A program made the position numbers and the translations under genes. Of a stretch of DNA of 64,000 nucleotides, positions 1-64,000 are shown one piece after another (the stretch's first letter is position 1; each line of letters begins with the position of its first letter). The stretch covers positions 25,147,501 to 25,211,500 of the forward strand of contig CP142455.1 in NCBI GenBank assembly GCA_038049695.1, given 5' to 3'. The DNA comes from Cinnamomum chago (taxonomy: Eukaryota > Streptophyta > Magnoliopsida > Laurales > Lauraceae). The notes below the pieces were generated by a model, which saw only the letters and a list, made by a program, of their open reading frames with translations, ran no database searches and was not told the origin of the DNA.

Positions 1-1567
1 GTTGATAGTAGAGCCATCAATAAGATTGCTATCAAGTACCAGTTTCCAATTCCAAGGTTGGATGATTTACTTGATCAGCTTCATGGAGCTGAGGTGTTTT
101 CTAAGATAGATCTTCGAAGTGGATACCACCAAATCAGAATGAGAGAAGGAGATGAATGGAAGACGGCTTTTAAAACTGGAAAAGGACTTTATGAATGGCT
201 TGTAATGCCATTTGGGCTCTCAAATACACCAAGTACCTTCATGAGGCTCATGACACATGTTCTTACACCCTTTTTGGGAAAGTTTGTTGTTGTTTATTTT
301 GATGACATTCTGGTTTATAGTAAATCTTTGCAGGAGCATGTGGAGCATCTTAGGGGTGTATTTCAAACCTTGAGGTAGCAAAAAAATTTTGTTAACTTGC
401 AAAAATGTCAATTCTTTACAGATAACCTTAATTTCTTGGGTTATGTGGTGTCTAGTGCGGGAATCAAGATGGATCCTAGCAAGGTGGAAGCTATAGAAAG
501 TTGGTCAGTTCCTAAATCCATTCATGACGTGAGAAGTTTCCATGCTATGATTTCTTTCTATAGGCGGTTCATCAAGAATTTCAGTAGTGTTGTGGCTCCT
601 ATCACTGAATGCATAAAAGGGGGAACTTTCAATTGGACCAAGGAGGCCCAAGAAAGCTTTGATCTTATCAAGAAGAAGATGACCACAGCCCCGGTTCTAA
701 CACTTCCAGATTTCAACAAATAGTTTGAAATGGATTGTGATGCCTCTAATGTGGGAATTGGAGCTGTTCTTAGCCAAGAAGGAAGACCCATTGCTTTTTT
801 TTAGTGAGAAGTTGAATGATGCGAAGAAGAAGTATTCAACATATGACAGAGTTCTATGCAATCATCCGAGCTCTTAGTCATTGGAGTCATTACTTGCTAC
901 CAAAGGAGTTTGTACTTTATTCAGATCATGAAGCATTGAAATACTTAAGCACTCAACACAAGCTAAGTGTACGACATGCAAAATGGGTAGAATTCGTTCA
1001 AACTTTTCAATTTGTTCTTAAACATAAATCTGGACAATTGAATAAGGTGGCTGATGCATTGAGTAGGAGACATGCTTTGTTGAACACTATGCAATCTGTG
1101 GTGATTGGTTTTGAGGTTACTAAAATTCTTTATAAAGATGATCTTGACTTTGGAAATCTTTGGAAAGCTTGTTTAAGTGGACCAAAGAACCAATTCTTTA
1201 TTCATAATGGCTATCTTTTCAGGGGTAAACAGCTTTGTGCACCAAAATTTTCACTTACAGAAGCCATAATTCGAGAGGCTCATGGTGGAGGGCTTGCTGG
1301 ACACTTTGGCCGAGACAAAACTTTGATCATGGTGCAAGAAAACTTCTATTGGCCTAAGCTTGTGCAAGATGTTGTGAAGATTGTGAAGAGATGTGTTACT
1401 TGCCACAAAGCCAAGATGCATGGGAACAATGCGGGCTTATATACTCCTCTTCCAATTCCAACAGCACCATGGGAAGATGTGAGTATGGACTTCATTGTGG
1501 GATTGCCAAGAACTCAAAGAGGTAAAGATTCAATTATGGTGGTAGTGGACAGATTCTCTCATCCCTA
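1..1567 (+). mobile_element. Fossil Ty3/gypsy retrotransposon, pol region (RT-RNase H-integrase)
   Basis: Reading rightward, the sequence encodes reverse transcriptase ([28 protein letters not shown], and the catalytic [10 protein letters not shown] near 294-330). The connection and RNase H region follow (FLGYVVSSAGI; HWSHYLLPKEFVLYSDHEAL near 880-940). The integrase zinc-binding region (GHFGRDKT...CVTCHKAK, about 1300-1420) and the start of the integrase core (WEDVSMDFIVGLPRTQ) come last. RT before integrase, with these motifs, is the Ty3/gypsy order; a chromovirus-like lineage is likely but not proven. The element is broken, with several breaks, and no LTR is visible. It runs off the left edge and stops abruptly at about 1567, where CACTA sequence begins. 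It is a degraded fossil. Confidence 0.93.
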
Positions 1568-4500
1568 GAGTATTGGTCACTAGTACCATTGACGAGGACT
1601 GGGACAACAAATGCCGTTTCGTCCTGCTGAAATGCATCAACCGGCACATCATCATCATCACCGTCGTCATCCCGCTTAGCGGGCACAACCCATACTCCCC
1701 GAGTCTTGACCTGTTCTACAACTCTCCAATTTTTTCCTCTACCGGTGTCATTGACATAGAAGACTTGTTTCACCTAACTTGGTAGGACAAATGGATCATC
1801 CTTACACCAACGACCCGTGATATCAATGCTTGTAAGATGGTCTTCGATGTTTATCTTGTGCTTGGTACTAGTGTTGTACCATTCACATTCAAATAAGACC
1901 ACCTTACCCCCGTGCCGATAGGACAATTCCCAGACTTTGCAGATGTAGCCATAGTAGTCATGTTTCACCCCTTCGTATTCCCCTTCCACGACCAAGCCGC
2001 TACTCTGGCTCCTACGACATTTCTCACCGTCTACAGTGTGGTATCGGACGCAATTGCAATCACACCCCTGGTAAAGATTCACTAGGGATCTGGGGCCATT
2101 TGCTAATGACCACATCTCATCAAGAGTTTCTAGTGACACTATAGTTCGCAATTGATTCATCTACATAAGCAGATTAAGACAAATGTGTTAGACTAATGTT
2201 ATTTGAAGCTTATACTCAAATAACATCAAGCAATTAAAAAGTTCTTCATTTTATGTCTTACACGTTGTTTGAACCATTCTGCAAATTCTTTTCATTGTAT
2301 TTGCCCGAGTCTCCACCTCTTTCGTCTTGCACTAAATTCTTGTGTTCCCTACTCAAGATAGCTTTTAATGAATCAGTCCGAGACGAGAATGAATAAATGA
2401 GTTAACAAACAATGCATACATATGGCTAGATTGAAGCACATACTGTAGATACGGCTCCACTTCGAGGCAATTATTCAGCACAAACCAATGAGCCATGTCA
2501 CGCTCCCTTTGAGAAGGATCATGTGCCCTTTGCATCAGCCCGATGGGACGGACAGTTTGTGTGAAGACCGACATCCCCGCACCCCGTTCGCCACCATCAT
2601 CATAACGCTCTACTCGATCAGTCTGCCTTAAATACATTGAGCAAAAAGTGAGACACTCTTTGACAATGTAAGCCTCGGCGATCGAACCTTCAGGCCGTGC
2701 TCTGTTGCGAACGTACCCCTTTAGGGTCTTCAGAAACCTTTAAAGAACAAATGATAACTAATACGATTTCCAATGCAAGGCAATTGCACTAATATATAAA
2801 TAATTTTTCGATGGTCATCAACTATTACCTTTCAATCGGGTACATCCACCGATATTGCACCAGTCCACCAAGAATGGCCTCGCGTGGCAAGTGAACCGAT
2901 AGATGAACCATCACATCAAAGAAAGCAGGAGGAAAGATCCTCTCAAGCTTGCACAATATTAAAACTATTTGCTCCTCCGATTTTTTCAAATCATCGTGTC
3001 TCTGTGTTTTCGAGCAGAGGTCTTGGAAAAAGCTGACTAACTCAAACAATGTTGTACAAATATCCTTATTCACAAAGACACGCATGCCAATAGGAAGGAT
3101 CCGTTGGATAAGGATGTGGCAATCATGGCTCTTTAAACCAGCCAATTTATCATTTTTCGAGGTTACACACCTCGAGAGGTTCTCGGCATAGCCGTCTGGG
3201 TATTTGATCGACTTCAAGAATTCATAAAATCCATCTCTGTCTTTTGGTGCCAGAGTGTAAGAGGCATGCGGCTTCAAGCTGGATCCATCGCCCCTCTCCA
3301 CTAGATGCAACTCTGGCCTAATGCCCATATTTTTCAAATCCTTACGCGCTTTCTCGGTGTCCTTGTTTTTGCCCTTTATGCCCAACATTGTTCCAACCAA
3401 GGCTACACAGATGTTCTTCTCAATGTGCATAGGATCAAGGTTGTGTCGGAGTTTTTTGCACTTCCAGTAGGGCCATTCAAATAGGATGCTTTTCTTTGTC
3501 CAATTCAACTCTCCAGAGTCACGTGGTCTTTTGTTATTCTTACCAAACCTGACCGGATGTAGTTCTTCGAGCTGGTCTAGTACCTTTTGCCCCGGTAGAT
3601 CCAAAGACCTCTTTTCACGCTCAGGTTGACCGTTGAAGGCCTTGCTTCTACGCCATTGGTGGTTTACTTCCAAGTATTTTTTATGGCCAATGTACCCAAT
3701 CTTATCTTTCAACCTCACCCCTAACGAGGTGTCGTTACACGAGGGGCATGCGTTATAACCTTTTGTACTCCACCCAGACAAGTTACCATACGCAGGAAAG
3801 TCATTTATCGTCCACATCACAGCCGCATGCATTTGAAAGGTTTGTTTAGTGGAGGCATCATAAGTAGATACACCATGATCCCACAACTCCTTCAACTCAT
3901 CAACCAAGGGCCTCAGATATACATCGATATCGTTTCCCGGTGAGTTTGGTCCTGGAATAAGTAATGACATCATCATGAATGGCTCCTTCATGCACATCCA
4001 TGGTGGCAAATTATAGGGCATAAGTATGACAGGCCACATGCTATAAGAGGTGCTCATGTTACCAAAAGGATTGAATCCATTAGTGGCTAACCCCAACCTC
4101 ACATTACGTGTCTCTTGGGAAAACTCTGGACATTTCTTATCAAATTCTTTCCATTCCACTGAATCAGCCGGATGCCGCGCTATCCCATCGTCAACGCGCT
4201 TATCACTATGCCATCTCATCTCTGTGGCTGTCTTCCTTGACATATACAATCTGCGTAACCTCGGTGTCAATGGGAAGTAACGGAGCACCTTATGAGGGAT
4301 CTTCTTTCGCTTGCCATCATTGATCTTGTACCTAGGCTCTTCACATTCTGGACATTTATCCAATTGAGCATTCTCCTTCCAATACAACGCACAATTGTGT
4401 TTGCAGGCATCTATGTTCTTGTATCCCATGCCCAAGTCACGTAATAATTTCTTCCCCTCGTAAATTGATGCCGGCACCACATGACCTTCGGGTAAGAAGT

Positions 4501-5032
4501 CCTTAAAAATCTGCAGGACCTTGTCGAACGACTTATTGCTACACCCACTTTCTACCTTCACGTACAGTATCTTGATGACAAACGATAACAGAGTATCTGA
4601 GCTTTTGCATCCTGGGTAAAGGCCTCGCTGAGAAGCATTCAACAAATTTTCAAAATCATCCCTCTCTTGAGTATCTTCTTCCAAGTAAGTTCCCCTACGA
4701 TGATCATCTATCAACTCATTGTACTCATCTTGATTATCTTCTGATTCATCATCGCTCTCATCCGAATCATCGGGTTGAACTATGGGTTCCCCGTGATATA
4801 TCCACCGTAGGTAATGGACCATCATTCCTTTAATGTGCAGATGACTTCTCACGGTTACATAGTCATGCTTCCGATGGTTACAACAATCGTTACACGGGCA
4901 GTTAATCAACACTGCCCCGCCCGAATTTGCCTTTGCAAAATCAATAAATGAGTTTACCCCAGCTATGTACTCCGCACTAAATCGGTTCCGATAATGTAAT
5001 ATCCAACTCCTGTCCATATCTGACCAAATCAC
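1568..5032 (-). CDS. TNP2-type CACTA transposase, spliced, 3' part incomplete
   Basis: The protein cuts and joins the CACTA element's ends. Exon 1 (5032 to about 2827) encodes about 735 residues. The N-terminal transposase-associated domain holds DRSWILHYRNRFSAEY, a CPCNDC zinc-type cluster and RSHLHIKGMM. Next come the TNP2 core (MRWHSDKRVDDG, HPADSVEWKEFD, GFNPFGNMS, about residues 190-460) and the start of the DUF4218 region. A GT donor follows PIER at about 2826 and an AG acceptor stands at about 2743. Exon 2 (about 2742-2365) continues FLKTLKGYVRNRARPEGS...CLTFCSMYLRQTD without loss. A last exon (about 2163-1570) carries the DUF4216-like part (YYGYICKVWEL, GGKVVLFECEW). The likely start is the second ATG, near 5017 (MDRSW), because an AG acceptor-like site precedes it and family members begin that way. 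Exon 1 is fully open. Only the C-terminus is cut at the gypsy junction. Confidence 0.88.
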
Positions 5033-5779
5033 AAGTAATTAGCAATTAGAAATAGAATCCACTCACCTATATTGAATAAATTGAATGTGTTTATGAGGTC
5101 CAGCTCATTGGGCCTGCTTCAATCATCGTTTCCAATGGAGATACATCTTTGCCGTCCATGTGCAGAAAGAGGATGGTAATACTTTGGCAAAGCCAGGTAT
5201 TGCAAGGCAATTTAATTTTGGAAACAGGATCAGCTTGCCATGGAATAGGTCTATTTGGAATTTCAATTATAAGTAGACCATCGCTTTATATCTCACTTAT
5301 GGTGCCTACATTGTGGTGTGAGTTTAGAGTAGGATTTTATATGCATACTGCAAGAGGAATTATAAGTGAACCAAGCCTTGGATACTAAAATCTTTAATTT
5401 ATTTTCTTGTCAGCGGCCATATCACCAACTGGACTCTAGAAATCTCAAAAATTCCTCCTCAATTGAAGTGAGTAATCAATGAGATTAGTATGAGGAAAGT
5501 AGTGTGATTCGAAGGTGAGTAATCAATGAGATGTGCTATACTGTTAGAATGAGGAAGAACAATCAACTTATATAAAGAATGTGTGAATCACGGAACAAGC
5601 GCTTAAAGAACCCATCCAAATTGGCCGGCACAAACCGAATGAAAATTCAACAAAAACCCTCATTCCCCAGTCATTCAATTTACATATTTTTTGCCCAAAA
5701 TCAACACTCAAAACATTTCAAAAACAATAACTGCAATGAGGTCTCTTTATCACAGTACCAAAAATCATTTTGAGTTTAG
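5033..5779. other. CACTA 5' internal region, no recognised gene
   Basis: This lies between the transposase start and the COG1 exon. An open stretch at 5149-5388 (plus) has no family match that I recognise. The stretch just before 5780 may be captured COG1 intron. A short direct repeat containing GAGTAATCAATGAGAT occurs at about 5468 and 5516. Confidence 0.5.
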
Positions 5780-6048
5780 ATGCTGGTCTTCCTCAAGTGT
5801 CAGAAAAAGGAGTTCTGCAAATTCTATTAGACTTACAATTCACTGTTGACATTTTATCTGGTGCGAAAGATTTGTCCTCAAGTGGTACAGATTCAAATCT
5901 AAAAGAGGAACCGACAAAACATATGCTATTGAAGCCTTCATATAGACGAAAATCGGCTCATATCCATACAAACTCTGCTAGGGAGGAGCGTGTCATGAGT
6001 TTGATACGTACTCTTTCACAGAGGCTGGATCCTATAGACTGGCCTACC
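5780..6048 (+). pseudogene. COG1: Captured COG1 (conserved oligomeric Golgi subunit 1) exon inside the CACTA element
   Basis: The plus strand encodes a strong match to a C-terminal stretch of plant COG1, the tethering-complex subunit for retrograde Golgi traffic. Visible blocks are LPQVSEKGVLQILLDL, DILSGAKDLSS, KPSYRRKSAH and LIRTLSQRLDPIDWPT. From memory, the Arabidopsis protein has the corresponding SEKGVLQILLDLRF, ADVLSGG and KLTQKLDPIDWLTYEPYLW. An acceptor-like TTTAG lies just before the homology (5775-5779), so the piece looks like one genomic exon with its splice site. Homology stops after DWPT, a TAA follows at 6049, and the expected YEPYLWENE is absent. The fragment is antisense to the transposase, lies between it and the terminus at 6308, and cannot make a COG1 protein by itself. 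It is a transduplicated gene piece; the parent COG1 gene is not in this window. Confidence 0.85.
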
Positions 6049-6308
6049 TAAGCTTCTTTAGCAAGCTCTAAATGCAGTATGAAATTTCATTATTACTTTC
6101 TTTTCACTCATCTTCTTTCGCATTGTAGTACAAATAATAGAATTCTACAGAAAGTAATTTCCAAAAACCTTGCTTTCAATCTATATATGAAACTCATATT
6201 TATTAGATTAAAAAATATTATTCGACTGACTTGAGCATGCAACATTTAGTGACAAATTTTCAAAACGTCGCGAAATATTCGCCGCGAAAAATGATTTTTG
6301 TTGTAGTG

Positions 6309-8028
6309 CCATGATCAGTTGATAATCTTCTCCTCTAAACTCAGTTTTTGCTTTTCTAGTTAACATGTTATACAAAATGAATTAACTTGCCTCTCTTTTG
6401 GATGGTGGTATTTGCAGGTTGATCCATATTGCATCTTTTTGCGACAAGTATCAAACGTCAGAAGATGAATTGAAGAAGACAATGGAGAAAGCTAACAATT
6501 TAATTGATAAATTTTTAGCTAAGAATAGCGATTGCAAAGACAAAAGAATAGTAGATAGATAGTGAATTGCCAAAGATAAGACACAAGAAAAGAACTCCAT
6601 CAATTCATTGCTATTCGATATTATTCCCCAATGATCTCTAAAAATAGTCCATTACTTACAATACATGTGTTGTTTATAAACAAATAAACAAGAAACAAAA
6701 CGAACTCAACCTAAACCATTGGTCCTAGCCCCTTATGATGAATAAAAAAGGAAGCATAAATAGACCACAATTAGACTGAAAACCTCACACTATTGACCTC
6801 AATCTGTAAATGTTTTGTTTAATAACTTTGGCACTGTCAAATGAAGATGCAATTCCGTTGTTATGAAAAGCATACTGACCCACACAATTAGTACATAATA
6901 GTTCGTTTTCTATGGGCTTTTCTTTGCTTGCAAACGAATTCAAATGCAAACATTGTGAAATGGATTGAGGTTGGGCCAAACTTACACAAGTTGAATTGGG
7001 CTAAGACTCTGGACACTCTCGGTCATCCCCAGTGCTAATTTTTCCCCACTTATGGTCATCTGTGTCTGTTGCATGGGAAGTGCTTGATTTAAGTGTCGCT
7101 TTGACTTGGAGAAATTAATTCCAAGGTGAAAGAGTTGAATCCAATGAGCAGCCCACCTATGTAAATCTAACCCGCTCAAAATATTTAAGGGATATATTTA
7201 ATTGTACTTCAATAAGGAGTGGTCCGTTCATAAAATTGACTGTTGGATTAAATTTTTTATTAAATCACACTTTTAATCAAACAATCAATCATAAAGTGGG
7301 ATGAACTCCTATTGGGTTAGAATTTGGAGATATGCTCCTTTTATACTATGAGGGAGGAGTTCATTTTGAATGACTTGGATTTCAAATATGTCGGACCCAC
7401 TATAGAGTTCTTTTGGATGGTTTATTTCCAGAAATTTGTTTATTAATGAATTTCTTGTAAATAAAACAGATTTCTACAGAGTCAAGACTTCAGATGACTC
7501 TCTCTCATATTCTCTTCATGTTTTTGCTGCTCTTGGGTTTCTTTATCTCAATTGCTATTCTCAAATACCATGTCCCTTCTCTTAAATTACCTAGAATTTA
7601 TCCTTTTTATAATTCTCCATTGCATTTTTTTTAATTTTTTCCATGCCATGTATAATGCTGCTACTTTACATTGATATAAACAATATCCTAAAGAAGTTTG
7701 AGATTTAAATAACCTTTGTATTACTAATTTTCAGCACTACAATTTCTGTAATCAAACAGAAAATTAAGCATTAGTGAAAAAAAAACAAGAAAAAGAAAAT
7801 TAATCAGGATTCATTCCTACTAAAACCTAAAGAAAATTAGCTTATTGGATTGTTTATCTGAAGCCACCATCCTAGATGACCCTAGAACCTTGAGAAGTTT
7901 ATCTAGAATCTATTATATTTAATTTCTTTATGGTGGTTAACAATTTAACATATGATATTATCAAATGCAAATGAAGAAGAGATGTAATATAGCAGGCATT
8001 CCATAGTGAAAAACTACATACGTTATTA
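6309..8028. other. AT-rich stretch with one unassigned exon-like piece and a small hairpin repeat
   Basis: At about 6418-6562 a pyrimidine-rich tract ending TTTGCAG is followed by an open plus-strand frame (HIASFCDKYQTSEDELKK...NNLIDKFLAKN). It looks like an exon, but I do not recognise the family. At 7213-7306 an imperfect inverted repeat (AGGAGTGGTCCGTTC against GGGATGAACTCCT) could be a small MITE; related sequence recurs near 17287 and 57677. I see no other gene. Confidence 0.4.
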
Positions 8029-8038
8029 AGTGTTTCTT

Positions 8039-8164
8039 ACTCTTTGGTGTTTGAGGTCCTCTTTGCTCTGGTTTTTTCTTTTTTTGTTGCTTCAAAGCTT
8101 GTCAATATAGTCCTTTTGTACTGCTAGCTTTTTCAATAAATTTAATCATTCATAAAAAAAAAAA
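8039..8164 (+). mobile_element. L1-type LINE 3' tail, 5'-truncated, with TSD
   Basis: A 126-base insert ends in poly(A) and is flanked by the direct repeat AAGTGTTTCTT (8028-8038 and 8163-8173). Its end (TTGTCAATATAGTCC, TTTTCAATAAATTTAATC, then A-tail) resembles plant L1 3' untranslated ends. It is very short, so only the 3' UTR was copied. The TSD and A-tail are seen directly; the L1 assignment rests on tail style. Confidence 0.7.
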
Positions 8165-8765
8165 GTGTTTCTTCCGAGCAATATAACAAACACTCGACAT
8201 GCAAATTTAATGCTCACATCACATGCGCACCAACAAATAGCAATCAATTACACCCTATAGAGATGAAATCACATTCCACAATACTGGCTAATGGAGCATT
8301 TATTTGTAACCGAATCCAACTATAGTATTCAAAGAAGAAGAAAGAAAGATCCTTAAAAAAAAAAAAAAAAAAACCACCAAAGCCCCAAAATCCCACAGCA
8401 AAAGTTCCAGCAAAGCCCAGATCAATGACCAAAAACCCCAAAACAGAAACCAAAAGCAAAACCTCTTCTAGTTGAAATTTAGCCCCAGCCAATACAAAGA
8501 GAGAAGAGATGAGAAAGAGAGTTTACCTGCAGAGAGGGGAGAGATGCAGAGGCAGAAAACTCGTGCTGGCTTTGGAGAAACGACCGGAAAAGGGGTCAAA
8601 CTCGTGCTGCCTTTGGAGAAGACGACCGGAGATGGGTTTGTACCTGATAACAGAGATAGGTTTTTGGAGAACGACAGAGATGGAGAGGGTGGGAGGGATC
8701 TGTTTGCGTTGATGGAGAGGGTGAGGTCTGCGTGAGTGGCGATGGAGATGATACCGATGAGGGAA

Positions 8766-8919
8766 TGGAGATGGAGATGAGGGAAAGAGCAGCGAGAGAG
8801 AGAGAGAAGAACAGACTGAGAAATGGAGATGGGGGAAAGAGCAGTGAGACAGAGAGAGAAGAACAAATTGAGAAATGGAGATGGAGATGAGGGAAAGAGC
8901 AGCGAGAGAGAGAGAGCCA
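8766..8919. repeat. Purine-rich tandem repeat, about 58-base unit, three copies
   Basis: Units share GAAATGGAGATG followed by GAGGGAAAGAGCAGCGAGAGAG-like sequence and GAAGAACA. The long open frames on both strands here are products of low complexity and are not genes. Confidence 0.75.
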
Positions 8920-9129
8920 ATCGAGACAAAGAAGAACAGATTGAGAGAGAGGGTCGATCGAGAGAGAGAAGAACAGATCGAGAGAGAGAGCGCCAATCGA
9001 GAGATAGAGAGAGAGGTGAGCATGTGAGAGAGTGAGAAGAGGGCTTTGAGCAGAGGAAAGAGTGAAAAAAAAAAAAGAGGGCTGAAAAGAGGAAAAGAGG
9101 GCTTTTTCGGCGGGAGAGGGAAAAAAGAA

Positions 9130-9846
9130 GATTTACCGACGTTTAAATTTCGTCGCCCAAAACCAATTTTCGTCGGTAAAAATTATTATATTCTTTAATT
9201 AAAATAACTGAAAAGTTAATCAACTTTAACCGACGTTTTCTTAAAAACGTCGGTAAAAACTATTCCGACGCTAATTATCGTCGGTAAAAAGTATAATTCG
9301 TCGGTAAATGTCAACGATTTTAAATTTTCTAAATATAAAATTAATATTTACCGACGTTTTATACAAAACGTCGTTAAACGTTCATTTTAATATTTATTTT
9401 TCGCTTCATAACAAAATTGAACTTTCCTGACGCTTATTTTTCGTCGGCAAAAGTAAAAAGTCACTTTTTACCGACGTTTTATTTTCGTCGGCAAATGAAA
9501 AAAGAAAATAAATAAAAAATTAAAAAAGACTTTACCGACGTTTTTTTTCGTCGGCAAATGAAAAAAGAAAAAAAATAAAAAATAAAAAGGACTTTACCGA
9601 CGTTTTGTTTTTTCGTCGGTAAAAATCAAGTAGAAGAATAAATACATTCATTTAATACTTTTGCTGACGTTTTATTACGTCGGTAAAACAGATAAAACGT
9701 CGCTAAAATGCAATTTTACCGACGTTTTATTATTCATCGGTAATAATCTGTAATTTGGTGAACTTGCCGACGTTTTATAGTAAAACGTCGGTAAAAAGTG
9801 ACTTTTACCTACGTTTTTAGAAGAACGTCGCCAAAAAACGTCCCTA
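9130..9846. repeat. CACTA subterminal repeat array (ACCGACGTTTT family)
   Basis: The motifs ACCGACGTTTT and AACGTCGGTAAAA alternate, so neighbours form short inverted pairs. In CACTA elements such subterminal repeats are the transposase-binding sites (established for En/Spm-type elements); binding here is inferred. Confidence 0.85.
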
Positions 9847-9850
9847 AAGG

Positions 9851-10142
9851 TGCAACTTAGATGTTAAACTAGATGTTAAACTTAGATTGTAAGAGGGGAT
9901 CGAAAGATCTAAGTGAAGCCAACCTAGATGTTAAACTTGAAGTCAATCTAACACCTCTAATCCATTCATCTGTGGTCCACAAGTTTAATGATTTTATATA
10001 AAATAATAAAATCGACCATTCATCAAACGGTTCACTCTAATTGGATCTATCAAAATCCGGTGGCACCTGTGCAAATAGGAGGAGTAGGTTTGAATGGTCC
10101 GCTCGGATGAACCAGTAGTATGACCCACTAGGTAGCTTGTAC
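9851..10142. other. Unassigned spacer
   Basis: A short direct repeat of TAGATGTTAAAC occurs at 9859, 9871 and about 9930. I see no gene. Confidence 0.5.
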
Positions 10143-10150
10143 CGTAAGAC

Positions 10151-10609
10151 TAGAAATGTCAATGAGTCCCCGATTCTTCGATTACCCAGTGGTTCAGACT
10201 TGTTAAAAACTAGGTCCCGAGCCTTATTTAGGCCCCGATAAGTAAATGGGTCCGGTTCCACCTTGGTTCAAACCCGTGGACTCGAGACTCGACATATTAC
10301 ATCAATTTTAAAAAATCTCTACTAAAAACCATTTTTTTTAATATCGTTATCTATCTAGACCCGGACCCGGATCCAGACCTGTCTCTTATATGGTTCTGGT
10401 TCCGGTTCCGGTTCCGGAGCCAAGAAATTGGTTTCGGTTTCACCTTCTCCTTAACAGTTCCGGTTCCACCTTCTCTTATATGGTTCTGGTTCCAGTTCCG
10501 GTTCCACCTTCTCCTTAACAGTTCTGGTTCCGGTTCCACCTTCTCCTTAATAGTTCCGGTTCCGGGTCCACCATGGACCCGGACTAGAATCGACCCGTTT
10601 ACAACCCTA
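10151..10609. mobile_element. hAT-type MITE with internal GGTTCC minisatellite
   Basis: The left end is TAGAAATGTCAATGAG; the right end read inward is TAGGGTTGTAAACGGG. Flanks are CGTAAGAC (10143-10150) and TGTAAGAC (10610-10617), an 8-base TSD with one mismatch, as expected for hAT. Inside (10385-10570), GGTTCCGGTTCCACCTTCTC-type units repeat several times. There is no coding capacity. Confidence 0.75.
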
Positions 10610-10885
10610 TGTAAGACCGTAAGAGAAGCTTGTACAGGAGTATTTCTCATATATATATATATATATATTATTATTATGAATTATATGCACACGTTAGAGA
10701 ACAAGCATGTTTTACTAAGCCCATGTTTGGCATCTCTATATCAAACCTCTATTTGCCTAAATGTCTAAAGCGATTAGTGGTTTCGAAAATAAGAGTGCTT
10801 GGAACATGATTCTACCATCTACCCGCTTTAGAGAAATAGAGGCATATTTTTCTTAAAATGAAAGGCCCTATTTTTAGGCTTGTAA

Positions 10886-11862
10886 GGCCATGTTTGGGAC
10901 AACTGACCTATTTCTCAAAGATCATTCAATATAGATCCATACAAGAAAGAGCCATAGAAAAAAGAGGCTAAAATAAAAGGAGGTGTTTGGTAATGTAAGG
11001 GTCTATGCTAAATAGACATATCATTGGTTGAGAGTTTTTCCACATATTTCTTAAGCTTCACAAGGTATTGGGTCATGAAAATTGATCATATGGACGTGCT
11101 CAGCTTTCCAAAGAGATCTCATGATTTGGATCTTGTGTTTGGGCCCACATAATCCACAAAATTATACTTAATGGCTCACTCTTTTGCACATATCTAGAAA
11201 TTGGTGATGATCCAATGGGTGAGACTTGGTCTCATGGTCACATTTGATATTATGAACATTACTAACGGTTTAGATCTTATTTTACATGCCTTTAAATAGT
11301 AAAAAAATTGAAATAGTTTACTGCTCATGGACTAATGCACTATTGAGCATAATATATCAATGGTTACTTTTGTTTTGTACATATCTCGAGATTCACAAGG
11401 TATTGTGTGATCAAAATTGACCACATAGCCATTTCCAACCTTCCAAATATAACCAGTGGTTTTGATCTTGTTTTTGGGACCCATAGATCATAACAAATTA
11501 TATCCAATGGCTCATGGTTTGTGGCACATATCTCAAGATTGGTGGATTCAACAGATGAAATTTGGTGACATGGTCATGTTTGACCTTGTGAACATTTTCA
11601 AGAGTTTGGATCTTGATTGGGCATCTTAGATTTGGAGGAAAATGACTGGGCGTGATTATGCATAGTACAATGTAGTTCCGCCTATTCTTTTTTCCCTCTA
11701 TTTCTCAACTGCCTCATCAAGGGGGTTGTGGAAAGTAGAGTCATTGCCTCTACTTCTCTAAAATGGGTAGAGGCTGAAAGGCGGTGCCAAACACTCAATT
11801 TTTTCAAACATCTATCCGTTTTAGAGAAATAGATGAAAAAATTAGACCTCCCAAATATGCAC
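10886..11862. mobile_element. PIF/Harbinger (Tourist-like) non-autonomous element
   Basis: The ends are GGCCATGTTTGGGAC and, read inward from the right, GTGCATATTTGGGAGG. A TAA target duplication flanks them (10883-10885, 11863-11865). The sequence has an internal duplication: 11030-11290 and 11385-11640 share CACATATCT(C/A)..., TTGGATCTTG and GGCTCA blocks. No transposase is present. Copy 2 of the long duplication lacks it (GCTTGTAAGAATATGAGC near 51635-51655), which confirms an insertion. Confidence 0.75.
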
Positions 11863-12599
11863 TAAGAATACAACGTCTACAACTTGCACTTTTAGCAACG
11901 TTTTTTGGCGACGCTTTACAAATTCGTTGGTGAAAATCAGACTTTTACCGATGTTTTACTAAAAAACGTCGGCAAAGTTCAATCTTGGAATTAATTTCAT
12001 TTTTAGGAAAAGTTTATTACCGACGAATTAGAAAACGTCGATAAAATCGAGTTTTAGTGACGTTTCCTTGGTTTTACCGACGAAAAAAACTTCGGTTAAA
12101 GTCTTATTTATTTTCCTTTTTGCTTTTGCCGATGAAAAAAAAGTCGGTAAAAGTCTTATTTATTTTCCCTTTTGCTTTTACCAACGAAAAAAAACGTCAG
12201 TAAAAATAGTTTATTTTTTATTTCTTTTTCTTTTTCTTTTGCCGAAGAAAAAAAACTTCTGTAACAATATTTTACTTTTTACTATTTTTTATTTTTTATT
12301 TTACCAGCGAAAAAAAGCGTCGATAAAAGTATTTTATTTTTTATTTATTTTTATTTTTTCTTTTGCCGACAATTGAAAACCGTCGACAAAGTCCAATTTT
12401 ATTATGAAGTGAAAAATAAATATTAAAATGAACTTTTGGCGACGTTTTATAGAAAACGTCGGTAAAGTATAATTTTATTTTTAGGAAAATTTACAATCAG
12501 TGACCTTTACCGACGAAATTTTTTTTACAGACAAAAATTAGCGTCGGAAAATTTATTACCAAAGTTTAATTTAAAACGTCGGTAAAGCCCTTTGTTTTT

Positions 12600-13030
12600 T
12601 CCCACTTCTTTTTTCCCTCTCCCGCCAGGAAAATCCCTCTTTTCTCCTCTCTCTGCTATTTCTCTCTTTCTCTCTCACTCGATCTCTCTACGCTCTCTCT
12701 CTCTCGCTCGATCTCTCTGCTCACTCTCGCCGCTGCCTCTGCTCGGACCCTATCTGCCCCCAATTTCCTCTCTCTCACTCTCTCTCGCTCTACTCTCTCT
12801 CTTTCTTACCCTCTCTCTGATCTCTCCAACTTCTCGCTCTCTCCAATCCGTTGGTCTCTCTCTGCTCTCTCTCTCTCTCTCTATTGGTCTCTCTCTACAC
12901 TCTATCTCTCGCTCTCTCTCTCTCGCTCTTAGTCTCCCTCTGCTCTGTCTCTCGCTCTCTCGGTCTCTCTTTGTTCTCTCTCACTCTCAGTCTCTCTCTG
13001 CTCTCTGTCTCTCGCTCTCTCCGTCTCCAA
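12600..13030 (+). repeat. CT-rich leader tract
   Basis: Dense CTCTCT/TCTCTC sequence equivalent to the purine tract at 8470-9060 read on the other strand. The long open frames here encode only Ser/Leu/Arg-rich low-complexity peptides and are not genes. The tract probably lies in the element's transcribed leader. Confidence 0.75.
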
Positions 13031-14039
13031 AAACCCATCTCTGTTATCAGGCACAGACCCATCCCACTGAAGAAAACTGGTGCCCCCTTTTTCGGTTGTC
13101 TTCTCCAAAGCCACCACGAGTTTGACCCCTTTTCCAGTCGTTTCTCTAGACGCAACACAAGGTCGACTCCTTTTCTGGTTGTCTTCTCCAAACACATTTG
13201 CCATTTTCTGCTCTATCTCTATAACAGAGAATCGAAAAAGGAGGAGGTATTTCAGTTTGCTTTGTTCTTGACTTGTAGGTTTTTTTTTTTTTTTTTTTGG
13301 TTCTTTAGTATTTGTGTTTTGATTTGGTTGCATGAGATTTTGGGGAATGGTTGAATGATTGGATTGGATTGGTCAGGGTTCTGCGTGAGTGATTGTGGGG
13401 TTTTTTTTTTTTTTTTTTTGAGTGAGGGCTTGGAATCTGAAGTTGTCTGTGGTGGTGGTTTGTTTGATCAGTTGTGGGAGTTGGGGAGAATTTGGGAATG
13501 ATGTGTTCATTTGTTGGAAGTTGGTATAGTGGTGCTTGGGGAGTCTGGGTAGGTTGAGTATTTGGGTTGTGATTCAGTTGATTATGGGGTTTTAATAGAT
13601 TGAAACTATAGAATTTAAATGAGAAAGTGCCAAATAATTTTTTTAAAAAGGGCATTAAGTTTCAATTGTTTTCATGGAAGAAAGGGAAGGAGAGAAAACA
13701 GATCAATGATAGCAATGTAGAAGACCACAACTAGACATGAAGAACTAAGAAGAACCCCAAAGCACTCAAGAGGATTGAATGGAATCAATAGGAAATGAGG
13801 TTAAACTTACCTCTCAAGAACAAGGGCTTTATTAGTGAGAGATAAAAAAGAAGGTGGGGGAGTTGTAACGGTTTTAGGGCTTCGAAGTACTCTGGTTTAA
13901 GTAACAAGATAGAAATATAGAGGATTTTGGGCAGTGTAGGGCGGTCAATTGGACCCTCTTATTAGAGTGGTATGCCTATTATTAAGAAGGTAGTTTCTGT
14001 CATTATCTAAAAAAGGAATTATGCACATATGCTATTAGA

Positions 14040-14710
14040 TGGTAAAACATTTTTTACCGATGGAAATAATCGTTGGGGAAAAAAAAAATATTCTTTACTT
14101 TTTTTTTTCTTTTGCCGACGAAAAAAAAACGTCGGTAAAAGTATTTAATTTTTTTATTTTTCTTTTTCATTTTGCAGACAAAAAAAAAACGTCGGTAATT
14201 AAAAGTATTGTATTTTTTTTTTTTGCCGATGAAAATAAAAACGTCGGTAAAAGCATTTTTATTTTTTATTTATTTTTTCGTTTTATTTTGCCGACGAAAA
14301 AAAAAACGTTGGTAAAAGTATTTTATTTTTTTATTTATTTTCTTTTTATTTTTCCGACGAAAAAAAAACGTCGTTAAAAGTATTTTATTTTATTTTTTAT
14401 TTTTTTATTTTTCCGACAAAAAAAAACGTCGGTAAATAATTCGTTATTTTTATTTAATTTTCCTTTTGATTATGCCGACGAAAAAAACGTCGGTAAAAGT
14501 TACATTAATTTTTTAGAAAAGTAAAATAAATTTACCGACGTTGTCAAAGTGTCAGTAAAAGTCAAATAATCATCAGTAAAAATCTTATTTTTGCCGACGG
14601 AAAAGAATTTCGCCGGTAAAAGGTTTTGTCCACAAATTTTTACCGACGTGTGGCCGACGAAAATATTTGCGTTTTTACCGACGTTTTGTTGACCTTTTGC
14701 GACGAAAAAT
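14040..14710. repeat. CACTA subterminal array with hairpin units of about 58 bases
   Basis: Repeated units of the form GCCGACGAAAAA, A-run, AACGTCGGTAAAAG, then T-rich spacer. Each unit can fold on itself through CCGACG/CGTCGG. This is the right subterminal zone of CACTA element B. Confidence 0.82.
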
Positions 14711-14741
14711 TTCGTACCTAAATGTGTAAACTATTGTAGTG

Positions 14742-14930
14742 AACTTGATGATGTCCACGCTTTCGAGTGATAGAGGCTTTGGGTGCAAAGAAGTGGTGTC
14801 CATTCTGAAACATTAAATGGTGGTCGGGGTTTAGAAGCTATCAAAGCCCCACAAAGTGCGGTTGTGGTGGTGGATTTCCCTCATTAGTGATCAACCCCTA
14901 GCGGGGACTTAACTTGCAAAAAAAAAAAAA
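14742..14930 (+). mobile_element. Possible poly(A)-ended retroposon (SINE-like)
   Basis: The segment between the CACTA end and the resumed duplicated sequence finishes with a run of A (about 14915-14929). Its 3' part (TTTCCCTCATTAGTGATC, CCCCTAGCGGGGACTT) resembles the tail of the SINE at 16041-16203. I found no clear pol III boxes or TSD. Confidence 0.35.
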
Positions 14931-16040
14931 AATTGAGCTTTAGCCTCATTTTTACGTTGGAGGTGTTTGACATATAATTAGTACTCCTTAAACCTGAAAT
15001 TCTCAACTTCATGACCGAAATTCATGGGAACAATGTATGTTGTGACATAAACCAATAAATCATATGACACCATGGGACTGTCCCATGATGTCATGGTACT
15101 CTTGGGCCTTGGCTGACAAATGTTCTTGTCTAGTCAAACCCGGTGGCCCCACCTCATGATCAATCCGAGTCTACCACAATATAAAGAGTCCCTCGATAGT
15201 CACCAATCCTAAGTTTGGCATCCATCCAAATGTTGTGCATTTGTTTTGCAAGTGAGAACTTGTGGGCAGTTGTCCCGGTAGTTAGGATGATGATTCGAGC
15301 TTCTGCCATCATACACAAGCTCGTGGGGGTGGGATCTTCCAATTCCCTTCCCCCCCCCCCCCCCCCATCTTTTTTAATTCAAAATTTCCTCCATCTTTTA
15401 AAAAAAAAAAAAAGAAGTCAAGAGCAACCTCCTTTTTTACTAAAAGACAAAAAAGCTCCACTTTTCTAAACAAAAAGTCAAAAAGATTATATACCAAACA
15501 ACTAAAATTAAAATATCATCATAACCCAATTATATTTTATTCTCTCTTGATTTGATGTTTTACATAACCCCATTATATTTTATTCTCTCTTTATTATTTT
15601 ATAATCACACTTTATTTTACATGTAAAATTACTAAATGGTAGGGCTTGGCCACACCACACAATAAAGATGATTGTTTATCATAGATTCTCTCTGCATATA
15701 TGGTGGACCCAAGTTGCATCCCCACACCAAAAATTTATCACGAGTAACGTTCTTCACAGAAGTGATGTGGAGACCACTCTTCAACGGTGGAAAAATGGGG
15801 GAGGATTGGGGCCTAGCCATGGCCTAGGTATCTTTGCTCATCATTTCTAAAGTTTCGACATTCTGCCTTATCTAGGATTAACTTTTTTACATTGGGGCTT
15901 ACTTAAGAAAATCTTCTTCTCACAGAGCTTCCCACTAATTCAATTTTTACTCGTGATTGGATAAAACACCTTTCCTATGCTTAGACCAAGATCTTTGAGG
16001 CTTCAAAATCTTATATTTAATGACTTACTAAATTAAGAAT
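14931..16040. other. Shared part of duplicated segment, no gene
   Basis: The sequence is homologous to copy 2 (51650-51860 plus 54715-56840). It holds a C homopolymer (15350-15366) and A-rich runs. Short open frames here show no recognised family. Confidence 0.6.
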
Positions 16041-16203
16041 GGTCTCCTTACCCTAGTGGTAAGAGGCATCACTTTTTTTCTGCTTGTCCACGGTTCGAAT
16101 TTTCCCTCTTACTTGTTTTCTGGTTGCCTACAATTCGAATCTAGGCAGTCACTTTCCCTCACAAGAGGGGTTACTACTTGTTCGATTAATGAAAATGAAA
16201 TTT
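16041..16203 (+). mobile_element. tRNA-related SINE, copy in duplicated segment 1
   Basis: A box A-like TAGTGGTAAGAGG (16054-16066) and a box B-like GGTTCGAAT (16092-16100) have pol III spacing. A tail with TTCCCTCACAAGAGGGG follows. Within it, a CTTGT...CGAAT block is duplicated. An orthologous copy sits at 56857-56980, so the SINE inserted before the segment duplicated. Confidence 0.65.
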
Positions 16204-17638
16204 AAATATTTAAACATTCTTTATTGAAAGGCCAACGTCGTTTAATTATATGAATCTCATATGGTTGCTAATTCACTAAAGAAATTACCATATGGACAAG
16301 TTATTTATATGTATTAGCATTTCATCTAAAACATTTCAAAAAACTAATGAAATTTCAATATTTACACTCTTTTTAGTCTGTTTTGATATTAAAAAAATAA
16401 TCAATACTATACAAAATAATGAACTCGATAGAATAAAATATGCTATAATTATATTCCAAAAATGTTATTCCAACGTACATCTTTGAGTTTTGCTAGGCAT
16501 GTGCCACTTGAATCATCTGACTTTTCTCCGTTTGCTTTCTTTTGAAACTTCTCATTTATTAAGTAAAACAAACCATGATTAACAGTGCTTTTCTGTGTAA
16601 GGTGAGAAAGATTTTCTATAAGACGACCTGCAATTAATCCCTAATTTTCATGTTGGAAGTGCCACTCCTTGACTAGTGGTCAAATCTAGCCAAAACAAAG
16701 TGGGGGGAAAAGCAATACTTTCCTTTTTCTACTTGCAAATGTAAAGTGTGATTATTGTTATCATCTCTTAATTCAAAAACGCGAATCTTGTAGGGCACCC
16801 TTTGTGCGGCATTGGGGAAATCATTTCCACATAAAAAAAATTCCATTTTCCATCAAAAGACTTTTCCAACCTCCCCCATTGGAAATGCTTTTCTACAGAA
16901 TCACGAAAAATTTAGTTCATTCTTCAAATTTACCTCAAGGAAAAGCAACCGCACCAAACTTGGAGTTTTAAACTCTTTAGAAAAGTGCTTCCACTTTCTA
17001 TATATGCATGTTCCGCAAAAATATTGTTCCACAAACGTGCCCTTAATGCCCCATTCATGCTTCTGGCAAGTGAGGAGAGCAGAATTTCAGGTCCACCAAC
17101 CGAAAATTGGACATTATTAATCATATGCTCATTCTTATGGTAAGACCTAGTATGAGAGCCTAAATCCTATGAAGCTTTGCCTGGAGAAATCAAGTCCATA
17201 GCAATTCCCACTGATTTAAAATTTTAGCCACTCAATATAAACTCTTTTCAACATTGCATGGGGCCGTCATCTCCACATTTTACTCAGTAGGAGCTGGGCC
17301 CACTGTAAGATTGATTGTTTGCTTAAAAAAATTACGATATTTTCAATAAGTGGGCTTTTATCACGTGATACTCGAATTCTCGGTAAATGGTCCCCAATCT
17401 GGAGTCCTACTCCTTCAACCCAGGATTTCTCTAAAGCCTTATGAGAGAATAAACTCCCTACTATGAAGATCTGGACTCTTAATCCTCGTGGTGGTACTAT
17501 TGAAACTGGAACTCATTGCCCCCTTTTTTATAATTTTGTTTTTCTCCATCTTTGTAATTACACGCACCCACACTCAAGCAAGTCCATCACTAGTCGCTAC
17601 CTGATGACTTTTTCTATTAAAGAAAGGTTCCACACCAG

Positions 17639-18633
17639 CACTGGCGGACCCAAGATTTTTGTTTGGGTGGGGCTAAATTTTTGCTCGGCTTTGCTAGACT
17701 TTTTTCACATTAACAATATCAAAAGAAAAATATATTTCATATAAATATATAGAAAAAATTTTCCATGATTGGATCTCTTGCCCAATTGAAGGTTCGTCCC
17801 ACTGTCTCTCCCAAGTGATCATCAAAACAACCGAAGACAACATTTTCTTTAATCATAGGTGTTTGGATGCCCTAAAACAATGATTTGGGTGAGCACCCAA
17901 TTACCCAATTTGGGTTTCCAAAGAGGTTATATTTGGATCCAAAGAATTTGGTTGCCTACACTTAACTTAGCTGTAAAAATAATTCTCTACAGTTAGTTGT
18001 GGGTTCATGGCAAAGACGAAAGGTTTTCAGTTAAATATACCTCAAGTTATCCAAACATATGAACCCTAAGGCTTAATTTATGTATGAGTTGAAGAATAAA
18101 GTGTGCCCAATGGTGATTTGGTTGTCTTCGGACCTGTAGACATGCTCTGATTTGATGATTTAGACTTAGGGTTTAGATTATGATTTGGTGATTTAGGATT
18201 TGAAATTATGATTTGGAGATTAAGCGTTCAAATTTAGGTATAGAGTGATTAGGATTATACTAGATTGAAAAAGGGAGGGAGGTAGCTTTATTTAGGATTA
18301 TTTGTGGAGAGGAAGAGACTTATAACCACGAGAAGATGGGCGATAAAAAGCTCGATTGGTGCAGCGAGGATCTCAGACTCTCAATAAAAAGAAGATGTTG
18401 AGAGAGAGAGAACGACGCAAAAAGAATCCGGTACTCTCGGCGAGAAGATGTCAAAAGAGAAGATGAGTGTTTTCAATAAGAATTTGTGACGTGGGGCAAG
18501 AACAAGGTTTACACGTGGAGCAACTGTTTATTAAAAATATGTGGGATAGATCTAGGCCATTCAAATCTTTAAATTATTTTCAAAATTGACCTAGCACCAC
18601 CGCCCCAGGTGATTTATATGTAGGTCCGCCACG
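17639..18633. mobile_element. hAT-type non-autonomous element with perfect 8-base TSD
   Basis: The left end is CACTGGCGGACC; the right end read inward is CGTGGCGGACC. The flanks are CACACCAG at 17631-17638 and 18634-18641. Copy 2 of the long duplication has the uninterrupted site (CTCACCAGTGACC near 58020), so insertion followed duplication. No transposase is visible; there is a GAGAGAGAG tract near 18395. Confidence 0.9.
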
Positions 18634-19199
18634 CACACCAGTGACCATTGAGCCACCGTTTGGATTGACAACAACTTCATATGTAGTGTCTTGCTCCTTC
18701 TGACAAATAATAAGTATATATGGAATGGATCACAATCATAGATCATTTTGAATTGTTATGGCAATCGTAGATCATTTTAACTTGAGGATTTTACCAAAAA
18801 AAAAAAAACACTTTAGATGACCTGTGGGCTTAAAAGAACACTTTAACCGACTTTGCACAAGATCAGTCATTTTGCCTGAAAAAGTATTTTTTTTAGCACT
18901 TTCAACTAGCGTCCCTAGGGACCTTAGTTTTATGACGCTAAGGGTCCCTAGGGACTCTGCGGTGGACGCAAATTAGAACAAAAGAGGCATTTTCCTCGTG
19001 TTTCACTGTCAAGGCTTCCATTTGCACATACAGGTTCCTCTGCACCCTTTCTCCCTCAAACAACTATGGTCCCCTCCAACATCCGCTTCGGCTACTGCTC
19101 CTGCTCCTCGCCCTCCTACCAACTATGGTCCCCTCCCACATCGTCTTTGTCGAAGGTATGGTGCTCCCCTTTGGCCTTTTCTAACTGGATTGTTGTCTA

Positions 19200-20324
19200 G
19201 GACAAACCCTTATTGTGTCTCCATGCCTTTTGGTTTGGTTAATGTTTCCTCGTGGCAGACATCTACTCTCCACTCTAAAATCGCTTTCTAAAAGGGTCTT
19301 TGTCTTCCTTGTGTAACATTACCCCTCATAGCAAGAAAAATGCCCTAAAAATGGCGTTTGCCTTTTCTGAAAGACAATGGGCATATATAAATGCATGATC
19401 TGCTTTCTATTGTTTCCAGTTCTTAATCGCTTGCCAAAGGCAAATGCATGATCTGGTTTATATTGTTTCCGGTTTTGAATTGCTTTTAAATGCATGATTT
19501 GGTTTATATTTTTTCTGGTTCTGAATCACTTGCTAAATACAAATGCATGATTTGGTTGTCAAAAGCAAATGCTCATGTAAATTAGGGATCACTTGTGTAG
19601 CCCAAAATAGGATTTATTTTTTAGAACCTAGGCAGTAACAAAGTTGTGTATTTATAATTAAAGGTTTCAGCTATCACTAATAATGATTTTAAATGGGTTT
19701 TGAACAATAGGAAAAATGTTCTGATATCCTTTTGGCCTTGTCAGGTTTTTGAATTGACCAAAACAATCCGAATTATTAGTGACCTGGTGATCAACACATA
19801 TCAATTGTGACATGCATATAAATCATATGATCTGAAAATTTAGGAAATTGAGGGAGCCTTTGGTGTAGAAGAAAATGCCTACTATTACAACCTTGAGGGT
19901 GCATTTGTGCAAAGACGGAGCCGTGGAATTGGAAGGAAGTCTGGCGCCTTCAACGCTAATGTATTTGGTGTAGTGGATATGCCACAGTTTATTTTGTGCT
20001 TGTGAGGATCTTAAAATCTTCTCTAGGGAGGTCAAAAATGGAAATCTGGCTCTTCCAAGGCCTGTGCACAGACGCACACTTATACACTTTACCAAAGTCA
20101 CTCACCATCAACACTATAATTAGGAATCATTTATTTCTATGAGGAGAGGTGTCTCACCTGAACTATCAGAATCCTGACAGTAAAAGGTTCTTATTATTGC
20201 AACCTTCTTGTGATTTTTTTCATAATGTGTTATTATTATTACTGTTGATAACATTGTAGATATGAGATGTTGAGGAAGATTAGGTTCTAGTATGTGATGC
20301 GTGGAAGTGGAGACATGAGTTGAG
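19200..20324. other. MULE interior, no recognised gene
   Basis: Contains several spaced copies of AAATGCATGAT(T/C)TGGTTTATATT (19390-19560). Open frames on either strand show no recognised domain. Confidence 0.5.
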
Positions 20325-20475
20325 TTGTGAAGTAGAGAAATTGGACTGTGGAAAAATGTTGTAAAGTGGAGGAATTGGACTGTGATGTGGATTGTTGTGA
20401 AGTAAAGGAACTGGACTGTGATATGGAATGTGGAGTGTGGACTGTGATATGGACCATAGACTATGGACTGTGGAA
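20325..20475 (+). repeat. Degenerate tandem repeat (GGACTGTG units) inside the MULE
   Basis: Repeats of GGACTGTGGA/GGACTGTGATATGGA with GTGAAGTA(G/A)AG spacers. The open frame across it (Cys/Asp/Glu-rich) is an artefact of the repeat. Confidence 0.7.
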
Positions 20476-21416
20476 AAATGGAGACCGTAGTTTGAAATTA
20501 ATGTTTTTTATTTGGATGGCTTGTTTATTTTGAGATTTTCTCAATAATTGTTACAGCGTATAATACCTCTATCATTTTCCTTGACAGAGTTGGTGGCAAG
20601 GGAAACAAAAGACCGAAGACGATGTAGCGTTTGGCCCAAATGGATCCAGAGCTTGGGATGCAAAAAAGTGTAAGACTCTCATTTATATCCTACATGCACA
20701 CAATCATTTCACTCTTCTCGTCGGTTACACGAACGAAAATCGCTGGGAATTCTACAATAGCTCGAGCAGTGATCGACCATTATCATCAGAATATTTGTGA
20801 TAGTTTTGTGAGTATAAAACCCATCAGTTTCCTGTTATTCATGGATTGCCCTTTCGCATGCTATTATTTATTGACTTTTTTTCTTACTTAATCTGTAAAC
20901 AGAGATTGTGGTTGATGCAATGATTTGGAGATTACGGATGGGGTGAGCCATGGGTGTGGACGAATGTCACAAAGACTGATATCTCCTATCAACAGAATGG
21001 CGTGGAGATGATAGGCTTTTCAACTCCCTAACCTCCCAGCTATATAGACTTCTGTTGTATTATATGCCAAGGAAGTATGAAATTGTTTCGGTGAAATTAA
21101 TGTAATGAACTGGTATTCTTTTGGATGAAAATGATGTAAAGAACGCGTTGTTTGAATGGAATTTATTTGGATGTAATTTTTTTGTTGAAGTTAAAGTTGA
21201 TGTATGATGTAATGAACTTGTTATTTTCTGTGAAAATGATATAATGAAATTATTGTTGGGTTGAGATTTATTTGTTGAAGTTGAAGTTGAAGTTGATGTT
21301 TGATGTAATGAGGCCATAATTGTAAACCGAAAATAGTTGTTATTAATCCACCACGATTTAAAAACAGAAAAGCTTCCCAGCATCCCTAACGACTCATAAA
21401 GCAGCCCAGATTTCCT

Positions 21417-21695
21417 TCCCAGCGTCCCTAGCGACCTATATTAGTTATAGATAAGGATCGCTAGGGACCCATTGAACAACATCTGTTTCCTTCCCTGCGT
21501 CCCTTATGACTTATAGTAGTTATAGATAAGGGTCCGTAGGGACCCATTTAACAACATCTGTTTCCTTCCCTGCATCCCTTACGACCTATATTAGTTATAG
21601 ATATGGGTCGCTAGGGACCCATTGATCATCATCTATTTTCTTACCAGCATACCTAGCTACGTATATTACTTATAAATAAGGGTCCTTGGCGACCC
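21417..21695. repeat. Four tandem units with internal inverted repeats, MULE interior
   Basis: Units of about 75 bases each contain CGTCCCTAGCGACC-like and GGATCGCTAGGGACC-like halves around TTAGTTATAGATA. The same GTCCCTAGGGAC core appears in the TIRs (18905-18960, 24405-24420). Each unit can fold into a hairpin. Confidence 0.8.
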
Positions 21696-22065
21696 TTACA
21701 TATTAAAACAAAGTGCATAGCAGAAGTAGTTTTTATGAGCAGATAAGGTCCATTCCAACATAACTATATGCAGAGGGAAATCCAACTTGAATTGAATTAA
21801 TTCAAGGGAAAAAAATAAAAAGAAATGAGGCAAATTATTCATTAACAACTAAGAAGAAGCCAGATGGATCATTATATCTGGAAAAACCCAAAATATCATT
21901 GACATGTCATTAAATTTCTTCTGATTACATTGTTGTACGTATGCATAAAAAAATATTTGAAACAAAATATCATTAAATGTGATGACATTTGTTGTTAAAA
22001 TACATAAACAAAACCCATCAAATTACATGTGACATAAGACATCAAAAAACCAAAAACGGGTTCCT

Positions 22066-22521
22066 TTACTGAAGAGCGGGAGGATTACGGCAGGTCCCTT
22101 GATTGTGTCCCCTCTCTTTACAGTTGGAGCAGGTTACAACCCTTCTGACGCGGTTGCGTTCTTCCACCTGGACCCTATTCTTCTTTGGCCGACCTGGCTG
22201 CGTACTTGCTAATGGGAGAAGAACTCCTTCGCAAGAGCACGACTCCCACTGCTTTCTATCACGGGTTGCATGTAAAACCTTGTTGTAGGTCATATGATAC
22301 ATGGGCGTATGGCACCAGTGCTCATAGTAATCATATGGATCAATATTCCGAACTTTCATTGCAGCCATAGCATATGAGCATGGGATTCCCATTACTTCCC
22401 ATATGCGGCACGAGCATGATTTACACTCTAGATTGACGACATCGACGTACTCACCTGATTGCACCTGAAACTCTACCAAATGACATATACAAGTTTGTGA
22501 GAAACCACTCCCAGCTGTCAC
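22066..22521 (-). pseudogene. MULE transposase C-terminal part: SWIM zinc finger plus zinc knuckle
   Basis: The minus strand has a SWIM-type finger: VVNLECKSCSCRIWEVMGIP, with the C-x-C...C-x-H pattern altered at the last ligand (IPCSYAMAAM, where family members have PCPHA). Downstream are GRPKKNRVQ and a CCHC zinc knuckle (CSNCKERGHNQGTC), the usual C-terminus of plant MuDR-like transposases. The frame ends with a stop near 22066. Upstream on the minus strand (22522-22791) the expected DDE catalytic core is missing or unreadable, although the N-terminal part lies just beyond. This remnant could bind DNA or RNA but not catalyse transposition. Confidence 0.85.
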
Positions 22522-22791
22522 GACGCTATGATTCGGCGAAGGCGAAAGTAATTAGAAATAGCTGATTATTTGCATCATGTGTCACATCTACTAGTAGATA
22601 TCCAGGATATTTGCCACGAAGATGTGGGAAATTCTTTTATGTATGCACCGATCACCAACTCTTTTGCTTTGGTTGACCTAATTTCATTGATCAAGGCTTC
22701 TCTTTGATGTTTATTTCTTTGCCTCTTATGGTTCCTGCATAAAAAACACATGGATCAATTAACTTTGGATTTATATAAACACAATTATGGA

Positions 22792-23200
22792 TTAAAAATA
22801 AATTTCACTGCGTACGAACTTGGTTTCTGGGGTTTCTTTGGTAGCATATGTACCTCCTTCCCTTTTTACAACGAACAACAATAGATTGTTTCTTGGATAA
22901 GTCCCTGAAGCTCTGAACATTCCCTTTACATCATTGTCATCATCAATATCTATCAATGAAAAAAAAAACTTCCGTTGTGAAGAAGGTACTTTATACATAA
23001 GGCTTCCACACTTGCTTCTCAGTTTGATGCTTCGAGTGCAATGTTCACCAGCTCACTATATGTTATGGTTTTCCAGAGATGCCTCATCTTCTGTCTTCAT
23101 CCAATATATTGAGGACGTTTGAGATCAAATTGAAAATCACCATCATAATGTAATATTGTTAGGACATCAACATCCGAAGGAATACTGCAACATTAAAACA
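22792..23200 (-). pseudogene. MULE transposase N-terminal part (PB1-like region), broken
   Basis: Minus-strand pieces match the N-terminal pattern of plant MULE transposases. YYDGDFQFDLKR and a MRHLWKTITYSELV-like stretch precede KVPSSQRKFFFSLIDIDDDN and DVKGMFRASGTYPRNNLLLF. The acidic segment before MF is typical of the PB1-like N-terminus. The pieces lie in more than one frame, so this is a decayed gene start whose core does not follow. Confidence 0.65.
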
Positions 23201-25080
23201 TTTCATATTAGTTGGTTAAATCAGTAGTAACAAACATGCTTCACTAAACAGATCCAATTTGCAAGAGGAGCATTTGTTCAATACCACAAGTCCATTTGGA
23301 AGTTGACTGGTAAGTAAGGTTATTTGTTGGCATTGGTACGTACAACTATTTCTGATAACATTGATTCGATTAATCTTGCTTTTTTTACAACAACCCCAAG
23401 TGGTAATCAAAGGAAATTATTTTTATCATATATGATTCTCTACATTCTTTCTAATCATATAACTCATTTCAAATCATAACTCATTTCAAATCGTTTTCTT
23501 TATGTTATCTACCAGTTTCTCTAAAACCCAAAATTCCAATGTATGCTGACATTTCTTGTGGTCCATATTATTCTCACATCAATGTTAGTGAAAAATAAAA
23601 ACAAAAAAAAATCCTATCAAAAATGTTTGCACGTCAATCTCTATCTTGGCTTGAAACATTTAGTTCAAGTCATTAGCTGCTGGGTTTGAGATCTACAAAT
23701 ATCAATCACGTTCAAAATCTTAGATCTATCACACGGTTGTTAGCAATCTGATTTGTCATTTCCTTTGAAACGGCCTAATGATTTTTTGATCAATGGCCGT
23801 GATAAAAATACAACATTTCTTCTTCTTATTATGACAAAAGCATTTATATTGGAAAGGAAAAGGAAAACACAAACACTTTGATTTCAAATCTCTATCTGTC
23901 AATTTTTTTATGATGGGATGCTATGGGGAAGAAGACAATGAGCTGCATGCAGAAATGGCCACATGCAACTAGGAATTATGAAAAGGGTTTATCAAAAGTA
24001 GAAAATCATGTCTTAGGGCAAAGTACAAACTTCACATTTCCAGTGCTCTGCCCCAAACATAGTATCATATGCACTTTAATGTTCTCCACCAAACAAAGGC
24101 ATGTGGCTTTAATGGTCTTCAAGAGGTGGGAATGACCTATGGAGCACAACCTAGACGACAATCCAGCCCAGACGACTCAGAAAAGGCCAAAGGGGAGCAT
24201 CATACCTTCGACAAAGAGGATGTGGGAGGGGACCACAGTTGGCAGGAGGGCGAGGAGTAGGAGCAGTAGCCGAAGCGGATGTTGGAGGGGACCCAGTTGT
24301 TCGAGGGAGAAAGGACGCAGAGGAACTTGTATGTGCAAATGGAATCCTTGACAGTGAAACACGAGGAAAATGCCTCTTTTGTTCTAATTTGTGTCCACCG
24401 CAGGGTCCCAAGGGACGCTAGTTAAAAGTGCTAAAAAAAAGACACATTTTCAGGCAAAATGACTAATCAGTGCAAGGTCGGTTAAAGTGTTCTTTTAAGC
24501 CCACAGGTCATCTAAAGTGTCTTTTTTGGTAAAATCCTCTTTTAACTTAGAGTTACATTAAATGGACATAAAAACTGCATTTATAAATGGACATCTAGAA
24601 GAAGTGTATATGGAAAATTTTCAAGGTTTCGTATAAGAGAATGAAAATAAATCAGTTTATAAATTAAAGAAATCGATATATAGTCTTAAACAGGCTTCCA
24701 GACAATGGTATTTAAAATTCAATCGCATTATTACATCTTTTGATTTTATTGAAAATATTGTTGATCATTGTATACATCTTAAAGTAAGTGGGTGTCGATT
24801 TATGATTTTAGTCCTTATATGTCGATGACATTTTATTGGCTAGTAATGATCTTGGAATGATTTATGAAACTAAGGAATATCTTATGAACAATTTTGATAT
24901 CAAAGATATGGGTGAAGCGACCTTTGTAATAGGAATCGAGATTTATCGAGATAAATCTTGAGGATTACTTGGGTTATACAGGAAGCTTATATTAAAAATG
25001 TACTTAAGAGATTTTGTATGGAAAGGTGTAAGGCATAAAATGTACTTATGACAAAAGGTGACAAGTTTAGTAAAGAACAA

Positions 25081-26250
25081 GGGGATTTTACCAAAAAAAA
25101 TACTTTAGATAACCAGTGGGCCAAAAGAAACACTTTAACCGACCATGCACCAGAACAATCAGTTTGCCTGAAATGGTGTTTTTTTTTAAGAAGTTTCAAC
25201 TAGCATCCCTAGGGACCTTATTTTTATTAAGCTAAGGGTCCTTAAGGACCCTGCGGCGGACACAAATTAAAATAAAAGAGGGATTTTGCTCGTGTTTCGC
25301 TGTTAGGGCTTCACAAACAGGTTCCTCTGCACCCATAGATTTTAATATCTTACACCATCTATTTCATTTTCCGCAATGCTGCTGCAGTATTCCAAAACCG
25401 CAAACTCATAAAAAGACATTGCATGTAGGCCCCGGAGAAACCAAAAGAACGCAATCACTGTACAAGGTAGAACAGACCCCAACCAGACCACAGTAACTTC
25501 AATAACTCTGATTTATGGTTTGTCAAGGCACATTCCTGACATCTGGGCTGACCATGGAAAAAATGAGCTAGGACTGTTTACATGCAATCATATATCGATG
25601 ATCATGTGGATCTGACAGGTTGGTTGGAGTGGGATAGGGATTTTGTATTGAAGACTTTGTATTATGGGTTGTACACAAATGGCGGACCGGGTGCAGGAAT
25701 GTGTAGGTGGGTCAAATGGCCTAGTTATCATGTGATGACATGTGCAAATCAGGCGAAGAAGTTTACAGTGTGAGAGCTGATACAAGGTGCGACATGGTTC
25801 AAGTCTACTGGAGTGACTTACACTGAAGGATTCTGGTTGTGAGATTAGTCTTTTGTTTACTCTGTTTTAATGTCCTTGTGTTGCAAAAGACTGCAGTGGT
25901 CTCAAATAAGTGAAGTTGTCCTTGTATTGTGGAAGAGAGTGAACATCCTCTTATCATTCTTCTCAGAACATATCTGAGCCTTGTTCGCAGGAAGAAATGG
26001 GTGCAGAGGAACCTGTATGTGAAGCCCTAACAGCGAAACACGAGCAAAACCCTTCTTTTATTCTAATTTGTGTCCGCCACAGGGTCCTAGGGACCCTTAG
26101 CTTAATAAAAATAAGGTCCCTAGGGACGCTAGTTGAAACTCCTTAAAAAAAACACCGTTTCAAGCAAACTGATTGTTCTGGTGCACGGTCGGTTAAAGTG
26201 TTTCTTTTGGCCCACTGGTTATCTAAAGTTTTTTTTTTGGTAAAATCCCC
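25081..26250. mobile_element. Pack-MULE carrying a pectin methylesterase fragment
   Basis: TIRs of about 258 bases (25081-25338, about 25993-26250) begin GGGGATTTTACC and are clearly related to those of the MULE at 18784-24539 (ACTTTAGATAACC(A)GTGGGCC, TAGCATCCCTAGGGACC). A perfect 9-base TSD AAAGAACAA lies at 25072-25080 and 26251-26259. The interior holds only host gene sequence, the definition of a Pack-MULE. It interrupts the fossil copia element. Movement would need transposase from a MULE elsewhere. Confidence 0.93.
25365..25854 (+). pseudogene. Pectin methylesterase (pectinesterase) C-terminal fragment in the Pack-MULE
   Basis: Pectinesterases remove methyl esters from cell-wall homogalacturonan. 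The plus strand shows conserved family blocks in order. First is AAVFQN (near 25380), then an ITxQGRTDPNQTT-like block (25455-25500), then a YLGRPWK-type block (near 25530-25560). The best-preserved run is MQSYIDDHVDLTGWLEWD followed by TLYYGLYTNGGPGAG and VKWPSYHVMTCA (25582-25773). The C-terminal GATWFKSTGVTYTEGFW comes last, ending at TGA 25852-25854. A TGA in frame at 25771-25773 (after KFTV) and indels upstream break it. The catalytic Asp and most of the enzyme are absent. Family assignment is confident; the parent gene is not here. Confidence 0.93.
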
Positions 26251-28078
26251 AAAGAACAATGTCTAAGAAATGGAATTGAAAGACAATAGATGGAGAAATG
26301 TCCTTATGCAGCTACAATCGGCTATTTAGTGTTTGCACAAACATGCACTAGACTCAATATCAGTTTTGCTGTTGGCATGGTTAGTAGATATCAAAGTGAT
26401 CTAAGAATGACATATTAGGTAAGAGTTAAAAAAATGTTTGTGATGCCTTAATGGCACAAGAAATTACATGCTCTCTTACGGAAGGTCTAATCGTTTAGAA
26501 GTTATCGGTTATTCGGATACTGTCATCGCTGGTTGCCTTGATACTAGAAAGTCTACTTCGGGATACATCTCCTTGTTAGCTGGCGAGGCAGTTTCATGAA
26601 GTAATGCAAAACAAACCTTAGTGACTCTATCCACATTTGATGTTGAATACATGACATGCTTTGAAGCCACGGGTTACGCTATTTGGATTCGTGATTTTAT
26701 CTTAGGATTAAGTGTTATGTACACAATTTTTAAGCCCTTGAAGATTTATGGTGATAATGACGCTACGAAATGATTTGCTCAGAATGACAAGGTTTCCAGT
26801 AAATCAAAATTCCTGAAAGTCAAATACCTTGTACTAAAGGAAAAGGTACGAGATCGGTTAGTGTCTATCGTTGGGATCCCGACAAGACTCATGATAGCAG
26901 ATCATTTGACAAAAGCATTAGCGCCAAAGGTCTATAAAGAGCATGTTAGAAATATTGGCTAATTGAACTGCGTTATTGAAGATACGTAAAGACACTATGG
27001 TATTTATCATTGAAATATGATTTCATATTTTCTTACTTTATTGAAATTATTGTCATATGTGATTGAAGTGTATAAGGTGAGAAATTTTTTTAAAAAAATG
27101 GCATTATTGTACCCAATAAATAGGATTGCTATGAAAATTATCCTATATTACCCTTATTAAGGATTGTGTTTGTAAGTCCATGGGGATCCGAACCCTAGAG
27201 GGGGGGTGAATAGGGTGAGCTTCAACTATGACCAATTTTAACCAATTTTAACTTCTTTAAAACAAACTAGTCACATGTGATGATTAAACATACAAGATGC
27301 GGAAGCTAACAAAAGAATCACCACAAAGCAATCACCATTACACAAGTATTTATAGTGGTTCGGCCTCAATGCCTACATCCACTACCGGCTTGTGATCCAA
27401 CACCCCACCGGATTTCCACTATTTATGCTTTTCAATAGGCTAAGCAATAACCTTTACAATATGCTTTTCAAGGCTTAGCAATAACCTTTACAATGATGTT
27501 TTTCAAGGCTCAACATCAACCTATCCACTATGCTTTTATAGGCTAAGCAATAACCTCTTCAACCACAAGGTTGGTTATCTCACTAAGTTAGTGTCTATAA
27601 TACACTTGATGGAGATTCAATTAAGCTCATTACAATGCCTCTTAAATAGGCGGATATGGAAATGAAATTCTAATACACACTCACACTATGAATGCAAAGA
27701 TGAAAACATATGAAGTGTGTGTGTGTGGTCCTCAATCATTTTGAAAATGAAAGCTCATAAATGTATGCCTAAGGCTTTTGAAAGTTTAAGATCATAAAAC
27801 ATTTATGATTGAGGATATGATGCAATCACATGTTAAAAGTAACAACTTGTTAATGATATCAAAGTTACACAAGTTGTATGAAATGGATTAGCTCTAAACA
27901 TGTGATGCATAGGGATGTCAATCAAATCATCAAAGAAGCTCAAAACATAAAAATAGATTTGATTGAAGAGAGGGACAAATCATATGTAATTATAAGGACA
28001 ACTTGAAAATGATTTACCAATCAAAGTAAGGCAAGTTGTGATACTTTAAAACAATAATACACATATGATTTGTAATGA

Positions 28079-28672
28079 TGTTGGATCCAAAACATAAGAT
28101 ACATTTTAGAGAGATTTTCTTATGATGGAAAAACAACACCCAAAGATTCAACAAAGTATATGAATCATGTTACATATTTCATTAACATGATCTACTTAGA
28201 TTTACCAAAGATAAAGTACTACTTTGATGAATCAATGGTGATGTATCCAAAACAATAGATCTATTCAAAATATAGAATATGCTAAGGATACAACATATCA
28301 TATATTAACATGTTACAAAGATTTACCAATGATAAAACAAAACATGAAAACATATGATTTGTAAAGAGGTTGAGTCCAAAACATAAGATAGTTTTGAAAG
28401 TAAATTTCTTATGATGGAAAACAACAACCAAAGATTCAACCAAGTATATGGATCATGTTACATATGATTTCAAAGGTTTTTACATTAACATGATCTACTT
28501 AGATTTACCAAAGTTAAGTACTACTTGAATTGAATCATATGGTGTTGTATCCAAAACAATAAATCAACTCAAGACATAACACATGTTAAGGACACAACAC
28601 AAACATAGTTTATCATGCTAGAAATGATTTACCAAAAATAAAACAAAGCATGAAAACATATGATTAAGAAAG
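28079..28672. repeat. Two-unit tandem repeat, about 291 bases each
   Basis: Unit 1 (28079-28369) and unit 2 (28370-28672) share CCAAAACATAAGATA, TTTCTTATGATGGAAAA, CAAAGATTCAAC and the ending GAAAACATATGATT. The sequence is low in GC and non-coding, inside the LTR-like element. Confidence 0.85.
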
Positions 28673-28860
28673 GAAGAGCCTACTTGGTGGTTTAACTTCA
28701 TTAATCCAAGCTTTAGCTTTCCTAATCTTCCCCTTCATCCCTTGGTTCTTTTCCCTTTTGATATGCCTCAATACCTCTCAAGGAGGGGCTTAAAAATCCC
28801 AACTTTTGGAAAGGGAAAGAACTCCTTTTTATAGCCAAAATAGCCCCAACGGCTAGTTTA

Positions 28861-29054
28861 GCCGGTTGACCGGCCATGACAGGCCGGTTGACCGGCCAAG
28901 CACAACGGTCATAAAAAGAGCCGTTGTGCCAGCCCGGTTGACCTGCCCTGTGTGGCCGGTTAACCGGGCCTCTTGGCCGGTTGACCGGCAACACATGGCC
29001 GGTTGACCGGGCCTCTTGGCCGGTTGACCAGGAACACATGGCCGGTTGACCGGG
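28861..29054. promoter_or_regulatory. Cluster of eight CCGGTTGACCGG-type motifs (W-box core)
   Basis: Eight near-palindromic units occur in about 190 bases; seven hold exact GGTTGACC and one is GGTTAACC. TTGACC is the W-box core bound by WRKY factors (established knowledge). The units stand out as GC-rich in AT-rich surroundings and lie inside an LTR, where promoter and enhancer elements normally sit. Function is inferred. Cysteine/proline-rich frames across it on the minus strand are not genes. Confidence 0.5.
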
Positions 29055-29649
29055 CCTGCCCAGAATTTCCCATTTTTTGGGTTTCTTGAAGATTTTCTTT
29101 GGGGATCTTTTGGGCCATTAAAATCAAGCATTTTCACATGTTTTAAATCATTCTAAGATGTATAAAAACATGAAACAAAAAGCCTAAAAGGATTCAAAGA
29201 CTTTTAAAACAAAGGCTTGCTTGATTTCTTGAAAACTCTTTCTTAAAACAAATGCATCCAAGATTGAAAACAAAACATGCATAAATCAAAACTTTTACAA
29301 CTCTTAAAAACCATGCATGTATAAACCAAGATTTCAAGTTTATCTAAAACAATGCAAGTGTGTTTAAATCAAATGATGCTTGAATGATTATGCATCCATC
29401 AAATTGCAATCTACAAAATTCCTAACAGTGTTAAGTAAGAATGCTAATGACGTAATTACAGAAGGAAGCATGTCGTTAAAAGCATGCATGTAACGGTCAT
29501 TGTTCACATTATTAGACTTACTTAGTCACAAATTAAAGACTTAGAATAAAAGTTATGATGGCAAGTGTTTTTCAAAATGGTGATCACCGGTCTAGGTCAT
29601 TTTTTGAAATTAGTTTATGGACCAAGTGGGATAATGTTTGATCGTTTTA

Positions 29650-30989
29650 TTAGGTGTGCCCCCACATGACCACGTTTAAGTGTGAAACGGTCCTCTCAGT
29701 CTTTGGATTCCATTTATGATCAAGAAATGGTATTTACTAGTTGCTATTAATTGCAGATTCAAGGGACAAATTAGAGAATTTTTCTTTTCTTGATGGAAGG
29801 AGACCCCTGGGTAACTCTCTTGCCAACGAACGAATCTATGTAACCATCATTTACCAGAAAATAAAGACAAAGGACACGAGAGTTGTGATTCCCCACTAAA
29901 GACCAAACTTCTGTTGGATCAGAGGCTCAAGATGGCACAATCAAACACCATTCAACTCATCTAATGTTTCAGATTTGATTTTTGTAGTATTATTGGATTG
30001 ATTCCAGAGAGGGTCAAAAGACCCAAAAGACACAACCTTTTATCAACTACCTTCATACACATGGTTAAGAAAGAGAGAAAATTGCCCATTTTCATTGGAA
30101 GTTGGGAGAAGGAAAGGCCGAGTGTTATTCATGAAATATGGTCCATTCGGTTTGGACATCAGATTATTAGATATGTTATTACCACATGTATAGGCCCACT
30201 GCAAGGGTACCATGCATAACCTCACTACAGGATCATGTACTTCCTCTTGAACAAGAGGTATGAAACTAGACTACCTGTTACTGGTTGCAATCCTTGAGGC
30301 CGTTTGGTAATGTTTTTCAGATGAGTGATGCCTGATTGAATTCATCCAGCATGATTTCATGGTTCCATGGGTATGGTCAACTTATGTAATGGACTTTTAT
30401 CAAAGAAATCATAGTATTACTTACAATTTGTACAACATTGTTTGTCCCTTTACTTTGGTACAATGTTGCTATACCATTGGGTTTCAATGCTATTCTCTGC
30501 TTTTGTGTTCTTTTATCATTTTTTAGTTTTCATGAAATCCCATTTTCACTGATACAATAAAATAAAATAAAAAGAATTTGTTTGTGCCGATATATGACCA
30601 GTTGCATTTTTCGTCAATGGCATACACAGCTAAGTCTGAAACTTTTTTGCCCCCACTGGGCCTTCATTCTCCTTCTCAGATGCAATTCAATCTATCTTGA
30701 TCCAGGAGAGGCGCTGTTAATGAACTGGAAGTTCTTGTTTGATTGTTGATAGCCTATAGACTTCTCTAGTCAGTTGCAGAGAGTATTGATGATGACAAAT
30801 TTCTGTCTTTGTATTTCTTCTCCACTATTGGTTTGGAGAGGTTTCTGCAGTTTTTTGGTTTGTTTTGAATTTTTCCTTTCTTGCTTGACTGTTCACTAGA
30901 GAAAACAAGATGGGTGTACCAACATTCTCTACAACGAGTAATAAATACATTTGAACGAATCAAGATCATGTTCGCCGACTAGTGTTTCA
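29650..30989. other. Copia LTR remnant then unassigned sequence
   Basis: The start should be copia LTR, but its right end is not identifiable. I see no gene. Short open frames at 29998-30219 (plus) and 30766-30969 (minus) have no recognised family. Confidence 0.4.
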
Positions 30990-30997
30990 AGCATACC

Positions 30998-31568
30998 TAG
31001 AGGGGGCAAAATATGAACCGACCCGACCCCCACATTACCCGCTTAACCTGACCCGTTTAATAGGCGGGTCGGTCACAGGTCAAGTATTCATGACCTGCAA
31101 TTAAGCGGGTCGGGTTAGGGTTGACCCGCTTGACCCGCAAAACCCGCTTATTTAAGCTAAAATTGAATTTGATTATTTTAATGTATAGGCTAAAAAAAGT
31201 GAATGGACCTTAACCAATTCAACCGCACCCTTTTTATTAATAGAAAGCAAGATAATGAGCATCAAATGGCTGTTGAAATGAGATTAGACCAAATTTGAGC
31301 TTAAAAGTCAGTTTTGGTCTGGCAGGGAATCGTGGTTGAGTCTATTGATTCACTAGATGGATGTGGGTAATGCAGGTTGACCTGAACTGTATAACCCGCA
31401 ATGGTTATGCGGGTTTAAGTGGGTCGGGTCGGGTTGACCCATGGTGGGTGCGAGTTAGGGGTTTCCAACCCGTTTAATAAACGGGTCGAATGCGGGTTAG
31501 ACTTGTATGACCCGTTTAATAAATGGGTCCGACCCGTTTAGCACAACCCAACCAGATTGCCACCGTTA
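30998..31568. mobile_element. hAT-type MITE rich in GGGTCGGG/CCCGACCC
   Basis: Ends are TAGAGGGGGCAA and, read inward from the right, TAACGGTGGCAA. The 8-base TSD AGCATACC is perfect (30990-30997, 31569-31576). The arms repeat ACCCGTTTAATA and GGGTCGGGTT in inverted orientation. It is non-coding. Confidence 0.88.
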
Positions 31569-31576
31569 AGCATACC

Positions 31577-32047
31577 TCTATAACGTTTGTGGTGACCAAC
31601 CAAATCCCTACTTGAAAGACAAATGCTGCTAACATAAAAGGGATGGAGTTTATTTTTAGTCAAGTGGGCTCAGTTCCACTCCTTTCAAATTCTCGAGTAT
31701 GGATCCTTGTTAGCCTCTATAGATGCTTCTCCGGCAACAGCTGCCCATAACTCTGTCGTGGGCTAACATAATGATAACTCCACTGTGGCCAAAGACTCCT
31801 GGGATGGGCGGGACATATCCTAGATTATTATTATTATTATTATTATTATTAACAAAATAATGATAACTCAAGATGAATGTCATCCTGTCTCATCAGTTAC
31901 CATCACATTTCACTTCAAAAGGAGCGGGTCCTACTTTCATAGGAGCGGGTCCTACTTTCATATTGAGCACAAGCTAATAACTTGGTTGCTCGTGCTCATT
32001 TGGATAGTGAGACCCACTCCATTAAAGTGATATTTGAAGAAGTCTAT
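31577..32047. other. Spacer with microsatellite and 19-base tandem repeat
   Basis: Contains an (ATT)n run at about 31826-31850 and a tandem pair of AGGAGCGGGTCCTACTTTC at about 31920-31960. I see no gene. Confidence 0.7.
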
Positions 32048-32272
32048 GTTAGTTATTACATGAGTATCATATAATGATGGAGATCGCTAGTAGGGATAAT
32101 TCAGACCAGTCAAATTGAATTCCTTCTCCACCATTGATATATCCACCTGGAGATTGTAGGTTCGAAACTGCACTACCATACTAGGCCTAAGGGGGGTTTA
32201 CACGGCTTTCCTCTAAGAGATTAGTCCAACCCTTTGGGTTGGAAACCCTCCGATAACCAAAAAAAAAAAAAA
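32048..32272 (+). mobile_element. SINE-like retroposon with poly(A) tail
   Basis: A box B-like GGTTCGAAACTGC lies near 32159 and the element ends CCCTCCGATAACC plus A-run (32256-32271). A short direct repeat TCTATG before (about 32042) and after could be the TSD. Box A is not convincing, so the left end is tentative. Confidence 0.5.
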
Positions 32273-32402
32273 TCTATGAATTTCACCTCAATAATAGTGG
32301 GCTCCACATCTGGCACTTGATGGAAATGTGATTAATATCAAATCATTAGTGATGCCCCACCCGGTTACCTTTCTAATCAAGCAGAGTTTGTTATAGAGTA
32401 AT

Positions 32403-34121
32403 TAGGGCTGCACAAGGGCGGTTCGGATCGGTTTAACACTAAAACCAACAACCAAACCGAACCTGTCGGTTATTTAATGAACCGATCCGATCCGACCAAT
32501 GGAGAGGGCTTAAACCAAACTGAACCGAACCAACCGGTTCGTTTTAGTTCGGTCAGTTTAACCATTGTTTTTCATTTTATATTTTTTGAAAATCAGACAT
32601 TGAAAATTTCAAAATGATGATACCTCGTCCTTTGCATTTATTCCAATGTTTAGTGCAAACATAAAAATCCAACATTCCAGACTGGACTAAACGCATATAA
32701 AAAATAATTCTACTCCAAAAAGAGAGTTTGGACTAAACGCAAGCGCGCAAAAAAATAATAATAAATAAACAACTTGCAGTGAAACATTCATTCCACATTA
32801 TACCATTTGGAATTACAATAGAATAATAATTCATGTCAAAAAAAGTAACACACAAACGAAATCCGTATCAGAACCCACTATATTTTTCAAAAATGAAGGT
32901 TTCTTAACACATTGGTTAGGTGAGACCAAAACCAACCATCAAAAGACTAGTCTCTATTGGCTTTTCTTACATTCTCAAGAGTGCAGCCTTCTGATAAAAA
33001 CTTCATTGAAACGAGGTAAGAATTATGATGGAAGGAAAACACCATGTACAGTAACCCCTCCATCTGCAAGGAAGTATCAAAAAGCATTTGAGCGATTAAA
33101 AGAGATGCACTGAGGCAGTGTTGACGGTTGAGTTCATGTGAGAATGGAACTGTGGAATGTAACGTTGAAAGTAGTAAAAAACGAAACCCTAAGACTAAAA
33201 TAGTAAAAAAGCAACACTTAAGTTACTACATACTAGGGCTGCACAAAAAATCCGGTATCACCGCAAAACCGAACCGAACTGACCGAACTGGGCGGTTCAG
33301 ATCGGTTTATAGTGGATCGGTTCGGTTAACGATTTGAAAATCATAAAAACCGCTTACATTGGTCGGTTATTGGTTTGAGCCCACGATTAACCGCTTAAAC
33401 CGAACCGACCGTATGCGGTAACTTAAGTATTGTTTTTTATTATTTTAGCCTTAGGGTTTCGTTTTTTACTACTTTCATAGTTAGAGTCGACAACTCCATT
33501 CTCACATAAGCTCAATTGTCAGCACTACCTCAGAGGGTATCATGTGGAATGAATATTTCACTGCAAGCTGGCTATTGTTTTTTTTTTTTTTTTTGTTCTT
33601 GTGTTTAATCTAAACTATTTTTTGGAGTAGAATTATTTTTTATATGCATTTATTCCAGTATGGATTGTTGGACTTTTATGTTTGCACCAAACATTGGAAC
33701 AAATGCAAAGGACGGAGTATCATCATTTTGAGATTTCCAATGTTAGATTTTCAAAAAAATAAAATAAAAAACGGCGGTTTAACCGACCAAACCGATCCGA
33801 ACCGTTTGGTTTGGTTTAGTTAGGTTTAACCCCTCTCTATTGGTCGGATTAGATTGGTTAATTAAAAAACCGACAGGTTCAGTTTCGTTGTTGGTTTTAG
33901 TGTTAAACCGATCTGAACCGCCCATGTGCAGCACTACTACATATAGTCGGTTCGGTTTAAGCGGTTAACCGTGGGCTCAAACAAATAACAAACCGATGTA
34001 AGCGGTTTTTATGATTTTCAAACCGTTAACCAAACCGGTCTACTAAAATCCAATCCGAACCGTCCGGTTCGGTCGGTTCGGTTCGATTCTGCGGTGATAC
34101 CAGATTTTTTGTGCAGCCCTA
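32403..34121. mobile_element. Composite hAT-type element with interleaved inverted repeats
   Basis: The outer ends are TAGGGCTGCACAA on both sides, with a perfect 8-base TSD AGAGTAAT (32395-32402, 34122-34129). Inside are two inverted-repeat pairs. Pair A is 32403-33230 with about 33426-33938 (GGGCGGTTCGGATCGGTTTA against its complement). Pair B is about 33234-33416 with about 33941-34121 (AATCCGGTATCACCGC against its complement). The order is A, B, A', B', so the pairs interlock and are not nested. Arms are full of AACCGAACCGACC motifs. No transposase is present. Confidence 0.85.
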
Positions 34122-34306
34122 AGAGTAATTACAGATCCAAAAATTTTACTATTATTTATTCTTACCTAAAATACAAATAGTTACTTTACCGCTCGTTTAC
34201 TTTTCTCATCTCACAGCTGAGTACTTTACCAGATAAAATGAATGGAATTTCCACTCTATCTGAAAAATACCCTACTTTACCGCTATAAAGATGAACGAAC
34301 TTGCCC

Positions 34307-34315
34307 TATATAAAA
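34307..34315 (+). promoter_or_regulatory. TATA box of the F-box gene
   Basis: TATATAAAA stands 63 bases before the ATG at 34378. Transcription would start near 34340, which makes the upstream ATG at 34291 part of the promoter and supports 34378 as the start codon. Confidence 0.55.
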
Positions 34316-34377
34316 GCCCTTTAAACCTTCTCCCCTGTATCTTCTTCCTGGAAAATCGAATTCTCTTTCTTCTTGTC

Positions 34378-35591
34378 ATGACGGTAAACTGGCTCGATCT
34401 TCCCCAAGATCTGTTGGTGAGAATTTCCGAATTCTGCATTACACCTGATCACATCCGGATGCAGTATGTCTGCAAGTCATGGGGTTCGATTTTGAAAAAG
34501 AGCATACCGCGTGAACCGCCATGGTTTATGATGCTTCCTAACGAAGAAGAAGATCCAGACGTTCGAGTTTTCTATAGTCTTTCCAAGAATAAGATCCACA
34601 CTATTCCTCTCCCGGACATGCGCCGCAAGCGCTGCTGCGGGTCTTTCCAGAACGGGTGGCTGATGACTGTGGATGACAATCTGGATATCTGTCTCTTCCA
34701 TCCCGGGTCTAAAAGAAGAATCAACCTCCCCCACCAGTCCACCTTTAAAGATCAGAACTACGAGCTCTGCTCAATGGAAGTCGTGACATGCACATACGAA
34801 AGGTCACCCTATCGGATGATGGCAGCCTTGTCATGTTCATATATGGAGTCGGAGATTTGGCCTTTTGCAGGATTGGAGATGATGATGATGCCTATACTGA
34901 CGTTGTGGGCTTTTATAGAGCTGGAGATGTGGATGTGCTTGGCCACCCACTGATGATAGGAGAACAAATTGCGCACTTAGTAATGGAAGATGTGATATAT
35001 CACAAGGGGTACTTTTACGCAGTAAGTAAGGGGTACTTTTACGCAGTAAGTAAGGGCTTCCATGCCTCAGCAGAAAGACTGACTCCAAAGTTAGATGAGC
35101 TTATTCCCTATACGCTATATGCATACTTGGTACCGGACATATGGACTGATAGAATGTTTGTGATCACCAGAGACGTAGATGCCATTTTTAGAGACGAAAA
35201 TGGCATCTATAGAGACGACCTGGGTGATAATTCTCCCCACAAAACGACCCATTTTGACATTTTCGCAGTCCCTCTTGAAGAAGAGGCACACGCTGGAACG
35301 TTGAAAACGTTTACAAAGGTGGAAAGTTTAGGCGATCGGGTACTGTTTTTGGGGTATAATTCTTCCATGATTGTCATGGCTAGACAGTTCCCAGGCTTGA
35401 AAGGAAATCACATATATTTTGCAGACAATATGTTGGAAAGATATTATGACAATCCATACGGATGCCCCGATTCAGGCATTTTCAGTCTTGAGGATGGGAC
35501 TGTTGAGCAACTTTTTGCTGATCGATTTCATCCTATCCTGTCACCTCCTTTATGGATATGGATTGCAACCCCTCCTTATTCACATCATTAG
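34378..35591 (+). CDS. F-box/DUF295 protein gene with one frameshift
   Basis: Plant F-box/DUF295 proteins are predicted substrate adaptors of SCF ubiquitin ligases. The N-terminal F-box is clear: WLDLPQDLLVRISEFC...MQYVCKSWGSIL (residues 4-40). The DUF295 domain follows (NGWLMTVDDNLDICLFHPGS; DDGSLVMFIYGVGDLAFCR) and ends with the family signatures LGDRVLFLGYNSSMIV, GNHIYFADN and GIFSLEDGTVEQLF near the stop at 35589. The gene is intronless, as usual for the family, and about 404 codons long. The first part reads in one frame to about 34790 and the rest (from RDMHIRKVTLS, about 34780) in another, so one indel or sequencing error lies between about 34750 and 34800. A 24-base tandem duplication repeats KGYFYAVS at about 35006-35053. 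It is either a very recent pseudogene or an intact gene with an assembly error. Confidence 0.85.
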
Positions 35592-36676
35592 AGATATTTT
35601 TTAGGAGAGAAGCTATGCTTGGAATAACAGTCAGTCCTGAAATTGTAGTTAGGTTGTTGGAGGTGTACAGTGTTTGAGCACTACATTCAAATGCAAAAAG
35701 ATTTGTGTTATTTTGTTTGACATACTTTTTTCATGGTCCATATGAATGTCCTTGATCTTGTTTGTTTCTTATGCTTATAGCCTAATTGGGAGTTTTTGCT
35801 TGTCAATTGTCTAACTAGTCTTCCTACTCTTTTGTTGTTTTTTTTCTTCTTCTTCTTCTTCCTTTTTTTTTTTTTTTTTTTTTCCTTTTCTAGTGCTCTA
35901 TGATACTATGTTACTAGTATTTCATTTCTGGTTTGATTTGGTGGTTAATTTTGGCCATCTAGAAGTCGAAAGCTACATGTGTGCATGATATACATTTTTA
36001 TCAGTTAAAATACAATGCCTATTTCTTTAGTTTGTCATTTTTTTCCATTATCATAGTTGAAAACATGATATGCATGTCTTAATGCACTTGCCTCTTGTTT
36101 TCTCTGTTTTCTCTGCTAAGCACTTCCATTATCATAGATGAAAACATGTTATACATGTCTTAATACACTTGCCTCTAGCTTTCTTTGTTAAGTGTTACTT
36201 GTCATAAAGTAAACATGACAAAATTTGATTTCTTTTTTGGTTTGAAAGATAGAAAATTATATATTAACAACTTCTTTTTTTCTTTGGGTGGGGGCGGTTC
36301 CTAGTCTTAGGGTGGATATGCACTAACTACAGAGTTTATCAAGGTATTGTGGAACTAAGACAGCCACTTGCTACTGGTTTATATTATAATCCTTTACATC
36401 AAATGACTAAAAGTAACTTCGTAAAGTTTTTTTTTTCCCCTCACTTCCTCTCTCTATAACCTTTCCCATGACCTTTCTCGACCATTTATAGTCGTATACA
36501 AGCCATCTCCATAACCATTAATTAACAAAGTCCACAACATTACATCACAGCAAAAATATTCTCTATAACCGAATCAGATCAGTGCCATAATTATTAGTTA
36601 TTCAATATAAGTACTGCATGTATTTCAAAATGGTTTAACTTAAACGCGAGTTCAAAAAAATTCAATCTATAGCCTT
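35592..36676. other. F-box 3' flank and spacer
   Basis: Contains a long pyrimidine tract (35838-35890) and a tandem duplication of about 78 bases (about 36047-36123 and 36126-36200, CATTATCATAG(T/A)TGAAAACATG). I see no gene. Confidence 0.6.
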
Positions 36677-37281
36677 ATGATTTTTGGGGGATTTACATCG
36701 GTTCTATCTGATTTGACTTCAAGGGTAGCTCAGAGGATTGCAAAATGGGCATTGGCTAGAAAGGACTTCTCTAATTTCAGCCTTAATGATATTCATACTA
36801 ATTGGAAAGCTTATATGGGGTGTGGTCTTTCCAATGAGAGGAAGTCTATTCCTTGGGCTTCCCCTCCAATTGGGGTTTTGAAATTCAATGTAGATGAAGC
36901 CTCAAGGGGCAAGCCTGGGCTGACGGGTATTGTTGGAGTGCTTCGCAATTGTAAGGGCGAAGTCTTACTTATGTTCTCCAAGCATGTTGGAGTTTGTGAT
37001 TCTAATGAAGCGGAGGTGTTGGCGATTTTGGAAGCCCTTTGTTTGTTTTCTACTAATTTTGGTGATGCACTGATTGTGGAAAGTGATTCCTCGAATGCAA
37101 TCGCTTGGGTGTCTAATCGGAAGGTGTTTCCTTGGAAGTTTTAGTTCCATTTTAATGAAATTAAGGAGTTATCTTCTTCTATTAATGTTGTCTTCTGTCA
37201 TGTGGTTAGCTAATGCAATGGCTTATACTTTAGCTAAGCAAGGGGTTGAGTCTTTTCTCCCCTCTTCTCTCTTTTTGTAAT
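36677..37281 (+). pseudogene. LINE-type RNase H domain fragment
   Basis: The plus strand encodes the RNase H fold found at the 3' end of plant L1-type LINE ORF2 proteins and their domesticated relatives. FNVDEASRGKPGLTGIVGVL has the first catalytic Asp, SNEAEVLAILEAL the Glu and IVESDSSNAIAW the next Asp. The end, NAMAYTLAKQGVESF, lies at 37210-37250. A TAG at 37142-37144 interrupts the frame (family members have a codon there), and a one-base shift near 37205 precedes the final helix. Reverse transcriptase is not seen upstream. It is a dead LINE tail or gene piece. Confidence 0.8.
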
Positions 37282-37860
37282 GTTGTTTCCTTTTAATGAA
37301 TGGTTTTGTTACCGATTTAAACAAGACTAGGTTTACTCAACATAAGTACTGCATGCATTTCAAAATTATTTAACTTAAATGCCCCAGTTCAACAAATTTC
37401 AATTTATAGCCTCATGTAATAACTATGCTTGCTGATATCTGATTATAAATTCCTTTGGAGGTGGGTGTATTTTGATCATTTTGTGTTAGTTCCTTGTGTA
37501 GAAAAGTTCAGTAGATGGTAACAAACTTTTACTCTTTGGGTAAAGCTTTTCGTTGTTCTTTTTTCTAAAAGAAAATTGTTGCCTTTTTCTTGGTTTCACA
37601 TCTTCACCTAATGCAAGTAACATAAGCTTAGAAAAGGCACAATAAAAAAGTGATTAATTGTTTGCCATTGTTATACTCACAAATTTATTTGTTTCTATTC
37701 TAGCCACTGCCATTTCAACTATCCGTTGGCAATTGGACTTTTTTTCTTTCTTATAGGATTCGGTGTTGGGAAGTCTATTTTTCAATTTCTTTTGGTTTAC
37801 TTGTAGGGTCCAATCCTTGTCTCTAGGCGGCAATGTGGCACCCAGTTATGACTAAGTTTT
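37282..37860. other. Unassigned AT-rich spacer
   Basis: A segment near 37322-37400 (ACTGCATGCATTTCAAAAT, TTAACTTAAA) resembles 36605-36670, a short direct repeat around the LINE fragment. I see no gene. Confidence 0.5.
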
Positions 37861-37879
37861 AGGTGTATAATATATATGT

Positions 37880-38045
37880 ATATGTGTGTAGGGAGATGCT
37901 CCTATGAGAGCGTCTCTCACCTTACACACACACACACACACAGAGTCATTGAAAAGAGAGTGCGTGTGTGTGTAGGGAGATGCTCCTATGAGAGCATCTC
38001 TCACCTTATATACACACACAGAGAGAGTCATTGAAAAGATAGTTC
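37880..38045. repeat. Duplicated hairpin flanked by CA/GT microsatellite
   Basis: The palindrome GGGAGATGCTCCTATGAGAG plus CGTCTCTCACC occurs twice (about 37890-37925 and 37974-38008). GTGTGT stands on the left and ACACAC on the right, and each copy is followed by AGAGTCATTGAAAAGA. The unit is about 84 bases. Confidence 0.8.
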
Positions 38046-38189
38046 TTATCGAACGGAGGTTGTTTCACCCTTGTTAGAGCTACTCTTTCCGATTTACCTA
38101 TATCTTGCTTCTTTGTTTACAGTCTCATCATAGATGCTTAAGTTGCAAGACAATTGTAGGAAGTTTAAAAAAATTCGTATGCGACGGTA

Positions 38190-38436
38190 TTTACGAGAAA
38201 GTAACTTCTTGCTTGTTGGGAAGATTGGGAGAACCCAAAGAGGTGTATGTGTTTTGGGGTCGGGAATTTGTGTATAGAAAATGGGCATTTTGCCAAGATA
38301 AAGGTGTTGGTGATTTGGAGAAGAGAAAGCAGCGTTTTGGAGAAAGGTTGCTGCTTGTAAATATGGGGTGAGACTGTGAGAGAGTGGGGTTCAGAACAGA
38401 GGGAGGGTGAAATGTACTCACAGTATCGGGTCCCAT
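38190..38436 (-). CDS. Possible first exon of a plastid-targeted protein (uncertain)
   Basis: The minus strand is open from ATG at 38436 for about 81 codons. The Ser/Thr/Pro-rich, acid-poor composition (SPTLSQSHP, SNLSPKRCFLFSKSPTPLS) looks like a chloroplast transit peptide. It ends at a donor-like TTCTC/GTAAATACC near 38193. I find no convincing next exon to the left and recognise no family. It could equally be chance or a gene relic. Confidence 0.25.
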
Positions 38437-38894
38437 TAATCATGAATGTTGGGTAGTGGGTTTAAGATAGGGCTGAGAAATATAGTACTTCTCTAGAATG
38501 GTTTGTGCATAGGGGAGGGGTGTTTGAGTTAAGATTTTGGTGTTGTTTAGGGCTCTTGTTAGCACAGAGTTTTCAATGAGCAAGTGCTGTGAACAGTTAG
38601 AAGGGAAGCGGTTGTGTTGTCTCAATTCTGGTGAAGTCTTGTGGAGTTGGACCTGGGGAACATGAGTTGATATTAGGATTCTCATGGGTTTTTATAGATC
38701 ATGCTAGCATATATATGAAATTTGGTTTCTTATTTTGGCTGTCTAGAGTTTGATTTTTCCCTTTCTTTTCTTCAGTTCTGACTTAAGAACATTTATAATA
38801 CTTGGTAACTTGGAAAGTGTCTGATAATTTGGTAGTGGAAGAGAGTTGCATCAAATTGATCATTGGCTATAAGAAGTTTCCAGACCTCTAAAAT

Positions 38895-38945
38895 GAGCTT
38901 TATGCTGATCCTATGGGACAAGGCTTTGATGATGATGGTGATGTA
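38895..38945 (+). mobile_element. RTE-type LINE 3' end scrap
   Basis: GGGACAAGGCTTTGATGATGATG at about 38917 is the typical 3' terminus of plant RTE LINEs, ending in TGATGA repeats. A second copy is at 61310-61340. Only the tail is recognisable. Confidence 0.5.
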
Positions 38946-41900
38946 CAACCTCAAAATTTTGACTCAAACACCCCTCCCCTAGCCACAAGCCATCCCAGAG
39001 AGGTTCTATATTCCTTGGCCCCACCATAAATCAATTTTGTGTAAACTGTAAACCAAAGTGCCAAACAATAGCCCTTTGGGGTATTTGGTTTGCTCCTATG
39101 GTGCGCTATATGTTGGTATGTATCTGTAGTCTGGTTTCTTTTGTTGTGCATCAGGTCTATGTGTATTGAGTGTAGAAACATGTGGTTAAACAGAAGCAAA
39201 GACTGTAAAGCGAATTTCATGACTGAATAATCGCCTTTTAGGTTTCAGGAGATGGAAGAGTCAATTGAGATGACTACCTTATTTTTATAAGTTTGTATTC
39301 CTCCACATGAATAATCATGCTAACATATATTTTAAGATCTGGTAGGTCTTAAATTTTGATCAACTGATTGTTGTTTAGAGGAGAAGAAGAGAAGAGAGGA
39401 GTGGCTTGTAAGATAAGGGAATATGATTTTCTGTTTTGAGTGCAAGCGTTTATCATCATCTATGGTGCATGGCAGCAGATTGATTGGTTTGTAAGTACTG
39501 TTTAAGGTCTGATAACTAATATTCTTTGTACTCATCATTCACCAAAACATGGACCTCTGGAGTCTGGAGTCCTTGATCTGCGATGCATGATGCAACAAAA
39601 CCCTCTATAGGCATTGTCATGGGGGAAAAGTTCATCTGTTAATCAGTTCTTCTTTGGAGTAAACAAACTTCTTGTCCTTCATAATGGTTAGTAGAACAAA
39701 TGCTTTAACTTCAACTGTGATTGGGTAATTCAGCCCAAGTTGGTTCATCCAGTTGTTCATTCTGAACCAGATTATGCAATATCATTTAGCAAATAAAATA
39801 AATGGTGAGAATTTTCAAATTGGTTGACAGACAAGTACTTTGGGTTCATACCAGTTTGATTTGGTTCTAAATCAGTTCAGTTCTTCCCAAAGAAAAGCTT
39901 GAACTCATTGGTTTCATCATTCCTCTATTATTATTATTTTTTCTCAGTGAAAGACTTGTATATTGGGATTTTGTCTGTGCAAGTAATACCTGTTTGGTGA
40001 CATCTCCCATCGATGTCAGCATGGCAACGACATCCACTTGCAGGAAGTATCGTTATCTTCCATCAATGTCAAGTGAATCTGACTCTTGCCCACCCTTCGT
40101 ATTGGGAAGTTCTACCTGTCAAAGCCTCGAATTTGAAATAAAATCAATTTTGTGCATCTTTTTGGTGCTAATAAAATCTTTTCTGTGATTAATCTTTATG
40201 TTGATCCATACGGCTAAGTGTTACCAAAATAAAATTAGTATGTCTCTGCAGAATTAAAACAAAGGTGAAATTAAATATGAAAAGCATTATTGTAGAGCAA
40301 ACAAGTTTCAGAAAGATATTGGTTAAGGAAAGTGTGCTTGATTTGTTTCTCACCCTTTCAGATTGAAACTTTATATGACGGCATAACTAAATTAAAGATG
40401 TTTGTTGTGTTTTATCGTATATTCGAGAGATTTACTATTTGATTACTTGTGTGATCGCAGTTACTGAGGATTGCATACCTATGACATGTTCAAGATCTAA
40501 TAGTTAGCCATTGTGATTTTAAGTATGGACGAAGTGAGCAAAACTACTTGCAATATTAGGTACTTTTTCCTTGAGCCTGCATGACATCATTTAATTATGT
40601 GAAAAACATCATGCTCAGATACAGATACTGATATAGGCTAGAGCATGATACATATTGGTAAGATCCAATTTCCCACAGTTTAGGCACACTTCGCACAGGG
40701 GTACTGACATGCTATTTACTGTTTGTTATATTTTTTAATTTACTTTGAACATTTTTTTTCTTTTTTTCCTGTTTCTAGTTTTATCGAGAAAATTATCATT
40801 TGTTAGTTTGTCTAGATGCTAGATTCAACAAAACTGTTTCTACTGGCATTCTCTTTACGTTTAATCCTTTAGTCTTGGCATCTATTTACTTACAGCCAAG
40901 TCAAGAATATAAGAAATTTATGGAGAGAATCAGTGTCACCTAATAATAAAACATGCTCTATTAGGACGTGTGCTACTAGTATCCTTTTAATTTCTCTACA
41001 ATGTCATGGTTGGGCATGTGGTGGTCCCAAGCTTGGGAAAAAGGTGGGTTCGCAGTTCAACAATTCCCTCTTTCTGTCCTTTCTCAAATTTTCTCCAGTC
41101 TGAAGAAGAAAGAAATCAAAATCAGAACATGGAGAACAGCAAGGAAGAAGGCAATTTCCCATACTAGGAACGGAATGCCCCACAACCCAAAAATCAACTC
41201 CATTGCCAATCCAGTGCCAAAAAGGTGAGCATATTACTCTTTCCCTCTCGACTTCTTACATGCTCTGACTGTCATTTAATCTGTTGGCTTCTTTATTAGC
41301 AATGAAATTTCCCATGTACCATTTAAAATACATTTGGTTTATTTTGTTCACTTTAGTGTCTTTCCTCCTACATCTAAGCAAAAGAAGCATGCACAACTAT
41401 GCTACTGATAGCTCCCGTTCCTTGTATCAATATATGTTTGGAAAAATGGGACTTTCAGTAATCATAAATATTTTCCCTTCTATTTTAACAGACTGAATTT
41501 AGAATCATGATACCCTTTTTTACATTATTATTTTAATGACTCTTCTTGGTAATCTGTTAGATCAAATTCATGATTGTGGAAGGTAACAAACAATCTTCTT
41601 AAGGCAAAGGTGTTATATGCGTCCAAAGTGACTGTTAATTTTAGTCCCTAACAATTGTGTGCCTTTTTGGTGGCCATCTCTCCCTGCTGAGTGTGTTTTG
41701 GTAGTGAAAATGTGCATCAGTGATGCTTATTGCAATATTGGTAGAACTATAATTTTGATTTTTGAGTGTGAGCTGTACTGAAACAATTAGGTTTCAAATC
41801 AATCTAGAAATGCAACATATTGACCTGGTCATCAATCTTAATTAGATGTGTTTGGATGCAGCGATATAGTGTATGAGTTTTGTCGGTTTTTGTTGGATCT

Positions 41901-42180
41901 GGTGCATGTGGGTTTGTCATTTGGATATGGCCAGTTGGGTCAGGTTCGGTGGGTAAGGATTCTGATTGAATGCTAGAATGCAGTTGGGTGGGTTCTGATT
42001 AGGTATGGGTATTGATGTGAGCAGGTAGTTGGTTTGATGATAGGGATTTGTGTTCTTAGGTTTCTTGAAATCCTATATTGGAGAACAAAGCCTAGTATTA
42101 TCCCCAATTCCCCATCATGCAATCACTGAATTGGAACGAGCTGATAGTTGATACTCATCAATGGTTACTCACCGTTGGAT
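38946..42180. other. Long AT-rich intergenic or intronic stretch without recognised genes
   Basis: Many T-rich runs and no convincing coding sequence. An open block at 41001-41228 ends in AAAAAG/GTGAGC, which resembles a splice donor, but the peptide is unfamiliar. Confidence 0.5.
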
Positions 42181-42396
42181 TGAAATGTTACGAAATGATG
42201 CCTTCTAAAACTGTTGATCTTGAGGGCTGGGATAGAGACACTAGGAAGATTTAATGAAATCTTACAAAATGATGCCTTCTAAAACTGTTGATCTCAAAGG
42301 CCAGTATTAAGGCATTAGGATTGAAATCTTACAAAATGATGCCTTCTAAAACTGTTGATCTTGAGGGCCAGGATTAAGGCATAAGGATAATCTAAT
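42181..42396. repeat. Three-copy tandem repeat, about 72-base unit
   Basis: Each unit contains CAAAATGATGCCTTCTAAAA and CTGTTGATCT, followed by GGGC(T/C)(G/A)GGAT or similar and a GGCAT(T/A)AGGA-type end. Confidence 0.85.
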
Positions 42397-42969
42397 GAAG
42401 TTAAAATTTTCTACACATTTACGTCTCATCCAGATCTTTCGAATCCCCTCCCATTCCATGATTGGTGTGGCCTGGGCCCCAGGAAGGACTTCCAAACGAT
42501 GGGTTCTCGAGAGACATCCACACCAGAGCACAGCCCATATATATAATTAGAAAATGAAACTTCATATCCTCGTCATCGAGAAACTTTCCGTCAATGACTT
42601 ACCGTGTGTGCTGGTTTGCTCTTGCTTCCACAACAATAACCCTAGTCCTCTTTCCCATATACTTGGTTTCAAAGCATAGGAATATTATTCAGACTACGCC
42701 TAGTAACAGTGTCAGCTGATTTTATTTTATTTTTATTTCGTTTTGGGCTATGTTGGACTACTGTCAAGAGTGTTACTGGTTTCCATCCTGATGCAGGCGC
42801 AAGGGTTAACACTTGCCTGGAATTGTCGAAGCACTATCAAAGTACTAACGCACGTGTTCGTATGATACAGTATGAAAGGTTAAAAGAGCCTTGGGCCCAC
42901 AAGATGAACCCATTCATCCAGTCCAGTCCATTGGGTTCAACCCACATGCCCAATTAGCTGAGAAGCTAC

Positions 42970-43275
42970 TGTGACATGCTTATTTTATCTTAAGGCTAAT
43001 TAGGGAATTGTTTCTTATTTTATTGTTTTATTAGGATTAGTAACTTTCTATTTTAGAGTTATTGCATTATATATAGAGAAGCCTTCATTGTATTAGGAGA
43101 TGTGTATTTTCAATTAATTAAAGGTTTTCTTTGAGATCTTATGGTAATGGTGTTTTCTCCTCTTGTGAGGATGCCCTAGTGGCTGAATCCATCTTTTGAT
43201 TCGATCAATTCTTTGGGAGATTGATCTATTGGTTCGATCGTGGATCCGGCTGCGCCAATTTGGTATCAAAACCGA
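42970..43275 (+). mobile_element. Fossil LTR element, 5' LTR plus primer-binding site
   Basis: An LTR-like block starts TGTGACATGC, has a TATATATAGAG promoter-like site (about 43072) and ends GCGCCA at 43257. Three bases later TGGTATCAAAACC (from about 43261) resembles a primer-binding site for initiator-Met tRNA (TGGTATCAGAGC). No pol follows. The element is reduced to its 5' end; the superfamily is uncertain. Confidence 0.65.
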
Positions 43276-43503
43276 AGAGCGATCGCCGGAAAGACAATAG
43301 TCGTTTCCGGATTTTATCTATCCAATCATTTATCATCAATCAACGTCACCATACAACCACCCATCCATTAGCCATCATCAGCACCCACATCGTTGCTCCT
43401 CTCCATCTCATAGAGCCATCTCCCATATTCCATCTCACTGACCACCATCTCCCAGCCATCAACCAACCCCATCTCCCCTCCCCTCCCTTACATGGTCATT
43501 CCT

Positions 43504-43664
43504 GTCTTGGGCCCAACACGAGTTGGCAAAACAGAGCTAGGTAAAGCACTTGTTGAGCGGTTGTTTGAAAATGAGAGTCTTCTTATGCGAATCTCCATGT
43601 TGGAATACATGGAGCAGCATTCAGCTGTACAACTCATGGGTGCACCTGTAGGATATGTTTGGCT
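43504..43664 (+). pseudogene. ClpB/Hsp100 chaperone fragment (second AAA+ domain)
   Basis: The plus strand encodes [40 protein letters not shown] and [11 protein letters not shown]. This matches the Walker A region of the second ATPase domain of ClpB/Hsp101 disaggregases (family pattern LGPTGVGKTELAKALAEQLF, RIDMSEYMEQHS, LIGAPPGYVG). The Walker A Gly before VGKTE is Arg here, the Ser of DMSEY is changed, and homology ends after GYV at a stop. About 54 codons survive of a protein of about 900. It sits 230 bases after an LTR-type primer-binding site, so retroelement capture is possible but unproven. Confidence 0.85.
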
Positions 43665-43691
43665 GTGAAGGGTGGCAGCAGTTCAAGGATC

Positions 43692-44437
43692 AGCTATGGC
43701 TTACATTATGCACTATTGCACTAGTTTTTCTCCTAGTATTTGTAGTAGGAGCACTCATTAAGGACAGAGGCATCAGTTAAGGGGTTGATCTAAATGACAC
43801 CTTTATCATACCACCAAAGAAATTTAAAAGGCTAATGATACAGTTAGTTTCTTTATAAGTACATGCATGTGTGGGTTAGGTTTTGGGCCAGGTGGTTTAT
43901 TTGAGTCATTTTCTGTTTTGTAGGTCCATTATAATAGGGACTGTTAGACTGAGTTGTTTTGAATAAGCAAAGAGTCTTTGGACATTCTAAGTTGTTAGAG
44001 TTGCTCTACAATATGGAGCCGTTTCTTAGGGGGTAGTTGCAGTCATGTACTATAGCCGTTGGAGGCTTGTAGAGTCTGTATTTAATGTAAGAAAATAGTA
44101 ATGCTCTGATACCAATTTGCTATGTGGTTTTCTTGGAAACCCAGACCTATGTTGAAGAATAGATCTTCACTGCTCAAAGAAGGATATTGATTATCCAGTT
44201 GCTATGTGATTTTCTTGGGAACTCAAGAAGAGACAGAAGTAGATAAAGGTGGGTTACTTGTAACTACTTGTATCAGTTTAATAGTCCCTATTATAGTGCT
44301 ACTCCATGTGGCCAATCAAATTCTCGGATTAGCTATGGCTTACATTCTGCATTATTGCACTAGTTTTTCTCCCAGTATTTGTAGTAGGAGCAGTTATTAA
44401 AGACAGGGGCATCAATAAAGGGGTTGATCTAAATGAC
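43692..44437. repeat. 107-base direct repeats around a minus-strand primer-binding-like site
   Basis: The blocks 43692-43798 and 44331-44437 (AGCTATGGCTTACATT...GGGGTTGATCTAAATGAC) are near-identical. Between them GCTCTGATACCAATTTGC (44103-44120) is the complement of an LTR-type primer site, TTGGTATCAGAGC, facing left. TTGCTATGTG(G/A)TTTTCTTGG repeats at 44118 and 44199. These are probably ends of another fossil LTR element in the opposite orientation; its limits are unclear. Confidence 0.5.
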
Positions 44438-46237
44438 GAGGTGCAACAAAAAGTAGAAAATCATTGTGTAATTGCAAAGCAAAATGCAGTGATAAAGGTG
44501 GTCCTGGACACAATAGTTTGTGTTGATGCAGATGGTTCTTTGCATCACTATCCAGAGGCCATTATAGCAAGATGACTTGTGAAAAGAAGGAATGTTGATG
44601 GCGATAGAGAGATTTTGAGCTTTTTTTTTTTTTTTGTTTAAGTGTTTTCCAACCATTATTCAACTTTCAAGAGAAAGAATTTTCAAGTTTTTTATTGAAC
44701 ATTCAAATTAGCAGATTGCAGTGTTTTCATAAGCATATTTTCTAAGAGCATTTTATTTACTTTGATTTTAAGGGCAATTATATATTTTTTATTCTAGTGT
44801 GCAGATTTTGAATCAGAGTTGGGCATTGTATCATGCGGACATAATTTCATCAAAACCACCTGCATGTGGGAAATTGATGTCTTTAAGAAAGCATCTTAAT
44901 TGGTGTGCCTTGCCCATTTTTTTATTGATTTCTTATTCAATTTCTCACATTCAATTTTATTCACTAATTATTTATTCTAACTGTTTATTTGTTTTACCGA
45001 TTGCACCCTCTTTGTTAGTAATTTCCCCTACAACATTGCTGTTAAGATGATAGTAAAGATGATAGTTTGCAAGATATACCAATGCTTCTGTTCTTTTCCA
45101 TTTTTTGCATGGATTTTCCAGTGGTGCAACAAGGATGGAACGTGCTAACTGTAGCATTTAGGAGCCACAGGATCTTTAAATAGCTAGATGTTGTGTTTTT
45201 GCCTTCCATACTTGGCTTCTCTGGGCCCTCCACATTTCGTTGAAGGCAAAGACTCATTTCTGATTGTGGGTCTCATTGTTGAACTTAAGCTTTGCAAGAG
45301 TACTGATCCATACTGGGTTGCTGGGGTTAGAGCATGTGGTGGTGCTACCCAATAATCTATCAGTGAGAACTCTTCAACCACCCTTTTTGAGAGTGTGGAC
45401 CTGAGCTTAGTTTTGGCTTTTGTTGTGGTCTGGTGCGGTCACAGCTCACGCGGCTCGAGGGACTAGAGATGTTCTTGAGTCCTGTAGGCTAACATCAGTC
45501 ATAGTCCATCCGAGCAACATGCATTCCTCCTTAAGATCCTAGAAATAAGACTCATTGAGCCCTTCTTCCTCCTCCTACCTTCGTTTCTCATTCCTACAGA
45601 AAAGAAGCCAGACAACATAATTTGGATGATGGATGTTAGATGTTACACATCGTACCTCAGATGTTTTCTTGTCAAAAGCCCAACATCAGGTTCGGGCCAT
45701 CTGACTTTGCACATCAGAAGGAATTTAGTTAACCGTCATTTCTTCACTTTGTAGAGGTTTTCAATTGATGGAGAAGATTGGCTGGGATCCCTTGAGTGGT
45801 CTATTGCATGCTTCCATGAATGGGATGTGTGGAACTCACCATGGGGCCCACCAACTAATGATCCAAGCTCTTAAAATTGAATTCCTTTTCCTCAAGTACC
45901 ATATATGCTTAAATTTTACTTCAATAGGATTTGGTCTAGTAATATGGAACTTGAAGGGATCCGGACTAGGTGGTTTATATGTAAGAAGTTTTCAAAGAAT
46001 CTTCGGTGGCAGTTTGAGATTCTCTTGAGTTCATCTATAAATCCAGTCATTGGGGCTCATATTAGATAATGCCAAAACTTAAGATAATTGTCCCATGTAG
46101 TTATAAGTAATGAAAGATTTTTCTTTTTATTAGCAAGTCTATAAGACATTTCAAGCTGTTGGAATACCATATTTGCATCATCTAGTTTCAACCACATCAA
46201 CATCTTTTTCTTTTTTTTTTGCTAGAAATTTTGTTTT
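44438..46237. other. Unassigned stretch
   Basis: Short open frames on both strands (e.g. 44799-45050 plus, 45184-45381 minus, 45765-46028 plus) belong to no family I recognise. A T-run lies at 44620-44634. Confidence 0.5.
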
Positions 46238-46254
46238 AAATTGAAATTTCTAGT

Positions 46255-48727
46255 CGAGCAAAATTTGTAGTCCTCCTTAGCTACTCCCGAAGAAGCTCTC
46301 TTTGGTATGGCAGGGCCTTCTGTCTCAGTTGAGCAAAATAAGTTACTCTCAGCTATCGCCTCCTCAGAGATCAAAGAGCCTGTATTCCGGTTCAAGAGAA
46401 ACAGCTCCCAAGGCCCTGATGGCTTTTCTGGGGTCTTTTTCACTAATTGCTGGCACATTGTTGGTCCAGATGTGATTGTTGCGGTGACTCACTTCTTCAC
46501 CTCAGGAAGACTCTTGCAAGAAACTAATGCCTATTTTCTATCCCTCATCGCCAAAAACCAATCCCCGGATTCCTTCTCTGATTTCAAACCAATTAGCCTC
46601 TTAAATGTTACCTACAAAATTATCTCCAAGATCCTGGCAACTAGGCTATCTAGAATTCTCTCTCCTCATCTTTAGCCACGTGTTAGCATTTGTCAAAGGA
46701 AGGTCCATTCATCACAATGTAGCTCTGGCACATGATCTCTTTCAAAAATTAAACTCTAAAATTAGTGGGTGATCGGTTTGTTTGAAATTGGACATATGAA
46801 AGGCATTTGATAAGCTGCAGCTGAACTTCCTTTTCAGAGCTCTTCAATTCTTCAATTTTTCTTCAAATTGGATCAATTTGATGAGATAATTAGTTTGTAC
46901 CAGCAGAGGATCAGTTTTGATCAACAAAAGCCCCTTGTGGGTTCTTTGGTTCCTGTTGCGGTCTACGCCAAGGAGATCCCCTATCGCCTTATCTTTTCTT
47001 TCTTGCTGAGGAGATCCTTAGTCTCAAGGTTGAAGTGCTAAGGCTAGAAGGCGCCATTGTCCCAGTTTCCCAAGTCCAACCTACTCCATGTCATTTGCTG
47101 TATGCCGACGATATTCTGTTATTTCTGAAGGCACACGAGAGGCTTGAGCAGACTTTTAGACCTTCTCATTATATATCAGGAATCTTCATGGCAACGTCTT
47201 AAGCTTCAGAAGAGCCATCTGTTTGCGGGTAAATGTTCTGTTAGGAGAGCTTCCATGGTTACAGGTCTTCTTCAAATTCCTCAAGCTTCCCTTCCTTCAG
47301 TCTACCTTGCAGTTCCCTTATTCTTTGGTAGTTCCAAACACTCCCATTTCAATCGTATGCTGGATTCCATGAGATCTTGGCTTGAAGGTTGGTAGACCAA
47401 GTGTCTTTTTTTTGCAGGGAGATTGATCTTAGTCAAGCATGCCCTATCTTTTATCCCTCTCCACATTTCTCTTGCTATCCCCATTCCTAGCAAAACATGC
47501 AACCTTATAGAAAGGCTGATGAGGAATTTCATATGATCTGCTAATCCGGAGAGAACGAGAAGTAATCTCGTTAGATGGGAAACAGTTTGCCTTCCAAAAT
47601 TGAAAGGAGGTCTTGGCTTGCTTAGGATTAAGGAGTTCAATGAAGCCTGCATGTTGAACCTGGGATGGTCTGCTGCCAGTTCTGACTCTCTCTAGGCTAG
47701 GTGGTTTTGCTCTAGATATTTCAGAAGTTCCTCAATTTGGAATCCTAGGAACCCAGTGGCTGGGTCTTGCATCTGGAAGAGAATCAAATCTGTGTCTTTC
47801 TTCCTCCAGCGTGATAGCAAATGGAATCTTGGGAATGGGCACTCTATCAGTCTGTGGTATGACAAATGGATAGACCATGATCCTATAGCTTCCAGATTCC
47901 CCAACCTCCAATTTTCAGAAATGGATTTTGTAGCGGCCATCATTCACGATAACTCTTGGCACATCCCAAATCATTCAAGTAGATCTTCAGGCCTTTCTTC
48001 ATCATTTTACTAACCACGTTTCCTTAGGAGGTAATTCAATTCTAGACACTTTGTCTTGGCAAGGGAACTCTCTAGGCATTTTTTTCCTCAAAGTAGCTTG
48101 GCACCTCCTGAGAACTACTGCAGCAGAAGCGACTTGGGCACGTCTGAACTAGAACAAATTCGTCTGCCCTTGTTTGGCCTGCTTTAGTTGCCTAAGTGAT
48201 ACTCAGAGGTTTGACTATGGCCTCTAGATGTTATTCTTGTTTCAATTCTAAGGAAACAGATTTACATCTATTTTTCTCTTGCGACCTGGCTCAACAATTT
48301 TGGTCTTGGCTCCTTAGCCTTGATGGTTCTTCTCCTTCCTTTCTTTCTGCAACTAACATTTGAACGACAATTGCCTATGATGGAGATGCTTCTGGAAGAA
48401 AATGTGCCGATGCCATCTTCTTCCATGCCATCTCCTTTCTTTGGTCTCTACGAAATGACTCCAAGCACCAAAATCGGAACCCTTCCCTTCTGAGAGCAGA
48501 GTTTTTCTTCCTGGAAGGTATGAAGGGTATGGTTAGCTCCCTGTCAACATTGCGACACAATTTGTCATCCCATCTTAGTCCTATTAGGGGTGGCCGTTTA
48601 GTTTTTTGTTTGTTTAGTTCCCCTGCTCAGGTTTTATGATGTTTGTCTCTTTTCCAGTTTTGGGGGCTTTTAGCCCAGTTCCTTTCTTTCTCTAATACAA
48701 ACTTACCTTCTAACAAAAAAGAAAAAA
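46255..48727 (+). mobile_element. L1-type LINE, 5'-truncated, with about 17-base TSD
   Basis: The insert begins inside ORF2. The RT N-terminal part is at 46307-46675 (SSQGPDGFSGVFF, DFKPISLLNVTYKIISKILA). The catalytic YADDILLFL is at about 47101-47127. Thumb/connection sequence and a poorly kept zinc-binding RVT region with SCDLAQQFWSWL near 48280 follow. It closes with TTTTGGGGGCTTTTAGCCC, TCTCTAATACAAACTTACC and an A-rich tail. Flanks AAATTGAAATTTCTAGT (46238-46254) and AAATTCAAGATTTCTAGT (48728-48745) form the TSD. Several stops and frameshifts break the frame (for example the TAG at about 46673), so it is dead. Confidence 0.92.
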
Positions 48728-48789
48728 AAATTCAAGATTTCTAGTTATTCCAATCTCTTTAGATTTCACCACGCGCCTAGTAACTTAAA

Positions 48790-49032
48790 GGGTGCGTTTG
48801 GCAAAGAGTGTGGAAGAGGAAATTGTGCATTTCCTATTCTATGGCGCCAGTTTCCTACCATCGCAGGTAGGAAGTCTGGATCCTCTCCATTGTGGAAATG
48901 CAATACAAAAATGAGGTTTCCTCCCTCGATTTCTCGTTGCACCAGACATCAATGAGGAAGGCGTCGGAAAATCCTACGCGTTGTCTTCTCTCCTTTCCGT
49001 GGAAAACTACTCCTTCACAAATTAACGCACCC
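48790..49032. mobile_element. Tourist/Harbinger-like MITE
   Basis: Ends are GGGTGCGTTTGGC and, read inward, GGGTGCGTTAATTTG. TAAA lies on both flanks (48786-48789, 49033-49036), compatible with a TAA-type target. It is 243 bases and non-coding. Confidence 0.75.
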
Positions 49033-49036
49033 TAAA

Positions 49037-50458
49037 ATCATTTCATCTCAATTTCATCACCATTGTTGCATATTTGAAGAACTAACAACTCTTGACATTA
49101 GAGTCCTTTCTTTACCAAAGTCATTAGCGCAGCATAGAAATTTTCCATAATTTAATCCCTTGCCAGCCCTTTCAAAAATGATAAAAATACACAATTATCT
49201 CTAAAATTTACTTTCTCTTTTAGTTTACTCTTTCTAATTTAATTATATTGGAAAAATGAGATAAAAATAAGTGAATTAATCTTTTAACTAGGGTAAATTC
49301 ATACATTCTTAATCGATGTAGTCTTTGGTTTTTAATTTTCAAGTGTTACCCATAGCTAGGTCATTTTAGCCCTTTATTTCGAAAACTCCAAAAACTAAAT
49401 AGTCTTCCTTACATGTCCATGCCATGCCAAATGTTTTTAGCATGATTTAATGCATTTGGAAAACCTATCTTCGAACAAGACTAATAAAATTGTAATGATA
49501 TTTTATTCAATTTTTGTAAATTTCATTCTAGTGGCTTGGAATCTTTTGTTTCAAATCAGGCAATAATTGAGAGTCCCCTTTTCATTTAAATTATATTGCC
49601 ATATACATGTATTTGGTCATCTTTGCATATTTCATTTTTAGCTAAAATAGTAAGTTCTAATTCTATATTGGTCAATATCAGCCATATATCTACAATATCA
49701 ATTTGTGTACCAGTAGTGCAAGTGCGAATTGCATTTATAGTATTAGATTAGCCTATATTTAAAGTCAAAAAGGCCTTTGCTAACCCCAAGCTCAAAATCT
49801 AAAATATATTTAAATTCGGGATTTTTTCAAAATTTTATTGGGAAGAAAATAAATTCAAAACAACAAATGCTATTATCGCTCTTATAATTTTATAAGAGAA
49901 AAATGCAATAAACCTAAATAAGTATTTTTACAAAAAAAAACCTCCTTAAAAATTTAGTAATGCGACGGAGAATACAAACTTTAAAAGGTGACGAGAGAGG
50001 ACATCCAATAAAAATTTTATATTTTATTAACTCTTTTTTTATACTTAATCCATGATATCATTGCATCATTTACAAAAAAATCCTATAAAACATGATAGGG
50101 GATCCATATGCATGATCTTGACCAATATTGAATAATTTTGACCGCATGACAACAGGTCGTGTCGGATTCTCATTTAGGCTAACCTGAGCAACCTGAGCCT
50201 GACCCAATGGCAGTTTTTCTGCTCTAATTGTTGGCACACAAGATAAGCATTCCAACCATGCAATGGATAGAGATTCAAAGGATTCAAAAGATAGACCCAA
50301 AGAAGGAATTAAATGTTTGAATACATGATTTTCACCTGATATTCAGGATCTATATCTTATTAATATCAGTCCTCATCCTTGTAAAGTTATTCTATATATA
50401 CAATATAGAAATCCTCTCAAAAAACACATGAGAGAATATTTACTAACTTCCACTCGAG
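49037..50458. other. AT-rich spacer, nothing recognised
   Basis: I see no gene or clear repeat. Confidence 0.6.
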
Positions 50459-50668
50459 TCCGGATCACCTATTGCAGATATTACACCTTCACTGTGAGTG
50501 GACTAATAACAATCCACCACGTCATCCAAAAATTTAGATAATTTCCTTTCATCTGATTTAAACTTTTTTAAACTTCAAAATCACCGAAATTTTTGGATGA
50601 TGTGGCGGACCGTTATTGGTCCACTCACGTTGAAGGTGTAAAAACTATGACAGGTGATCCAAATTCCT
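50459..50668. mobile_element. Fold-back MITE, about 90-base arms
   Basis: Arms GGATCACCTATTGCAG...ACACCTTCACTGTGAGTGGAC and its complement (GTCCACTCACGTTGAAGGTG...GACAGGTGATCC) surround a short centre with CCAAAAATTT/AAATTTTTGG. The TSD is not resolved. Confidence 0.75.
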
Positions 50669-51444
50669 TTCACTAATATCCTATCCATGCCGTGATTGGT
50701 CCGGGTCAAGAAGTGTTTCATAATGGATGATTTTATATTCATTTTAAAATAAGAAATTACTCAGATGGTGGATTGAAATTGAAACCAAAAGAATGGTGTA
50801 CATTGACAACTATCACTTGCGCTACTGTAATTTTTATAAACTAAAGGTAAGTGGGACAGTGCTAGTCAAGCAAACCCAAAACCTCAACCCGCCTTGGATT
50901 CGACTCAGGTCAAAGTTGGGAACTCATTCTGTTTGAACTGTGAAATAAATTTTGTTTTATATTTTTACTTCGATTTTGGTTTTTGCATCTCAATATAATT
51001 CATACTAAAAACCATATCTTCCCCAAACTTGAGTAGGTCACTACTAGACCCGCCCATAACTTGAGTAGGTCATTACTAGACTCCCCCCATAATAGAAAAA
51101 TGTCATATTTTAAGTTTTCTAATAAAAACTTCCCATCTCTATATAATTTATATAGAAAATAGCATGCACTTCTTTCAGATTCTTCATATATATATATATA
51201 TATTAGCTCCAACCGTGATTTATATCATCTCCATATGGGCCAAAAAGCTTAATGATCAATAGTCCATTCGGATCGATATATAATCAATCCAACGGTCCAG
51301 TAAATTCGGATCTGACCAAAATTTGGTGGACATGTGCAATTTAGTGGGGTCATGTATTTGGTCAATTTGGATTGACCAAATGTGAGCCCCACAAGCATGA
51401 GCTTACGAAATTTTATTCTAAGCTTGAGCTTAGGAGAGCCTTGC
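50669..51444. other. Spacer, nothing recognised
   Basis: Contains an (AT)n run at about 51186-51202 and a tandem TTGAGTAGGTCA(T/C)TACTAGAC at 51030-51085. Confidence 0.6.
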
Positions 51445-51875
51445 TATACAAATGTTAGAGAACAACATGTTTTACAAAGCCCATGTTTGGCATCCCTATT
51501 TCCAACCTCTATTTGCCTAAATATCTAAAACGAGTGGAGGTTTGAAAAATAAGAGTGCTAGAAAGAGGATTATACCATCTACCCGCTTTAGAGGAATGGA
51601 GGCATATTTTCTTAAAATAAAAGGCCCTATTTATAGGCTTGTAAGAATATGAGCTTTAGCCTCTTTTTTTTTTTCTTTTTCTTTTTTATATATATTTTTT
51701 AGGTGTTTGTCATATTAGTCTTCCTTAAACTTGAATTTTTCAATGTCATGATCAAAATTCTAATGATATTACCGTCATATCATGGAAACAATGTATATTA
51801 TCACAGAAACCAATAAATCATATGATTCCATGAGACTGTCCCATGATGTCATTGTTTTATACAACATCTTAAAAA

Positions 51876-54490
51876 GAAAGGATTTAACCAGAAAAAACAC
51901 TTAATGCCCACGTGTGACGCGATCAAACACTTTAGATGGTGGTGCACCAATTAGAATAATTGGGCCGAATCTTCATTTTTTTAAAAACATGTTTAGCACA
52001 TCGTCGGCGCCTACCTTATTTACATTGTTTAAGGTCAGTGCCGACCCTGTCCGCGAATCCTATTAGGGCTCGAAACCCTGTATATTCTCATTCTTTTCTT
52101 CTTTCTTCCAGTATACCACTGAGACTGACCTTGTACGAGTGCTCCTGCGTGGTAGTTGCCATTTCCACTTGCACCGGACTTCAAACTTCCCCCTCAACTA
52201 CATCTCTTTGCTCCCATCAGTTTTCCCATTGTCTGTTTGTTCCATCTTGACTGCGAGGCATCTATCTCCTTCCATTTTTTAATCTTTCTATGTTTTTGTA
52301 TTTTTCTTCTTTTTGGTTCTTCTGTCATCCCGCATATGATATCGAAGTGCATGGTACATGGACTTCAACGTTGTTGTGGGATTTGTAGAATGTTCGTTTG
52401 AATGGACTAGGGTTCGTGGGATTCTGAATTTTGGGATTTTCTAAGTTAAGAAGGATGATGGTTCCGGAGCAAATACCGTCTTTGGCAGTTAGAATGAATT
52501 TGTTTTCCTTGCTCATTGTTCTTGTTTTGTAAAATGGATTGAGTTGATTTTGGTCTCAAAACTTAAAGATAACAGATTCATTCTATTTTTTGGTGTTTAG
52601 TTGGATCTGTAATTAAATTAAGATTATGGTTTTATTAATTTGCTTTTATTTGTTTGGTCTTTTTGTCTATTGCCAAAACCCGCCTCATTGATGCAGTCCA
52701 AATACATGAGATCCATATGGAAAACATTTCTTAGTCAAATAACCCAAAACTAGGTCATTTTGGGTTCCAAAAATTGTCACTAGTTTCTTTATGAAACCAC
52801 ATTTTAGTTGAATCAGGTCTGAAACTGTTATCAAGGAACCACCATGGGATCAATAATAAAACTCTTTTTCATCGAATTATTTATCAAAGGAATGGTTCAT
52901 ATACAAAGATGAAGGTTATAAAATAAAAATGTTAGAATAATTTAACTAGAATGATTTTGGTCTCATACTTTACTAGCAAAAAGAAATCCGTGCCGAGCAC
53001 GGGCAAGCATCCAACTAAATTTGAAATACGAAAATTATAAAGAGACTAAAAATTGGAGATGCACCAATTTTTTAGTGCATATTTTTTTTATACAATTCAA
53101 TTAATAAATAAAATTAACAATATTAACAAATGCAGTTGGCTGCAAATAACCAATAATACATCATATACTTCCTTGGAAAATCAACAATTTACCTTTCATG
53201 AGCTTTAATTATTGTGGTGTTAGACAAAGCTGTTTATCTATTATTTCAAGTGGGCGTAATCTATCTTTAATATTGGATTGTTATGAAATGTATATTTTTT
53301 AGTGTTCACTATTCCATATAAGAATGAAATTTTTTAGTGTTCATTATTTCCATCTTGTGAACATTTTTTATGTATGCTTGCCTTCATTACATTTAATGCT
53401 ATTATGTCTAATTTGGATATACACAGATATCTAAAGAGAATACAAGCAATGGCGAATTGCCCCGTAACGAGGCTAGTATCACAAATGCACAACAAGCTTG
53501 ACTTTTGTGCAAGCAAGAGCATCACATTTTTGTCACTATCAAACGCGGTTTCGTATACTCTCTTCCACACAACCACTAAGAAATTGAACTTCCTTTCGAT
53601 CTATAGCTAACTTTATTCCAACTGTCATTTTTCGCATGAGTGATTATGTTTGAGTGCTTTATCCTAACCCCACTCCACTCCTGGTCGTGCCTCCTGACTT
53701 GCACTGAACCTCCCCGTCATTTGTTGTGTTATATATGCTCTTGGATATTGATCCTAATGTAACTTGTAATTGAAGTGGTTATGTTGTGAATGTTGTCAAT
53801 TTATAACTTCAAACTTAAGAGATGTGCAGGCAATTTAAGTAAATATATATGAGTTGTTGATGGAGTGATTGAATGTCAATTGAACGCTTTTTTTTTTTTT
53901 TGTATTTTAATTCATAAATGTTGTATTTAAAGCACATATGGGGCTTTTGATGTAAATGTATTGGTCCCCTTCCTTAAGATTTTTTTTTTCCAATTTTATA
54001 TAGCGTCGTCACAGATGCTGTATCACTTATTTTATAGACTGCTAGGGTCATCGTCGACCCAGACTTAGAATTTTTTGCAGAGAATGTACGGAATAAGTTA
54101 CAACTTTTGGTCAAAAAAATAGAAAACATGCATCGGTGATGACCTTATCTTACACTGCTAAGGTCATCACCAATCTTGACTCAGAATTTTTTTTCGAAAA
54201 CGTTTGAAAAAGTTACAACTTTTGGTAAAAAAAAAAGGAATCCTGCTTTGATAATGACCTTATTTTACACTGCTAGGGTTATCACTGACCCTGACTTAGA
54301 ATTTCTTTTCCCGAGAACGATTGGAAAAGTTACAATTTTTAGTGTAAATAAGGTCGGCGCGGACGATGTACCAAATAGGTAAATAAAAATAAAAATTCGA
54401 CTCAGTTACTTTAATTGGTGCATCACCATTTAAAGTGTTTGATCGCATCGTGATACATGCACATTAAGTGTTTCTTCCGATTAGAAAGAA
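51876..54490. mobile_element. MULE-like element with TIRs of about 155 bases
   Basis: The left arm (51876 to about 52030) and right arm (about 54335-54490) are inverted copies. They share GAAAAAACACTTAATG-like, GCGATCAAACACTTTA, TGGTG(G/A)TGCACCAATTA and ACATCGTC(G/C)GCGCC. The segment is absent from copy 1 of the long duplication. A clean 9-base TSD is not visible (AAAAGAAAG / AGAAAGAAA flanks are only similar), and the right end was later duplicated (54448-54563). The interior has CGAAACCCT and a pyrimidine-rich leader near 52065-52110 that could be captured promoter/5' UTR sequence. No transposase is seen. Confidence 0.72.
54000..54360. repeat. Three-copy tandem repeat, about 115-base unit, MULE interior
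   Basis: Units share TACACTGCTA(G/A)GGTCATC, (G/C)ACCC(T/A)GACTTAGAATTT and AAAAGTTACAACTTTTGGT. Confidence 0.8.
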
Positions 54491-55943
54491 ATGTCATTTA
54501 GGGGGTCGTGATACATGCACATTAAGTGTTTCTTCCAATTAGAAAGAAATGTCATTTAGGGGGGGGGGACTTACCACGTTCATCATGCCACTCTGCTTAA
54601 GACCGTACGGCCAAGACTCAAAATCCCTCAAAAGTCAAAACAACCAACCACCATTAAATGCATGGTACATATAGCCCCTTCGTTCGTCGAGATCACTTAC
54701 CACCACTAATTCACTCTTGGGCCTTGACTGACAAATGTTATTGTCTAGTCAAATCTAGTGGGCCTACCTCATGATCAAATCGAGTCGACCATAATATAAA
54801 GAGTCCTCCGATAGTCACCATCTCAAATTTGGCATCCATTAAAATGATTTGGACCGTTAGATTGATGTACACTTATTTTATTGGTGAAAACTAGTGGACG
54901 GTTGTTCCGTTAGGACGATGATTCTAGCTTATGTCATCATACATACGGTCGTGGGTGAGATCTTTTAATTCCCACCTCCCATCCCCATATGGGGCCCCCA
55001 AGAACTGATGCCCAAACCCGAGCACTTGTGCTAAACAGAGGGGATACCTTGAAATGGCTAAATCCGGATCCGGGTTTAGGAAGAGAATGATATTAAAAAG
55101 ATATAGTTTTTAGGAAAGATTTTCAAAAATTGAAGGGTCTAAATAAGGATCCAGACCCGGTTTTTAACGGGTCGAAACCTTCGGGTAATCGAATACCTAT
55201 TTACAACCCTACTCATGACCACATTCCACGTCCGGTGAATTTTGTTTTTAACACCAATAAAAGTATGTGAAGGGGGGGCCACCTTGCGTGTTTTTTACTA
55301 GTTCAACCCCAATCGATCGCACTTTATCCCTCTTATTGATTAGCCATCGATCATCACGGCACTGAAAAGAATGACTCTTGTCTGGTTTGTTTGGTAACTC
55401 TACTAATAGAGTCAAGTGAAAATAAAGTTCTTATTTCTCAAAAATACAGTCACATAAAAAAACACTTTACTTCAATATTTTCACAATTTTTTTCATAAAA
55501 ATTTCAAAAAGCAACCTCATTTTTCCACCTAAAACAAAAAAATCTCCTCCTTTCTATACAAAAAGTAAAAAAGACTCCATACCAAACAACTAAAAATAAA
55601 ATATCATCCTAACTCACTTATATTTTATTCTTTCTCTAAAACAATCTTTATTTCACTACACAATATTAGAAAGTTTTCCAAACAGGCTAGGGATTAGTAA
55701 AAGTCAAGTAAAGCCTCAATTTTTCAGATAAGAGGTCACATCAATAGCACTTTAATTCAAAATTCCCTCCATCTTTAAAAAAAAAAGTCCAAAGCAACCT
55801 CCTTTTTTGACTGAAAGACAAAAAAGCTTTACTTTTCTATACAAAAAGTCAAAAAGATTCCATACCAAATAACTAAAAATAAAATATCATCATAACCCCA
55901 CTATATTGTATTCTCTATTGATTTGATGATTTACTACACTTTA

Positions 55944-56226
55944 TAGGGGAGTACATGGATCGGATTGGTGCGGATTGGGCCAAATCCGTCACTAATATTC
56001 TATCACCTACGAAATCCATAGCTGTTAAAATCCGATCCGATCCAATCTGTGCAGGAGCAGATCGAATCGGATTAATCCGTTCAATTTGTCCCTGTACATT
56101 ACATGGAGAAAAAAGGAAGAAAAAACTCATGAATTTTGAAGCCACTGAATTAAAGGGGGAGAGCAGTATGCCTATGCTATCCTCTTCTATTCATATGGTT
56201 ACATATTGATCCCTTACATTTTTTTC

Positions 56227-56262
<36 letters not shown>

Positions 56263-56415
56263 TTTAATATCAACAGATCGGATCGGATCGAATCCGTGGA
56301 TTAAGGGTGAAATCGGCCACCAATCCATTGCTAACGGATTACACAATTTACAATCCGTCACCAAACCGTTGGCCTTCGGTTCGGATTGACTGATCGACGG
56401 ATTTTTTGTACACTA
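55944..56415. mobile_element. hAT-type MITE, GGATCGGATCGGA-rich
   Basis: Left end TAGGGGAGTACATGG; right end read inward TAGTGTACAAAAAATCC. Direct repeat ACTACACTTTA at both flanks (about 55933-55943 and 56412-56422) includes the TSD. The segment is absent from copy 1 of the duplication (near 15605). It has an (AT)n run at 56235-56259. The open frames are not genes. Confidence 0.8.
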
Positions 56416-56856
56416 CACTTTATTTTACATGTAAAATTACTGAACGGTAGGGGTAGGGCTTGGCCACACCACACAATAAAGAGGATTGTTCATCATAGAT
56501 TCTCTCTGCGTATATGGTGGAGGACACAAGTTGCAACCGCACACCAAAAATTTATCACGAGAAACGTTCTTCACATGAGTTATGTGGAGACCACTCTTCA
56601 ATGGTGGAAAAATGGGAAGGATTTGGCCTAGCTATGCCCAGGAATCTTTGCTCATCCTTTCTAAAGTTTTGACATTATGCCTTATCTAGGATTAACTTTT
56701 TTACATTAGGGCTTACTTAAGAAAATCTTCTTCTCTTAGAGCTTCCCACTAATCCAATTATTACTCGCGATTGGATAAAACACTTTTCCTATGCTTAGAC
56801 CATGATCTCTGAGTCCTCAAACTCCTATATTTAATGAACTCGCTATATTAAGAACG

Positions 56857-56980
56857 GTCTCCTTACCCCAGTCGGAGGCATTACTTTTTATCTAGTTGTC
56901 CACGGTTCAAATCTAGGCAGTCACTTTCCCTCACTAGAGGGGATACTACTAGTTCGATTAAAGAAAATGAAAATGAAATT
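56857..56980 (+). mobile_element. tRNA-related SINE, copy in duplicated segment 2
   Basis: Counterpart of 16041-16203, with box B-like GGTTCAAAT (56904-56912), TTCCCTCACTAGAGGGG and an A-rich end. It lacks the internal duplication of copy 1. Confidence 0.65.
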
Positions 56981-58070
56981 TAAATATTTAAACATTCTTT
57001 ATTGAAAGGCCAACAACGTTTAATTATATGAATCTCGTATGTATAAGCTAATAAAAGTGTGATACTTTCCTTATATGAATCTCGTTTAATTATATGTATG
57101 GGGAAGCAATACTTTCCTTTTTCTACTTGCATATGTTAAGTGTGATTATTGTTATCCTCTCTTAATTCAAAAACTCGAATCCTGTATGGCACCCTTTGTG
57201 CGGCATTGGGGAAATCATTTTCACATAAAAGTTTTTCCATTTTCTATGGAAAGACTTTTCCAACTTGCTCCCATTGGAAATGCTTTTCTATGGAATTACG
57301 AAAAATTTAATTCATTTTTCAATTTTACCTCAAGGAAAAGCAACCGCACCAAACTTGAAGCTTTAAACTCTTCAGAAAAGTGCTTCCACTTTCTATGCAT
57401 GTTCCGCAAAAATGTTGTTCCACAAACGTCCCCCTAATGCCCCATTCATGCTTCACGCGAGTGAAGAGAGTAGAATCTCAGGTCCACCTACTGAAAATTG
57501 GACATTACTAATTATATACTCAATCTTATGATAAGACGTAGTATGAGAGCCTGGATCCTATGCAGCTTTGCATGGAGAAATCGAGTCTATAGCAATACCC
57601 ATCGATTTAAAATTTTAGCCACTCAATATAAAATCTCTTCAACATTGCAAGGGAAATCTCCACATTTTACTCAGTAGGAGTTGAGCTTACTGTGAGATCG
57701 ATTGTTTGATTAAAAAAATTTGTGATGGTTTCAATAAGTGGGCTTTTATCACGTGATAACTTGAATTCTTGATAAATGATCCCCACTTTGAAGTTCTACT
57801 CCTTCAACCCAGGATTTCTCTAAAAGCCTTATGAGAATAGACTCCCTACTATGAAGATCTGGACTCTTAATCCTGGTGGTGGTACTGTTGAAACAGGAAC
57901 TCTTTGGCCCTTTTTTTAAAATTTTGTTTTTCTCCATGTTTGTAATTACAGGCACCCACACCCAAGCAAGTCCGTCACCAGTCGCTACCTGATGACTTTT
58001 TCTGTTGAAGAGAGGGTCCTCACCAGTGACCGCTGTGTCACTGTTTGGATTGACAACAACTCCATATGCG

Positions 58071-60127
58071 GATGTCACGGCGACGCAAGTTTCACGACTC
58101 CCATTCTTCCTCTTATCATTTGAATTGCACTGATGCAGAGATGAATGCGACAGGGACAAATTGTGTACGTGATTTAACGCGCATACGTCAAACGTCGACA
58201 GTGCGGCAGCCGCAGTTATTCAACATCTCAGCTCAGCTTACACTTATTACAGCGGAACGACTTCATCTTAACAGACTGTACAATTCTACGGCCGTGCTCT
58301 TCAATGGTCTCCGGAAAATTCGGAAACTTGTGACTTTTGTTAGAAATGGAATCATTCACTCCTAACGTTCACACTTCACCTGCGTGGTAAAAATAAATAA
58401 ATAAAGGTAAATGTCACAACATTGAAAATAGGAAAAAAGAAAGGCAACTCATTCTCTCATTGATCATATACAATTCCTTTTTGAAAGTGCGTAAACTTAC
58501 TTAGAATGGGATGTATAAGCTAATTTAACAAACCAATGCAAAGCAAAAGTAATTAATTACCAAACAAGATAGATTTAGCAAAATTATCTACCAATCCACA
58601 CACCACAAAAAGACTGACACAGTTTTTAATATGAGAACTCTTTCCAAGAGAAAAGGCACAATAAAAAAAAAGCAATCACTATTGAACAGTTACAAGATAT
58701 AGTCACGGCTTCTTTGTCCCAGTCAGTACGTCGACCTAAGGACTGTAATTATTTTTACACAACTCTTTGTTGCCACGACTACTTACCTCACCGCGCATCG
58801 CTCTCCATGCTTGATCCTCTTTCAACACCTTGAGACCAAGATGCACAAACTTTTTACAAAGAAGTAGAAGCACTTAAGAAAAATTTTCTTTCTCTAAGAT
58901 CTCTCTTGCTTATAATAATGAAAGAGGTGGTAACTTAATTTGGGTTGAGAGAAACACTTAATATATAGCCTCAAATCCATGCAAGAGACTTCTAATATTG
59001 ATCCAATCAGAATATCAATAAGTCTCAAATTCTGACTTAGAATCCGGATCAAAGTGGGCATCTCCAGGCTTGCGAGCTGGATCCTCGCTATAGCGAGGCC
59101 CGTCCCTGGTCCTCGGTCTTAACAGTTTTCAAAATTATATCCACACAACAATTTCAATGGTTATTTACCAAAAGCACCAACATTATTACTGCCCCAAAAC
59201 TATCCAACTCATGAATCTCCACCCCATGTAGTAACGTCAGTTGGTTTAGGTCTTTTGGAGGAAATTTTTTTTTCCTTGAATATATATGTTGGTGAGCGCT
59301 TTTAAGTTGGGAGAATTTTGATTTTTTCAATAGGACTAATTCATGCATCTTTAACTATCTGATGGGAATATCTTTATATGGACGTTCTCATAGGAAAATA
59401 TTTTGGTGGTCTTTTAAGCCTTTTATTTTGACCTATATTATCATCATCATTATTATTTTAATGTGTGGCTAGTGGACAAGCTTTTTCTTCCATTTTCAAA
59501 GATTGAACCATGATCTATTAAATTACAAGCTGATGCATCGCCACTGATCCAAGACCAAGACTAGTTGGCTGCCTCTATTGTTGTTTGTATTAGGGTTCCG
59601 GTGGCAAAAGGTTGGGAGGAACTCATGATATTGTGAGCTATATATAAATGATGGACTCAACCAGAAATGAATACAGCACCCCATTTAGTAATATGGTTGC
59701 GCTAAAGTCAACTAAAAGTAAATTAGAGTTAGAAAGGTGAACCTGAAACCTTAGTTACCAAGGTTTGAGGTGGATTGGGCTTCGGATTTTGGCAAGTCAG
59801 GTTAGGACTTGCCCGGCCCACTTAGACTTGGGGTCCAACACTGGCCGATAAGGTACAGAAGGTTTTGCACTCACATCCTAACTGAAACTCAAAAAGGCTA
59901 AATCCAAAATGGATTCAAGTTCCAACTTTAAACAAAGCGCATAACAGAAATTGGATTTTCAAGTTTCAGCTTAAACTAGGCCCATAACATGTTGTTACTA
60001 ATTTCTCAACCTTAGTTTGGTTAAATTGAGTCAATATGTTGAGTGTGCAGGTTGATGGAACTGAGGTGAATTTGCGGGACGTCTATTTTTTGCCATAATT
60101 GTCACATACATCGTTGTCAGGAAGTTA
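58071..60127. other. Spacer with LTR-like fragments, no recognised gene
   Basis: 58066-58365 has an open frame of unknown type. At 58670-59110 a block with ATATATAGCC-type and TCTCTCTTGCTTATAATAATG sequences could be LTR remnant. A perfect 16-base palindrome CCTCGCTATAGCGAGG lies at 59083-59098. Nothing else is recognised. Confidence 0.5.
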
Positions 60128-61056
60128 GGGCCCGTTTGGATGTCTACAGAATAAAATATTTATATATTTAAATATTGTAAGAATAAAATAATATAGAATA
60201 CAATAATGCAATATTATAATAGTATAATTTTTTTACTGTTTGACATTTTTTGAAGAATACTACAGATTTTAAATTGAGATGTTTGGAATGTGCTATGATT
60301 AAAGTAAATTACATTATAAGAATTTTTTTATTAAATATTTTAATTTATATGTAATTTACCACGTCAGGATAAAAAAAGTAATGTGGTAAAGTAAAGTTTA
60401 ACTTTCATATTTTTACCATAAGTTACTTTTCTTTTATCACATAAAACCATGGTAAAATATAGTAAAGTGAAGTAAATGAAAAAACAACTACTTTATAACT
60501 CTCTCTCTCACTTTGCTTTACCACATACTACATCTGACCTTACTTTACCTCATCTTTTACCATGATATGACATCGATCTTTATTTTACTTTACCACACCT
60601 GTAAACAAGTCACTTTTTATTTATCATATAAAACTACAATAAAATGTTTAAGTAAAGTAAAAAAAAATAAAAATACTTTACCATTCATTCCTACTTTACT
60701 TCACCATGTACTTTATCCCACCTTTACTTTACCCCAACTTTATCGTCCTGTGAGATTTACTTTTACTTTACTTTTCCATATATGTAAACATTCACATTAT
60801 GATGGATTTGTGGAACCAAGGTCTTTACTTTACTCTACCACTTTGTAATCGTCATTTTGAAAGATTTTTATCTTGTAGAAAGTTTTCTACAAGGGGGAGC
60901 TGTAGGAGAGAATATTGAGCTTTTTGAAAGAAAAGAATCTTTTTTTCAAATTTTTCTTGAGTTACCAAACGCACAAGATTTTCTTCTTTAGAAAAGAAAG
61001 ATTATATTCTAAAAAATATTATTTTCTTGTACTTTCTTGTGCATCCAAACATGCTC
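60128..61056. mobile_element. PIF/Harbinger-like element with TTTACC-rich interior
   Basis: Ends GGGCCCGTTTGGATGTC and, read inward, GAGCATGTTTGGATGCAC, flanked by TTA (60125-60127, 61057-61059). The interior (60330-60850) is packed with TTTACC/GGTAAA motifs in both orientations and may hold a nested MITE. The open frame at 60513-60848 is repeat-derived. Confidence 0.75.
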
Positions 61057-61179
61057 TTATTCTCCTTGTAGAATGTTAGAATGTTTAGAATTTGAGGTGT
61101 TTCCTGTGTGTATTATCAGAATATGTTGCCGAGGATTCATTTTTACATAATTATAAATAAATATAAATTGATGTTAAGG

Positions 61180-61345
61180 GAAAGGGGTATGCCGAGGAGG
61201 ATGTGAATGGAGGTGGTAAAATTAGATTTGAAGAATTACAAATGATTTGAAGATATGGCTTAGGAAAGATCGAAATGGAGAAACAAAATTCATGTAGCCA
61301 GCCTCGACATAATTGGGACAAGGCTTTGATGATGATGATGCGACG
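61180..61345 (+). mobile_element. RTE-type LINE 3' end
   Basis: The end of an RTE ORF is recognisable (AAAGATCGAAATGGAGAAAC, then CATGTAGCCAGCC). It is followed by the typical GGGACAAGGCTTTGATGATG terminus (about 61316) and decayed GATGATG repeats. It lies about 260 bases upstream of the NBS-LRR start codon. Confidence 0.75.
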
Positions 61346-61349
61346 ACAA

Positions 61350-61601
61350 CGATGATGATGTAAAGGACCAATTTCATACATTTTCAATTTTAGCAAGATT
61401 ATCGCAATATATTTCGCTACGTCATTCATTACTTCAACCTGCAACTCTTGCATACACTCTTATTTCCTTGTTCTTGTCCCCAACCACTAAATAAATAGTC
61501 CGACTTTGAATGGTTTTCCCTTACAAACCATCACCACACATGATCGTGGAAGGTTTTGGCCACACAAACACTGCAGGAGTGTGTGTTGTAGAATCAAACA
61601 T
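61350..61601 (+). promoter_or_regulatory. Upstream region of the NBS-LRR gene
   Basis: The short space between the RTE tail and the ATG must hold promoter and 5' UTR, unless transcription starts inside or before the LINE. A weak TATA-like TAAATAAATAG lies at about 61487-61497. Confidence 0.35.
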
Positions 61602-64000
61602 ATGGCTGAGTGTCTAGTGAAGCTCTTACTGGAAAGGCTGAGCTCCTTCTTAATACAAGAAACAGCTCTACTTGGAAGATTAGGCTATGAACTCTCTGAA
61701 ATCAAGATGGAGCTTGAAAGCATCCATTCTTTCCTCATCGACGCAGACAGAAGGAAAGGCAACAACCAAGTCGTGAGGACTTGGGTGAATCAAGTGAGAG
61801 ATGTCGCATATGATATAGAAGATATCATCGATGAGTTCATGTACAAAGACCAACATCGAAAAGGCCGATTTCTCAAGAGTTTTCTCTACTATCCCATGGA
61901 AATTATTTCAAGGCGTAGGCTTGCCACTCAAATTCAGCAAATCAAAAGTCGGGTTCAGGCCATTTCTGAAAGGAGAAACCGATACGGTCTTGATCGGGTA
62001 GAAGAAGAAACAAGATCATACAATGTAGGCAGCAGATGGTTGAACCATGGAGAAGCTTCCCTTTTCATTGAGAATGACGATGTGGTGGGATTGAAGGAGA
62101 AATTAGATTTGCTGGTTGGGTGGCTGACAGAAGAAGAACCGCATCAAGTGGTGGTTTCGGTGGTGGGAATGGGTGGTGTGGGCAAGACCACGCTCGTCGC
62201 CAAGGCGCTCAAAGCACAAACAGTAAAAAGGCACTTTGATTGCTATGCGTGGGCCTCAGTCTCTCAATCTTATAGTATCGACGAGCTGTTAAGAGGTGTG
62301 ATAAAAGAACTGTTTGAGGCAAAGAAGGAGGAGATTCCCAGCGATTTGCAGGCTATGAATGCAGGACAACTGACTCAAATTCTCAACAATTATTTGCAAT
62401 TGAAGAGGTATGTGATTGTATTAGATGATGTTTGGAGCATAGATGCCTTAAATGACGTAAAAATTGCCTTTCCTAACAATAAATGTGGAAGTAGAATTGT
62501 TCTTACAACTCGAAATGAGGATGTTGCTCTTGCCTCAGGAGAGAGAAGCCGGTTCTATCTACTTCAGCCTCTAAATGAAACAGAGGCATGGAACCTCTTC
62601 TGCAAGAAGGCCTTCTGCAAGGAACCGGGTCGGTGTTGTCCGCCAAGCCTGCATCAATTGGCTCAAGATATTGTACATAAGTGTGAAGGGCTTCCACTCG
62701 CAATTGTTGCATTGAGTGGTCTTTTGTCATTGAAGGATACGAATGCAGTTGAATGGGATATTGTAAACAATAGCCTTAGATGGGAATTAAGCAACAATGA
62801 ACTGCTTAAGCGGATGAAAAGCATTTTGTTACTTAGTTTCAATGATTTACCTTATTACCTTAAGCATTGTTTTCTATATTGTAGTATTTTTCCAGAAGAT
62901 TACTTGATCAAGCGAAAGAGATTGATTAGGCTTTGGGTAGCAGAAGGTTTTGTAGAAGAAAGAGATCGGCTTACAATGGAGGAAGTGGCAGAAGTATACC
63001 TTAAAGAACTTCTCTGCAGGAATATGCTTCAAGTTAACAAAACTAACCATTTTGGAAGGGTAAAAGCCATCCGAATGCATGACCTTATGCGCGAGTTAGC
63101 ATTATCTATATGCAAAGAAGAGAAGTTTTTCATGGATTTTGATGGGCATGAAGCAACATCAAATGTCCAAGCTCGTCGTGTAGCCATCTATAAAAGCAAC
63201 GCAAGTGTTCGATTGAGTTCATGTGCCTCACGTCTTCGCTCTCTGTTTTTCTTTATGAATGATGCTGCACCCTCAATTTCTTTGCATTCAACTGAATCAT
63301 GCTTTAGATTGTTGAAGGTCTTAGATTTAGAGGGAGCTCCTATTGTCAATGTGCCAAATGAATTAGTTGAACTGTTCAATTTAAGGTATTTGAACTTAAA
63401 GGGGACTAAGGTTAAGGAGCTTCCGAAATCCATAGGAAGATTGCAAAACCTACAAACTCTCAATGTCAGCGAAACGAACATAAAGAAGCTACCAAAAACG
63501 ATAATACAACTACAAAAACTGCGGCATTTGTTAACATATTGTGTCAACTCACAAATCACAAGGAGTTACAAGAGTTACGATCTTTCTAGTTGTGTTGGTG
63601 TTCCTGAAGGGATATGTCATCTGAAAAACCTACAGAGTCTGTGCTGCATTGAAGCAAAAGGGGATATAATTAGACAAGTAGGAAACTTAACCCAGCTGAG
63701 AATGTTTGCAATCTTACAGGTTCGAGTGATCGATGGGCCAGAGCTGTGCACCACTATATGCAATATGAAGCGACTTCTGACGTTAGGTGTCATTGCCATT
63801 AATGAGGATGAACTGCTTCCATTGGAGGCACTATCATCGCCTCCACCACATCTTCAGAAGCTACTCCTATGTGGTCACTTGGAGAAGGTCCCTTCCTGGT
63901 TCAGCTCTCTTACTAACCTTGCCTATTTGTACTTGTTTTGGTCTCGGTTGCAGGAAGAAACACTATCGTCACTCCAAGCATTACCCAATTTGGTATTGCT
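61602..64000 (+). CDS. CC-NBS-LRR disease-resistance receptor (RPM1-like), 3' end beyond window
   Basis: This is an intracellular immune receptor of the CNL class; CNLs detect pathogen effectors and trigger defence. From ATG at 61602 (AACATATGGCT context) the frame is open for all 799 visible codons without intron. Domains: coiled coil with EDVID-type motif AYDIEDIIDEF (about residues 75-85). The NB-ARC domain has P-loop GMGGVGKTT (about 188), RNBS-A FDCYAWASVSQ, kinase-2 VIVLDDVW (about 270), RNBS-B GSRIVLTTR, GLPL CEGLPLAI (about 360), RNBS-D CFLYCSIFPEDY and MHD motif RMHDLMRELA (about 490). Leucine-rich repeats start near residue 565 (LLKVLDLEGAPI, LRYLNLKGTKVKELP, LQTLNVSETNIKKLP). All key motifs are intact, so it looks functional as far as seen. 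Family length is about 900-950 residues, so a few hundred bases lie outside the window. No TIR domain is present. Confidence 0.96.
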   Translation, partial: MAECLVKLLLERLSSFLIQETALLGRLGYELSEIKMELESIHSFLIDADRRKGNNQVVRTWVNQVRDVAYDIEDIIDEFMYKDQHRKGRFLKSFLYYPMEIISRRRLATQIQQIKSRVQAISERRNRYGLDRVEEETRSYNVGSRWLNHGEASLFIENDDVVGLKEKLDLLVGWLTEEEPHQVVVSVVGMGGVGKTTLVAKALKAQTVKRHFDCYAWASVSQSYSIDELLRGVIKELFEAKKEEIPSDLQAMNAGQLTQILNNYLQLKRYVIVLDDVWSIDALNDVKIAFPNNKCGSRIVLTTRNEDVALASGERSRFYLLQPLNETEAWNLFCKKAFCKEPGRCCPPSLHQLAQDIVHKCEGLPLAIVALSGLLSLKDTNAVEWDIVNNSLRWELSNNELLKRMKSILLLSFNDLPYYLKHCFLYCSIFPEDYLIKRKRLIRLWVAEGFVEERDRLTMEEVAEVYLKELLCRNMLQVNKTNHFGRVKAIRMHDLMRELALSICKEEKFFMDFDGHEATSNVQARRVAIYKSNASVRLSSCASRLRSLFFFMNDAAPSISLHSTESCFRLLKVLDLEGAPIVNVPNELVELFNLRYLNLKGTKVKELPKSIGRLQNLQTLNVSETNIKKLPKTIIQLQKLRHLLTYCVNSQITRSYKSYDLSSCVGVPEGICHLKNLQSLCCIEAKGDIIRQVGNLTQLRMFAILQVRVIDGPELCTTICNMKRLLTLGVIAINEDELLPLEALSSPPPHLQKLLLCGHLEKVPSWFSSLTNLAYLYLFWSRLQEETLSSLQALPNLVL

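Follow-up and report, generated by a model that had tools for sequence, protein, structure and literature searches.

A complete Pack-MULE in Cinnamomum chago with a captured fragment of a pectinesterase pseudogene

The window examined here, a stretch of 64,000 nucleotides from the genome of Cinnamomum chago, contains at positions 25081-26250 a genuine, complete Pack-MULE of 1170 bp, with terminal inverted repeats (TIRs), a target site duplication (TSD), relatedness to other MULEs, and captured host sequence. The left TIR (25081-25336, forward strand, 256 bp, first bases GGGGATTTTACC) and the right TIR (25997-26250, reverse strand, 254 bp) were identical at 242 of 256 aligned positions (95%, 2 gap positions, E = 6e-114), and the inverted-repeat pairs I1-I3 also marked them. 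We did not date the insertion from TIR divergence, since the two TIRs of a MULE may already differ when it inserts. Flush with the TIRs lies the TSD, AAAGAACAA, the left copy at 25072-25080 matching the right copy at 26251-26259 at 9 of 9 bases; a flush duplication of 9-11 bp is expected of a Pack-MULE. The TIRs are also longer and more alike than the at least 100 bp and at least 80% similarity used as a criterion in a tomato study (PMC3310237), whose Pack-MULE features the element shows. The preliminary description had placed the start and end of the element at the same positions, and its claims of long TIRs, a perfect 9-base TSD, and a complete Pack-MULE are all borne out, with both TIRs and TSD aligning.

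The host of the insertion is a decayed copia retrotransposon (24660-26700, forward strand) with an RVT_2 domain at 24812-24961 (PF07727, E = 3.1e-10). Five related copia loci, the best besides the window itself among 40 scored, resemble the flanks at 93-94% (left) and 83-86% (right), and all five show an empty site, where flanks 24660-25080 and 26251-26700 match one uninterrupted piece of DNA, with an overlap of exactly 9 bp, the length of the TSD. The insertion is independently supported by these five empty sites. The copia host belongs to a large family, with 40 of 529 candidates scored and all of these at least 91% identical to the left flank.

Between the TIRs is a captured pectinesterase pseudogene segment (25335-25988, forward strand) that runs from the middle of exon 2 through the stop codon into the 3' region. 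It is followed at 25989-25996 (forward strand) by AGGAAGAA, a leftover of recipient MULE subterminal sequence adjoining the right TIR, which was matched by eye to sequence of the recipient family just beyond its TIR. The frame at 25567-25770 matched the Pfam family Pectinesterase (PF01095, E = 2.7e-22, positions 225-291 of 298 in the profile) as well as the solved pectinesterases 1xg2 (E = 5.6e-21) and 1gq8 (E = 8.6e-13). Coding homology, supported by PF01095 and by tblastn with the paralogue L032, and broken by the shared stops described below, was limited to about 25345-25842 (forward strand). The interior had been described as essentially all pectinesterase, and this is correct for the coding portion, while 25843-25988 represents only the 3' region of the gene.

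The captured segment was searched against the genome at the DNA level; 17 of 17 candidates were scored, and they comprised 11 element copies, one TIR-free locus, and six distant matches of 69-82% over 56-289 bp. The TIR-free locus (L012, C7:12632587-12633238) was 95.2% identical to the captured piece, gapless over 652 bp, and retains, beyond the limits of the captured piece, pectinesterase exon 1 together with the upstream portion of exon 2. No TIR match was found in 3652 bp of this locus (E = 1e-4), as expected of a parental copy. Since it is TIR-free, matches at 95%, and has kept additional pectinesterase coding sequence, it is best regarded, on sequence comparison, as the donor or the closest surviving relative of the donor in this assembly; the true donor may have been lost, with this locus closely related to it. 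The match to this locus spans 25335-25986 by BLAST, or extends to 25988 with the last 2 bp inferred from the state of the sister copies, and does not run past the TIRs. A search for a pectinesterase match, the parent gene, and sister copies had been proposed; the pectinesterase match, this donor-like locus, and ten sisters were found. Elsewhere, eleven pectinesterase-like matches, two of them with a stop, occur in about 256 kb at C11:55301928-55557942, which suggests a tandem array of the gene family.

The recipient family was recognized from its TIRs. Those of the Pack-MULE match L013-L018 and L020 at 94-96% (right) and 92-95% (left), and seven of the loci L013-L020 are 94.7-97.6% identical to one another over about 1.7 kb starting with the Pack-MULE TIR, L019 matching the other recipient-family loci across the first 0.36 kb only. 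Six elements of about 0.9-1.2 kb (L051-L056) also carry these TIRs. L051, L053, L054, and L055 have interior sequence in common and look like internal deletion derivatives. A piece of the L056 interior was present at at least 39 other places (40 of 67 candidates scored), several of them near recipient-family TIRs, and the interior of L052 differs from it. Positions 480-950 of L052 (C5:2318529-2318999) form an unrelated interior of 0.5 kb between the same TIRs as those of the Pack-MULE; 11 further places carry it at close to its full length (87-97%, 13 of 13 candidates scored), and is possibly another captured sequence.

Homology of the TIRs to those of transposase-bearing MULEs in the same genome, a further property of Pack-MULEs, was seen at L069, of which one end was identified. 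Its TIR matches at 93%, and MULE, DBD_Tnp_Mut, and SWIM domains lie on two frames (PF10551, E = 7.6e-21; PF03108; PF04434). No second end turned up in 8.6 kb of sequence beyond L069, and a search for a complete MURA element with a TIR match of at least 93% returned none. L057 and L058 were considered as a complete, closely matching transposase element and rejected, having only about 2 kb in common. L068 is complete and more distant, with a TIR match of 85-86%, about 16.8 kb between TIR ends, a 715-aa MURA frame, and, as its printed ends show, the 9-bp TSD AAATAAATA. It also specifies, beside MURA, a Ulp1-type protease domain (Peptidase_C48, PF02902, E = 2.7e-7); no Ulp1 sequence was found in what was searched of the Pack-MULE itself. 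The span from position 1357 of L068 to position 463 of L079 corresponds to C2:26699356-26716162. The 715-aa open frame was present in 9 of 150 scored matches, L068 included, at 84-86% identity.

Another MULE is present in the window at 18784-24539 (5756 bp), with TIRs that are 83% identical and a TSD, TTTTAACTT, at 18775-18783 and 24540-24548. It carries a transposase remnant, including a SWIM domain at 22066-22551 on the reverse strand (E = 2.2e-5), and matches MURA-bearing elements at the DNA level. The preliminary description had taken it for the parental family and had expected the Pack-MULE TIRs to align with the region 18784-19190. They do so at 18786-19047, with 81-82% identity (81% in the alignment of that region), and at 24317-24537 with 71%. 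The relationship therefore stands, but the element is diverged, and a closer subfamily exists elsewhere in the genome; it belongs to the same wider family as the recipient, and is unlikely to have been the immediate parent. Positions 20509-21000 match the Ulp1-side region of L068 by DNA, and a domain search of frame 20585-20800 did not find Peptidase_C48.

The captured gene was most likely already a pseudogene when it was taken up, as suggested by damage common to the donor-like locus and the element copies. The donor and every one of the 11 copies have in-frame stops at 25537, 25549, and 25771, and the donor locus has three more stops beyond the captured part. A frame change around 25418-25504, inside the coding part, is evident from pectinesterase matches in two frames, and must be common to the donor and the window copy because their alignment is gapless over 652 bp. 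These shared stops, the further donor stops, and the shared frame change point to capture after pseudogenization as the likeliest order. The stop at 25549 replaces the Arg of the conserved motif GRPW, which reads G-stop-PW in the donor and window copy, and the DFIFG motif reads YFIFR in the donor and window copy, with Asp changed to Tyr, in a stretch that is deleted in the sisters. We take this Arg and Asp to be catalytic residues, presumably equivalent to R225 and D157 of carrot pectinesterase. An open frame with both catalytic residues, as expected of an active pectinesterase, was found in neither the donor nor the window copy. The earlier label of a pectin methylesterase C-terminus is thus apt as a statement of sequence homology, but not of a working domain. 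Three other stops were not counted as shared damage: that at 25564 arose independently, since the donor has TAG there, the window has TGA, and the ten sisters lack it, while those at 25468 and 25840 are present in the donor and all 11 copies, the former lying where the frame is shifted and the latter looking like the natural end of the gene. Of 85 changes in the captured region at which a copy departs from the majority state, 52 were C>T and G>A, a preponderance that would be expected of methylated silent DNA.

Eleven copies of the Pack-MULE were found in the assembly, the window copy and ten sisters, which indicates that the captured unit has transposed. Eight of the 11 are end-intact, and all eight carry a 9-bp TSD that is perfect and flush with the TIRs, no two being the same; several of these are composed of A/T only, and hence are weak when taken singly. 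L002, L010, and L011 are truncated, and in the TSD test L010 failed for this reason, L002 and L011 not being included. At L005 the best scripted register was a shifted 10-bp repeat, and the flush 9 bp are also identical in the printed flanks. All ten sisters lack element positions 241-349, a stretch of 109 bp that the window copy alone retains (25321-25429, forward strand), and which comprises 16 bp at the inner edge of the left TIR and 93 bp of the captured gene. The alignment shows a 1-bp microhomology at the deletion.

The most likely interpretation of these sequences is that the window copy represents the pre-deletion form, and that amplification was of the deleted form. Presence of the 109 bp is the likely ancestral state because the part of the left TIR that they include is mirrored in the right TIR and also occurs in the recipient family. 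In the right TIR, the seven end-intact sisters share three positions that are derived relative to eight recipient-family TIRs (7 or 8 of 8), where the window copy has the parental base, and one of the three shows the same pattern in the left TIR. The three truncated copies were excluded from this test, L010 having one of two adjacent changes. Trees grouped the ten sisters apart from the window copy with weak support (60 and 56), and no site in the captured part unites all sisters against the window and donor, except one column at the edge of the deletion. The order from long to short was accordingly drawn from the deletion and a few TIR positions. Mean divergence was 2.5% between sisters and 3.4% between sisters and window copy, and the copies differ from the donor by 3.2-5.2%.

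The weak resolution of the trees leaves some room for the opposite order, with the short form as the ancestor and the 109 bp restored to the window copy through gene conversion by the donor. This is highly improbable, given that the captured stretch found only in the window is no closer to the donor than is the rest (7 of 93 versus 24 of 559 differences), that the 109 bp include 16 bp of TIR which the donor locus does not have and which are mirrored in the right TIR, and that the window retains parental TIR bases lost in the seven tested sisters. With the window copy read as the pre-deletion form, the contrast of ten surviving copies with one undeleted copy raises the idea that loss of the 109 bp at the left junction increased transposition success. 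This is doubtful, although, if true, the window copy and its ten sisters would naturally set a low-activity ancestor beside its successful derivative, the payload having been non-coding from the start.

A role for the captured sequence itself was also considered. Of the 11 copies, 8 keep the 68-codon frame at 25567-25770 open (two have TAA and one is frameshifted), as they might if the Pack-MULE encoded a functional or selected pectinesterase-derived peptide. No purifying selection was seen on this frame, in which the changes numbered only 16 and were spread 5:6:5 over codon positions 1, 2, and 3, and in which 3 of the 16 (0.19) were synonymous where a fraction of 0.24 would be expected in the absence of selection; given also the stop at the GRPW Arg in the donor and every copy, and the loss of the DFIFG Asp by substitution (donor and window) or deletion (sisters), such a peptide is scarcely credible. 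A regulatory role has precedent, in that maize Helitrons, Pack-MULEs, and Sireviruses are described as siRNA reservoirs for donor genes in a review (PMC13317346), and the element might by analogy be a source of small RNAs silencing live pectinesterase genes. At the 14 stop-free pectinesterase loci among those fetched (L032-L050), however, the longest exact match to the captured piece was 10-17 nt, below siRNA length, which argues against direct targeting of these genes; the three best stop-free paralogues are about 70% identical to it, and a longer exact match (74 nt) exists only to the dead donor locus. Silencing of this kind is very unlikely.

The junctions provide some indication of how capture may have occurred. 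On the left, TIR and captured segment overlap by 2 bp (AT), and on the right the overlap is 0 bp by the sister state; the right junction is considered blunt because a base change private to the window hides two more donor bases, which the sister state reveals. An overlap of TTGTTC at the right junction, obtained from BLAST, was rejected, as it is donor sequence. A survey of animal Pack-TIR elements recorded 1-36 bp of microhomology (median 2) at one breakpoint or both in 67.6%, and read it as template switching during gap filling (PMC8277862). The junctions of the Pack-MULE are compatible with gap filling without showing it, and overlaps of 0-2 bp may be due to chance.

We infer that the interior of a long-TIR MULE, from a family with MURA-bearing members, was swapped for a 654-bp piece of an unlinked pectinesterase pseudogene (C7:12632587-12633238), probably when a gap left by excision or breakage was filled by DNA synthesis that switched templates. 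The product, a non-autonomous Pack-MULE, would have been mobilized in trans by MURA of related elements, generating 9-bp target duplications, and one lineage would then have lost 109 bp at the left junction, where there is a 1-bp microhomology, and given rise to at least ten copies, leaving the window copy as the sole undeleted one found in this assembly. For the full account, comprising capture of a dead gene by a MULE, trans mobilization, the 109-bp loss, and amplification of the short form, we estimate a probability of about 0.93. One genome here displays the undeleted copy and the deleted ones, together with the donor-like locus and a recipient family some of whose members bear transposase. 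Because the payload was, on this account, dead at capture, amplification cannot be credited to a coding function, and the family would provide a clean neutral case.

The Pack-MULE is real and well explained, and represents an ordinary example of a known process. Pack-MULEs were reportedly treated by Jiang et al. in 2004, a work cited in PMC3310237 and PMC8903248. In a limited look at the literature, no described Pack-MULE with a pectinesterase or pectin methylesterase was met, which is not evidence of absence; PMC9055812 and PMC2869330 mention pectinesterase or invertase inhibitors, in different contexts. Captured fragments are usually non-functional pseudogenes, according to a review (PMC13317346). 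Capture from a gene that was already dead was not discussed in the parts consulted of PMC8277862, PMC3310237, PMC8903248, and PMC13317346, in a similarly limited look.

The Pack-MULEs of rice, Arabidopsis, maize, and tomato (PMC3310237, PMC8903248) resemble the present element in their long TIRs, 9-bp TSDs, and several copies with different TSDs, and in carrying a host gene fragment from an unlinked, TIR-free locus; they differ in that the fragment here came from a gene that was most likely already a pseudogene. Ulp1-carrying MULEs, known from Arabidopsis (Kaonashi), grapevine, melon, and rice in the same review (PMC13317346), are paralleled by L068, the relative of the recipient family with Ulp1 (Peptidase_C48) beside MURA, but whereas Arabidopsis Kaonashi are non-TIR MULEs, L068 and its relatives have long TIRs. 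Tomato PM-ZIBP (PMC3310237) has one likely oldest copy of original structure, 13 copies of a changed derivative, and an identified parental gene. The pattern in C. chago is closely similar, with one copy of original structure, many structurally changed copies, and an identified donor-like locus, except that the tomato derivative has tandem TIRs, while here the change was a 109-bp loss at the left junction (10 copies versus 1).
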